This document shows positions 1-32,747 of a stretch of DNA of 32,747 bases, in pieces. A program made the position numbers and the translations under genes. This stretch comes from Actinomycetes bacterium (GTDB taxonomy: Bacteria; Actinomycetota; Acidimicrobiia; Acidimicrobiales; Palsa-688). The stretch is from positions 1 through 32,747 of the forward strand of contig JAKAXN010000004.1 of NCBI GenBank assembly GCA_021816565.1, read 5' to 3'. A model generated the notes under the pieces. The model was given only the letters and a program-made list of their open reading frames with translations, ran no database searches and was not told the DNA's origin. The first letter of the stretch is position 1; each line of letters opens with the position of its first letter.

Positions 1-245
1 AGGTAGACGGTCCCCACGGAAAACGCCACCGAGGCCGACGACATGTGGAGGGCCGCCTTGCCGGAGATCAGCGACGTGGAGTTGCTGGCGATGGTGATCT
101 CCAGCCCGTCCAGGATCCAGGCCACGCCGAGCGCCACGACCAGCCTGGTGTGGAAGCGCGACCAGCGGAGGCGGTCGATGCGGGCCGGGACCAGGCTGGT
201 GGCGCCTTCGGGGCGTGTGGTCAATCCATCGACGAGAGTGGACAT
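1..245 (-). CDS. MFS transporter, N-terminal part (cut by window edge)
   Basis: The ATG at 245 (minus strand) is preceded by a strong ribosome site (GGAGGTGG, about 7 nt upstream). The 81 visible residues begin MSTLVDGLTTRPEG and then read RFHTRLVVALGVAWILDGLEITIASN. A basic juxtamembrane stretch followed by a first helix with LDGLEI is the usual N-terminus of major facilitator superfamily permeases of the sugar/metabolite:H+ symporter type. A second hydrophobic stretch (VAFSVGTVYL) runs off the window. The substrate cannot be told. A -10-like TATAGG on the minus strand (312-317) could drive it. It is divergent from the SWIM operon, with a 157-bp shared upstream region. Confidence 0.75.
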   Translation of the reverse strand, partial: MSTLVDGLTTRPEGATSLVPARIDRLRWSRFHTRLVVALGVAWILDGLEITIASNSTSLISGKAALHMSSASVAFSVGTVY

Positions 246-389
246 CCGACTCCCCACCTCCGTTCGCTCGACAGTGGGAGTGCCCATGGGGAAAAAGGGC
301 TGGTAAGTGCGCCTATACCCACCCGGTCGGCGAAGCTAAGCCGGCTCGGCCCGGCCCCCGGAGCGGGTCGCGCTGTCGCATGCCGGGGT

Positions 390-402
390 TACCCTCGTCG
401 CG
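390..402 (+). promoter_or_regulatory. Leaderless -10 element for the SWIM/MoxR/VWA operon
   Basis: TACCCT at 390-395 is followed by 7 nt and then the GTG at 403. This is the spacing expected when transcription starts at or next to the start codon. There is no clear Shine-Dalgarno sequence, so the element also supports the choice of GTG 403. The -35 is not recognisable. Confidence 0.45.
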
Positions 403-1767
403 GTGCGGAGAGTCCCGGTCGGTCGGATCCTGGCGGCGGCGCCCGACGACGCGTCCCGCCGGGCAGCCGGCCGCCTGGCCGCCCCGGGCCCCTGGTTCGA
501 CGCCGGCCACGACGCCCGGGTGATCTGGGGATCGTGCCGGGGCAGCGCCCGCCAGCCCTACGAGGTCGCCGCCGATCTGGGCTGCTTCGGCTACCGCTGC
601 AGCTGCCCCAGCCGGAAGCAGCCCTGCAAGCACGTGCTGGCCCTGCTGGTCCTGTGGGCGTCGGGGTCGCCGGCCGTCCCGGCCGGCGTGCCTCCCGCCG
701 AGGTGGCCGCCTGGCTGGCCGGCCGCCCGGCCCCGGCGGCGGGCACGGCCATCGACGACGTTCTGCCCGGGAGCGCCACGGCGGCGGAGGATTCCGACCC
801 GGTGACCGGCCCCCGTCCCCCGGCGGATCCGGAGGCCGTGGCCCGGCGGGCGGCCCAGCGGGCCGGCCGCATCAGGGCCGGCATGGCCGAGCTGCACCTG
901 TGGCTGGCCGACCTGCTGCGTCACGGGTTCGGTTGGGCCCAGGCCCAGCCGTACGGCTTCTGGGACGCCATGGCCGCCCGGCTGGTGGACGCCCAGGCCC
1001 CGGCTGCCGCCGGGCGGGTCCGGGCCCTGGCGGGCACCGCCCGCACCGGCCCCGGGTGGCCGTCCCGGCTGCTGGCCGAGGTGGCCCGCCTGCAGTTGTT
1101 GGCCGCCGGCTGGGCCCGCTTCGACCGGCTCCCGGAGGCCACCCGGGCGGACCTGCGCACCGCCGCCGGCTGGCCCTGGCCCAGCGAGCAGGTACTGGCC
1201 GGGCCCCGGGAGACCGACAGCTGGTACGTGCTCGCCCGGGTGGCCAGCGACGAGGAGCAGGTACGGGTGCAACGGACCTGGCTGTGGGGCCGGCGCAGCG
1301 GCCGGCCGGCGCTGCTGGTGGACTTCGCCCGGCCCGGGGCGGCCTTCGCCTGGGAGCTGTGGCCGGGTGAGGCCATGGAGGCGGCAGTGGCCCGCTTCCC
1401 CGGCTCGGCCCCGCAGCGGGTCCTCATCGCCGAGCGCCTGGGCGATCCGGGCCCGGCCGGGTCGCCGCCGGGCTGGGCCGGCCTGCAGGAGCTGGCCGGG
1501 GTCCGGGGCCGGGCCGCCGCCACCGACCCGTTCCTCGACCGGTGGCCGGTGTCGGTCAGCGGGGTGATCCCCGGGCGGGCGCCGGACGGCGGGTGGATCC
1601 TGGTCGATCGGGCGGGGAGCAGCCTGGCGCTGGATGTGGGGGAGCGGGCCGGGTGGCGGCTGCTGGCCGTCTCGGGGGGTCAGCCGCTGCACGTGCTGGG
1701 AGAGTGGGGCGCCGACGGGGTGGCGCCGCTCGGGGCGTGGGTGGACGACCGGATGGTGATCCTGTGA
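403..1767 (+). CDS. SWIM zinc-finger protein
   Basis: 454 residues. The SWIM motif CxC-x(n)-CxH is visible at Cys66, Cys68, Cys75 and His77 (CSCPSRKQPCKH), within a conserved N-terminal region (LAAAPDDASRRAAGRLA, then IWGSCRGSARQPYEVAADLG). SWIM fingers bind Zn and mediate DNA or protein contacts. The remaining ~370 residues are family-specific and lack another domain I recognise. The gene starts a five-gene operon (SWIM, DUF5691, MoxR, DUF5682, VWA), and its stop overlaps the next start (GTGA at 1764-1767). GTG 403 was chosen because the conserved N-terminus begins within a few residues of it and a leaderless -10 precedes it. Its cellular role is unknown; it may be the substrate-recognition or assembly partner of the MoxR/VWA pair (inference). 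Confidence 0.85.
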   Translation: MRRVPVGRILAAAPDDASRRAAGRLAAPGPWFDAGHDARVIWGSCRGSARQPYEVAADLGCFGYRCSCPSRKQPCKHVLALLVLWASGSPAVPAGVPPAEVAAWLAGRPAPAAGTAIDDVLPGSATAAEDSDPVTGPRPPADPEAVARRAAQRAGRIRAGMAELHLWLADLLRHGFGWAQAQPYGFWDAMAARLVDAQAPAAAGRVRALAGTARTGPGWPSRLLAEVARLQLLAAGWARFDRLPEATRADLRTAAGWPWPSEQVLAGPRETDSWYVLARVASDEEQVRVQRTWLWGRRSGRPALLVDFARPGAAFAWELWPGEAMEAAVARFPGSAPQRVLIAERLGDPGPAGSPPGWAGLQELAGVRGRAAATDPFLDRWPVSVSGVIPGRAPDGGWILVDRAGSSLALDVGERAGWRLLAVSGGQPLHVLGEWGADGVAPLGAWVDDRMVIL

Positions 1768-3320
1768 TCGCAGACCGGGGCTACCCGACGTGGGACGACC
1801 TGGTGGGCGCGGCCGTGCTCGGCACCGAGCGGCGCCCGTTCGCCGGGCTGCCACCGGGCGGCCCGCTCGGGGCGGTGGCCGAGCAGGCGTCCCGGACGGC
1901 CGGGCTGGGCGGGGTGGCCGCCGCCATGTGGGCGTGGCGTCAGGCCGGCTGGTGCCCGGCCCACCCGCCGGCCGGACCGGACCCGGCGGATGCCGCCCCG
2001 GCCGATCCCCGACCGCTCCTGCCCCCCGGCCCGGTCCGGACCCTCCGGGCCATCCTGGAGGACCCGGCCCGGCGCCCGGTGCTGCCCGAGTGGCTGCGGC
2101 TGGCCGCAGGGACCGGCCGCCGCCTGCCGGCCGAGTGGCTGCCGGACCTGCTCGAGGCCTGTCCCCCGGCGGCCCGCCCCGACCTGGAGGCCGCAGCCGG
2201 CCCACGCGCCGCCTGGCTGGCGGCCCATCACCGGGAGTGGTCACTCACCGGGGTGGCTCCCGGTGCCGGGCGGGTGGCGCGGGCGGTCCTCGACGGCGGG
2301 GTGGAGCGGTGGGGCGCCGGCCCGGCGTCGGACCCGGAGCGCCTGCAGGCCCTGGCCGCGGTGCGGGCCGAGAACCCGGACCTGGGCCGCCTCCTGGCCG
2401 AGCGCATCTGGCCCGACGAGCCGGGCACCACCCGGGCGGCGGTCGTCGCCACCCTGGCGGCCGGGCTCTCGCCCGCCGACGAGCCGTTCCTCGAAGCCCG
2501 CCTGGACGACCGCCGCCGGGACGTGCGGGTCGAGGCCGCGGCGCTCCTACGGCGGCTGCCCGACAGCCGGCTGGCCCGGCGGATGGCCGCCCGGACCGTG
2601 CCGCTGGTGCGCGTCGCCGGCTCCGCTCAGCCGGTGTTACGGGTGGCCCTGCCGCCGGAGCCGGATCCGGGCGCCCGCCGGGACGGGATCGGATCGGCCG
2701 GCCGGGCCGGAGGGGATCGAGAATCGGAGCTGGTCGCGATGATCGCCGCCACCCCGCTGGCGGTCTGGGGGCCGGCCCTGGGAGCAGCCCGGTCCCCGGT
2801 CGACCTGGTGCGGTGGGCGGCCCGCTCGGGCCGGCCCGGGGAGCTGCTGCTGGACGGGTGGTCGGCGGCGGCCGCTGCCACCGCCGACCGGGGATGGGCC
2901 CGCAGCCTCCTGGACGGCGGGGCCCGGCCCACCGCCGACCTGGCGGGCCTGGTGGAGCCCGAGGTGGCGGACCGGGCCCTGGCCGGATGGCTGGCCCGCA
3001 CCCCGCTGGCGGACGCTCTCCAGGTCCTGGCCGGGTTGGCGACCCCGTGGTCCGCCCCGCTCAGCCGGGCCGTGCTGGCGGCCGTCAGCGATACCGTCCG
3101 ATCAGGCGACACCTCGGGGGCCGGCCCGGTGCGGGACCGGCTGGCCATGGTGGCGCTGGCCGTCGACGCCGGGCAGGCGCCGGCCACCGCCGACCTGGCC
3201 GACCCCGGGCAGCTGGCGGCCGGGGCCCGCGGGCCGGCCCGGGTGTTCTGGGCCCGGGCCCTCGCCCAGCTCGCCGCCACCGTCCATTTCCGACAGGCCA
3301 TGTACCAGGAGTTCCGATGA
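1764..3320 (+). CDS. DUF5691-like protein
   Basis: 518 residues from GTG 1764, overlapping the SWIM stop by 4 nt and the MoxR start by 4 nt (ATGA at 3317-3320). The N-terminus YPTWDDLVGAAVLGTERRPF fits the (W)xxLVxAALxGTxR signature I associate with DUF5691 proteins, which occur in SWIM-MoxR-VWA operons. The middle (about 170-300) is an alpha-helical, HEAT-like region: repeated Leu/Ala/Arg helices, including a segment resembling an R-x-x-A-A-x-L-L-R-x-L-P repeat that reads as a scaffold. No catalytic motif is seen. Translational coupling on both sides argues for fixed stoichiometry with its neighbours. Open frames much longer than this exist in other phases, but only this one has the conserved domain. 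Confidence 0.75.
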   Translation: MIADRGYPTWDDLVGAAVLGTERRPFAGLPPGGPLGAVAEQASRTAGLGGVAAAMWAWRQAGWCPAHPPAGPDPADAAPADPRPLLPPGPVRTLRAILEDPARRPVLPEWLRLAAGTGRRLPAEWLPDLLEACPPAARPDLEAAAGPRAAWLAAHHREWSLTGVAPGAGRVARAVLDGGVERWGAGPASDPERLQALAAVRAENPDLGRLLAERIWPDEPGTTRAAVVATLAAGLSPADEPFLEARLDDRRRDVRVEAAALLRRLPDSRLARRMAARTVPLVRVAGSAQPVLRVALPPEPDPGARRDGIGSAGRAGGDRESELVAMIAATPLAVWGPALGAARSPVDLVRWAARSGRPGELLLDGWSAAAAATADRGWARSLLDGGARPTADLAGLVEPEVADRALAGWLARTPLADALQVLAGLATPWSAPLSRAVLAAVSDTVRSGDTSGAGPVRDRLAMVALAVDAGQAPATADLADPGQLAAGARGPARVFWARALAQLAATVHFRQAMYQEFR

Positions 3321-4459
3321 ACCAGCCCACCCGCCGCCGCGGGTCCCCGCCGTCCCCGGCCGATGACCGGCTCGACGGTCCGGCCCCGGTGCAGAAGGCC
3401 CACGCCGAGCAGCAGTACGCCGCAGAGCTGAGCGCCCTGGCCGCCGCCGACGAGCGGCCCCGACCCCCCCGTTGGCGGATGTCACCGCAGGCGGTGGTCG
3501 ACTACCTGATGGGCACGGTCCTCCCCGACGCGACGGTGGTGTCCCCCAAGTACATAGGGCCCCGCCGGCTGATGGAGGTGGCGGTGGCCACCCTGGCCAC
3601 CGACCGGGCCCTGCTCCTGCTCGGGGTGCCGGGGACGGCCAAGACATGGGTCAGCGAGCATCTGGCCGCCGCGGTCAGCGGCGACTCCACCCTGCTGGTG
3701 CAGGGCACCTCCGGCACCGCCGAGGAGGCCATCCGCTACGGCTGGGACTACGCCCGGCTCATCGCCGCCGGCCCGAGTCCCGACGCCCTGGTGCCGAGCC
3801 CGGTCATCAGGGCCATGCGGGAGGGTTCGCTGGCCCGCATCGAGGAGCTGACCCGCATCCCGTCCGACGTCCAGGACGCCCTGATCACCATCCTGTCGGA
3901 GAAGACCCTGCCCGTCCCCGAGCTCGGCACGGAGGTGCAGGCGGTCCGGGGGTTCAACCTGATCGCCACCGCCAACGACCGGGACCGGGGGGTCAACGAG
4001 CTGTCCTCGGCGCTGCGACGCCGGTTCAACACCGTGGTCCTGCCGCTGCCGGCCACCCTGGAGGACGAGGTGGAGATCGTCCGGCTCCGGGTGGACGAGA
4101 TGGGTCGGGCCCTGGAACTGCCGCCGGCCTCCCCGGCCCTGGAGGAGATCCGCCGGGTGGTCACGGTCTTCCGGGAGCTGCGCGAGGGAGTGACCGCCGA
4201 CGGCCGCACCAAGGTCCGCCAGCCGTCGGCCACCCTGAGCACCGCCGAGGCCATATCGGTGATGACCAACGGGCTGGCCCTCTCCGCCCACTTCGGCACC
4301 GGGGAGCTCGGACCCGACGACGTGGCCGCCTCCCTGGTGGGGGCGGTGGTGAAGGACCCGGTGCAGGACCAGGTGGCCTGGCAGGAGTACCTCGAGACGG
4401 TGGCCCGGGACCGCAAGGGGTGGTCCGACCTGTACCGGGCCTGCCGGGCCATCAGCTGA
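3317..4459 (+). CDS. MoxR-family AAA+ ATPase
   Basis: 380 residues from ATG 3317. Walker A is GVPGTAKT (residues 103-110). The Walker B region has the form RIEELTRIPSDVQDALITIL followed by SEK, in which an Arg-Ile-Glu-Glu replaces the common hydrophobic-DE. This variant is typical of the MoxR subfamily found with DUF5682. Sensor 1 is FNLIATANDRDRG, and the arginine-finger region is ALRRRFN. MoxR ATPases work as chaperone-like hexamers with VWA proteins that bind a metal at a MIDAS site; a VWA gene lies two genes downstream. An N-terminal extension of about 55 residues precedes the AAA core. The 24-bp gap to the next gene carries a strong ribosome site. Confidence 0.92.
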   Translation: MNQPTRRRGSPPSPADDRLDGPAPVQKAHAEQQYAAELSALAAADERPRPPRWRMSPQAVVDYLMGTVLPDATVVSPKYIGPRRLMEVAVATLATDRALLLLGVPGTAKTWVSEHLAAAVSGDSTLLVQGTSGTAEEAIRYGWDYARLIAAGPSPDALVPSPVIRAMREGSLARIEELTRIPSDVQDALITILSEKTLPVPELGTEVQAVRGFNLIATANDRDRGVNELSSALRRRFNTVVLPLPATLEDEVEIVRLRVDEMGRALELPPASPALEEIRRVVTVFRELREGVTADGRTKVRQPSATLSTAEAISVMTNGLALSAHFGTGELGPDDVAASLVGAVVKDPVQDQVAWQEYLETVARDRKGWSDLYRACRAIS

Positions 4460-4483
4460 CCGGCTCGATGGGAGGGTGAGGCG

Positions 4484-6760
4484 ATGACGGTGCGGGTGTT
4501 CGGTATCCGCCACCATGGCCCCGGATCGGCCCGGGCCCTGTCGGCTTCCCTCTCCGCCTGGCAGCCCGACGCGGTGCTGATCGAGGGTCCGCCCGAGGCC
4601 GCGCCGGTGCTGGCGCTGGCCGCGGCCGCCGGAATGCGACCGCCGGTGGCGCTGCTGGCCTACCTCCCGGCCCACCCGGCCCGGTCGTCGTTCTACCCCA
4701 TGGCGGCCTGGTCCCCCGAGTGGGTGGCGCTGCGCCACGCTCTGGCCGGGTCGGTCCCGGTCCGCATGATCGACCTGCCGGCCGCAGCATTCCTGGTCCC
4801 CGACCGGGACCGGGCGGGGCTCCCCCCAGCCGGCGAGGGGGACCGGTCCGGTGCCGGTCCCGGGGTGGTCGACCCCGCCGGGGGCGATCCCCTGGCCCGG
4901 CTGGCGGCTGCGGCCGGCTACGACGACCCGGAGCGGTGGTGGGAGGACGTGGTCGAGCACCGGGGTGGGGAGGAGCCCTGGGAGGCCATAACCGAGGCCA
5001 TGGCCGCGGTGCGGGCCGAGGTCGGGGTCCCGCCCGGTCGGGACACGCTCCTCGAAGCCCGCCGGGAGGCGGCCATGCGCCGCCACATCCGGGCCGCCGA
5101 GAAGGCCCACGACCGGGTGGCGGTGGTCTGCGGGGCCTGGCACGCCCCGGCCCTGGTCGAGCGGGGACCGGCCCGGGCCGACAGCGAGCTGCTGAAGGGG
5201 CTGACCAGGGAGAAGGCGACCGTCACCTGGGTGCCCTGGACCAACGGCCGGTTGAGCTTCTCCAGCGGCTACGGCGCCGGGGTCACCTCCCCGGGCTGGT
5301 ACGAGCACCTGTTCGTCTCCCCCGACCGGCCGGTCGAGCGGTGGATGGTGAAGGTGGCCGGGCTGCTGCGGGCCGAGCGCGGCGACGCACCACCGGCGTC
5401 GGTGATCGATGCGGTCCGGCTGGCCGAGGCCCTGGCCGCCCTGAGGGGCCGGCCCCTCGCCGGCCTGTCCGAGTGCCGGGATGCGGCCCGGGCCGCGCTC
5501 GCAGGAGGCTACGACGCCACGCTCGAACTGATCGACCGCCGCCTGGTCGTCGGCGAGGCGGTGGGGGAGGTACCCGCCGACACTCCGATGGTGCCCCTGG
5601 CCGCCGACCTGGCCGGCGCGCAGCGCCGGCTCCGGCTGAAACCCGAGGCCGGGATCCGGTACCTGGAGCTGGACCTGCGTCGCGACATCGACCTGGCCCG
5701 CAGCCGGCTGCTGCACCGCCTGGACCTGCTGGCGATCCCGTGGGGGGTTCCCCAGCCGGACCAGCGCGGTACCGGGACGTTCCGGGAGGAGTGGGTGCTC
5801 GGCTGGGAACCCGAGCTGGCGGTACGGGTCATAGAGGCCAGCGTCCACGGCACCACCGTGGCCGGCGCGGCGACCGCCCGGGTGACGGAGCGAGCCGGTC
5901 AGGGTGTCCGGCTGGGCCAGGTGACCGACCTGATCGAACGGTGCCTGCTGGCTGACCTGCCCGACGCCCTGCCGGCGGTGATGGCCGCCCTCGACGCCCG
6001 GGCCGCCCTGGCCACCGACGTCAGCGAGTTGATGGACGCAGTGGTCCCGCTGGCCCGGACCCTGCGCTACGGCTCGGTGCGCCGCGATGACGTTGGGGCC
6101 CTGGGCTCGGTGGTGTCCGGCATCGTGGCCCGGGCCCGGGCCAGCCTGGGCCCGGCGTGCGCCAGCCTGGACGACGACGCCGCGGGCGCCGCCGGCCGGC
6201 GGATCTCGGCGGTGGCCTCCGCCCTCGGGTCGCTGGAGGGCGACGGGCTCTCCGGCCTGCACGGCGAGTGGCTGGAGGCCCTGGTCCCCCTGAGCCGGTC
6301 GCAGTCGCTGCACGGGCTGGTCGCCGGCCGGACGGCCCGGCTGCTGCTCGATGCCGGGCGGCTCAGTTCGGAGGAGGTGGCCGACCGGCTGTCGCTGGCG
6401 CTGTCGAGGGGCGAGCGGCCGGCCCGGGGGGCGGCCTGGGTGGAGGGCCTGGTCGCCGGCAGCGGCCTGCTGCTGGTCCACGACCGGTCCCTGCTGGCGG
6501 TCATCGACGACTGGCTGGCCGGCGTCGGCGAGGATGCCTTCGATGAGGTGCTGCCCCTCCTCAGGCGGGCCTTCGCCGACTTCCAGCCGGCCGAGCGGCG
6601 CATGATCGGCCGGGCCGCGGCCGGGCTGTCGGCTCCGGCCGGCGGCGGTCCTGTCGGCCCGGCGGCCGCCGCTCCCGGCATCGACGAGGAGCGGGCGGCG
6701 GCGGTGCTACCGCTGCTGGCGGCCCTCCTCGGCCCCCTGCCCGGAGAGGACGGCCGGTGA
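4484..6760 (+). CDS. DUF5682 family protein (possible EreA/ChaN/TraB-like fold)
   Basis: 758 residues from ATG 4484, after a strong ribosome site (GGGAGGGTGAGG). The N-terminus VRVFGIRHHGPGSARAL followed by PDAVLIEGPPEA is the hallmark of DUF5682. The IRHHGPGS, IEGPPEA and later VAVVCGAWHAPAL segments recall the His/Glu/GAxH motifs of the TraB/EreA/ChaN superfamily, so a hydrolase- or metal-binding core in the first ~260 residues is plausible (inference). The C-terminal ~450 residues are helical and without known motifs. The stop overlaps the VWA start (GTGA at 6757-6760). As the largest protein of the operon, it may be the effector or substrate remodelled by MoxR/VWA. No experimental role is known to me. 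Confidence 0.8.
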   Translation: MTVRVFGIRHHGPGSARALSASLSAWQPDAVLIEGPPEAAPVLALAAAAGMRPPVALLAYLPAHPARSSFYPMAAWSPEWVALRHALAGSVPVRMIDLPAAAFLVPDRDRAGLPPAGEGDRSGAGPGVVDPAGGDPLARLAAAAGYDDPERWWEDVVEHRGGEEPWEAITEAMAAVRAEVGVPPGRDTLLEARREAAMRRHIRAAEKAHDRVAVVCGAWHAPALVERGPARADSELLKGLTREKATVTWVPWTNGRLSFSSGYGAGVTSPGWYEHLFVSPDRPVERWMVKVAGLLRAERGDAPPASVIDAVRLAEALAALRGRPLAGLSECRDAARAALAGGYDATLELIDRRLVVGEAVGEVPADTPMVPLAADLAGAQRRLRLKPEAGIRYLELDLRRDIDLARSRLLHRLDLLAIPWGVPQPDQRGTGTFREEWVLGWEPELAVRVIEASVHGTTVAGAATARVTERAGQGVRLGQVTDLIERCLLADLPDALPAVMAALDARAALATDVSELMDAVVPLARTLRYGSVRRDDVGALGSVVSGIVARARASLGPACASLDDDAAGAAGRRISAVASALGSLEGDGLSGLHGEWLEALVPLSRSQSLHGLVAGRTARLLLDAGRLSSEEVADRLSLALSRGERPARGAAWVEGLVAGSGLLLVHDRSLLAVIDDWLAGVGEDAFDEVLPLLRRAFADFQPAERRMIGRAAAGLSAPAGGGPVGPAAAAPGIDEERAAAVLPLLAALLGPLPGEDGR

Positions 6761-7971
6761 GCACCGCCCGGGACGGGGACCGGCTGCGGCGGTGGCGGCT
6801 GGCTCTGGGCGACGACGCGGCCCCGGCCCTGCCGGTGGAACTGGGCCGCCTCGACGCCGGACGCGACGCCGCCCTGGCCGCCCTGTACGGGACCGGCGAG
6901 GCCGAGGCGGGCCGGGGCCCTGGCGCCATCCAGTCCCGGGTGGGCCGCCGCTCCGCCGGCCTCGGCCGCTCCGCCCCGGCCGTGGCCCGGTGGCTGGGCG
7001 ACATACGCAGCTACTTCCCGGCCAGCGTGGTCCGGGTCATGCAGCAGGACGCCATGGACCGGCTGGGGCTGCGCCAGCTGCTGGTCGAGCCGGAGATGCT
7101 CGACGCCGTCACCCCCGACGTGTCCCTCGTCGCCGCCCTGGTGGCGTTGAACCGGGTCATTCCCGACCAGAGCCGGGAGACCGCCCGGGCCGTGGTCCGC
7201 CAGGTCACCGCCGAGCTGGAGCGGAGGCTGGCCCAGCGGACCCGGGCCGCGGTGCGCGGCTCGCTGGCCCGGGCCGCCCGGACCCGCCGGCCCCGGACCG
7301 GTGAGATCGACTGGGACCGGACCATCCGGGCCAACCTGCGCCACTACCGGCCGGAGATCGCCACCATCATCCCGGAGCGGCTGATCGGCTACGGCCGGCA
7401 CCGCAGGGCGGTCGAGCGCCACGTCATCCTGGCCGTCGACCAGAGCGCGTCGATGGCCGAGTCGGTGGTCTACGCCAGCGTGTTCGCCACGGTCCTGGCC
7501 GGGATGGGAGCCCTCGACACGTCGCTGGTCGTGTTCGACACCGAGGTGGTGGACCTCACGGCCCAGCTCGAGGACCCGGTGGACATCCTCTTCGCCACCC
7601 AGCTGGGGGGAGGAACCGACATCAACCAGGCCATTGCCTACTGCCAGGGCCTGGTCACCCGCCCCGAGGACACGGTGTTGGTGCTGATCAGCGACCTGAT
7701 GGAGGCAGGACGGCGCGACGAGTGCGTGGCCCGCATGGCGGCCCTGGTGGACTCGGGGGTGGTGACGGTGGCGCTGCTGGCGTTGAACGACGAGGGGTCA
7801 CCGGCGTTCGACCACGACCTGGCGGCCGAACTGGCCGCAGTGGGGGTGAGCGCCTTTGCCTGCACGCCCGACCTTTTTCCGGATCTGATGGCGGCCGCCA
7901 TGGAGCGACGGGACCTGGGTCGGTGGGCGGCCGGGCAGGGGGTCACCACGGCGGCGCCCGGCCGACCGTGA
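6757..7971 (+). CDS. VWA domain protein, CoxE-like MoxR partner
   Basis: 404 residues. The C-terminal VWA domain (about 220-385) has an intact MIDAS: DQSAS at 228-232 (DxSxS), Thr in GGGTDIN near 287, and a later Asp in LVLISDLMEAG. It begins RHVILAVDQSASMAES. The N-terminal ~215 residues are helical and Arg-rich, as in CoxE-type proteins paired with MoxR ATPases. It is the last gene of the operon and coupled to DUF5682 by a 4-nt overlap. It ends 3 bp from the stop of the convergent anti-sigma gene, leaving almost no room for a dedicated terminator. Confidence 0.9.
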   Translation: MSTARDGDRLRRWRLALGDDAAPALPVELGRLDAGRDAALAALYGTGEAEAGRGPGAIQSRVGRRSAGLGRSAPAVARWLGDIRSYFPASVVRVMQQDAMDRLGLRQLLVEPEMLDAVTPDVSLVAALVALNRVIPDQSRETARAVVRQVTAELERRLAQRTRAAVRGSLARAARTRRPRTGEIDWDRTIRANLRHYRPEIATIIPERLIGYGRHRRAVERHVILAVDQSASMAESVVYASVFATVLAGMGALDTSLVVFDTEVVDLTAQLEDPVDILFATQLGGGTDINQAIAYCQGLVTRPEDTVLVLISDLMEAGRRDECVARMAALVDSGVVTVALLALNDEGSPAFDHDLAAELAAVGVSAFACTPDLFPDLMAAAMERRDLGRWAAGQGVTTAAPGRP

Positions 7972-7974
7972 GCC

Positions 7975-8448
7975 TCAGTGGCTGGCCGGGTCGGAGTCGC
8001 TGCGCTCTATGTGGCGGAACGCCTGGTCGACCGTGTTGACCCCCGACAGGTCGACGCAGTCGTCGGGGGTCTCCTCCGGCTGGGGCGGCCCGAGCTCGGC
8101 CCACACCACCTTGCCATCGCCGCGGTTCTCGATGCCCCAGGTGGTGGCCAGGCGGGACACCAGCGCCAGGCCCCGGCCGCTGGTCGCATCGGGCGGGCAC
8201 GCGGCCTGCACCGGCAGCCGGGAGTTCTCGTCGTAGACCTCGACCCGAACCTTCGACCCCTCCACCGCCAACCGCAGCTGGATGGCCGTGCGGGCGTGCA
8301 GGATGGCGTTGGTGATCAGCTCGCTGGTGACCAGCACGACCGGCTCCAGGTGGTCGGTGGCCTCCCACGATGTCAGCCGGTCACGGACGAAGCGCCTGGC
8401 GGCGGTCACCATGCGGGGGTCGCTCTCCAGTTCCAGGCAGTCATCCAT
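7975..8448 (-). CDS. RsbW-like anti-sigma factor / HATPase domain protein
   Basis: 157 residues. The whole protein is one GHKL/HATPase_c_2 domain: N box ELITNAILHA (43-52), a G1-like region VEVYDENS (70-76) and a G2 box TSGRGLALVSRLA (89-101). Such proteins bind ATP, sequester a sigma factor and phosphorylate an anti-anti-sigma (STAS) partner. Phosphorylation is reversed by PP2C/SpoIIE phosphatases, and one lies two genes upstream on the same strand, fused to KaiB. The 112-bp gap to kaiC leaves open whether it shares the transcript. No STAS partner or sigma factor gene is in the window. The start is ATG 8448, with only a weak ribosome site. The tail after about 130 is divergent. Confidence 0.85.
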   Translation of the reverse strand: MDDCLELESDPRMVTAARRFVRDRLTSWEATDHLEPVVLVTSELITNAILHARTAIQLRLAVEGSKVRVEVYDENSRLPVQAACPPDATSGRGLALVSRLATTWGIENRGDGKVVWAELGPPQPEETPDDCVDLSGVNTVDQAFRHIERSDSDPASH

Positions 8449-8560
8449 GGGTCATCACCAGCACCGACACCCCGTATTTAGGGAACGAGACACAACGAGC
8501 CTACCCGGAGGGCGGCGAAACCTCACAGTCCCAGCGCCGCTTCCGCCGGTTCCACCACCA

Positions 8561-10024
8561 CTACGGTGCCACCCCTCTGATCAGATGGCCGATGTCGGGG
8601 AAGGGGTCGGCCATCTCCATCCCGGCGTCGGAGATGCGGAACTCCCGCACCGACTTGTCGTGGTCGGACCCCCTCATCTTCAGCACCTGCACCCCGCGCC
8701 GCAGCTCACCCCCCACCGGGACGTAGTGCAGCAGGGTGATGACATCGCTGATCGTCGACACGTGCAGCTCGCTCGAGGCTTCCGATCCCAGGAAGTCCGT
8801 GGAGCTGCTGGTGACCAGGCCGGCGAGGGACTGCCATTTGATGTGCAGCGTCAGCCCGATGACGTAGTCCCGGAAGCTGTTGACCGTGGCGACGCGCTGC
8901 AGGGCGGTCAGGCTGTCGATGGCCACCCGGTCCGGGCGGAAGTCGTCGATGGCCTTCTTCACCCGCTGCAGGTGGTCCTCGAGCGACGCCGACTCCGGCG
9001 CCTCGGCCACGATTCTCAGCCGCCCGGCCCGCTCCATGGCGGCCAGGTCCAGGCCCCAGTTCCGGCCGTTGCGGATCAGCTGGTCGTGGCTCTCCTCGAA
9101 CGAGTGCAGCAGGGACTTCTGGCCGGCCTGCACCCCGCCGGCGGCGAAGAGGGCGGCCAGCATCGACTTGCCGGTCCCGGTGGAGCCGGCCACCAGCCAC
9201 AGCGACTTCTCGAACAGCCCGCCGCAGAGCATGGCGTCGAGCTCGGCCACCCCGCAGCTCAGACGGCGCTCGGAGGTGGCGTAGTCGATGGAGTCGACCG
9301 CCACCGGCACCACCACGATGCCCTCACCCGGCAGGAGGGTGAAGAGGTGCTCCCCCTTGCGGTGCGGCCCGCCGCGCATCTTCAGGATCTCGATGGTGCG
9401 CCGGCGCTTCTCGCGCGTGAGGGCGTTGCGCAGGATGATGATGTTGTCGGCGACGAACTCCTCGAAACCCAGGTGGGAGATGGGCCCGTAGTCGTCGGTC
9501 CGCTCCGCCGTGACCGCCGTCGTGACCCCGGCGTCGTGGAGGGCGTCGGCCAGGCGGAATAGGGCCTGGCGGGCCGGTGCCACCCGGTCGAACTGGGTGA
9601 TCAACGCCCCCACCGAGTCGATGGCCACCCTCCGGGCCCCGACGCGGGCCACCGCCTGGGTGATGCGGGCCAGCAGCGGGCCCAACCCGTAGTCGTCGCC
9701 GGTGAAGACCGTGTCCATCTGGCTGCGGGGGGAGGCGTCCACGAACGCCCACTGGCCGGCCGCCTCCCACGCCCCGATGTCCCAGCCGAGGGAGCGCATG
9801 TTGCGCCGGATGCTCTCCGGGCGCTCCTCGAAGGTGACGAACACCCCGGTCTCCCCGGCGGATATGCCGCTGGCCAGGAACTGCGTGGCGAAGACGGTCT
9901 TGCCCGAACCGGCGGTGCCGGTGACCAGCGACAGCTGACCCCGGGGCAGGCCGCCGTGGGTGATCATCTCCAGCCCGGGGATCCCCACCCCCACCCGATC
10001 GGTGCTCTCGGGATGCGTTGCCAT
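8561..10024 (-). CDS. kaiC: KaiC-like double-domain ATPase/autokinase
   Basis: 487 residues with tandem RecA-like KaiC domains. CI has Walker A GTAGSGKT (36-43) and the catalytic Glu pair FEER (65-68). CII has Walker A GSTGTGKS (280-287) and FEES (309-312). The segment ELHVSTISDVITLLHYV aligns with cyanobacterial HISTITDTIILLQYV, so Ser423 and Thr424 match the S. elongatus autophosphorylation pair Ser431/Thr432, and Ser418 aligns with Thr426. KMRGSDHDKSVREFRISDAG also matches. The protein stops at LIRGVAP, about where the cyanobacterial protein continues into its A-loop and KaiA-binding tail, so those elements are missing, in keeping with no kaiA here. The start codon overlaps the stop of the upstream PP2C-KaiB gene by one base (TGATG), giving translational coupling. 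KaiC normally acts as a hexameric timer; here it probably acts through the fused KaiB domain (inference). Confidence 0.92.
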   Translation of the reverse strand: MATHPESTDRVGVGIPGLEMITHGGLPRGQLSLVTGTAGSGKTVFATQFLASGISAGETGVFVTFEERPESIRRNMRSLGWDIGAWEAAGQWAFVDASPRSQMDTVFTGDDYGLGPLLARITQAVARVGARRVAIDSVGALITQFDRVAPARQALFRLADALHDAGVTTAVTAERTDDYGPISHLGFEEFVADNIIILRNALTREKRRRTIEILKMRGGPHRKGEHLFTLLPGEGIVVVPVAVDSIDYATSERRLSCGVAELDAMLCGGLFEKSLWLVAGSTGTGKSMLAALFAAGGVQAGQKSLLHSFEESHDQLIRNGRNWGLDLAAMERAGRLRIVAEAPESASLEDHLQRVKKAIDDFRPDRVAIDSLTALQRVATVNSFRDYVIGLTLHIKWQSLAGLVTSSSTDFLGSEASSELHVSTISDVITLLHYVPVGGELRRGVQVLKMRGSDHDKSVREFRISDAGMEMADPFPDIGHLIRGVAP

Positions 10025-11097
10025 CAGTAGGTCTCCTCGGAGTAGGGGAGTTGCAGGGCCCGGGCCAGCTCGGCCGGGGAGCGCAGGCCGCCCACCACCC
10101 GGAGGGCGGGCCGGGGCAGCAGCCGGACCACGGTGGGTGCGGCGAGCACCTTGTCCGAGTCGGCCAGCCCGGTGGAGGCGGTGATGTCGATGAAGTCCAC
10201 CTCCACCATCAGGTACGGCGACAGCTGCTCGACCATGGCCTCCACCACGTGCTGGGCCCGGATCGACATCAGATCCTGCGGGTCCAAATAGACCCGCAGC
10301 GCCACCGGGGCCGGCGCCGCCGGCGGGGGGACCGGCCGGCTCCGGCCCCCGTTCGGGAATTGCGAACCGGTGGCCGGGCGGCGGGTCCTCTCCAGGTAGC
10401 CGGGAGTGGTCCGGTCGAACGGCTCGGGGGAGCGCAGCCGGACCGAGACCGCGGTGGCGTCGTCGTCGGGTTGGCCCAGCCGTTCGGTGGCCCGCCGGGC
10501 CAGCTCGGCGGCGCTGGCCGCGGCGCCGGTCATGCCCCGGGCCACGTCCAGGGCCACGGACAGGCCGTCGGTCAGCGAAGCCCCCCTCCGCTCCACCAGC
10601 CCGTCGGTGAACAAGAACAGCGCGCTGTCCTCGCCCAGCTCATAGGTGATCGCCCGCCGGGGGGTGGCCACCCCCAGCGGGGGGTCCACCCGCTCCTCCA
10701 GGAATCGGGCCTCCGATCCGGTGGCGGCCACGATGGGCAGGTGCCCGGCGTTGATCACATCGGCCCGCCGGGCCACCGGGTCGAGCACCGCGCAGACCAC
10801 AGTGGCGATCTTGTCCACCCCCCGGGACACGAGCAGCTCGTCGAGCGGGCGCAGCAGGTCCGGTCCCTGCGGGGCGTGGCGCAGGGCCCGGCGCAGCTCG
10901 AAGCGCAGCTCCTCGCCCAGCTCGGCCGCCGCCGGCCCCGACGCCGGGGCGTCACCCAGGATGACCGCCACCCGTCCGTCGCGCAGGTCGACCATGTCGT
11001 GGAAGTCGCCCGAGGTCTCCCCCTGCGCCGGCCTCCAGCACACCTCCACCGCCACCGACTGGATCCGGTTGGCGGAGGACCGCCACAGCCCGGGCAT
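10024..11097 (-). CDS. PP2C/SpoIIE-type phosphatase fused to a C-terminal KaiB domain
   Basis: 357 residues. Residues ~15-222 form a PP2C/SpoIIE phosphatase with all metal-binding acidic positions kept: GDFHD (30-34), GDAPASGPAA (48-57, equal to GDVxGHGxxAA but with His replaced), NAGHLP (116-121), LFTDGLVE (162-169) and DDDATAV (211-217). A Pro/Arg-rich linker (~223-265) leads to residues 266-352: LRVYLDPQDLMSIRA, then VDFIDI, then DKVLAAPTVVRLLPRP and LRVVGGL. This matches KaiB (LKLYVAGNTPNSVRA, DKILATPTLAKVLPPP, RRIIGDL). KaiB binds KaiC in a phosphorylation-dependent way, so the phosphatase would be recruited to or controlled by the neighbouring KaiC. The likely substrate is a phosphorylated anti-anti-sigma factor, suggested by the RsbW-like gene nearby (inference). 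GAGCGAGGG precedes ATG 11097. Confidence 0.88.
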   Translation of the reverse strand: MPGLWRSSANRIQSVAVEVCWRPAQGETSGDFHDMVDLRDGRVAVILGDAPASGPAAAELGEELRFELRRALRHAPQGPDLLRPLDELLVSRGVDKIATVVCAVLDPVARRADVINAGHLPIVAATGSEARFLEERVDPPLGVATPRRAITYELGEDSALFLFTDGLVERRGASLTDGLSVALDVARGMTGAAASAAELARRATERLGQPDDDATAVSVRLRSPEPFDRTTPGYLERTRRPATGSQFPNGGRSRPVPPPAAPAPVALRVYLDPQDLMSIRAQHVVEAMVEQLSPYLMVEVDFIDITASTGLADSDKVLAAPTVVRLLPRPALRVVGGLRSPAELARALQLPYSEETY

Positions 11098-11169
11098 CAG
11101 CCCTCGCTCCCGCGAGCCGGCCGGATCAAGCCGTCCCGGGCCCCGCCGGCCCGGTCACACCAGATGTTC

Positions 11170-11192
11170 GCACCTCACGATCATGGCACCTC
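11170..11192. repeat. Direct repeat GCACCTC x2 upstream of the PP2C-KaiB gene
   Basis: GCACCTC occurs at 11170-11176 and 11186-11192, 16 bp apart. It lies in the 143-bp region between the TetR-like stop and the PP2C-KaiB start, where the promoter of the kai operon should be. It may be an operator, but two 7-mers are weak evidence. Confidence 0.25.
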
Positions 11193-11206
11193 GCGCCGGG
11201 TGGGTA

Positions 11207-11218
11207 GCCCCCGGGGGC
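11207..11218 (-). terminator. Possible G/C palindrome end signal for the TetR-like gene
   Basis: GCCCCCGGGGGC at 11207-11218 is a perfect 12-bp palindrome lying 23 bp beyond the stop of the minus-strand TetR-like gene. There is no T-tract and no loop, so a terminator role is only a suggestion. Confidence 0.25.
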
Positions 11219-11240
11219 GGGTGCGTCGGCCGCAGGCCCG

Positions 11241-12008
11241 TCAGGCGGTGAAGCCCGGGTCCAGCTCCAGGAAGTGCCACACCAGGGCTTCGAAACCGAT
11301 GGAGAAGAGGCGCCACTCCTGGCGCCGCCCTCCCGGACCGCTCGGCAGGCGGATCTTGCGGGTACTGGCCGGGTCGATGCGGTCCCTGAGGGCGCACCCC
11401 TCCGACAGCGACACCACCGCCAGGGCGAACTGCTCCAGGGTGAGCCCGGGCCGCAGGCGCAGGCCCAGCACCCCCATGAAACCCTCCATGACCCCGGCCA
11501 GCCGGTCTGTGAGGGCGGCGTAGGTGGCCTGGGCCGCACCGGTCACCCGATCGTCCCATTCGCCGTCGGGCCGGGAGGCGATGTTGCCCCAGGTGCCGAC
11601 GAACAGGTGCCAGGTGCGGGACTGGGACAGAGCGTCGGCGTGAGCCCCGCCGGCCGCCCGGCACAGCTCCGAGACGGCGCTCCGCCGGCCCTCCAGCGAG
11701 GACAGATCGGCCTTCTTCAGAACCTGATCGGCCTTCTTCAGGGCCGCCTGCAACTCGTCGGCGTTCTCGTCGCTCACCGCCAGGCTGAGGACCTCACCCT
11801 GGTAGTCCTCGTTGTCGCGCCAGATGCGGCGGATCACCGAGGCGTTGGTCACCCGGATGCCGGTCTCCTCCTGAACCCGGTCGAAGACGCGCTTGAAGGT
11901 CAGTCGTTCGGCTCCGGTGGCCAGCCCTTCCTCTTTCAGCATCTCCAGGCCGGTGGCCAGCAGGAGCTCCTTGAGCTCGGTCCTGGTCATCCTCACCGGG
12001 CGAACCAT
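11241..12008 (-). CDS. TetR-like transcriptional regulator
   Basis: 255 residues from ATG 12008, which follows GAGGGAAT. The N-terminus MTRTELKELLLATGLEMLKEEGLATGAERLTFKRVFDRVQ resembles a TetR N-terminal helix pair. The following ETGIRVTNASVIRRIWRDNEDYQ fits the recognition helix plus the Y/F-x-H/N region, though the spacing is longer than in classical TetR proteins. The C-terminal helical part (about 90-250) would be the ligand-binding domain. A frame open upstream to 12299 has no start signal of its own. The gene is divergent from a MarR gene with 131 bp between them. Target unknown; the neighbouring thioesterase and MarR gene are candidates. Confidence 0.7.
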   Translation of the reverse strand: MVRPVRMTRTELKELLLATGLEMLKEEGLATGAERLTFKRVFDRVQEETGIRVTNASVIRRIWRDNEDYQGEVLSLAVSDENADELQAALKKADQVLKKADLSSLEGRRSAVSELCRAAGGAHADALSQSRTWHLFVGTWGNIASRPDGEWDDRVTGAAQATYAALTDRLAGVMEGFMGVLGLRLRPGLTLEQFALAVVSLSEGCALRDRIDPASTRKIRLPSGPGGRRQEWRLFSIGFEALVWHFLELDPGFTA

Positions 12009-12121
12009 ATTCCCTCGAAGGCCGGTAACTCGCAGTCGCGTCACTCTGCGTGAGATGCGCGCGGCGAGTGACCGTCCGACTGGCAAAATCCCACATACGC
12101 TTCGCCAGGCAAACCTTTCGC

Positions 12122-12139
12122 TTGTCGTACAATCGGGGT
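12122..12139 (+). promoter_or_regulatory. Leaderless -10 with overlapping palindromic operator (MarR gene)
   Basis: TACAAT at 12128-12133 lies 6 nt before ATG 12140, the arrangement of a leaderless transcript. The palindrome TTGTCGTACAA (12122-12132) overlaps this -10, as an autorepressor site for the MarR product would. Confidence 0.5.
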
Positions 12140-12751
12140 ATGGGTGAGCCTTCAGGCGGCGGCCCCCACCGGGCCGGAGGGCCCCGCAACGGCGGGGTCC
12201 GTCGTGGCGCGGCCGCTCCCCGGAGGTCCAACGGCCGGGACCGGGCCATCGAGCGGTACCTGGAGCTGCGGCCCCAGATCCGGGCCCGGATGGAGTCATC
12301 GGTGCCCCAGGACCTGCGGGCCCAGTTCTCGGCGGTGACGGCCCACCAGCTACGGGCCCTGGCCCTGCTGCGGGGCGGGGGGTTGAGCATGCGCCAGCTG
12401 GCGGCCGCCCTCGGGGTGGTGGGGGCCACGACCAGCGTCCTGGCCGACCGGCTGGTGGCTCAGGGCCTGGCCGAGCGGGAGCACGACGCCAGCGACCGGC
12501 GGGTGGTGCGCCTGGTGCTGACCGAGCAGGGCGGCCGGGTGGCAGCCAAGTACATCGAAGCTCAGAGGCGGGCGGCGCGGGCCCTGTTCGACCGGCTCAG
12601 CGACGCCCAGATCGAAGCCTGGATGGACGTGCTCGAGACCCTGGCCGGTTCCGGTTCCGGTTCCGGCTCCGGCTCCGCCTCCGGGGACCCTCCCGGGGTC
12701 CCGCGGGGTGCCGGGACAGCCCGGGTCAGCCGGCCCCCAGCCGGGCGCTGA
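12140..12751 (+). CDS. MarR family transcriptional regulator
   Basis: 203 residues from ATG 12140. The winged helix is clear: FSAVTAHQLRALALLRGGGLSMRQLAAALGVVGATTSVLADRLVAQGLAEREHDASDRRVVRLVLTEQG, with the recognition helix around VVGATTSVLADRL and the wing DASDRRVVRLVLT. The N-terminal ~35 residues are Gly/Arg/Pro-rich and probably disordered. After the last dimerisation helix the protein ends in a Gly-Ser tract encoded by hexanucleotide repeats, and its final 26 bp overlap the convergent thioesterase gene. It is divergent from the TetR-like gene. Probably autorepressing, judged by the palindrome on its -10. Ligand and regulon are unknown. Confidence 0.85.
   Translation: MGEPSGGGPHRAGGPRNGGVRRGAAAPRRSNGRDRAIERYLELRPQIRARMESSVPQDLRAQFSAVTAHQLRALALLRGGGLSMRQLAAALGVVGATTSVLADRLVAQGLAEREHDASDRRVVRLVLTEQGGRVAAKYIEAQRRAARALFDRLSDAQIEAWMDVLETLAGSGSGSGSGSASGDPPGVPRGAGTARVSRPPAGR
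12645..12682. repeat. Hexanucleotide tandem repeat (CCGGTT/CCGGCT) in the MarR C-terminus
   Basis: Three CCGGTT units, two CCGGCT and one CCGCCT encode a Gly-Ser tail. The 6-bp unit keeps the frame, so slippage would change tail length without breaking the gene. Confidence 0.7.
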
Positions 12752-13484
12752 CCGACGGGGCCCCGTCGCCGCCGAGGAGCCACACTCCCACGGCCCCGTC
12801 GAGGGGGGCGGCGGTGAGGACCGGCGTCTCGTGCGGCTCGATGGCCCGGCGGTACTCGACCTGGCCCCACACCAGGGGCCGCCCGTCCACCATGGCAGCT
12901 GCGGCCTCCTCGACCGCCGTCCAGGCCACCACGTTGTTGACGTGCGAGAACAGGTCGATGTCGGAGCGGCGGAGCGGCCAGGGCCGGCCGGGTCGGGCGC
13001 CGTCCGGGGGACCGGGCACCACGAACCGGGCCCGCACCCGCCGGGTACCGGCCGCCTCCCGGTACGGATCGAAGTGCGGGCCGTCCAGGGACACCGGGCG
13101 GAACGTGGAGCGCTCCAGGCTGACCCACAGCGACACCGCCTCCGCCCACCCGCCGCCGTCGCCGCGGATCGAGGTGCGCCGCTCGGCCAGCGCCGAGCCG
13201 GTACCCGAGCACCACGTCGCCAACTCGAGGCGCTCCCCGTAGACCGGCCGGGGACCCACCGCGATGGTGGTCCGGCGGACCACCCAGGCGACGGCGTCCT
13301 CCACCCCGGCGTCGCGGACGTCGTCGGTGGCTACGTCCTGCAGGTAGCGGGCCACCGCGTCGAAGCGGACCCGACCCGACGGCTCCACGTCGGCCAGGCG
13401 CACCGGGCGCCGGGAGCGGAACACCCGGCCGGGGCCCGGCGCCGGCATCTCCACCCCGGGGGCCACAGGTCCTTCCGCGGTCAT
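12726..13484 (-). CDS. Acyl-ACP thioesterase family protein (double hotdog)
   Basis: 252 residues. The N-terminal hotdog starts FRSRRPVRLADVEPSGRVRFDAVARYLQDVATDDVRDAG. The second hotdog contains RRSDIDLFSHVNNVVAWTAVEEA, matching the D-x-N/D-x-x-x-HVNNxxYxxxxE signature of FatA-like thioesterases. These hydrolyse acyl-ACP to free fatty acid and carrier protein in the cytoplasm. The ATG at 13484 has no Shine-Dalgarno sequence but has TAGGAT 7 nt upstream on the minus strand, so it is probably leaderless. It is tail-to-tail with the MarR gene, overlapping it by 26 bp. Chain-length preference cannot be told. Confidence 0.85.
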   Translation of the reverse strand: MTAEGPVAPGVEMPAPGPGRVFRSRRPVRLADVEPSGRVRFDAVARYLQDVATDDVRDAGVEDAVAWVVRRTTIAVGPRPVYGERLELATWCSGTGSALAERRTSIRGDGGGWAEAVSLWVSLERSTFRPVSLDGPHFDPYREAAGTRRVRARFVVPGPPDGARPGRPWPLRRSDIDLFSHVNNVVAWTAVEEAAAAMVDGRPLVWGQVEYRRAIEPHETPVLTAAPLDGAVGVWLLGGDGAPSVSARLGAG

Positions 13485-13497
13485 CGGGTCGATCCTA
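13485..13497 (-). promoter_or_regulatory. Leaderless -10 for the thioesterase gene
   Basis: On the minus strand TAGGAT (13497-13492) is followed by CGACCCG and then ATG at 13484. No ribosome site is present, which fits transcription starting at the A of the start codon. Confidence 0.5.
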
Positions 13498-13578
13498 CGG
13501 CCTGGCGATATTCGCTGGCCCGGGCGCTACGGGCGGATTAGACAGTTGACAGTACCGACCGCAGGAAAGGAGGCGCCG

Positions 13579-13692
13579 ATGTCCATGCTCGACCGCAGCA
13601 CCGTCCCGGCGCTCCGCCGCGGGGTGGGACGTCCGGCCGGGTCGCCCTGGCTGGCCGGCCCCACCGGTACAGGTACCCGCCTGCTGGGCTGA
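13579..13692 (+). CDS. Small ORF, 37 residues, strong ribosome site, unknown
   Basis: ATG 13579 follows one of the best ribosome sites in the window (GGAAAGGAGGCGCCG). The product begins MSMLDRSTVPALRRGVGRPA and ends GTGTRLLG. It is basic, with no signal peptide, no Cys and no recognised family. TTGACA occurs at 13546-13551, but no well-spaced -10 is obvious. It is followed by a structured 178-nt region and then another short coding-like stretch, so it could be a leader peptide. A second small ORF with a near-identical translation start context lies at 25394. Existence is supported by the ribosome site only. Confidence 0.45.
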   Translation: MSMLDRSTVPALRRGVGRPAGSPWLAGPTGTGTRLLG

Positions 13693-13697
13693 TCGGC

Positions 13698-13747
13698 CGC
13701 GACCCGCGGACCGGCCCGCTCCGGGGCCGTCCCGATCCCCGGTCGCG
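13698..13747 (+). other. Structured RNA-like region after the 37-residue ORF
   Basis: An outer pair CGCGACC (13698-13704) / GGTCGCG (13741-13747) encloses an inner hairpin: GGA-C-CGGCCC (13708-13717), loop GCTCCG, then GGGCCG-TCC (13724-13732). This begins just 5 nt after the ORF stop. It may be an attenuator or a terminator without a T-tract. High GC makes chance pairing likely. Confidence 0.35.
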
Positions 13748-13935
13748 CCCGGTTCACGGCACGGGTGGTCTTCCTCCGCCCCGAGGCGTCTGTCCCGCGA
13801 CCACGAGCGCCTTTCTTCATCTCCCGATAGCGGCGGCTCCCAGCCCGCGCACCACCGAAAGAAGCCAACCGTGCACCTGCATCCCAGCATGGCCCTGACG
13901 CTGAGCCACCACACCCAGGCCGATCACCTCCGGAG

Positions 13936-13957
13936 GGCCGCCCGCCGGCGGGCGGCC
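13936..13957. repeat. 22-bp perfect palindrome of G/C
   Basis: A self-complementary run centred at 13946/13947, each arm GGCCGCCCGCC or its complement. It lies inside the coding-like stretch starting at 13871 and encodes part of its Arg/Ala run, so it may be codon-driven rather than regulatory. Confidence 0.5.
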
Positions 13958-14024
13958 GCCGGTCCGGCGCACCCCGACCCGCCGGTCCGCCGTCGGGTCT
14001 CCCGGACCCGTCGGCGGCTGATCG

Positions 14025-14052
14025 GTGACCGGGGCGGCGACGCCCCGGTCAC
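14025..14052 (+). terminator. 12-bp perfect stem, 4-nt loop hairpin upstream of hslR
   Basis: GTGACCGGGGCG (14025-14036), loop GCGA, CGCCCCGGTCAC (14041-14052). The stem is perfect, but a C-tract follows rather than a T-tract. Placed between the coding-like stretch and hslR, it most likely ends the upstream transcript, as T-less terminators do in high-GC actinobacteria. Confidence 0.5.
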
Positions 14053-14114
14053 CCCCCCCGGCCCTGCGCGTCATGCGGTGAGCCGGCGGCTTCGGTTTTG
14101 GAAGAATCGACCCT

Positions 14115-14477
14115 GTGGACAGCACCAGGGTGGACCGCTGGTTGTGGTCGGTGCGGGTGTTCAAGACCCGCAGCATGGCCACCGAGGCGTGCCGGTCCGG
14201 CCACGTGGCCGTCAACCGGGGGGTGACCAAGCCGTCCAGTCCGGTACGGGTGGGCGACACCGTCACCATCCGCATCGACGGCCGGGACCGGGTCCTGGAG
14301 GTGACCCAGGTGATCGACAAGCGCGTCGGGGCCCCGCTGGCCGCCGGGTGCTACGCCGACCAGAGCCCCCCGCCGCCACCGCCCGAGGCGGTGGCGCCGT
14401 TCCTGGTACGCGACCCGTCGGCCGGCCGGCCCACCAAGCGGGACCGGCGGCTGATCGACCGGCTGCGCCAGCGCTAG
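14115..14477 (+). CDS. hslR: S4-domain RNA-binding protein, Hsp15-like
   Basis: 120 residues. The S4 domain fills residues 4-60: TRVDRWLWSVRVFKTRSMATEACRSGHVAVNRGVTKPSSPVRVGDTVTI. This is the characteristic Hsp15/HslR pattern (R-x-D-x-WLW-x-x-R-x-FKTRS-x-A, then G-x-V-x-VNG). Hsp15-type proteins bind stalled 50S-tRNA complexes; Firmicute relatives (RqcP) act in ribosome rescue. The basic C-terminus (RPTKRDRRLIDRLRQR) agrees with RNA binding. GTG 14115 has no ribosome site. AAGAAT (14102-14107) lies 7 nt before it, so a leaderless start is likely. It is convergent with the oxidoreductase gene, with 4 bp between stops. Confidence 0.85.
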   Translation: MDSTRVDRWLWSVRVFKTRSMATEACRSGHVAVNRGVTKPSSPVRVGDTVTIRIDGRDRVLEVTQVIDKRVGAPLAAGCYADQSPPPPPPEAVAPFLVRDPSAGRPTKRDRRLIDRLRQR

Positions 14478-14481
14478 GGCG

Positions 14482-15624
14482 TCAGCCGGCCGGGCGGATC
14501 AGGTACTTGGCGCCGGTCGCCTGGCGCCCGTAGACGGCGATGGCCTCGAGCGTGAGGGCCTCGTCGAGTGAGACCTGGGCGGTGTAGGAGCTGGCGAAGG
14601 TGGTCCTGATGCCGTCGGCCACCCGGCGGCGGAGCCGGTCCAGCTCCCCGGGCCCGAGCTTCTGCAGGAACGGGGTCAGCAGCCAGCCGCCCACCCCCCA
14701 GGCCATGCCGAAGCTGCGCACCAGTTCGGTGGGCCCCCGGTCCAGCGAGCCGTAGATGTACACCTGCTTGTGGGTGCCGGTCCCGTAGCGGCTGAAACCG
14801 CCGCCGTCCGTGGCGGCCCGGGCCGACAGGGCCGCCTCCATGGCCGCCAGGATGGTGCCGGCCAGCCGCCCGCCGCCCACCGCGTCGAAGGCCACGGTGG
14901 CTCCCGTCTCGGCCACCGCCGCGGTGAGGCGGTCCCGGAAGTCCGGCGCCGACGAGTCGCACACCCAGCGGGCCCCGGCCTGGCGCAGGAGTTGCTCCTG
15001 CTCGGGCCGGCGCACCACGTTGACCAGGTCGATGCCGTCCTCCTGGCACAGCCGGTTGAGCATCTGGCCCAGGTTGGAAGCCGCCGCGGTGTGCACCAGC
15101 GCGGTGTGGCCCTCCATCCGCATGGTCTCCACCATCGCGAGGGCGGTCATCGGGTTGACGAACGACGAGGCCCCTTCGGCGGCGGTCACCCCCTCCGGGA
15201 GCTCCAGGCAGGCCCGGGCGTCCACGCAGCGGTACTCGCTGTACATGGCGCCCCCGGCCACCGCCACGGTCCACCCGAGCAGGGCTTGCGCCTCGGGGGA
15301 GGAACCGGCGGCCACCACCGTCCCGGCCCCCTCGTTGCCCACGGGCATGGCCACACCGACGCGCCCGGCGGCCGCCCGCACGGCGGCCGCCGGCAGCGGA
15401 GCCGATACCCGGGGGCCGTCGCCGTCCAGCACCGTCGCGGCCGACATGTCGGCGCCGGCAAAGAGCAGCCCCAGGTCCGAGGGATTGACCGGGGCCGCCT
15501 CCACCCGGATCACCACCTGCCCCGGCCCGGGAGGCGGGACATCGGCGGAATCGACGAACAGCTCGAGACGGCCGTCCTCTTTCACCAGGGACTTCAGCTG
15601 CCGGGACTGCGGTGGGACGCTCAC
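14482..15624 (-). CDS. MDR-family NAD(P)-dependent oxidoreductase (zinc-less)
   Basis: 380 residues from GTG 15624, which overlaps the stop of the upstream peptidase gene (GTGA). The N-terminal GroES-like domain has PGPGQVVIRVEAAPVNPSDLGLLFAG and VGNEGAGTVVAAG. The nucleotide-binding domain follows (TALVHTAAASNLGQMLNRLC, then VAFDAVGGGRLAGTILAAME). The catalytic and structural zinc Cys clusters of alcohol dehydrogenases are absent, so it belongs with quinone-oxidoreductase or enoyl-reductase-like members. HTAAASNLGQ replaces the usual glycine-rich AxGGVG, an atypical cofactor loop. Substrate unknown. Translational coupling to a peptidase is odd and may only reflect compact packing. Confidence 0.8.
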   Translation of the reverse strand: MSVPPQSRQLKSLVKEDGRLELFVDSADVPPPGPGQVVIRVEAAPVNPSDLGLLFAGADMSAATVLDGDGPRVSAPLPAAAVRAAAGRVGVAMPVGNEGAGTVVAAGSSPEAQALLGWTVAVAGGAMYSEYRCVDARACLELPEGVTAAEGASSFVNPMTALAMVETMRMEGHTALVHTAAASNLGQMLNRLCQEDGIDLVNVVRRPEQEQLLRQAGARWVCDSSAPDFRDRLTAAVAETGATVAFDAVGGGRLAGTILAAMEAALSARAATDGGGFSRYGTGTHKQVYIYGSLDRGPTELVRSFGMAWGVGGWLLTPFLQKLGPGELDRLRRRVADGIRTTFASSYTAQVSLDEALTLEAIAVYGRQATGAKYLIRPAG

Positions 15625-17486
15625 TGTTCGGCCCTTCCTTCCATGTGCGAGGCGAGGAACGCCTCGGCGGCGGCGTAGAACTTCAGGCGGTTCTCCGGCT
15701 TGGCGAAGCCGTGGCCCTCGTCGGGGAACAGCATGTAGCTGTGGTCGATGCCCTTCTCCTCCAGGGCGGCCACGATCTGCTCCGCCTCGGCCTGCTTGAC
15801 CCGGGGGTCGTTGGCCCCCTGGGCGATGAGAAGCGGGATGCGGATGTCGCCGACCCGGGACAGCGGCGACCGGGACCACAGGAACTCCGTCTCGGTGTCG
15901 CGGTCACCGACCCGCCGGTTGAACTGCTCTATCAGCGGCAGCCAGTAGGGGGGTACCGAGTCGAGAAGGGTCTTCAGGTTGGACGGCCCGACGATGTCCA
16001 CCGCGCAGCAGAACACCCCGGGGGTGAAGGCGGCGCCGACCAGGGCGGCGTAACCGCCGTAGGACCCGCCGTAGATGGCCACCCGGCGACGGTCGGCGTA
16101 GCCCCGGCCCACCACCCATTCGACCGCATCGATCAGGTCGTCGTGCATCCGGGCCCCCCACTCCCGGTCCCCTGCGTTGGTGAAGTCCTTGCCGTAGCCG
16201 GTGGAGCCCCGGTAGTTGACCTGGACGCACAGGTAGCCCCGGTTGGCCAGCCACTGGGCCTCGGGATCGAAACCCCACACGTCGCGCGCCCACGGCCCGC
16301 CGTGCACGTTGAGCACGGTCGGCAGGTCCCGCCGGTCCGCTCCGGGAGGGAAGGTCAGGTACCCGTGGACGGTGAGCCCGTCCCGGGCGGTGTAGCTGAA
16401 CGGCTCCATGGCGGCCATCTGGTACCGGCCGAGTTCCGGGCGGTTCTCGAACAGGAAGGTGGCGGAACGGTCCGCCCGGTCGAACAGGTAGGTCCGGGCC
16501 GGGCCGTCGTCGGCCACGAAGGTCGCGATCCAGCGCCGGTTGGCGTCGTCGTTGCTGTCGATGTGCACCTCGCCGGACCCGATCGCCGACAGGGCGGCGA
16601 AATCGTCGGCCAGCTCCGGGTCCAGCACGGCGTGCTCCAAGCGGTCCCGGACGAAGCCCACGATCAGCGGCCGGCGGGTGTCGGGGTCGAGGAGCACGTC
16701 ACCGACGTCGTAGCTGGGGTCCTCGGCGACCACCTCCTCGGCCCCGGTGGCGAAGTCGAGGCGCACCAGCCGGGCGGTGTTGGCCGCCCGGGACGACAGC
16801 ATGTAGAGGCCGTCGCCGTCACCTGACACCGCCAGCGGGGCGGTGGTCAGGGAGTCCTCGTAATCGAACGACTGGATGGGCCGCCACTCCTCGCCGTCGG
16901 GGACGCACAGCTCGTAGCCTCCGCCCGACGCAGCGGGGCGGACCACCGCTCTGATCTGGAGGTCGGCGTCGGCGATCCAGGGGTTACCGGTGGGCGAACC
17001 GAACCCGGTGTTGCGCCCGACCAGCTCGAGGACGCCGGTGTTCAGGTCCAGGTGGTAGGCGTCGTGGAGGGCCGGATCGTCGCGGTTGAGGCCGATCAGG
17101 ATCTCGTCCGGGCGGCGGGGAGACGCGGCTATCGGCTGGACCTGCACGCCGTCGAACGGGGTCAGGTCGGCCGTGGTCCCCCGCTCCAGGTCCACCCCGT
17201 ACAGGCGCCAGTTCTCGTCGCCGCCCCGATCCTGGAGGAACAGGAGGTGGCGGCTGTTGTGGGCCCACAGGTAGGCCCGCACCCCCCGGTCCCGGTCGTC
17301 GGTGACCGGTGATGCCTGTCCGGGGTCGGCGGTCGGGCCCACCCACACGTTGAGCACGCCTTCCACCGGGGCCAGCCAGGCGATGCGGGTTCCGTCGGGG
17401 GAGATCGTGGCCATGGCCCGCTCCGGGTTCCCGAACAGCACCCGCCGGGGTATGAGCTCCGCTTCCATCGCCATGAGGTCTACCAT
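15621..17486 (-). CDS. S9 family peptidase (dipeptidyl/acylaminoacyl peptidase type)
   Basis: 621 residues from ATG 17486. An N-terminal beta-propeller is marked by repeats such as FGNPERAMATISPDGTRIAWLAP, RAYLWAHNSRHLLFLQDRGGDENWRLY and DGDGLYMLSSR. The C-terminal alpha/beta hydrolase has nucleophile Ser475 in YGGSYGGYAAL, Asp560 in GANDPRVKQAEAEQ and His592 in DEGHGFAKPENR, a complete triad. HGGPWARDVWGFDPEAQWLANRGYLCVQVNYRGSTGYGKDF is the usual oxyanion-side region. It probably trims short peptides or N-blocked residues in the cytoplasm; no signal peptide is seen. The start is uncertain: ATG 17474 or 17468 are also possible, and none has a ribosome site. Confidence 0.9.
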   Translation of the reverse strand: MVDLMAMEAELIPRRVLFGNPERAMATISPDGTRIAWLAPVEGVLNVWVGPTADPGQASPVTDDRDRGVRAYLWAHNSRHLLFLQDRGGDENWRLYGVDLERGTTADLTPFDGVQVQPIAASPRRPDEILIGLNRDDPALHDAYHLDLNTGVLELVGRNTGFGSPTGNPWIADADLQIRAVVRPAASGGGYELCVPDGEEWRPIQSFDYEDSLTTAPLAVSGDGDGLYMLSSRAANTARLVRLDFATGAEEVVAEDPSYDVGDVLLDPDTRRPLIVGFVRDRLEHAVLDPELADDFAALSAIGSGEVHIDSNDDANRRWIATFVADDGPARTYLFDRADRSATFLFENRPELGRYQMAAMEPFSYTARDGLTVHGYLTFPPGADRRDLPTVLNVHGGPWARDVWGFDPEAQWLANRGYLCVQVNYRGSTGYGKDFTNAGDREWGARMHDDLIDAVEWVVGRGYADRRRVAIYGGSYGGYAALVGAAFTPGVFCCAVDIVGPSNLKTLLDSVPPYWLPLIEQFNRRVGDRDTETEFLWSRSPLSRVGDIRIPLLIAQGANDPRVKQAEAEQIVAALEEKGIDHSYMLFPDEGHGFAKPENRLKFYAAAEAFLASHMEGRAEQ

Positions 17487-17492
17487 CCGCGT
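17481..17492 (+). promoter_or_regulatory. Leaderless -10 for the small Cys/His membrane protein gene
   Basis: TACCAT at 17481-17486, then 6 nt, then GTG 17493. It lies inside the first codons of the divergent peptidase gene, so the two 5' ends overlap. Confidence 0.45.
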
Positions 17493-17855
17493 GTGGCCGC
17501 CACGTGCCTGCACGGTCTCCCGCCGGGGGAGTGCCTGATCTGCCGCACGCTGGGCATCGGGTCCGGCGCCGGTGCTGGTGGCGGTACCGGCGCCGCCCCG
17601 GGGCCGGCGCGGGTGGTTCCGGGACCGGCTCGGGCCGGCTCGGACCCTTCCCGTTATCCCCGGCCTCGGGGCGCCGCCCACCTGGTGGGCTGGGTGGCGG
17701 CCGGGGTGGTCGTCGCCGGCGTGGCGGCCTGGCTGCTCCTCGGTGTGGCCTTCGCGGTGCTGCACCTGCTGGAACTGGTTGTGGTGGCGGGCGCTGCTGG
17801 ATGGGTGGGCTACCGGGTCGGCCACTTCCGGGGCCGTCGCGACGGGCGCCCCTAG
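17493..17855 (+). CDS. Small protein with Cys/His knuckle and two membrane segments
   Basis: 120 residues. The N-terminus ATCLHGLPPGECLICRTLG carries a Cys-x-His-x(6)-Cys-x-x-Cys cluster, like short treble-clef or zinc-knuckle motifs seen at the start of small actinobacterial proteins. A Gly/Ala/Pro-rich linker (about 24-60) follows. Two hydrophobic stretches (LVGWVAAGVVVAGVAAWLLL and VLHLLELVVVAGAAGWVGY) then span the membrane, and the end is basic (HFRGRRDGRP). Its role is unknown; a metal- or redox-sensing membrane anchor is conceivable (inference). It is divergent from the S9 peptidase. A G-quadruplex-like run starts 7 nt after the stop. Confidence 0.7.
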   Translation: MAATCLHGLPPGECLICRTLGIGSGAGAGGGTGAAPGPARVVPGPARAGSDPSRYPRPRGAAHLVGWVAAGVVVAGVAAWLLLGVAFAVLHLLELVVVAGAAGWVGYRVGHFRGRRDGRP

Positions 17856-17861
17856 AGCCCC

Positions 17862-17887
17862 GGGGGCCGGGGGCCGGGGGCCGGGGG
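17862..17887 (+). repeat. Four G5 runs with CC spacers (G-quadruplex-like)
   Basis: GGGGG at 17862-17866, 17869-17873, 17876-17880 and 17883-17887, separated by CC each time: a 7-bp tandem repeat. It meets the usual G3+N1-7 quadruplex pattern on the plus (coding) strand. It lies just after the stop of the 17493 gene and could end or pause transcription. Confidence 0.65.
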
Positions 17888-17917
17888 CCGGTTGGCGCCG
17901 GCGGTAACTGGAACCGG

Positions 17918-18020
17918 AACTGTTCACGGAGCGCCACGGCCGGATCTCAATGAACAGTTGCCCCCCGTATGAGGGGGTACAACTGTTCACGGGATCCCGC
18001 CCGGTCATTCGTTGAACAGT
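17918..18020. promoter_or_regulatory. Four-site operator array upstream of the PLP decarboxylase
   Basis: AACTGTTCA (17918-17926), TGAACAGTT (17951-17959), AACTGTTCA (17981-17989) and TGAACAGT (18013-18020) alternate in orientation, with starts 33, 30 and 32 bp apart, close to three helical turns. Sites 1 and 3 share AACTGTTCACGG. Sites 2 and 3 form a 10-bp inverted repeat (TGAACAGTTG / CAACTGTTCA) around a CCCC-GTATGA-GGGG core. Site 4 falls where the -35 of the decarboxylase promoter should be. The binding protein is unknown. Confidence 0.6.
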
Positions 18021-18038
18021 CCGCGACCGCCCCCGGGG

Positions 18039-18051
18039 TAGCGTCCCGACG
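18039..18051 (+). promoter_or_regulatory. Leaderless -10 for the PLP decarboxylase gene
   Basis: TAGCGT at 18039-18044 followed by CCCGACG and GTG 18052, with no ribosome site. It is 18 bp downstream of the last operator-like site. Confidence 0.45.
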
Positions 18052-19563
18052 GTGCGAGAACCCGCCGCCGGCACCCCCGGTCCCCACCCGGGCGACACCC
18101 GCGACGCCCTACTGGCCGACGTGGCCGGCCGGGCGCGCCGCTATCTGGCCGGGATCGCCGATCGCCCGGTGTTCCCGGCGGCCGCTGATATTGCTGCACT
18201 CGAGGCGATGGACTTCCCGCTCCCTGATGCCGGACTGGGCGCAGCGGAGGTGATCGACCTCCTGGATCGGGTCGGCTCGCCGGCGGCCGTGGCCAGTGCC
18301 GGCCCCCGCTACTTCGGATTCGTCACCGGCGGGGCCCTCCCCGCGGCGGTGGCCGCCGCGTGGATGTCGGCGGCGTGGGACCAGAACGCCGCCATGGCGG
18401 TCATGTCACCGGTCGCGGCCCGCCTGGACGCGGTGGCCATCGGATGGGTGCGGGACCTGCTGGGGTTACCCGCCGGGACGGCCGGGGCGTTCGTGTCGGG
18501 CGCCACCATGGCCAACGTCACCTGTCTGGCCGCCGCCCGGGACGCGGTGCTCACCCGGGCCGGATGGGACGCCGCCGAGCAGGGGCTCGTCGGTGCTCCA
18601 CCGGTCCAGGTGGTGCTGGGGGAGGAGGCCCACTCGGCGGTGGTGAAGGCCCTCGGCATCGTGGGCCTGGGGAGGGGTCGGGCCCACCGCCTCGGCGTCG
18701 ACGGGCAGGGCCGGATCGTTGCCGACCGTGACGAACTGCCCGACCTGGACGGGCCGGCCATCGTCTGCCTGCAGGCCGGTAACGTCAACAGCGGGGCCAG
18801 CGACCCGTTCCACCCGCTCATCGAGTGGGCCCGTTCCCAGGGTGCGTGGGTGCACGTCGACGGGGCGTTCGGGTTGTGGGCCGCCGCCTGCCCGGAGCTG
18901 GCCGATCAGGTCGCTGGTATGGAGGGCGCCGACTCGTGGGCTACCGACGCCCACAAGTGGCTCAACACCACCTACGACTGCGGCGTGGCCCTGGTGCGCG
19001 AGGAAGCGGCGCTGAGGGCGGCCATGGGCTCCTCGGCCGCCTATCTGCCTCCCGGACCGGAGCGCGACGCCATGCAGTACGGACCGCAGGCGTCGCAACG
19101 GGCCCGGGGCATCGAGGTGTGGGCCGCCCTGGCCTCCCTGGGGCGGACCGGCCTGGCCGAGCTGGTGGCCGGCGACGTCCGCCTGGCCCGCCGTTTCGCC
19201 GCCCGGCTGGCCGCCGCCGGCGCCGGGGCGGAGATCCTCAACGAGGTGGTCCTCAACCAGGTGGTGGTGGCCTTCGATCCCGGAGATGGGCCCGACTCCG
19301 GCGACGGGCCCGACTCCGGCGACCAGCCCGGCTCCGGCGACGGGCCCGGCCGCCCCGACGCCGACGCCCTCACCGAAGCCGTCATCGCCTCGGTGCAGGC
19401 CGAGGGGACGTGCTGGTGTGGGCCGACCGTGTGGCGGGGCCGGCGGGCCATGCGCATCAGCGTCAGCAACTGGGCCACCACCGAGTCCGACGTGGATCGC
19501 AGCGCTGACGCCGTGATCGGTGTGGCCCGGGCGCGGCTCTCCCGCCGGGATCGGGCGATCTAG
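18052..19563 (+). CDS. PLP-dependent decarboxylase-family protein (group II, GAD/AADC-like)
   Basis: 503 residues. Fold-type I features: GPRYFGFVTGGALPAAVAAAWMSAAWDQN at the N-terminal side, SGATMANVTCLAAARD, EEAHSAVVKALGIVGLG (the PLP-stacking His region), GNVNSGASDPF, HVDGAFGLWAA (the PLP N1-binding Asp) and the Schiff-base Lys302 in TDAHKWLNTTYDCG. The C-terminal domain keeps LNQVVVAF and GTCWCGPTVWRGRRAMRISVSNW. Relatives decarboxylate amino acids or act as lyases; the substrate here is not evident. A run of 6-residue repeats (GDGPDS type, 19282-19353) is inserted in the loop between these last two motifs. It is the only gene downstream of the four-site operator array. Confidence 0.88.
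   Translation: MREPAAGTPGPHPGDTRDALLADVAGRARRYLAGIADRPVFPAAADIAALEAMDFPLPDAGLGAAEVIDLLDRVGSPAAVASAGPRYFGFVTGGALPAAVAAAWMSAAWDQNAAMAVMSPVAARLDAVAIGWVRDLLGLPAGTAGAFVSGATMANVTCLAAARDAVLTRAGWDAAEQGLVGAPPVQVVLGEEAHSAVVKALGIVGLGRGRAHRLGVDGQGRIVADRDELPDLDGPAIVCLQAGNVNSGASDPFHPLIEWARSQGAWVHVDGAFGLWAAACPELADQVAGMEGADSWATDAHKWLNTTYDCGVALVREEAALRAAMGSSAAYLPPGPERDAMQYGPQASQRARGIEVWAALASLGRTGLAELVAGDVRLARRFAARLAAAGAGAEILNEVVLNQVVVAFDPGDGPDSGDGPDSGDQPGSGDGPGRPDADALTEAVIASVQAEGTCWCGPTVWRGRRAMRISVSNWATTESDVDRSADAVIGVARARLSRRDRAI
19282..19353. repeat. Four 18-bp tandem repeats inside the PLP decarboxylase gene
   Basis: Units start at 19282, 19300, 19318 and 19336, consensus GGCGACGGGCCCGACTCC, and encode GDGPDS, GDGPDS, GDQPGS and GDGPGR. 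In-frame units suggest expansion of a flexible acidic surface loop. Confidence 0.8.
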
Positions 19564-19585
19564 CCGCCCGACCCGGCCGGAGCCG

Positions 19586-20017
19586 TCAGCGGGCCCGGCG
19601 CCGGGCCTGCTTGACCGTGCCCGGCGGCAGGCCGGGGCGGATCCGGTTCTCGTTCTTGCCGCTCTTGCGCTGGCGGGAGGCCGCCCGGCGCATCTCCCGG
19701 CCCATGTCGGGCACGGACTGGTTGGCCAGGATGGCCTCCTCGAAGGCCTTCTCCCGCTGGTGCTTGGGCACCCGGGACAGGTAGCGGGCGGTCTCGGCCA
19801 TGCCCTCCGGGAGCTTCCGACCGGCGGCCCGGGACTTGTCGATGAACTTGAGGACCCGGCGGATGTACCAGCGGCGCGCCACCGGGATCTTCATCATGTT
19901 CCGACCGAAAGCGCCGCGTATGCGGCGCTCCTTCGGCTTCTTGTCCTTGCTGTCCTTGCTGTCCTTGGCGCCGGCCGCGGCGCTCTGGTTTCCCTGGGCT
20001 ACGGGTCGACGACTCAT
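19586..20017 (-). CDS. Hypothetical basic protein
   Basis: 143 residues from ATG 20017, which has a good ribosome site (GGAGGGG). I do not recognise the family. The N-terminal third has a Lys/Asp run (AKDSKDSKDKKPKERR) and is probably disordered. The middle (RRWYIRRVLKFIDKSRAAGRKLPEGMAETARYLSRVPKHQREKAFEEAILAN) is helical. The C-terminus is strongly basic (RKSGKNENRIRPGLPPGTVKQARRRAR). The high net charge suggests nucleic-acid or ribosome contact (inference only). It may be cotranscribed with the gene at 20067-20600, 49 bp upstream. It is convergent with the decarboxylase. Confidence 0.6.
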   Translation of the reverse strand: MSRRPVAQGNQSAAAGAKDSKDSKDKKPKERRIRGAFGRNMMKIPVARRWYIRRVLKFIDKSRAAGRKLPEGMAETARYLSRVPKHQREKAFEEAILANQSVPDMGREMRRAASRQRKSGKNENRIRPGLPPGTVKQARRRAR

Positions 20018-20066
20018 ACCCCTCCAGACTACGGCCAAGCGTCCGTGTTGTGCCCGGTGGCGGCGG

Positions 20067-20600
20067 TTATGACCGGCGCTTGGAGCCGCGGGCCGGGGGG
20101 CGGGCCGCCGGGCGGGCCGCCGCAGGCGGGGCCGGCGGGGCCGGCGGGGTGGCAGGCGGCGGGAAAGCGGCCAGCTCGCCGATGGTCCCCACCGTCCAGG
20201 CGGTCACGTCCGCGGCCCTGATCCTCATGAGCAGGCTGGTGCGCTTGCCGTCCTCGGGCAGGCCGATGGCCACGTTGGCCAGGTGTAGGTACCTGGTGGC
20301 GTCGTCGGGCTGCTCCGCCGCTTCCGTGGAGGTGGCGAAGCCGTCGAACATGTCGGCCAGGGCCCGGACCTGGTGGCCGCCCTCCACGTTGCGCAGCAGC
20401 TGGGTCATGGACCGGGCCCACACCCGGGCCGGGATGAGAAGCCCGCTGTAGGTGACGCCGCCGACCAGCACGGTCACCCCGAGGGTGTTCGCCTGCCCGG
20501 GGGGCTCCTCGGCGAGGCCGTCCCACAGCTCGAGCATCGACTCCAACCTCGGGTCGACGCCGTCCTGCTGATCTGTCGTGCTCGCCGCTCGGTCGCTCAT
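20067..20600 (-). CDS. Hypothetical protein (weak likeness to gas-vesicle accessory GvpU)
   Basis: 177 residues from ATG 20600, preceded by GAGGGA. The core TLGVTVLVGGVTYSGLLIPARVWARSMTQLL and, later, YLHLANVAIGLPEDGKRTSLLMRIRAADVTAWTVGTI suggest a small beta barrel with helices. The I/V-T-V-x-V-GG-x-x-x-SG-x-L-I pattern resembles GvpU-like proteins, but no other gas-vesicle gene is here, so I do not assign that name. The C-terminal 35 residues are Pro/Ala/Arg-rich and disordered. Confidence 0.6.
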   Translation of the reverse strand: MSDRAASTTDQQDGVDPRLESMLELWDGLAEEPPGQANTLGVTVLVGGVTYSGLLIPARVWARSMTQLLRNVEGGHQVRALADMFDGFATSTEAAEQPDDATRYLHLANVAIGLPEDGKRTSLLMRIRAADVTAWTVGTIGELAAFPPPATPPAPPAPPAAARPAARPPARGSKRRS

Positions 20601-20643
20601 TCCCTCACTCTGTCATACACACCGGACCCCCCCCTCTCCGCGG

Positions 20644-20684
20644 GCGGCGCCGCGGGCCGCCTGCGAGCGGCGCCGCGGGCCGCC
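20644..20684. repeat. 18-bp direct repeat in the divergent region before the GH3 gene
   Basis: GCGGCGCCGCGGGCCGCC occurs at 20644-20661 and 20667-20684. Each copy holds the palindrome CGGCGCCG. The pair sits 27 bp upstream of the TATCAT -10, so it covers the -35 area and might be a regulator site. Confidence 0.5.
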
Positions 20685-20710
20685 CGGGACCGGTGGGAGC
20701 AGGTCGTCGC

Positions 20711-20716
20711 TATCAT
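20711..20716 (+). promoter_or_regulatory. -10 element of the GH3 gene
   Basis: TATCAT at 20711-20716, 39 nt before ATG 20756. This gives a leader of about 33 nt with a GGGAAG ribosome site. No convincing -35 is seen. Confidence 0.4.
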
Positions 20717-20755
20717 CGGGGCGGCGAGACGTCTAGCAGGCGGGAAGTTCCACTC

Positions 20756-22669
20756 ATGGCCTCATTGATGGCGGTCCTCGGGCTGCTGCTCAGCATGCTG
20801 TTCGCGACCTACGGCGCCCGGCCCGGGCCGGCCCACCAGGCGGCGGTCCCGGCCCCCGGGTCGGCAGTCCGGGAGGCCACGCTGGCCGGATCGGCCACTC
20901 ACGCCGCGGCGGTCCAGCCCAACTGCGTGTCCGCCCCGGCCACGTGGTCGCTGGCCGACCGGGTCAACCAACTGCTGATGGTCGGCGGCCAGTTCTCCGA
21001 CCTGCAGGCCTCCGCCCCGGAGGCCACCGCCGGTGTGGGGGGCTTCGTGCTGTTCGGCCAGCCGCCGGCCGGCTCCGGCCCGGCGATCCAGTCCGGAACC
21101 GGTCAGCTCGCGGCCGACGCCAGCGGAGCCGGACGGGTGGTCCCGTGGATGTCCACCGACGAGGAGGGCGGCCCGGTGGCCCGCCTCTCCGACGTGATCG
21201 GCGCCCTCCCCTCGGCCCGTCAGATGGCCGCTTCGTGGACCCCGGCGCAGGTGACCTCGGCCCTGCAGCAGCACGGTGCCGCCATGCGGTCGCTGGGCGT
21301 CACCATGGACCTGGCCCCGGTCCTCGACACCGCCAGCCCCAACGACAGCGTGGCGGGGGAGAGCTACCGGTCTTTCAGCGACAACCCCCGGACCGTCGCC
21401 GCCTACGGCGCCGCCTACGCCACCGGCCTGGAGCGGGCCGGCGTGGTCCCGGTGGTCAAGCACTTCCCCGGGCTGGGCCACGCCGACGCCAATACCGACA
21501 CCAGCCCGGCCAGCACCCCGCCGCTGTCGCAGCTCGAATCCGACGACCTCATCCCATTCGGCTCCGCCGTCACCGCCGGAGCGCCCGTGGTGATGGTCGG
21601 GCACATGTCGGTGCCCGGGCTGACGGGCGGCCAGCCGGCCAGCCTGTCCCCGGCGGCGTACGCCCTGCTGCGCCAGACCTACCATTTTTCCGGAGTTGCC
21701 CTCACCGACGACCTCAGTGCGGTGGCCATCTCCTCGGCGGGCTACAGCCAGCCGCAGGCCGCAGTGGCGGCGGTGGAAGCCGGAGCCGACATGGTGATGA
21801 TCGACGCATCGCAGTGGTCAGCGACCGTGGACGCCCTGACAGCTGCGGTCAAAGGTGGAGGCCTGCCGGTCTCCCGGCTGGACGCGTCGGTCTCGCGCAT
21901 CCTGGCGGCCAAGGATGTGCAGCCGTGTGCCACGGTGGCCATAACCACCGATCCGGCCGGGTCCGGCTACTGGATCGCCGGCAACGGAGGCTCCGTGGAG
22001 AACTTCGGGGCGGCCGGCTCCTACGGTTCGGTGAGCGGGGTCCGCCTGGCCCGGCCCATCGTCGGGATGGCGGCCACGCCTGACGGGCGGGGCTACTGGT
22101 TGGTGGCTTCCGACGGTGGGGTGTTCGCGTTCGGTGACGCCCGGTTCTTCGGTTCCACCGGCGGTATCCGCCTGGCCCAGCCCATCGTCGGGATGGCGGC
22201 GACCCCTGACGGGCGGGGTTACTGGTTGGTGGCTTCCGACGGTGGGGTGTTCGCGTTCGGTGACGCCCGGTTCGAGGGCTCCACCGGCGGCATCCAGTTG
22301 GCCCGGCCGGTGGTGGGTGTGGCGGCCACGCCCGACGGCGGCGGTTACTGGCTGGTGGCTTCCGACGGTGGGGTGTTCGCGTTCGGTGACGCCCGCTTCG
22401 AGGGCTCCACCGGCGGCATCCGGCTGGCCCGGCCGGTGGTGGGTGTGGCGGCCACGCCCGACGGCGGCGGTTACTGGCTGACGGCGTCGGACGGTGGGGT
22501 GTTCGCGTTCGGTGACGCCCGCTTCGAGGGCTCCACCGGAGGGGTGCGGCTGGCGCAGCCGGTGGTGGGCATGGCCCCCGCCCCGGGCGGGTCGGGCTAC
22601 TGGCTGGTGGCTTCCGACGGCGGGGTGTTCGCCTTCGGCGACGCCCGCTTCTACGGCTCCGGGGCCTGA
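20756..22669 (+). CDS. Secreted GH3 beta-N-acetylhexosaminidase-like protein with C-terminal propeller-like repeats
   Basis: 637 residues from ATG 20756. A signal peptide (MASLMAVLGLLLSMLFATYG) is followed by an Ala/Pro-rich spacer. The GH3 domain (about 65-390) shows WMSTDEEGGPVARLSDVIGALPSARQMA, LGVTMDLAPVLD, VKHFPGLGHADANTDTS (Lys235/His236) and FSGVALTDDLSAVAI with the candidate nucleophile at Asp318/319. Relatives of NagZ/LpqI type release N-acetylglucosamine from muropeptides. From residue 402 there are five 42-residue repeats plus a partial sixth (consensus GYWLVASDGGVFAFGDARFxGSTGGIRLAxPVVGMAATPD), probably a beta-propeller or wall-binding array. An upstream Met in the same frame (20693) would add a non-signal extension and is less likely. 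Confidence 0.88.
   Translation: MASLMAVLGLLLSMLFATYGARPGPAHQAAVPAPGSAVREATLAGSATHAAAVQPNCVSAPATWSLADRVNQLLMVGGQFSDLQASAPEATAGVGGFVLFGQPPAGSGPAIQSGTGQLAADASGAGRVVPWMSTDEEGGPVARLSDVIGALPSARQMAASWTPAQVTSALQQHGAAMRSLGVTMDLAPVLDTASPNDSVAGESYRSFSDNPRTVAAYGAAYATGLERAGVVPVVKHFPGLGHADANTDTSPASTPPLSQLESDDLIPFGSAVTAGAPVVMVGHMSVPGLTGGQPASLSPAAYALLRQTYHFSGVALTDDLSAVAISSAGYSQPQAAVAAVEAGADMVMIDASQWSATVDALTAAVKGGGLPVSRLDASVSRILAAKDVQPCATVAITTDPAGSGYWIAGNGGSVENFGAAGSYGSVSGVRLARPIVGMAATPDGRGYWLVASDGGVFAFGDARFFGSTGGIRLAQPIVGMAATPDGRGYWLVASDGGVFAFGDARFEGSTGGIQLARPVVGVAATPDGGGYWLVASDGGVFAFGDARFEGSTGGIRLARPVVGVAATPDGGGYWLTASDGGVFAFGDARFEGSTGGVRLAQPVVGMAPAPGGSGYWLVASDGGVFAFGDARFYGSGA
21959..22666. repeat. 126-bp tandem repeats encoding YWLVASDGGVFAFGDA units
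   Basis: Units start at 21959, 22085, 22211, 22337 and 22463, with a partial one at 22589. Unit 1 is diverged (YWIAGNGGSVENFGAAGSYGS). Units 3-5 are nearly identical at the DNA level, a sign of recent duplication or gene conversion. Confidence 0.9.
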
Positions 22670-22682
22670 ACGCCGGACCGGC

Positions 22683-23093
22683 TCAGGAGGCTTCCGGCGG
22701 GCTCCAGTCGTCGGGCCGGCCAGTGTGGTTGGAGAACTCCACCGACCAACGCCACCAGGTGTGGTCGGCGTCGTGCTCCCAGTGGCGCAGGAGGCCCACC
22801 TCCCCGCCGGCCAGCATCACCGGCACCCCGTAGAGATCGGGTCCCGGCCACACCTCCCGCCTCCGAAGCTGCGATCCCTCCCTCTCGACGAGGGTCATGG
22901 GGGAGTAGTCACCCTTCAGCGGCAGGTCGGCCCGGGCTATCACCCGGTCGGCCCCGTCGGTGACCGTCACGGCCGCGGCACCGGGGGCGGCGTGGATCAG
23001 CACCCGGTCGTGGCCGCCTGCGGTGGTGCAGCGGGCGAACTCCAGGCCGTTCATCCCGGCGTCGTTGCTGCGGATGTCCCACGTCCAGTTCAT
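22683..23093 (-). CDS. Hypothetical protein
   Basis: 136 residues from ATG 23093. I do not recognise the family. It begins MNWTWDIRSNDAGMNGLEFARC and ends WEHDADHTWWRWSVEFSNHTGRPDDWSPPEAS. It is Trp-rich and beta-strand-like, with no signal peptide or membrane segment. It is convergent with the GH3 gene (13 bp apart) and divergent from the gene at 23269. On the minus strand TAGGCA lies 7 nt before the ATG, a possible leaderless -10, though its last base is not T. Confidence 0.65.
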   Translation of the reverse strand: MNWTWDIRSNDAGMNGLEFARCTTAGGHDRVLIHAAPGAAAVTVTDGADRVIARADLPLKGDYSPMTLVEREGSQLRRREVWPGPDLYGVPVMLAGGEVGLLRHWEHDADHTWWRWSVEFSNHTGRPDDWSPPEAS

Positions 23094-23133
23094 GGCCGGG
23101 TGCCTACCCAGTCGGCGACCATTGTTGGCCCCT

Positions 23134-23155
23134 CGTTGTGATTGCGTTGTGATTG
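23134..23155. repeat. 11-bp tandem repeat CGTTGTGATTG x2
   Basis: CGTTGTGATTG at 23134-23144 and 23145-23155, perfect. It lies in the relatively AT-rich 175-bp region between two divergent hypothetical genes. The 11-bp period puts both copies on one face of the helix, as in a regulator site. Confidence 0.5.
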
Positions 23156-23213
23156 GTTTGAAAGCGTGTGGCCCGAAGGGGTTGGCCGAGGGCAGAGGCC
23201 AAACGCTGGAAAC

Positions 23214-23240
23214 GGTCCGCCCGGGGTGGGGCGGACCTTT
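23214..23240 (+). terminator. Hairpin with short T run, divergent region
   Basis: GGTCCGCC (23214-23221) pairs with GGCGGACC (23230-23237), followed by TTTCC. It looks like a terminator on the plus strand, but no plus-strand gene ends upstream, so it may instead sit in the leader of the 23269 gene. Confidence 0.3.
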
Positions 23241-23268
23241 CCAGGTTCATCCCCCGGTCCCGTACTGT

Positions 23269-23763
23269 GTGGCCATCACCGCACCGCTGGCCGCCACCCT
23301 GTTCGGGTTGTCCACCACCCAGGCCCTGGTGGTCCTGTTCGTGGTGCTGCCCTTCGCCCTGGCCGCGGTGATCTTCCCCCTGGTGGCGTGGCGCTCCTCC
23401 CGGAGCGGGGGGGACAAGCCGGTGCTCACCTCGGAGATCCTGGCCACCGGCCGGCCGGCGCAGGCCCGCATCGTGTCGGTGCGGCCGCTGGGGTCGGTGG
23501 TGGACATGCGGCCCATGGTGTCGTTCCACCTGGAGGTCCGTACGCCACCGGGACCGGCCCGGGGAGCCCCGCCGACGGCGGCCCCGGCCGGGGCGAGCGG
23601 GCCGGGTGGCCAGCCGTTCGAGCCGTTCGAGATCGAGGTGATCCAGTCGTTCCCCCGCTCCGTCATGCGCCAGTTCCGGCCCGGCGACATGGTCGAGGTG
23701 CGCCTCACCCCCGACCTGGCCCGAGGAGCGGTGGTGTGGAACCCGGCCCCGCCCGGGTACTGA
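23269..23763 (+). CDS. Hypothetical membrane-anchored protein
   Basis: 164 residues from GTG 23269 (VAITAPLAATLFGL). One or two N-terminal hydrophobic segments (TQALVVLFVVLPFALAAVIFPLVAW) are followed by SSRSGGDKP. A cytosolic beta-rich part follows (ILATGRPAQARIVSVRPLGSVVDMRPMVSFHLEVRTPPG, then FEIEVIQSFPRSVMRQFRPGDMVEVRLTPDLARGAVVW). That pattern, a short beta barrel after a membrane anchor with a PxxxxRLDPxD-like end, is common in uncharacterised actinobacterial proteins. No ribosome site precedes the GTG. TACTGT abuts it directly, too close for a leaderless -10, so the start is uncertain. Confidence 0.6.
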   Translation: MAITAPLAATLFGLSTTQALVVLFVVLPFALAAVIFPLVAWRSSRSGGDKPVLTSEILATGRPAQARIVSVRPLGSVVDMRPMVSFHLEVRTPPGPARGAPPTAAPAGASGPGGQPFEPFEIEVIQSFPRSVMRQFRPGDMVEVRLTPDLARGAVVWNPAPPGY

Positions 23764-23798
23764 CAAGCCCGGCGAGACGGGCTACCGTCGGGGTTGTC

Positions 23799-24458
23799 AT
23801 GCCGGGGGGATCGATGTACCAGGCGTCGTGGGGCCGGGTCTTCGCGACGATCTACGACCGGGCGTTCACCGCCGCCGAGAGGACCGGTTTCTCCTCGGTG
23901 CGGGCCGAGGTGGCGTCCCGGGCCCGGGGCCGGGTGCTCGAGGTGGGGGCCGGAACCGGGCTCAACCTGGCCCACTACCAGCCGGAGGTGCAGGAGCTGA
24001 TCCTGGCCGAGCCGGACCGCCACATGGCCGGTCAGCTGCGGCGCCGGGTGGACGGCGGCCAGCCGGTCGGCGGCCCGGCCGTCACCGTGGTGGAGGCCCC
24101 GGCGGAGCAGCTTCCGTTGGAGGACGGGTCGGTCGACGCGGTGGTCTGCACCCTGGTGCTGTGCACCGCCCCGGAGCCCGACCGGGCCCTGGCCGAGGTG
24201 GCCCGGGTGCTGCGCCCCGGCGGGGTGTTCAGCTTCGCCGAGCACGTGCGGGCCGACGGTACCCGCCTGGCCCGCTGGCAGGACCGGCTCAACGGCCCGT
24301 GGGGCTGGTACGGCTGCGGCTGCAACTGCAACCGTGACACCGTCGGGACCATCCGCAGCTCCCCGCTGCGCCTCGAGCAGCTGAGGGCCGACCAGCTCAG
24401 ATGGATAAGCCCCCTGGTCCGACCGCTGGCGGTCGGAGTGGCCGTCAAGGACAGCTGA
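23799..24458 (+). CDS. Class I SAM-dependent methyltransferase
   Basis: 219 residues. Motif I is VLEVGAGTGLNLAHY, motif II ends at ILAEPDRHM, VEAPAEQLPLEDGSVDAVVCTLVLCTAPEPDRALAEVARVLRPGGVFSFAEHV is the Methyltransf_11 core, and the C-terminal WYGCGCNCNRDTVGTIRSSP is typical of METTL7/UbiE-like relatives. Acceptor unknown. ATG 23799 is used; ATG 23814 (MYQASWGRVF), with a GGGGGATC ribosome-like site, is an equally good start. It ends 39 nt before the GntR gene, with a palindrome between. Confidence 0.85.
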   Translation: MPGGSMYQASWGRVFATIYDRAFTAAERTGFSSVRAEVASRARGRVLEVGAGTGLNLAHYQPEVQELILAEPDRHMAGQLRRRVDGGQPVGGPAVTVVEAPAEQLPLEDGSVDAVVCTLVLCTAPEPDRALAEVARVLRPGGVFSFAEHVRADGTRLARWQDRLNGPWGWYGCGCNCNRDTVGTIRSSPLRLEQLRADQLRWISPLVRPLAVGVAVKDS

Positions 24459-24464
24459 GAGCGG

Positions 24465-24480
24465 CCCCCGGCGCCGGGGG
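24465..24480. promoter_or_regulatory. 16-bp perfect palindrome before the GntR gene
   Basis: CCCCCGGCGCCGGGGG lies 6 nt after the methyltransferase stop and just upstream of the GntR -10 (CATACT, 24485-24490). It could be an operator covering the -35 region or a terminator for the methyltransferase gene. The sequence alone does not decide. Confidence 0.4.
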
Positions 24481-24484
24481 AGCG

Positions 24485-24496
24485 CATACTGGTGGC
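24485..24496 (+). promoter_or_regulatory. Leaderless -10 for the GntR gene
   Basis: CATACT at 24485-24490, 6 nt, then GTG 24497. No ribosome site is present. Confidence 0.45.
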
Positions 24497-25255
24497 GTGG
24501 TTGTGGACCGGCGCAGCGCCGTACCTCTGTGGAGCCAGGTGCTGGCCGACCTCCGGGGCCGGCTGGCCTCCGGGGAGTTCGTCGACGTGTTCCCGAGCGA
24601 TGTGGAGCTCACGGTCCGCTACCAGGTGAGCCGCCAGACCGTGCGGGAGGCCCTGCGCCGCCTGCAGGAGGAAGGGCTCATCGAGCGGGCCCGGGGCCGG
24701 GGCACGGTGGTCCGCCAGCGCCCGGTGGAGCAGCAGCTCGGGACCCTCTACAGCCTGTACCGCTCGGCCGAGGAACAGGGCTTCCTGCAGGAGTCCGTGG
24801 TGCGCTTCCTGGAGCTGAGGCGCAACGAGGAGGCGGCGGTCATGCTGGGCTGCGCTCCCGACGAGCCGCTGGTGTACCTGGAGCGGATCCGGCTGATCGA
24901 CCGGCTGCCGGTGGTGCTGGACTGCTCGTGGTTGCCGGCCCGGCTGGCGTCGCCGCTGCTCGACGCCGACTTCCACCACACCGCCCTCTACCGGGAGATG
25001 GAGCAGCGGTGCGGCCTGCGCCCCGACGCCGGCTGGGAGAAAGTGTGCCCGGTGCTGCCCACGCCCGAGCAGCAGGAACTCCTCGGTCTGCGCAGCCGGG
25101 CTCCCGTCTACGCGGTGGAGCGCCTGGCCTGCCAGGGCCGCATGGCGGTGGAGTGGCGCCACGGGGTGATCCGGGCCGACCGGTTCAGTTTCGTGGCCCG
25201 CTGGGGTGACGGGCGCGTCGGCGCCGCCTTCGAGGCCCCCACCGACCGGGACTGA
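24497..25255 (+). CDS. GntR family regulator, HutC/UTRA type
   Basis: 252 residues from GTG 24497 (VVVDRRSAVPLWSQV). The winged helix occupies residues 10-75 (PLWSQVLADLRGRLASGEF, then ELTVRYQVSRQTVREALRRLQEEGLIERARGRGTVV). The C-terminal UTRA effector domain (about 90-240) has LRRNEEAAVMLGCAPDEPLVYLERIRLIDRLPVVLDCSWLPARLASPLLDAD and AVERLACQGRMAVEWRHGVIRADRFSFVARW, the usual UTRA ending. Such regulators bind sugars, amines or other small ligands. The next operon (25394-26031) or the upstream methyltransferase may be targets. Confidence 0.9.
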   Translation: MVVDRRSAVPLWSQVLADLRGRLASGEFVDVFPSDVELTVRYQVSRQTVREALRRLQEEGLIERARGRGTVVRQRPVEQQLGTLYSLYRSAEEQGFLQESVVRFLELRRNEEAAVMLGCAPDEPLVYLERIRLIDRLPVVLDCSWLPARLASPLLDADFHHTALYREMEQRCGLRPDAGWEKVCPVLPTPEQQELLGLRSRAPVYAVERLACQGRMAVEWRHGVIRADRFSFVARWGDGRVGAAFEAPTDRD

Positions 25256-25332
25256 ACGCCGGGCGGCGCCCGGCCGCGCCGGGGTGCCGGTGACAATCCG
25301 CTCTTCACCGTCCGCTTCGGGCACCGGGACCG

Positions 25333-25339
25333 TATAGAT
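25333..25339 (+). promoter_or_regulatory. -10 element before the small-peptide/membrane-protein pair
   Basis: TATAGAT at 25333-25339, about 55 nt upstream of ATG 25394, the most AT-rich patch of this 138-bp gap. The leader between carries a CGGCG-N6-CGCCG-like hairpin. Confidence 0.4.
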
Positions 25340-25393
25340 GGCATCGGCGCCGCCCGACGCCGTCGGGTGCGGGATCTTCCGAAAGGAGCGCCC

Positions 25394-25498
25394 ATGACAC
25401 ATCCGGTGCGGGACATGCAGGTTCTGCCGGTCCGGTCGGTCGTCGCGTTCGAGGGGTGCGGCACCAGCGGCCCCGGTGCCGGGGACGGTCGGCTGTGA
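25394..25498 (+). CDS. Small ORF, 34 residues, coupled to a membrane protein gene
   Basis: ATG 25394 has a strong ribosome site (GAAAGGAGCGCCC). The product begins MTHPVRDMQVLPVRSVVAFE and ends GCGTSGPGAGDGRL. It has one Cys in a Gly-rich tail, reminiscent of a modified-peptide precursor or leader peptide, but no known motif. The stop overlaps the GTG of the next gene (GTGA at 25495-25498), so its translation would control that gene. Its start context resembles that of the 37-residue ORF at 13579. Confidence 0.5.
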   Translation: MTHPVRDMQVLPVRSVVAFEGCGTSGPGAGDGRL

Positions 25499-26031
25499 GC
25501 GCCTCCACCCGGCCCGCCGACCGGGACGACGCCGCAGCAGCCGCCGGTCGGTCCCGGGGGTCGACGTCGCTGCTGTCGCGGGCCGGTCTGGTCGCGGTCC
25601 TGCTGAGCCGACCGCCGCTGCGCTCGGCACCGACCCCGGCCCTGGTGGCCGGGGGCGGCCTGATCATCGCCACCGCCGCCATCCACCTGCACCTGTGGCT
25701 GACCGGTTACCGCTATGTGCCCACGCTCGGCGCCCTGTTCATGGCCCAGGCGGTGGCCGGTTTCGTGCTGGGGCTGGCCCTGGCCGTGGACCGGCGGACG
25801 GTCCTGGCGCTGGCCGGCGCCGGGTACATGGCGGCCAGCGCCATCGGGCTGATACTGAGCGACACCGTCGGCTTCGTCGGGGTCCACGACACTTTCAGCT
25901 CCCCGTGGGCCACCCCGGCGTTCGTGGTGGAGCTGGTCGGGCTGGTGGTTCTGGCCGCCGCCGTGGCGGTCATCGTCGCCGCCCCCCGGGCGGCCGGTAA
26001 CCGCCCGCCGCTGCCCGCCGCGGGCCGCTGA
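25495..26031 (+). CDS. Four-helix integral membrane protein, unknown
   Basis: 178 residues from GTG 25495. A polar, Arg/Ser/Ala-rich N-terminus (~40 residues) precedes four hydrophobic segments: ALVAGGGLIIATAAIHLHLWL, YVPTLGALFMAQAVAGFVLGLALAV, VLALAGAGYMAASAIGLILS and FVVELVGLVVLAAAVAVIVAA. HLHLWLTGYRYVPTLGxLFxxQAV is a recurrent motif in uncharacterised actinobacterial membrane proteins; its two His residues could bind a metal or heme (inference). Translation is coupled to the 34-residue ORF. Confidence 0.75.
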   Translation: MSASTRPADRDDAAAAAGRSRGSTSLLSRAGLVAVLLSRPPLRSAPTPALVAGGGLIIATAAIHLHLWLTGYRYVPTLGALFMAQAVAGFVLGLALAVDRRTVLALAGAGYMAASAIGLILSDTVGFVGVHDTFSSPWATPAFVVELVGLVVLAAAVAVIVAAPRAAGNRPPLPAAGR

Positions 26032-26063
26032 CCCGCTGGCCCGGCCACCCGCTGGCCCGGCCC
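26032..26063. repeat. 16-bp tandem repeat between convergent genes
   Basis: CCCGCTGGCCCGGCCA (26032-26047) followed by CCCGCTGGCCCGGCCC (26048-26063). It fills the gap between the stops of the membrane-protein gene and the MoaD-like gene. No function is evident. Confidence 0.6.
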
Positions 26064-26065
26064 CC

Positions 26066-26379
26066 TCAGCCCCCGGCCATGGCCCCGACCACGTGGAGCG
26101 GTTCGGCCCCGGAGGCCACGGCCGGCGGCAGCGCCGCGTCGGGCGGATCGTGCGACAGGTCCTCCCCGCCGGCGAAGAACCGGATGAACGGCCTCCGCCG
26201 CATGGTGGCCGGGTCCCGGATGGTGCCTCTCAGCGCCGGGTAGCCGGCCTCGAGGGCGTCCAGCATCCGGCTCTGGGTGACCGGCCCGTCGGCGCCCACC
26301 GGTAGCCGGATCTCCCGGCCCACCCCGGCCAGGTTGCGCAGGTGGTGCGGCAGGACCACCCGGACGACCGCGTCCGCGC

Positions 26380-26383
<4 letters not shown>
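26066..26383 (-). CDS. MoaD/ThiS-type ubiquitin-like protein
   Basis: 105 residues from GTG 26383, overlapping the upstream BNR gene stop (GTGA). It reads as a beta-grasp protein: [45 protein letters not shown], then [12 protein letters not shown]. The C-terminal Gly-Gly is what an E1-like enzyme (MoeB/ThiF) adenylates and thiocarboxylates. No E1, MoaE or thiamine gene is nearby, so this is probably not the molybdopterin or thiazole carrier. It is translationally coupled to the BNR-repeat protein, a pairing that suggests a joint function. Confidence 0.85.
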
Positions 26384-27495
<1,112 letters not shown>

Positions 27496-27606
27496 GACCC
27501 CTCCTCGCATCTCGGATCCACACCGGTGATGACGGGGTTCCTACGGCGTAATCATCGCGTGGGGCGGTGGCGGCGGGTCGGTGAAAGAGGCCGTCAGGTG
27601 CCAACT

Positions 27607-27622
27607 AGGACAGTTACGGTCC
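27607..27622. promoter_or_regulatory. Likely WYL-regulator operator (imperfect inverted repeat)
   Basis: AGGACAGTTACGGTCC contains GGACA and its near-complement GGTCC around GTTAC, one mismatch from GGACA-N4-6-TGTCC. YafY/WYL regulators of actinobacteria often sit beside such sites. It lies between the divergent BNR and WYL genes, upstream of the WYL -10. Confidence 0.45.
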
Positions 27623-27633
27623 GGATATTGAGG

Positions 27634-27647
27634 CAGTATCGGTGTCC
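27634..27647 (+). promoter_or_regulatory. Leaderless -10 for the WYL gene
   Basis: CAGTAT at 27634-27639. The GTG at 27648 is 8 nt further, the best leaderless spacing, while the GTG at 27642 is too close. This favours a start two codons into the annotated frame. Confidence 0.4.
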
Positions 27648-28604
27648 GTGGGGGACACCGCCGGACGGATGCTGGAGCTGCTGGCCCTGCTGCAGGCCCG
27701 CCCGTCGTGGTCGGGGCCCCAGCTGGCGGAGCGGCTGGAGGTCACCGAGAGGACGGTTCGTCGCGACATCGACCGGTTGCGGGTGCTCGGCTACCCGGTG
27801 GTGGCGGTGCCGGGTCGCTTCGGGGGTTACCAGCTCGGTCGGGGCGGCACGCTGCCGCCGCTGCTGCTCAACGACGAGGAGGCGGTGGCGGTGGCCATCG
27901 GGCTGAGGGCGGCGGCCGACGGATCGGTGGTGGGCCTGGAGGAGTCGGCGGTGTCCACCCTGGCCAAGCTGGACCAGCTGCTGCCGTCCCACCTGGCCCG
28001 CCGGGTGCGGGCGGTGCACGAGAGCACCGCGTCCATGCTGAGGGCGGGCACCGCAGGAGAGCAGGTGGAGGCGGCCCACCTGGTGCTGCTGAGCAACGCC
28101 TGCTCGGCCCGGGAGCGGGTCCGCTTCGACTACACGGACAAAGGGGGACGCCCGTCGCGCCGGCTGGTCGAGCCGCTCCGGGTGGTCCGCGCCGGCTCCC
28201 GCTGGTACCTGGCGGCCCGGGACCTGGACCGGGCCGACTGGCGCACGTTCCGGCTGGACCGGATCCGCACCCCTGCCAACATCGGCACCCGCTTCGAGCT
28301 GACCGACCCGCCCGACCCGGTGCAGTTGGTGACCGCCGGGCTGGCCTCGGTGCCGTTCCCGTACCGGGCCCGGATCCGGTTGCCGCTGCCGATCGGGGAG
28401 GCGTCGCGGCTGGTGCCGCGCACGCTGGCGGTGCTCGACGAGCAGGACGGCTCGACCGTGGTGGAGCTCGGGGCGGCCTCCATGGAGCGGATGCTGGCCT
28501 ACCTGGCCGGCCTGTCGCCGCCCTGCCGGGTCCTGGACCCGCCGGAGCTGCGCCGGGCCCTGGCCGGCCACGGCCGGGCCGTTGCCGCGGCCAACGACGC
28601 GTGA
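27642..28604 (+). CDS. WYL-domain transcriptional regulator (YafY/PafC family)
   Basis: 320 residues from GTG 27642; GTG 27648 is the likelier true start given the -10. The HTH_11 winged helix (about 6-62) has RMLELLALLQARPSWSGPQLAERLEVTERTVRRDIDRLRVLGYPV. The wing is GGYQLGRGGTLPPLLLNDEEAVAVAIGL. The WYL domain (about 140-215) has LLSNACSARERVRFDYTDKGGRPSRRLVEPLRVVRAGSRWYLAARDLDRADWRTFRLDRI, with Arg-Trp-Tyr-Leu conserved. The WCX domain follows. WYL proteins sense nucleic-acid or nucleotide ligands. A 17-nt hairpin-like stretch (28608-28624) may end the gene. Confidence 0.9.
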   Translation: MSVGDTAGRMLELLALLQARPSWSGPQLAERLEVTERTVRRDIDRLRVLGYPVVAVPGRFGGYQLGRGGTLPPLLLNDEEAVAVAIGLRAAADGSVVGLEESAVSTLAKLDQLLPSHLARRVRAVHESTASMLRAGTAGEQVEAAHLVLLSNACSARERVRFDYTDKGGRPSRRLVEPLRVVRAGSRWYLAARDLDRADWRTFRLDRIRTPANIGTRFELTDPPDPVQLVTAGLASVPFPYRARIRLPLPIGEASRLVPRTLAVLDEQDGSTVVELGAASMERMLAYLAGLSPPCRVLDPPELRRALAGHGRAVAAANDA

Positions 28605-28607
28605 TAC

Positions 28608-28624
28608 CTCCGCTTTGCGGGGGA
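28608..28624 (+). terminator. Weak hairpin after the WYL gene
   Basis: CCTCCGC-TTT-GCGGGGG at 28608-28624: seven pairs including one G-T, 3-nt loop, no T-tract. Plausible T-less terminator. The rest of the 143-bp gap to the GAF gene shows nothing definite. Confidence 0.35.
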
Positions 28625-28747
28625 ACCGACCGGTTACCAGCCTGTGAACTCCCTGTGGACCCCCTTGCCCCGGGGGCTCGGGTACGCGAGGCTCAACGGG
28701 TCCTCAGCCGCTTCGGTGAGACGCCTGAGATAGCGGGGGTATGCCTG

Positions 28748-29305
28748 ATGACAGCGCTCAACTGCCTGCGGGACCCGGTCCGGCTCGAGGAGGCCCGCCG
28801 GGCCCGGGACCTGGACCCGGAGCGCCGGGAGATACTGCGCCGGCTGGTGGTCCTGGCCGCCGAGCTGGCCGACGCCCCGGTCGCCCTGGTGACCATCGTC
28901 GACGGGGAGCGCCAGACCTTCGCGGCTCACTACGGGCTGCCCGATGAGCTGGCTGCGGCCGGCCAGACCGCCATCGACTACTCGCTGTGCCAGTTCGCCG
29001 TGACCTCGGGCCGACCGCTGATCGTGGAGGAGCTGGCCGCCGACCCCATGCTCCGGGGGCACCCGGCTCACGATGTGCTCGGTGTGGCCTCCTATGCCGG
29101 TGTCCCCGTGGTCACCGGCTCCGGCCAGGCCCTGGGCACGGTCTGCGTCCTCGACTTCGTGCCCCGTGGCTGGCCCGACGACGTGCTGGCCCGCCTGGCC
29201 CTCCTGGCCGACCTGGCCTCGGATCAGTTCGATCTGCAGGCCCACGAGCGCAGAGAGGCCTTCCGTCGGACCTGGCAGGCCATCCCCGAGCACTCCCGCT
29301 GGTAG
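28748..29305 (+). CDS. GAF-domain protein
   Basis: 185 residues from ATG 28748 (MTALNCLRDPVRLEEARRARDLDP). A GAF domain covers about 25-160: RREILRRLVVLAAELADAPVALVTIVDGERQTFAAHYGLPDELAAAGQTAIDYSLCQFAVTSGRPLIVEELAADPMLRGHP, then VASYAGVPVVTGSGQALGTVCVLDFVPRGW. The YSLCQFAV Cys is typical of stand-alone sensor GAFs of the phytochrome-like kind, but a bilin-binding Cys-His pair is not apparent. No kinase, GGDEF or phosphatase domain is attached. An upstream in-frame GTG near 28652 is another possible start. A signalling partner is not evident nearby. Confidence 0.8.
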   Translation: MTALNCLRDPVRLEEARRARDLDPERREILRRLVVLAAELADAPVALVTIVDGERQTFAAHYGLPDELAAAGQTAIDYSLCQFAVTSGRPLIVEELAADPMLRGHPAHDVLGVASYAGVPVVTGSGQALGTVCVLDFVPRGWPDDVLARLALLADLASDQFDLQAHERREAFRRTWQAIPEHSRW

Positions 29306-29322
29306 CCTCGACCAGCGGTTTT

Positions 29323-29346
29323 GCAAATACCCCCGGGGGTATTTGC
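29323..29346. promoter_or_regulatory. CsoR/CstR-like operator 1 (perfect palindrome) before the MMPL gene
   Basis: A 24-bp perfect palindrome whose core TACCCCCGGGGGTA (29328-29341) fits TACCC-N4-GGGTA. CsoR/RcnR/CstR repressors bind such C-tract/G-tract inverted repeats flanked by TA. It covers the apparent -35 (TTGCCG, 29343-29348), where a repressor would block polymerase. Confidence 0.6.
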
Positions 29347-29372
29347 CGGTAACCCGCCGCGTCTGGCATCAT
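29343..29372 (+). promoter_or_regulatory. Promoter of the MMPL-methyltransferase-DUF302 operon
   Basis: TTGCCG (29343-29348), 18-bp spacer, CATCAT (29367-29372); the start point would be near 29379. It sits between the two TACCC-N4-GGGTA sites. Confidence 0.45.
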
Positions 29373-29381
29373 GGATCTTCA

Positions 29382-29395
29382 TACCCCCCGGGGTA
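29382..29395. promoter_or_regulatory. CsoR/CstR-like operator 2 before the MMPL gene
   Basis: TACCCCCCGGGGTA, 14 nt, with TACCCC and GGGGTA arms. It lies just after the predicted transcription start, 54 bp (about five helical turns) from site 1. Two sites flanking a promoter suit cooperative repression. Confidence 0.6.
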
Positions 29396-29424
29396 CCCCT
29401 CGATCCATGGGAGGATGCACGCAC

Positions 29425-31629
29425 GTGGCAACGACCGTTGACGCTTCTACCCGGCCCAGTCCGGCACCGCCGGGGCCGGAACCGGGGCTGATGTCCCGGC
29501 TGGGAATCTGGACCGCCACCCATATGCGCACCGTGCTGGTGGCGTGGATGGTGGTCCTGATCGGGTTCGGCGCCTTCGCCCCCAAGGTGGAGTCGGCTCT
29601 GGCCGGCGCCGGCTGGCAGGACTCCACCAGCCAGTCCGTGGCCGCCCGCAACGTCATCCAGAAGGACTTCGCCGGGTTGGGATCGAGCGCCCTCCAGGTG
29701 GTCGTGGTCGACCACCGGGCGCCCCTGGCGTCCGACCCGGCGGCCAAGGCGGTGATCGGGAAGGTCACCGCCATGCTCAAGGCCGACCACCGGGTCTCGA
29801 CCGTGGTGCCCCCGCAGCCGGGGGCGTCGCTGTCGGCTGACGGGCGGACCGGGGTGATAACCGCCGGCGCAGCCGCCGACCCCAACGCCATGGTGAAGGC
29901 GGCGGAGAGCCTCCACGGGCCTCTCTCGCGCCTCGGCACCTCGGGGATATCGGTCACCCTCACCGGCGACAGCGCCCTGTGGGCCAACTTCAACAGCGCC
30001 AACCACTCGGCCATGATGAAGTCCGAGATGCTGTCGTGGCCGGTGACCATGGCCATCCTCGTCATCGCCTTCGGCAGCCTGGTCGCCGCCGGCCTGCCGC
30101 TGATGCTGACCATGGCCGGCCTGCTGGTCGCCGCCGGCGCCCTGGTCCTGGCCAACAAGGTGGCCCCGGTGTCCATCTGGGCCCTCAACTTCGCCCTCAT
30201 GTTCGCCCTGGCGCTGGGCATCGACTACGCCCTGTTCCTGGTCGTGAGGTTCCGCTCCGCCCTGCACCGTCGGGGGGCGGTCCGGGGTGACCGCCAGGCC
30301 GCCGTGGACGCGGTGGCCGAGACCATGGGCACCGCCGGCAAGGCCGTGGCGTTCTCCGCCCTCACCGTCTTGGCCTCGCTGGCCGCCATCCTGCTGGTGC
30401 CCAGCCCGGCGTTCCGTTCCATGGCCCTCGGCATCATGCTGTCGGTGCTCGCCGTCCTGGCCGCCACCCTCACCCTGCTGCCGGTGGTGCTGGCCAAGCT
30501 CGGCACCCGTATCGACGCCGGCCGCATCCGGCTCAGCCGCCGCAAGGAGGACCCGGCCGAACCGGTCCACCTGCACGGTCACCGTCTGGAGGAGCGGCTC
30601 CACAGCTGGGGCAAGACCCTGTGGCGTCACCCGATCGTCGCCGGCGCCGCCGCCCTGGTGGTCCTGGCGCTGGCCGCCGCGCCGGTCATCGGCCTGCGCA
30701 CGTCGATGCCGTCGATCACCATCATCCCCGCCTCGGCCAACGCCCGGGTCGGCTTCGACCAGGTCACCAAGGCCTTCGGTCCCGGTGCTCCCGGCACCCT
30801 GCAGGTCGTCGTGCCCGCCGCCTCGGAGCAGGCCGCCCTGGCCACCCTGTCGCACACCCCCGGGGTGGCTGCGGCCATGCCGGCCGGGACGTCGGCGGGC
30901 TGGACCCTCAACCAGGTCGTTCCCACCACCGGGCCGTCCACCCCGGCCACCGGGGCCACCATCGACCGGATCCGCCACGTGCTGCCGGCCGGCAGCCTGG
31001 TGGGCGGAGCCGCCGCTGAGAACCACGACCTGCAGTCGGCCCTGGCCAGCCGGACGCCGCTGGTGTTCGGGATCCTGGCCGGCATGGGCTTCCTGCTCCT
31101 GCTCGTGGCCCTGGGCGCCCCCCTCATCTCCCTGGCCGGGGTGCTGGTCACCTCCCTGTCGGTGGCCGGGGCGTTCGGAGTGGCCCGTCTGATCTTCCAG
31201 GACGGGCACCTGTCGGGGCTGCTCAACTTCACCCCGCAGGGCTTCGTGGACGCATGGGGACCGCTGTTCTTCGGAGCCATGGTCTTCGGCGTGGCGATGG
31301 ACTACACGCTGTTCCTGCTGTCCGCCGCCAAGGAGCGCTACGAGACCCACGCCGATCCCGAACACGCCATGACCGGCTCGGTGCGCACCTCCGGCCGGGT
31401 GGTCATCTCGGCTGCCGCGGTCATGATCGCGGTGTTCCTCACCTTCGCCCTCTCGGGGCCCCTGGCCCCGAAGGAGATGGGGGTCATCCTGGCCGTCGCC
31501 GTGGCCCTGGACGCCCTGGTGGTCCGGATGGTGCTGCTGCCGGTCATCCTCCGGCTGGGCCACCACTGGGCCTGGCACCGGCCGAAGTGGTTGGATCGGA
31601 TCATTCCCCATGTGAGCTTCTCGCACTGA
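29425..31629 (+). CDS. MMPL/RND-family membrane transporter
   Basis: 734 residues from GTG 29425, chosen because GGGAGGAT lies just upstream and the first helix follows (TATHMRTVLVAWMVVLIGFGAFAPKVESALAGAGWQDSTSQS). Usual MMPL layout: one helix, a periplasmic porter domain, a 5-6 helix bundle with ALGIDYALFLVVRFRSAL, then a second helix, porter domain and bundle with GVAMDYTLFLLSAAKERYE. The paired GxDY/MDY sites carry the proton-relay Asp/Tyr of MmpL3-like proteins. These export lipids or small molecules using the proton gradient. The flanking operators suggest induction by a metal or a sulfur/aldehyde stress sensed by a CsoR-type repressor (inference). The longer frame from ATG 29371 would begin upstream of the likely transcription start. 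Confidence 0.9.
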   Translation: MATTVDASTRPSPAPPGPEPGLMSRLGIWTATHMRTVLVAWMVVLIGFGAFAPKVESALAGAGWQDSTSQSVAARNVIQKDFAGLGSSALQVVVVDHRAPLASDPAAKAVIGKVTAMLKADHRVSTVVPPQPGASLSADGRTGVITAGAAADPNAMVKAAESLHGPLSRLGTSGISVTLTGDSALWANFNSANHSAMMKSEMLSWPVTMAILVIAFGSLVAAGLPLMLTMAGLLVAAGALVLANKVAPVSIWALNFALMFALALGIDYALFLVVRFRSALHRRGAVRGDRQAAVDAVAETMGTAGKAVAFSALTVLASLAAILLVPSPAFRSMALGIMLSVLAVLAATLTLLPVVLAKLGTRIDAGRIRLSRRKEDPAEPVHLHGHRLEERLHSWGKTLWRHPIVAGAAALVVLALAAAPVIGLRTSMPSITIIPASANARVGFDQVTKAFGPGAPGTLQVVVPAASEQAALATLSHTPGVAAAMPAGTSAGWTLNQVVPTTGPSTPATGATIDRIRHVLPAGSLVGGAAAENHDLQSALASRTPLVFGILAGMGFLLLLVALGAPLISLAGVLVTSLSVAGAFGVARLIFQDGHLSGLLNFTPQGFVDAWGPLFFGAMVFGVAMDYTLFLLSAAKERYETHADPEHAMTGSVRTSGRVVISAAAVMIAVFLTFALSGPLAPKEMGVILAVAVALDALVVRMVLLPVILRLGHHWAWHRPKWLDRIIPHVSFSH

Positions 31630-31655
31630 GGAGCCGGGGCGCAGGAGGTTCGGAC

Positions 31656-32267
31656 GTGGAAGCAGCCGAGTGGGACCAGCGCTACAGCTCGCAGGAGCTG
31701 GTCTGGTCGGTGGAGCCCAACCGGTTCGTGGAGGCCGAGACGGCCTCCACGCCGGCCGGGCGGGCTCTGGACGTGGCGGCCGGGGAAGGCCGCAACTCCA
31801 TCTGGCTGGCCACGCAGGGCTGGCGGGTCACCGCCGTCGACTTCTCCCAGGTCGGTCTGGAGAAGGGGCGGCGGCTGGCCGGCCAGGCCGGGGTACCCGA
31901 CCGGATCGAGTGGGTGGCCGCCGACCTAAGGTCGTGGACCCCCGAAGCGGGCGCCTACGACCTGGCGGTCGTCGCCTACCTGCAGCTGCCCGACGAGGAT
32001 CTGCGCCCCATACTGACCCGCGTGGCGGCCGGTCTGGCCCCCGGCGGCAAGCTGGTCGTGGTCGGCCACGACCGCGACAACCTCGAGCGTGGCGTGGGTG
32101 GCCCCCAGGACCCGGCGGTGCTCTACACCCCCGGGGCCCTGCGGGCCACCCTGGGCGGCGCCGGTCTGCGCGACGTGGAGGCGGCCACCGTGGAGCGGCC
32201 CACGCCCAACGGCACCGCTCTCGACACCCTGGCCACGGCCTATCAACCGGAAGGGAGTTCCAAGTGA
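31656..32267 (+). CDS. TehB/UbiE-like SAM-dependent methyltransferase
   Basis: 203 residues from GTG 31656, with GCAGGAGG 8 nt upstream. It reads WDQRYSSQELVWSVEPNRFV, then motif I ALDVAAGEGRNSIWLATQGW, motif II VTAVDFSQVGLEKGRRLA, WVAADLRSW and YDLAVVAYLQLP. This matches TehB-type small-molecule methyltransferases, including enzymes that methylate thiols, tellurite or halides. The context (MMPL 26 bp upstream, DUF302 overlapping downstream) hints at detoxification of a reactive small molecule (inference). Confidence 0.85.
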   Translation: MEAAEWDQRYSSQELVWSVEPNRFVEAETASTPAGRALDVAAGEGRNSIWLATQGWRVTAVDFSQVGLEKGRRLAGQAGVPDRIEWVAADLRSWTPEAGAYDLAVVAYLQLPDEDLRPILTRVAAGLAPGGKLVVVGHDRDNLERGVGGPQDPAVLYTPGALRATLGGAGLRDVEAATVERPTPNGTALDTLATAYQPEGSSK

Positions 32268-32656
32268 GCTACAGCTACACGTCCAGCACCGACCTCGGCT
32301 ACGAGGAGACGGTGGACCGGGTCAAGGAGGCGTTCAAGAAGCAGGGCTTCGGCGTCCTCACCGAGATCGACATCCGGGCCACCCTCAAGGAGAAGCTGGG
32401 CGTGGACACCGAGCCGTACGTGATCATCGGGGCCTGCAACCCGGGCTTCGCCAGCCAGGCCCTGGCCGCCGAGCCGGGGGTGGGGGTGTTCCTGCCCTGC
32501 AACGTGGTCGTCAGGAGAGCCGGGGACCGCACGGTCATCGAGGCCATGGACCCCAGGCTGATGCGCCAGTTCTCCGAGGCCCCGGGTTTGGGAGAGTTGA
32601 TCGATCAGGTGGCGCCGCTGGTCGAGGCCGCGGTGGCCGAGGCGGCCGGACACTGA
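32264..32656 (+). CDS. DUF302 family protein
   Basis: 130 residues from GTG 32264, overlapping the methyltransferase stop (GTGA). The sequence SYTSSTDLGYEETVDRVKEAFKKQGFGVLTEIDIRATLKEKLGVDTEPYVIIGACNPGFASQALAAEPGVGVFLPCNVVVR is a textbook DUF302: fused alpha/beta domain, IGACNP and LPCNVVV with two Cys. DUF302 proteins often sit with CsoR-type repressors, rhodaneses and thioredoxins in sulfur or metal stress operons. The two conserved Cys in xxACNPxx and LPCN may bind a thiol or metal. Function remains unproven. Confidence 0.9.
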   Translation: MSYSYTSSTDLGYEETVDRVKEAFKKQGFGVLTEIDIRATLKEKLGVDTEPYVIIGACNPGFASQALAAEPGVGVFLPCNVVVRRAGDRTVIEAMDPRLMRQFSEAPGLGELIDQVAPLVEAAVAEAAGH

Positions 32657-32699
32657 AACCGCCCCCCGGCCCCTCCGGACCACCCACCCCGCCCGAACC

Positions 32700-32717
32700 T
32701 ACCCCCCCGGGTAAGAT
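32700..32717 (+). promoter_or_regulatory. CsoR/CstR-like operator 3 and -10 of a gene beyond the window
   Basis: TACCCCCCCGGGTA (32700-32713) repeats the TACCC-N4-GGGTA pattern found twice before the MMPL gene. TAAGAT (32712-32717) overlaps its right arm as a -10. A ribosome site (AAGGAG, about 32734-32739) closes the window, so a co-regulated gene should start within a few bases after 32747. Confidence 0.55.
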
Positions 32718-32747
32718 GGAATCAGCCGTAGGTAAGGAGATCGGGGT

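Follow-up and report, generated by a model that had tools for sequence, protein, structure and literature searches.

The 32,747-nucleotide stretch of DNA analysed here (the window) encodes a SpoIIE/PP2C phosphatase that carries a KaiB domain at its C-terminus, directly beside a modified two-domain KaiC, and the fusion and kaiC form a conserved gene unit. The pairing suggests direct control of a phosphatase, rather than of a histidine kinase, by a KaiC timer or energy sensor. On balance, we favour the reading that the fusion is a KaiC-docked Ser/Thr phosphatase, the phosphatase counterpart of SasA, with a STAS output. Its core, a phosphatase docked on KaiC, appears very likely to us, and for its substrate, a STAS anti-anti-sigma protein whose gene would lie outside the locus, we see roughly even chances. 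The rival readings discussed below are not all mutually exclusive.

Organization of the locus

Three genes follow each other on the minus strand, and the ORF list confirmed the coordinates and strand that an earlier note on this DNA had given for them. The first encodes the fusion (10024–11097; ORF list and Pfam) and the second KaiC (8561–10024), which was recognised by two stretches of PF06745 and by PRK09302, with 8zn5 as the best PDB match. The third encodes an RsbW-like HATPase_c_2 protein (7975–8448; Pfam 7.9e-13), which is an optional neighbour, apparently linked only in the near relatives of the window. The ORF coordinates also bear out the 1-nt overlap claimed for the fusion and kaiC, and the HATPase gene starts 112 bp downstream of the kaiC stop. 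All three genes have a strong coding bias, with GC at codon positions 1/2/3 of 0.77/0.53/0.95 in the fusion, 0.67/0.48/0.96 in kaiC and 0.70/0.48/0.94 in the HATPase gene. Between 7800 and 12400, no sigma-70-type promoter was detected, and one terminator-like site was found where 1.0 was expected.

The phosphatase domain and the linker

The PP2C/SpoIIE phosphatase domain was assigned to residues 1–222 of the fusion (10432–11097, minus strand) from the Pfam SpoIIE match at residues 40–221 (8.2e-27; 94.8 bits, cut-off 25), the conserved Asp residues and the structural model (pLDDT mostly >85). D31, D49, D165, D212 and D213 are Asp in 43–45 of the 46 fusions aligned (alignment A1, which leaves out the short P0028 and P0044) and, judged from this alignment, the metal-binding Asp set is kept; in the fusion P0047, several catalytic residues are missing. 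The SpoIIE match starts after only 39 residues in the window's fusion, and in this part Pfam recognised neither an N-terminal sensor domain nor the RsbT-binding domain that is a feature of RsbU. Nor were PAS or GAF domains recognised by Pfam in the fusion, the C-terminal KaiB domain being its sole other domain. Of the five matches that rank next once the fusion family and five short phosphatase-only relatives are passed, three (P0053, P0055 and P0057) are phosphatases fused to an RsbW-type HATPase domain.

A linker (residues 223–263; 10309–10431, minus strand), modelled with low confidence at residues 228–252, joins the phosphatase to the KaiB domain. Its length ranges from 8 to 106 residues across the 46 relatives. 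Linkers as short as 8–9 residues, two of which belong to P0042 and P0048, whose contigs are size-matched to a KaiC contig, favour a phosphatase that is held at the CI face.

The KaiB domain

Residues 264–357 (10024–10308, minus strand) were identified as a KaiB domain, predicted in the fold-switched thioredoxin-like form, by Pfam, AF2 and Foldseek. The Pfam KaiB match barely passed (1.2e-6; 28.5 bits, cut-off 27), one relative (L131) scored 20.7 bits, below the same cut-off, and two KaiB equivalog profiles did not reach theirs (30.1 of 110 and 27.2 of 145.3 bits). Nevertheless, a chance Pfam match was rejected, since the stretch is also matched by KaiB chains of the PDB (about 1e-6), a profile built from the fusion KaiB domains finds the free KaiB adjoining kaiC in 11 of 16 distant loci, and KaiB chains lead the Foldseek ranking of the model. 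The KaiB domain of the fusion and the free KaiB that adjoins kaiC in distant relatives are related.

The AF2 model, whose output varies with the alignment supplied, has the topology E-H-E-h-E-E-H at a pLDDT of 90.6. Foldseek ranks 1–8 are KaiB chains (4kun, 5jwr, 5jwo, 5jyt, 5n8y and 8fwj), generic thioredoxins match from rank 9 on, and the SasA N-domains 6x61 and 1t4y stand among the latter at ranks 14 and 15. In the model, the domain takes the KaiC-binding, fold-switched form. For wild-type KaiB, the ground state is often the populated one. None of the 46 aligned fusions has Gly at the equivalent of KaiB G88 or Asp at that of D90; the Gly at the G88 site is also missing from some free actinobacterial KaiB. 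G88A and D90R were proposed to favour the fold-switched state, according to an excerpt of PMC12618002.

Conservation of the fusion and kaiC

The earlier note had named a lack of conserved co-occurrence in related genomes as grounds against its proposal. For the fusion and KaiC, such co-occurrence was found: among 35 genomes of one family, the same five have the fusion (E ≤ 1e-45) and a close KaiC, and the two genes are adjacent in all five. With start codons chosen by script, they abut in three genomes (L113, L114 and L132), are separated by 3 bases in L131 and overlap by 4 in L133. Furthermore, 15 of the 51 contigs in the fusion list match one of 119 KaiC contig sizes, against 0.49 expected from an offset control, a shared size being an indication of linkage and not a contig that was read. 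The fusion list used for this count takes in the phosphatase-only P0028 and P0049–P0052 and omits P0013, for which there is no contig size; of 4635 KaiC and 275 HATPase matches, the 120 best each were listed, less a few that also lack a contig size.

Beyond the pair, the genes vary among the relatives inspected. This would fit a KaiB joined to a phosphatase whose target has nothing to do with KaiC or sigma control, e.g., the substrate of a Ser/Thr kinase. We regard this as quite improbable, as a fusion paired with a remodelled KaiC speaks for a role of KaiC, whichever protein is dephosphorylated.

Among 16 distant actinobacterial loci, free kaiB adjoins kaiC in 12 (11 by the profile and L119 by eye, its sequence being partly masked), of which L126 and L128 have kaiB downstream of kaiC; three of the other four have a HATPase and one, L127, in which no kaiB was detected, has neither. 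When genome contigs were searched with a profile of the fusion alignment, the best 80 loci listed were at most 43% identical in their best segment, which was mostly the phosphatase part. No relatives of the fusion were found in the viral contigs searched. In a class-level sample of 395 genomes, none matched the fusion alignment at 1e-45, with up to 5 candidates per genome scored in the listed rows, and 58 genomes of another order gave a single match that covered only positions 27–194, in the phosphatase part. With KaiC as the query, the 395-genome class sample yielded one match at 1e-120 (47% identity), and a second order-level sample (362 genomes, overlapping the first of 367) yielded at 1e-150 only two close genomes that were already known. 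No mention of such a fusion in Actinobacteria or Acidimicrobiia was found in PMC5520375.

KaiC features associated with the fusion

The window KaiC matches Pfam KaiC at 1.7e-103 and scores 552 bits against NCBIfam PRK09302, above the cut-off of 408, and 472.8 bits against TIGR02655, under the cut-off of 546.25; its match to the 8zn5 KaiC is at 1.4e-154. The catalytic Glu pairs (EE in CI and CII) and the Ser-Thr phosphosites (HVST) are kept, with Ser423-Thr424 (8753–8758, minus strand) aligning to S431-T432 of the S. elongatus KaiC in an alignment with PDB KaiC. Ser-Thr is present in 20 of 21 fusion-linked KaiC, while P0135 has Ser-Ser. In CI, the B-loop (residues 98–112, SPRSQMDTVFTGDDY; 9689–9733, minus strand) carries a clade-specific motif of the DTVFTG type, found in 20 of the 21 fusion-linked KaiC and in none of the 16 distant ones. 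This loop is the docking place of KaiB and of the KaiB-like SasA domain, as described in an excerpt of PMC6378743.

The KaiC C-terminus is shortened as well (8561–8590, minus strand). In the window, 8 residues follow the E487 equivalent, and in the other 20 fusion-linked KaiC 3–4 residues do, whereas all 16 distant KaiC extend 13–42 residues beyond this position. The A-loop and the KaiA-binding tail, a feature of the KaiABC clock type, are missing from the window KaiC and its fusion-linked relatives. Compared in this way, KaiC is changed along with the fusion, its B-loop being remodelled and its A-loop and tail lost, with Glu pairs and phosphosites retained. However, 100 of 105 listed KaiC of unknown gene context also have the short end, which may thus not be tied to the fusion. 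The fusion-linked KaiC group has a branch support of 0.017 in the tree, and its members probably descend from one change and are therefore not independent cases.

The proposal of the earlier note that a KaiB-PP2C fusion acts together with KaiC is strengthened by a conserved linkage, retained metal-binding residues, a KaiB domain predicted in the KaiC-binding fold and a KaiC devoid of the A-loop and tail that KaiA needs.

Proposed mechanism

In our preferred reading, the KaiB domain would mostly stay fold-switched and would bind the CI ring of KaiC in one nucleotide or phosphorylation state. Through this binding, as many as six phosphatase domains would come together on the KaiC ring, and their activity may be switched on or off in this way. 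By analogy with the KaiBC hourglass of R. sphaeroides, a KaiC without the A-loop could autophosphorylate without KaiA and be reset by the ATP/ADP ratio. The output substrate would most likely be a STAS anti-anti-sigma protein from another genome site, and in the window's own sublineage the RsbW-like protein may have joined the locus.

The short KaiC end and the retained phosphosites and Glu pairs would also suit the main rival reading, a fused phosphatase that dephosphorylates KaiC itself, the A-loop-less, constantly active autokinase and the KaiB-delivered phosphatase forming a two-protein, KaiA-free cycle. We consider this unlikely: KaiB docks on CI, distant from the CII phosphosites, and the linker can be as short as 8–9 residues. 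Freeing of the A-loop in S. elongatus KaiC (E487A, T495A) activates the autokinase without KaiA, as reported in an excerpt of PMC8538168, in line with such a cycle. In addition, KaiB binding turns the hexamer of R. sphaeroides KaiC into monomers when the C-terminal extension is absent (excerpt of PMC10076222), which could expose CII to the phosphatase. On the other hand, according to the same excerpt, the KaiA-free R. sphaeroides KaiC can dephosphorylate itself depending on the ATP/ADP ratio, so that no phosphatase is strictly needed, and the substrates described for this branch of bacterial PPM phosphatases in an excerpt of PMC11418112 are STAS proteins. A wider form, in which a tail-less and always-on KaiC autokinase is reset in trans by the KaiB-borne phosphatase, docking breaks or opens the ring, and STAS dephosphorylation may take place too, seems rather improbable. 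If true, it would represent a Kai timer or energy gauge with a dedicated phosphatase replacing the KaiA-controlled autodephosphorylation.

The RsbW-like HATPase and partner switching

The HATPase did not reach family-level cut-offs (spIIAB, 19.4 of 135 bits; RsbA, 41.1 of 210 bits), and it retains the E and N of the N-box motif. The earlier note had joined all three genes into a partner-switching system, in which KaiC governs a phosphatase whose action on a shared STAS protein counteracts that of the adjacent RsbW-like kinase, leading to the release of a sigma factor. The same-strand gene order in the window and the retained N-box residues agree with this design and, among the matches listed, the HATPase is size-matched with both the fusion and KaiC on a contig of one relative (length 21220) and with KaiC on that of another (length 6459). 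Still, we find a three-gene system of this kind improbable. No RsbW-like gene was found around kaiC in the stretches fetched from the five fusion-bearing relatives, four of which are informative downstream, as the L133 contig ends 366 bp after kaiC. The best-scoring HATPase in these five genomes is 45% identical to that of the window, none exceeding 47%. Most of the listed HATPase relatives (best 120 of 275) lie on contigs with no size match among the listed KaiC contigs (best 120 of 4635). The HATPase was therefore rejected as a core part of the system, being absent from beside kaiC in the four readable relatives and having no counterpart above 47% in the five genomes.

No STAS or sigma gene was present among the 28 scanned ORFs of the window. 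STAS proteins are encoded elsewhere in all five fusion-bearing relative genomes, which makes partner switching possible. A SigB-type promoter pattern had no exact match near the locus and one match in the whole window, far off at 29318; at least one match was given by 9 of 100 shuffles. Taken together, the part of the earlier proposal that stands is the conserved pairing of the KaiB-PP2C fusion with KaiC, while its RsbW-like gene is not conserved, this protein going largely unpartnered with the phosphatase outside the window's closest relatives, and the window holds no STAS or sigma gene.

An RsbW-like HATPase was also identified directly upstream of kaiC in a separate KaiC clade (L118, L120 and L122), one of these loci having an adjacent PP2C with GAF/PAS. 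These HATPases were rejected as orthologues of the window HATPase, to which they are 33–37% identical; in the tree, the three group in a clade apart from it (support 0.985) and thus represent a second, separate association of HATPase and KaiC.

Comparison with known systems

To our knowledge, the Kai outputs that can be named all run via histidine kinases. If the preferred reading, a KaiC-docked phosphatase, is true, a KaiC system that feeds directly into a Ser/Thr phosphatase would add a new class of Kai output, and a direct route from the state of KaiC to Ser/Thr signalling in these actinobacteria. It would also provide a small pair of proteins in which to study KaiC operating without KaiA, and the paired changes in the docking loop and in the A-loop and tail single out the exact residues for tests.

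The fusion shares its catalytic domain and metal-binding Asp with the partner-switching phosphatases RsbU and SpoIIE; in place of an RsbU-type RsbT-binding, PAS or GAF domain, a C-terminal KaiB is all that was recognised. The best structural match of its KaiB model is KaiB of Legionella pneumophila (4kun), a free-standing protein. This KaiB reportedly does not bind its KaiC, which calls for caution regarding the docking proposed here. In the other Actinomycetota kaiBC loci, where kaiB stands beside kaiC in 12 of 16, KaiB is unfused, and their KaiC, with the longer end and without the DTVFTG-type B-loop, is unlike the fusion-linked KaiC.

The R. sphaeroides KaiBC hourglass likewise combines KaiB and KaiC without KaiA, and its KaiC autophosphorylates alone (excerpt of PMC10076222). 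There, KaiB is free and the C-terminus of KaiC is a long coiled coil, whereas here that C-terminus is shortened and KaiB is part of a phosphatase fusion. SasA, like the fusion, unites in one chain a KaiB-like thioredoxin-fold domain, which docks on the CI B-loop of KaiC, with a catalytic output domain (excerpt of PMC6378743). The output of SasA is a histidine kinase, while that of the fusion is a SpoIIE/PP2C Ser/Thr phosphatase, with the domain order reversed and a docking domain that is KaiB by sequence.

Genes in the window

The three open reading frames of the earlier note were present in the window as described, all on the minus strand and with strong coding bias: a SpoIIE/PP2C phosphatase fused to KaiB (10024-11097), kaiC (8561-10024) and an RsbW-like HATPase (7975-8448). 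By Pfam, the fusion has a SpoIIE/PP2C domain and, beyond a flexible linker, a C-terminal KaiB domain, with no further domain recognised, and the window KaiC was complete and two-domain by profile matches and PDB comparison. The third protein matched HATPase_c_2 and was anti-sigma kinase-like, falling below every family-level cut-off. On the same strand, 143 bp 5′ of the fusion, lies a gene (11241-12299) without a Pfam match, the product of which resembles transcription regulators by eye only. The plus-strand cluster at 403-7971, convergent with the Kai genes, encodes a SWIM protein, DUF5691, MoxR-like AAA_5, DUF5682 and VWA_CoxE, and is presumably a conserved module.

Linkage of the fusion with KaiC

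The fusion belongs with KaiC. Within one family of 35 genomes, KaiC proteins 69–73% identical to that of the window were found in 5, and fusions, at 1e-45, in exactly the same 5 genomes and no others; the two genes were adjacent and in the same order in all five, with varying flanking genes (a DEAH helicase with DUF3418 at locus L113, an APH-like protein at L132, others elsewhere). Among the protein-search matches, 15 of the 51 contigs in the fusion list, which takes in five phosphatase-only proteins, had a contig of equal length in the KaiC list, against 0.49 expected from shifted lengths; as a comparison of lengths, this is indirect, and the genome loci above are the direct evidence.

The short-ended KaiC matches P0208-P0230 (62–67% identity), on contigs of up to 180 kb, had no equal-length contig in the fusion list; the genes paired with them may be divergent fusions or of some other kind.

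More distant actinobacterial KaiC (47–51% identity) were examined at 16 loci in 15 genomes. A free kaiB adjoined kaiC at 12 of these (11 by profile, L119 by eye), on the upstream side in 10 cases and on the downstream side in 2. At three of the others the gene immediately upstream of kaiC was an RsbW-like HATPase, and the last showed neither. Since a profile of the fusion KaiB domain detects these free KaiB proteins, the fusion amounts to a phosphatase attached to the usual KaiC neighbour of other loci.

The fusion family and its structure

The protein search returned 117 relatives, including P0008, a protein from an Acidimicrobiales MAG according to its source name. Both Pfam domains were called in 42; P0023, P0024, P0027, P0040 and P0041 lacked the KaiB call, yet aligned over 92–100% of the query. 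In an alignment of 46 fusions, the phosphatase metal-binding positions held Asp in 43 to 45, and A319, P321, R325, P328, P330, G336, L348 and P351 of the KaiB part were invariant. P0047 has lost several catalytic residues, with GNL, TAG and GAA replacing the catalytic motifs, and is possibly a pseudo-phosphatase retaining docking only.

The KaiB domain was modelled in the fold-switched topology (pLDDT 90.6). Foldseek ranks 1–8 were KaiB chains (4kun, 5jwr, 5jwo, 5jyt, 5n8y, 8fwj), thioredoxins appeared from rank 9, and SasA N-domains held ranks 14 and 15. The linker was of low confidence at 228-252 in the full model, and its span across the family was 8 to 106 residues. The 46 fusions carry A, D, S or T at the KaiB G88 equivalent and Q, H, R or E at that of D90; G88A and D90R have been proposed to favour the fold switch (excerpt of PMC12618002). 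As Ala is also found at the former site in some free actinobacterial KaiB, change there is not peculiar to the fusion.

The RsbW-like HATPase

The earlier note had counted the HATPase as a member of the candidate system. The genome search that it proposed, for fusions beside both KaiC and an RsbW-like gene, bore out the KaiC part in 5/5 genomes; the HATPase part failed, with none around kaiC in any of the five in the stretch examined (four being informative downstream, as the L133 contig stops 366 bp past kaiC). The top-scoring HATPase in these genomes was 45% identical to that of the window, and none exceeded 47%. Among the best 120 of its 275 matches, 2 of 117 contigs equalled in length one in the fusion list (the contig of the window and one of length 21220) and 2 of 117 one in the KaiC list (6459 and 21220; 0.79 expected). 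These coincidences alone are weak; because the HATPases concerned are 71–79% and the KaiC 82–83% identical, the HATPase is likely to be genuinely linked in the near relatives of the window.

In a separate actinobacterial KaiC clade, formed by the distant loci L118 (7733-9805), L120 (6904-9176) and L122 (7344-9505), an RsbW-like HATPase takes the position just before kaiC that kaiB often occupies; no kaiB was detected by profile in the stretch examined, and at L118 a GAF/PAS PP2C adjoins. The HATPases of these loci group in a separate clade (support 0.985), and so do the KaiC (1.0). Kai and RsbW-like genes have thus come together at least twice, which is suggestive, though not proof, of a functional link.

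Changes in KaiC

Fusion-linked KaiC (n = 21; 6 by locus, 15 by equal-length contigs) had a DTVFTG-like CI B-loop in 20/21, against 0/16 of the distant KaiC, and ended 3–8 residues past the E487 equivalent, against 13–42. The Glu pairs were retained, and the Ser-Thr pair in 20/21. In cyanobacteria the B-loop is the docking place of KaiB and SasA, and the A-loop (488-497) toggles KaiC between kinase and phosphatase modes (PMC6378743, in excerpt). Among the matches listed, 105 further KaiC have unplaced neighbours; 100 end within 6 residues of the E487 equivalent and 66 have the DTVFTG-type motif, which counts against a tight tie of these features to the fusion; these proteins may come from fusion loci that escaped notice or from loci arranged differently. 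A KaiC tree of 143 proteins placed the fusion-linked ones inside a group of 95 with 0 kaiB- or HATPase-linked members, at a node of no support (0.017). The KaiC matches P0231-P0237, several with an EDTTMLG-like B-loop, have C-termini 3–18 residues past the E487 equivalent and are possible intermediates.

Comparison with known systems

Phosphatases in this branch of the PPM family have STAS proteins as substrates (excerpt of PMC11418112), and each fusion genome has 4 to 11 STAS matches; a STAS protein is therefore the default substrate, which the fused phosphatase would dephosphorylate. KaiC itself is another possible substrate: A-loop mutants of S. elongatus show KaiA-free KaiC autokinase activity (PMC8538168, in part), the R. 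sphaeroides Kai system is KaiA-free (PMC10076222, in part), and by analogy the short KaiC C-terminus suggests KaiA-free autokinase activity, leaving room for that reading beside the STAS default. Among the titles and abstract openings listed from the open-access literature, none described a KaiB-phosphatase fusion; subscription papers lie mostly outside this range, so that this is no evidence of novelty by itself. The nearest analogue is SasA, in which, as in the fusion, one chain combines an output enzyme with a KaiB-like domain for docking; in the fusion that enzyme is a phosphatase.
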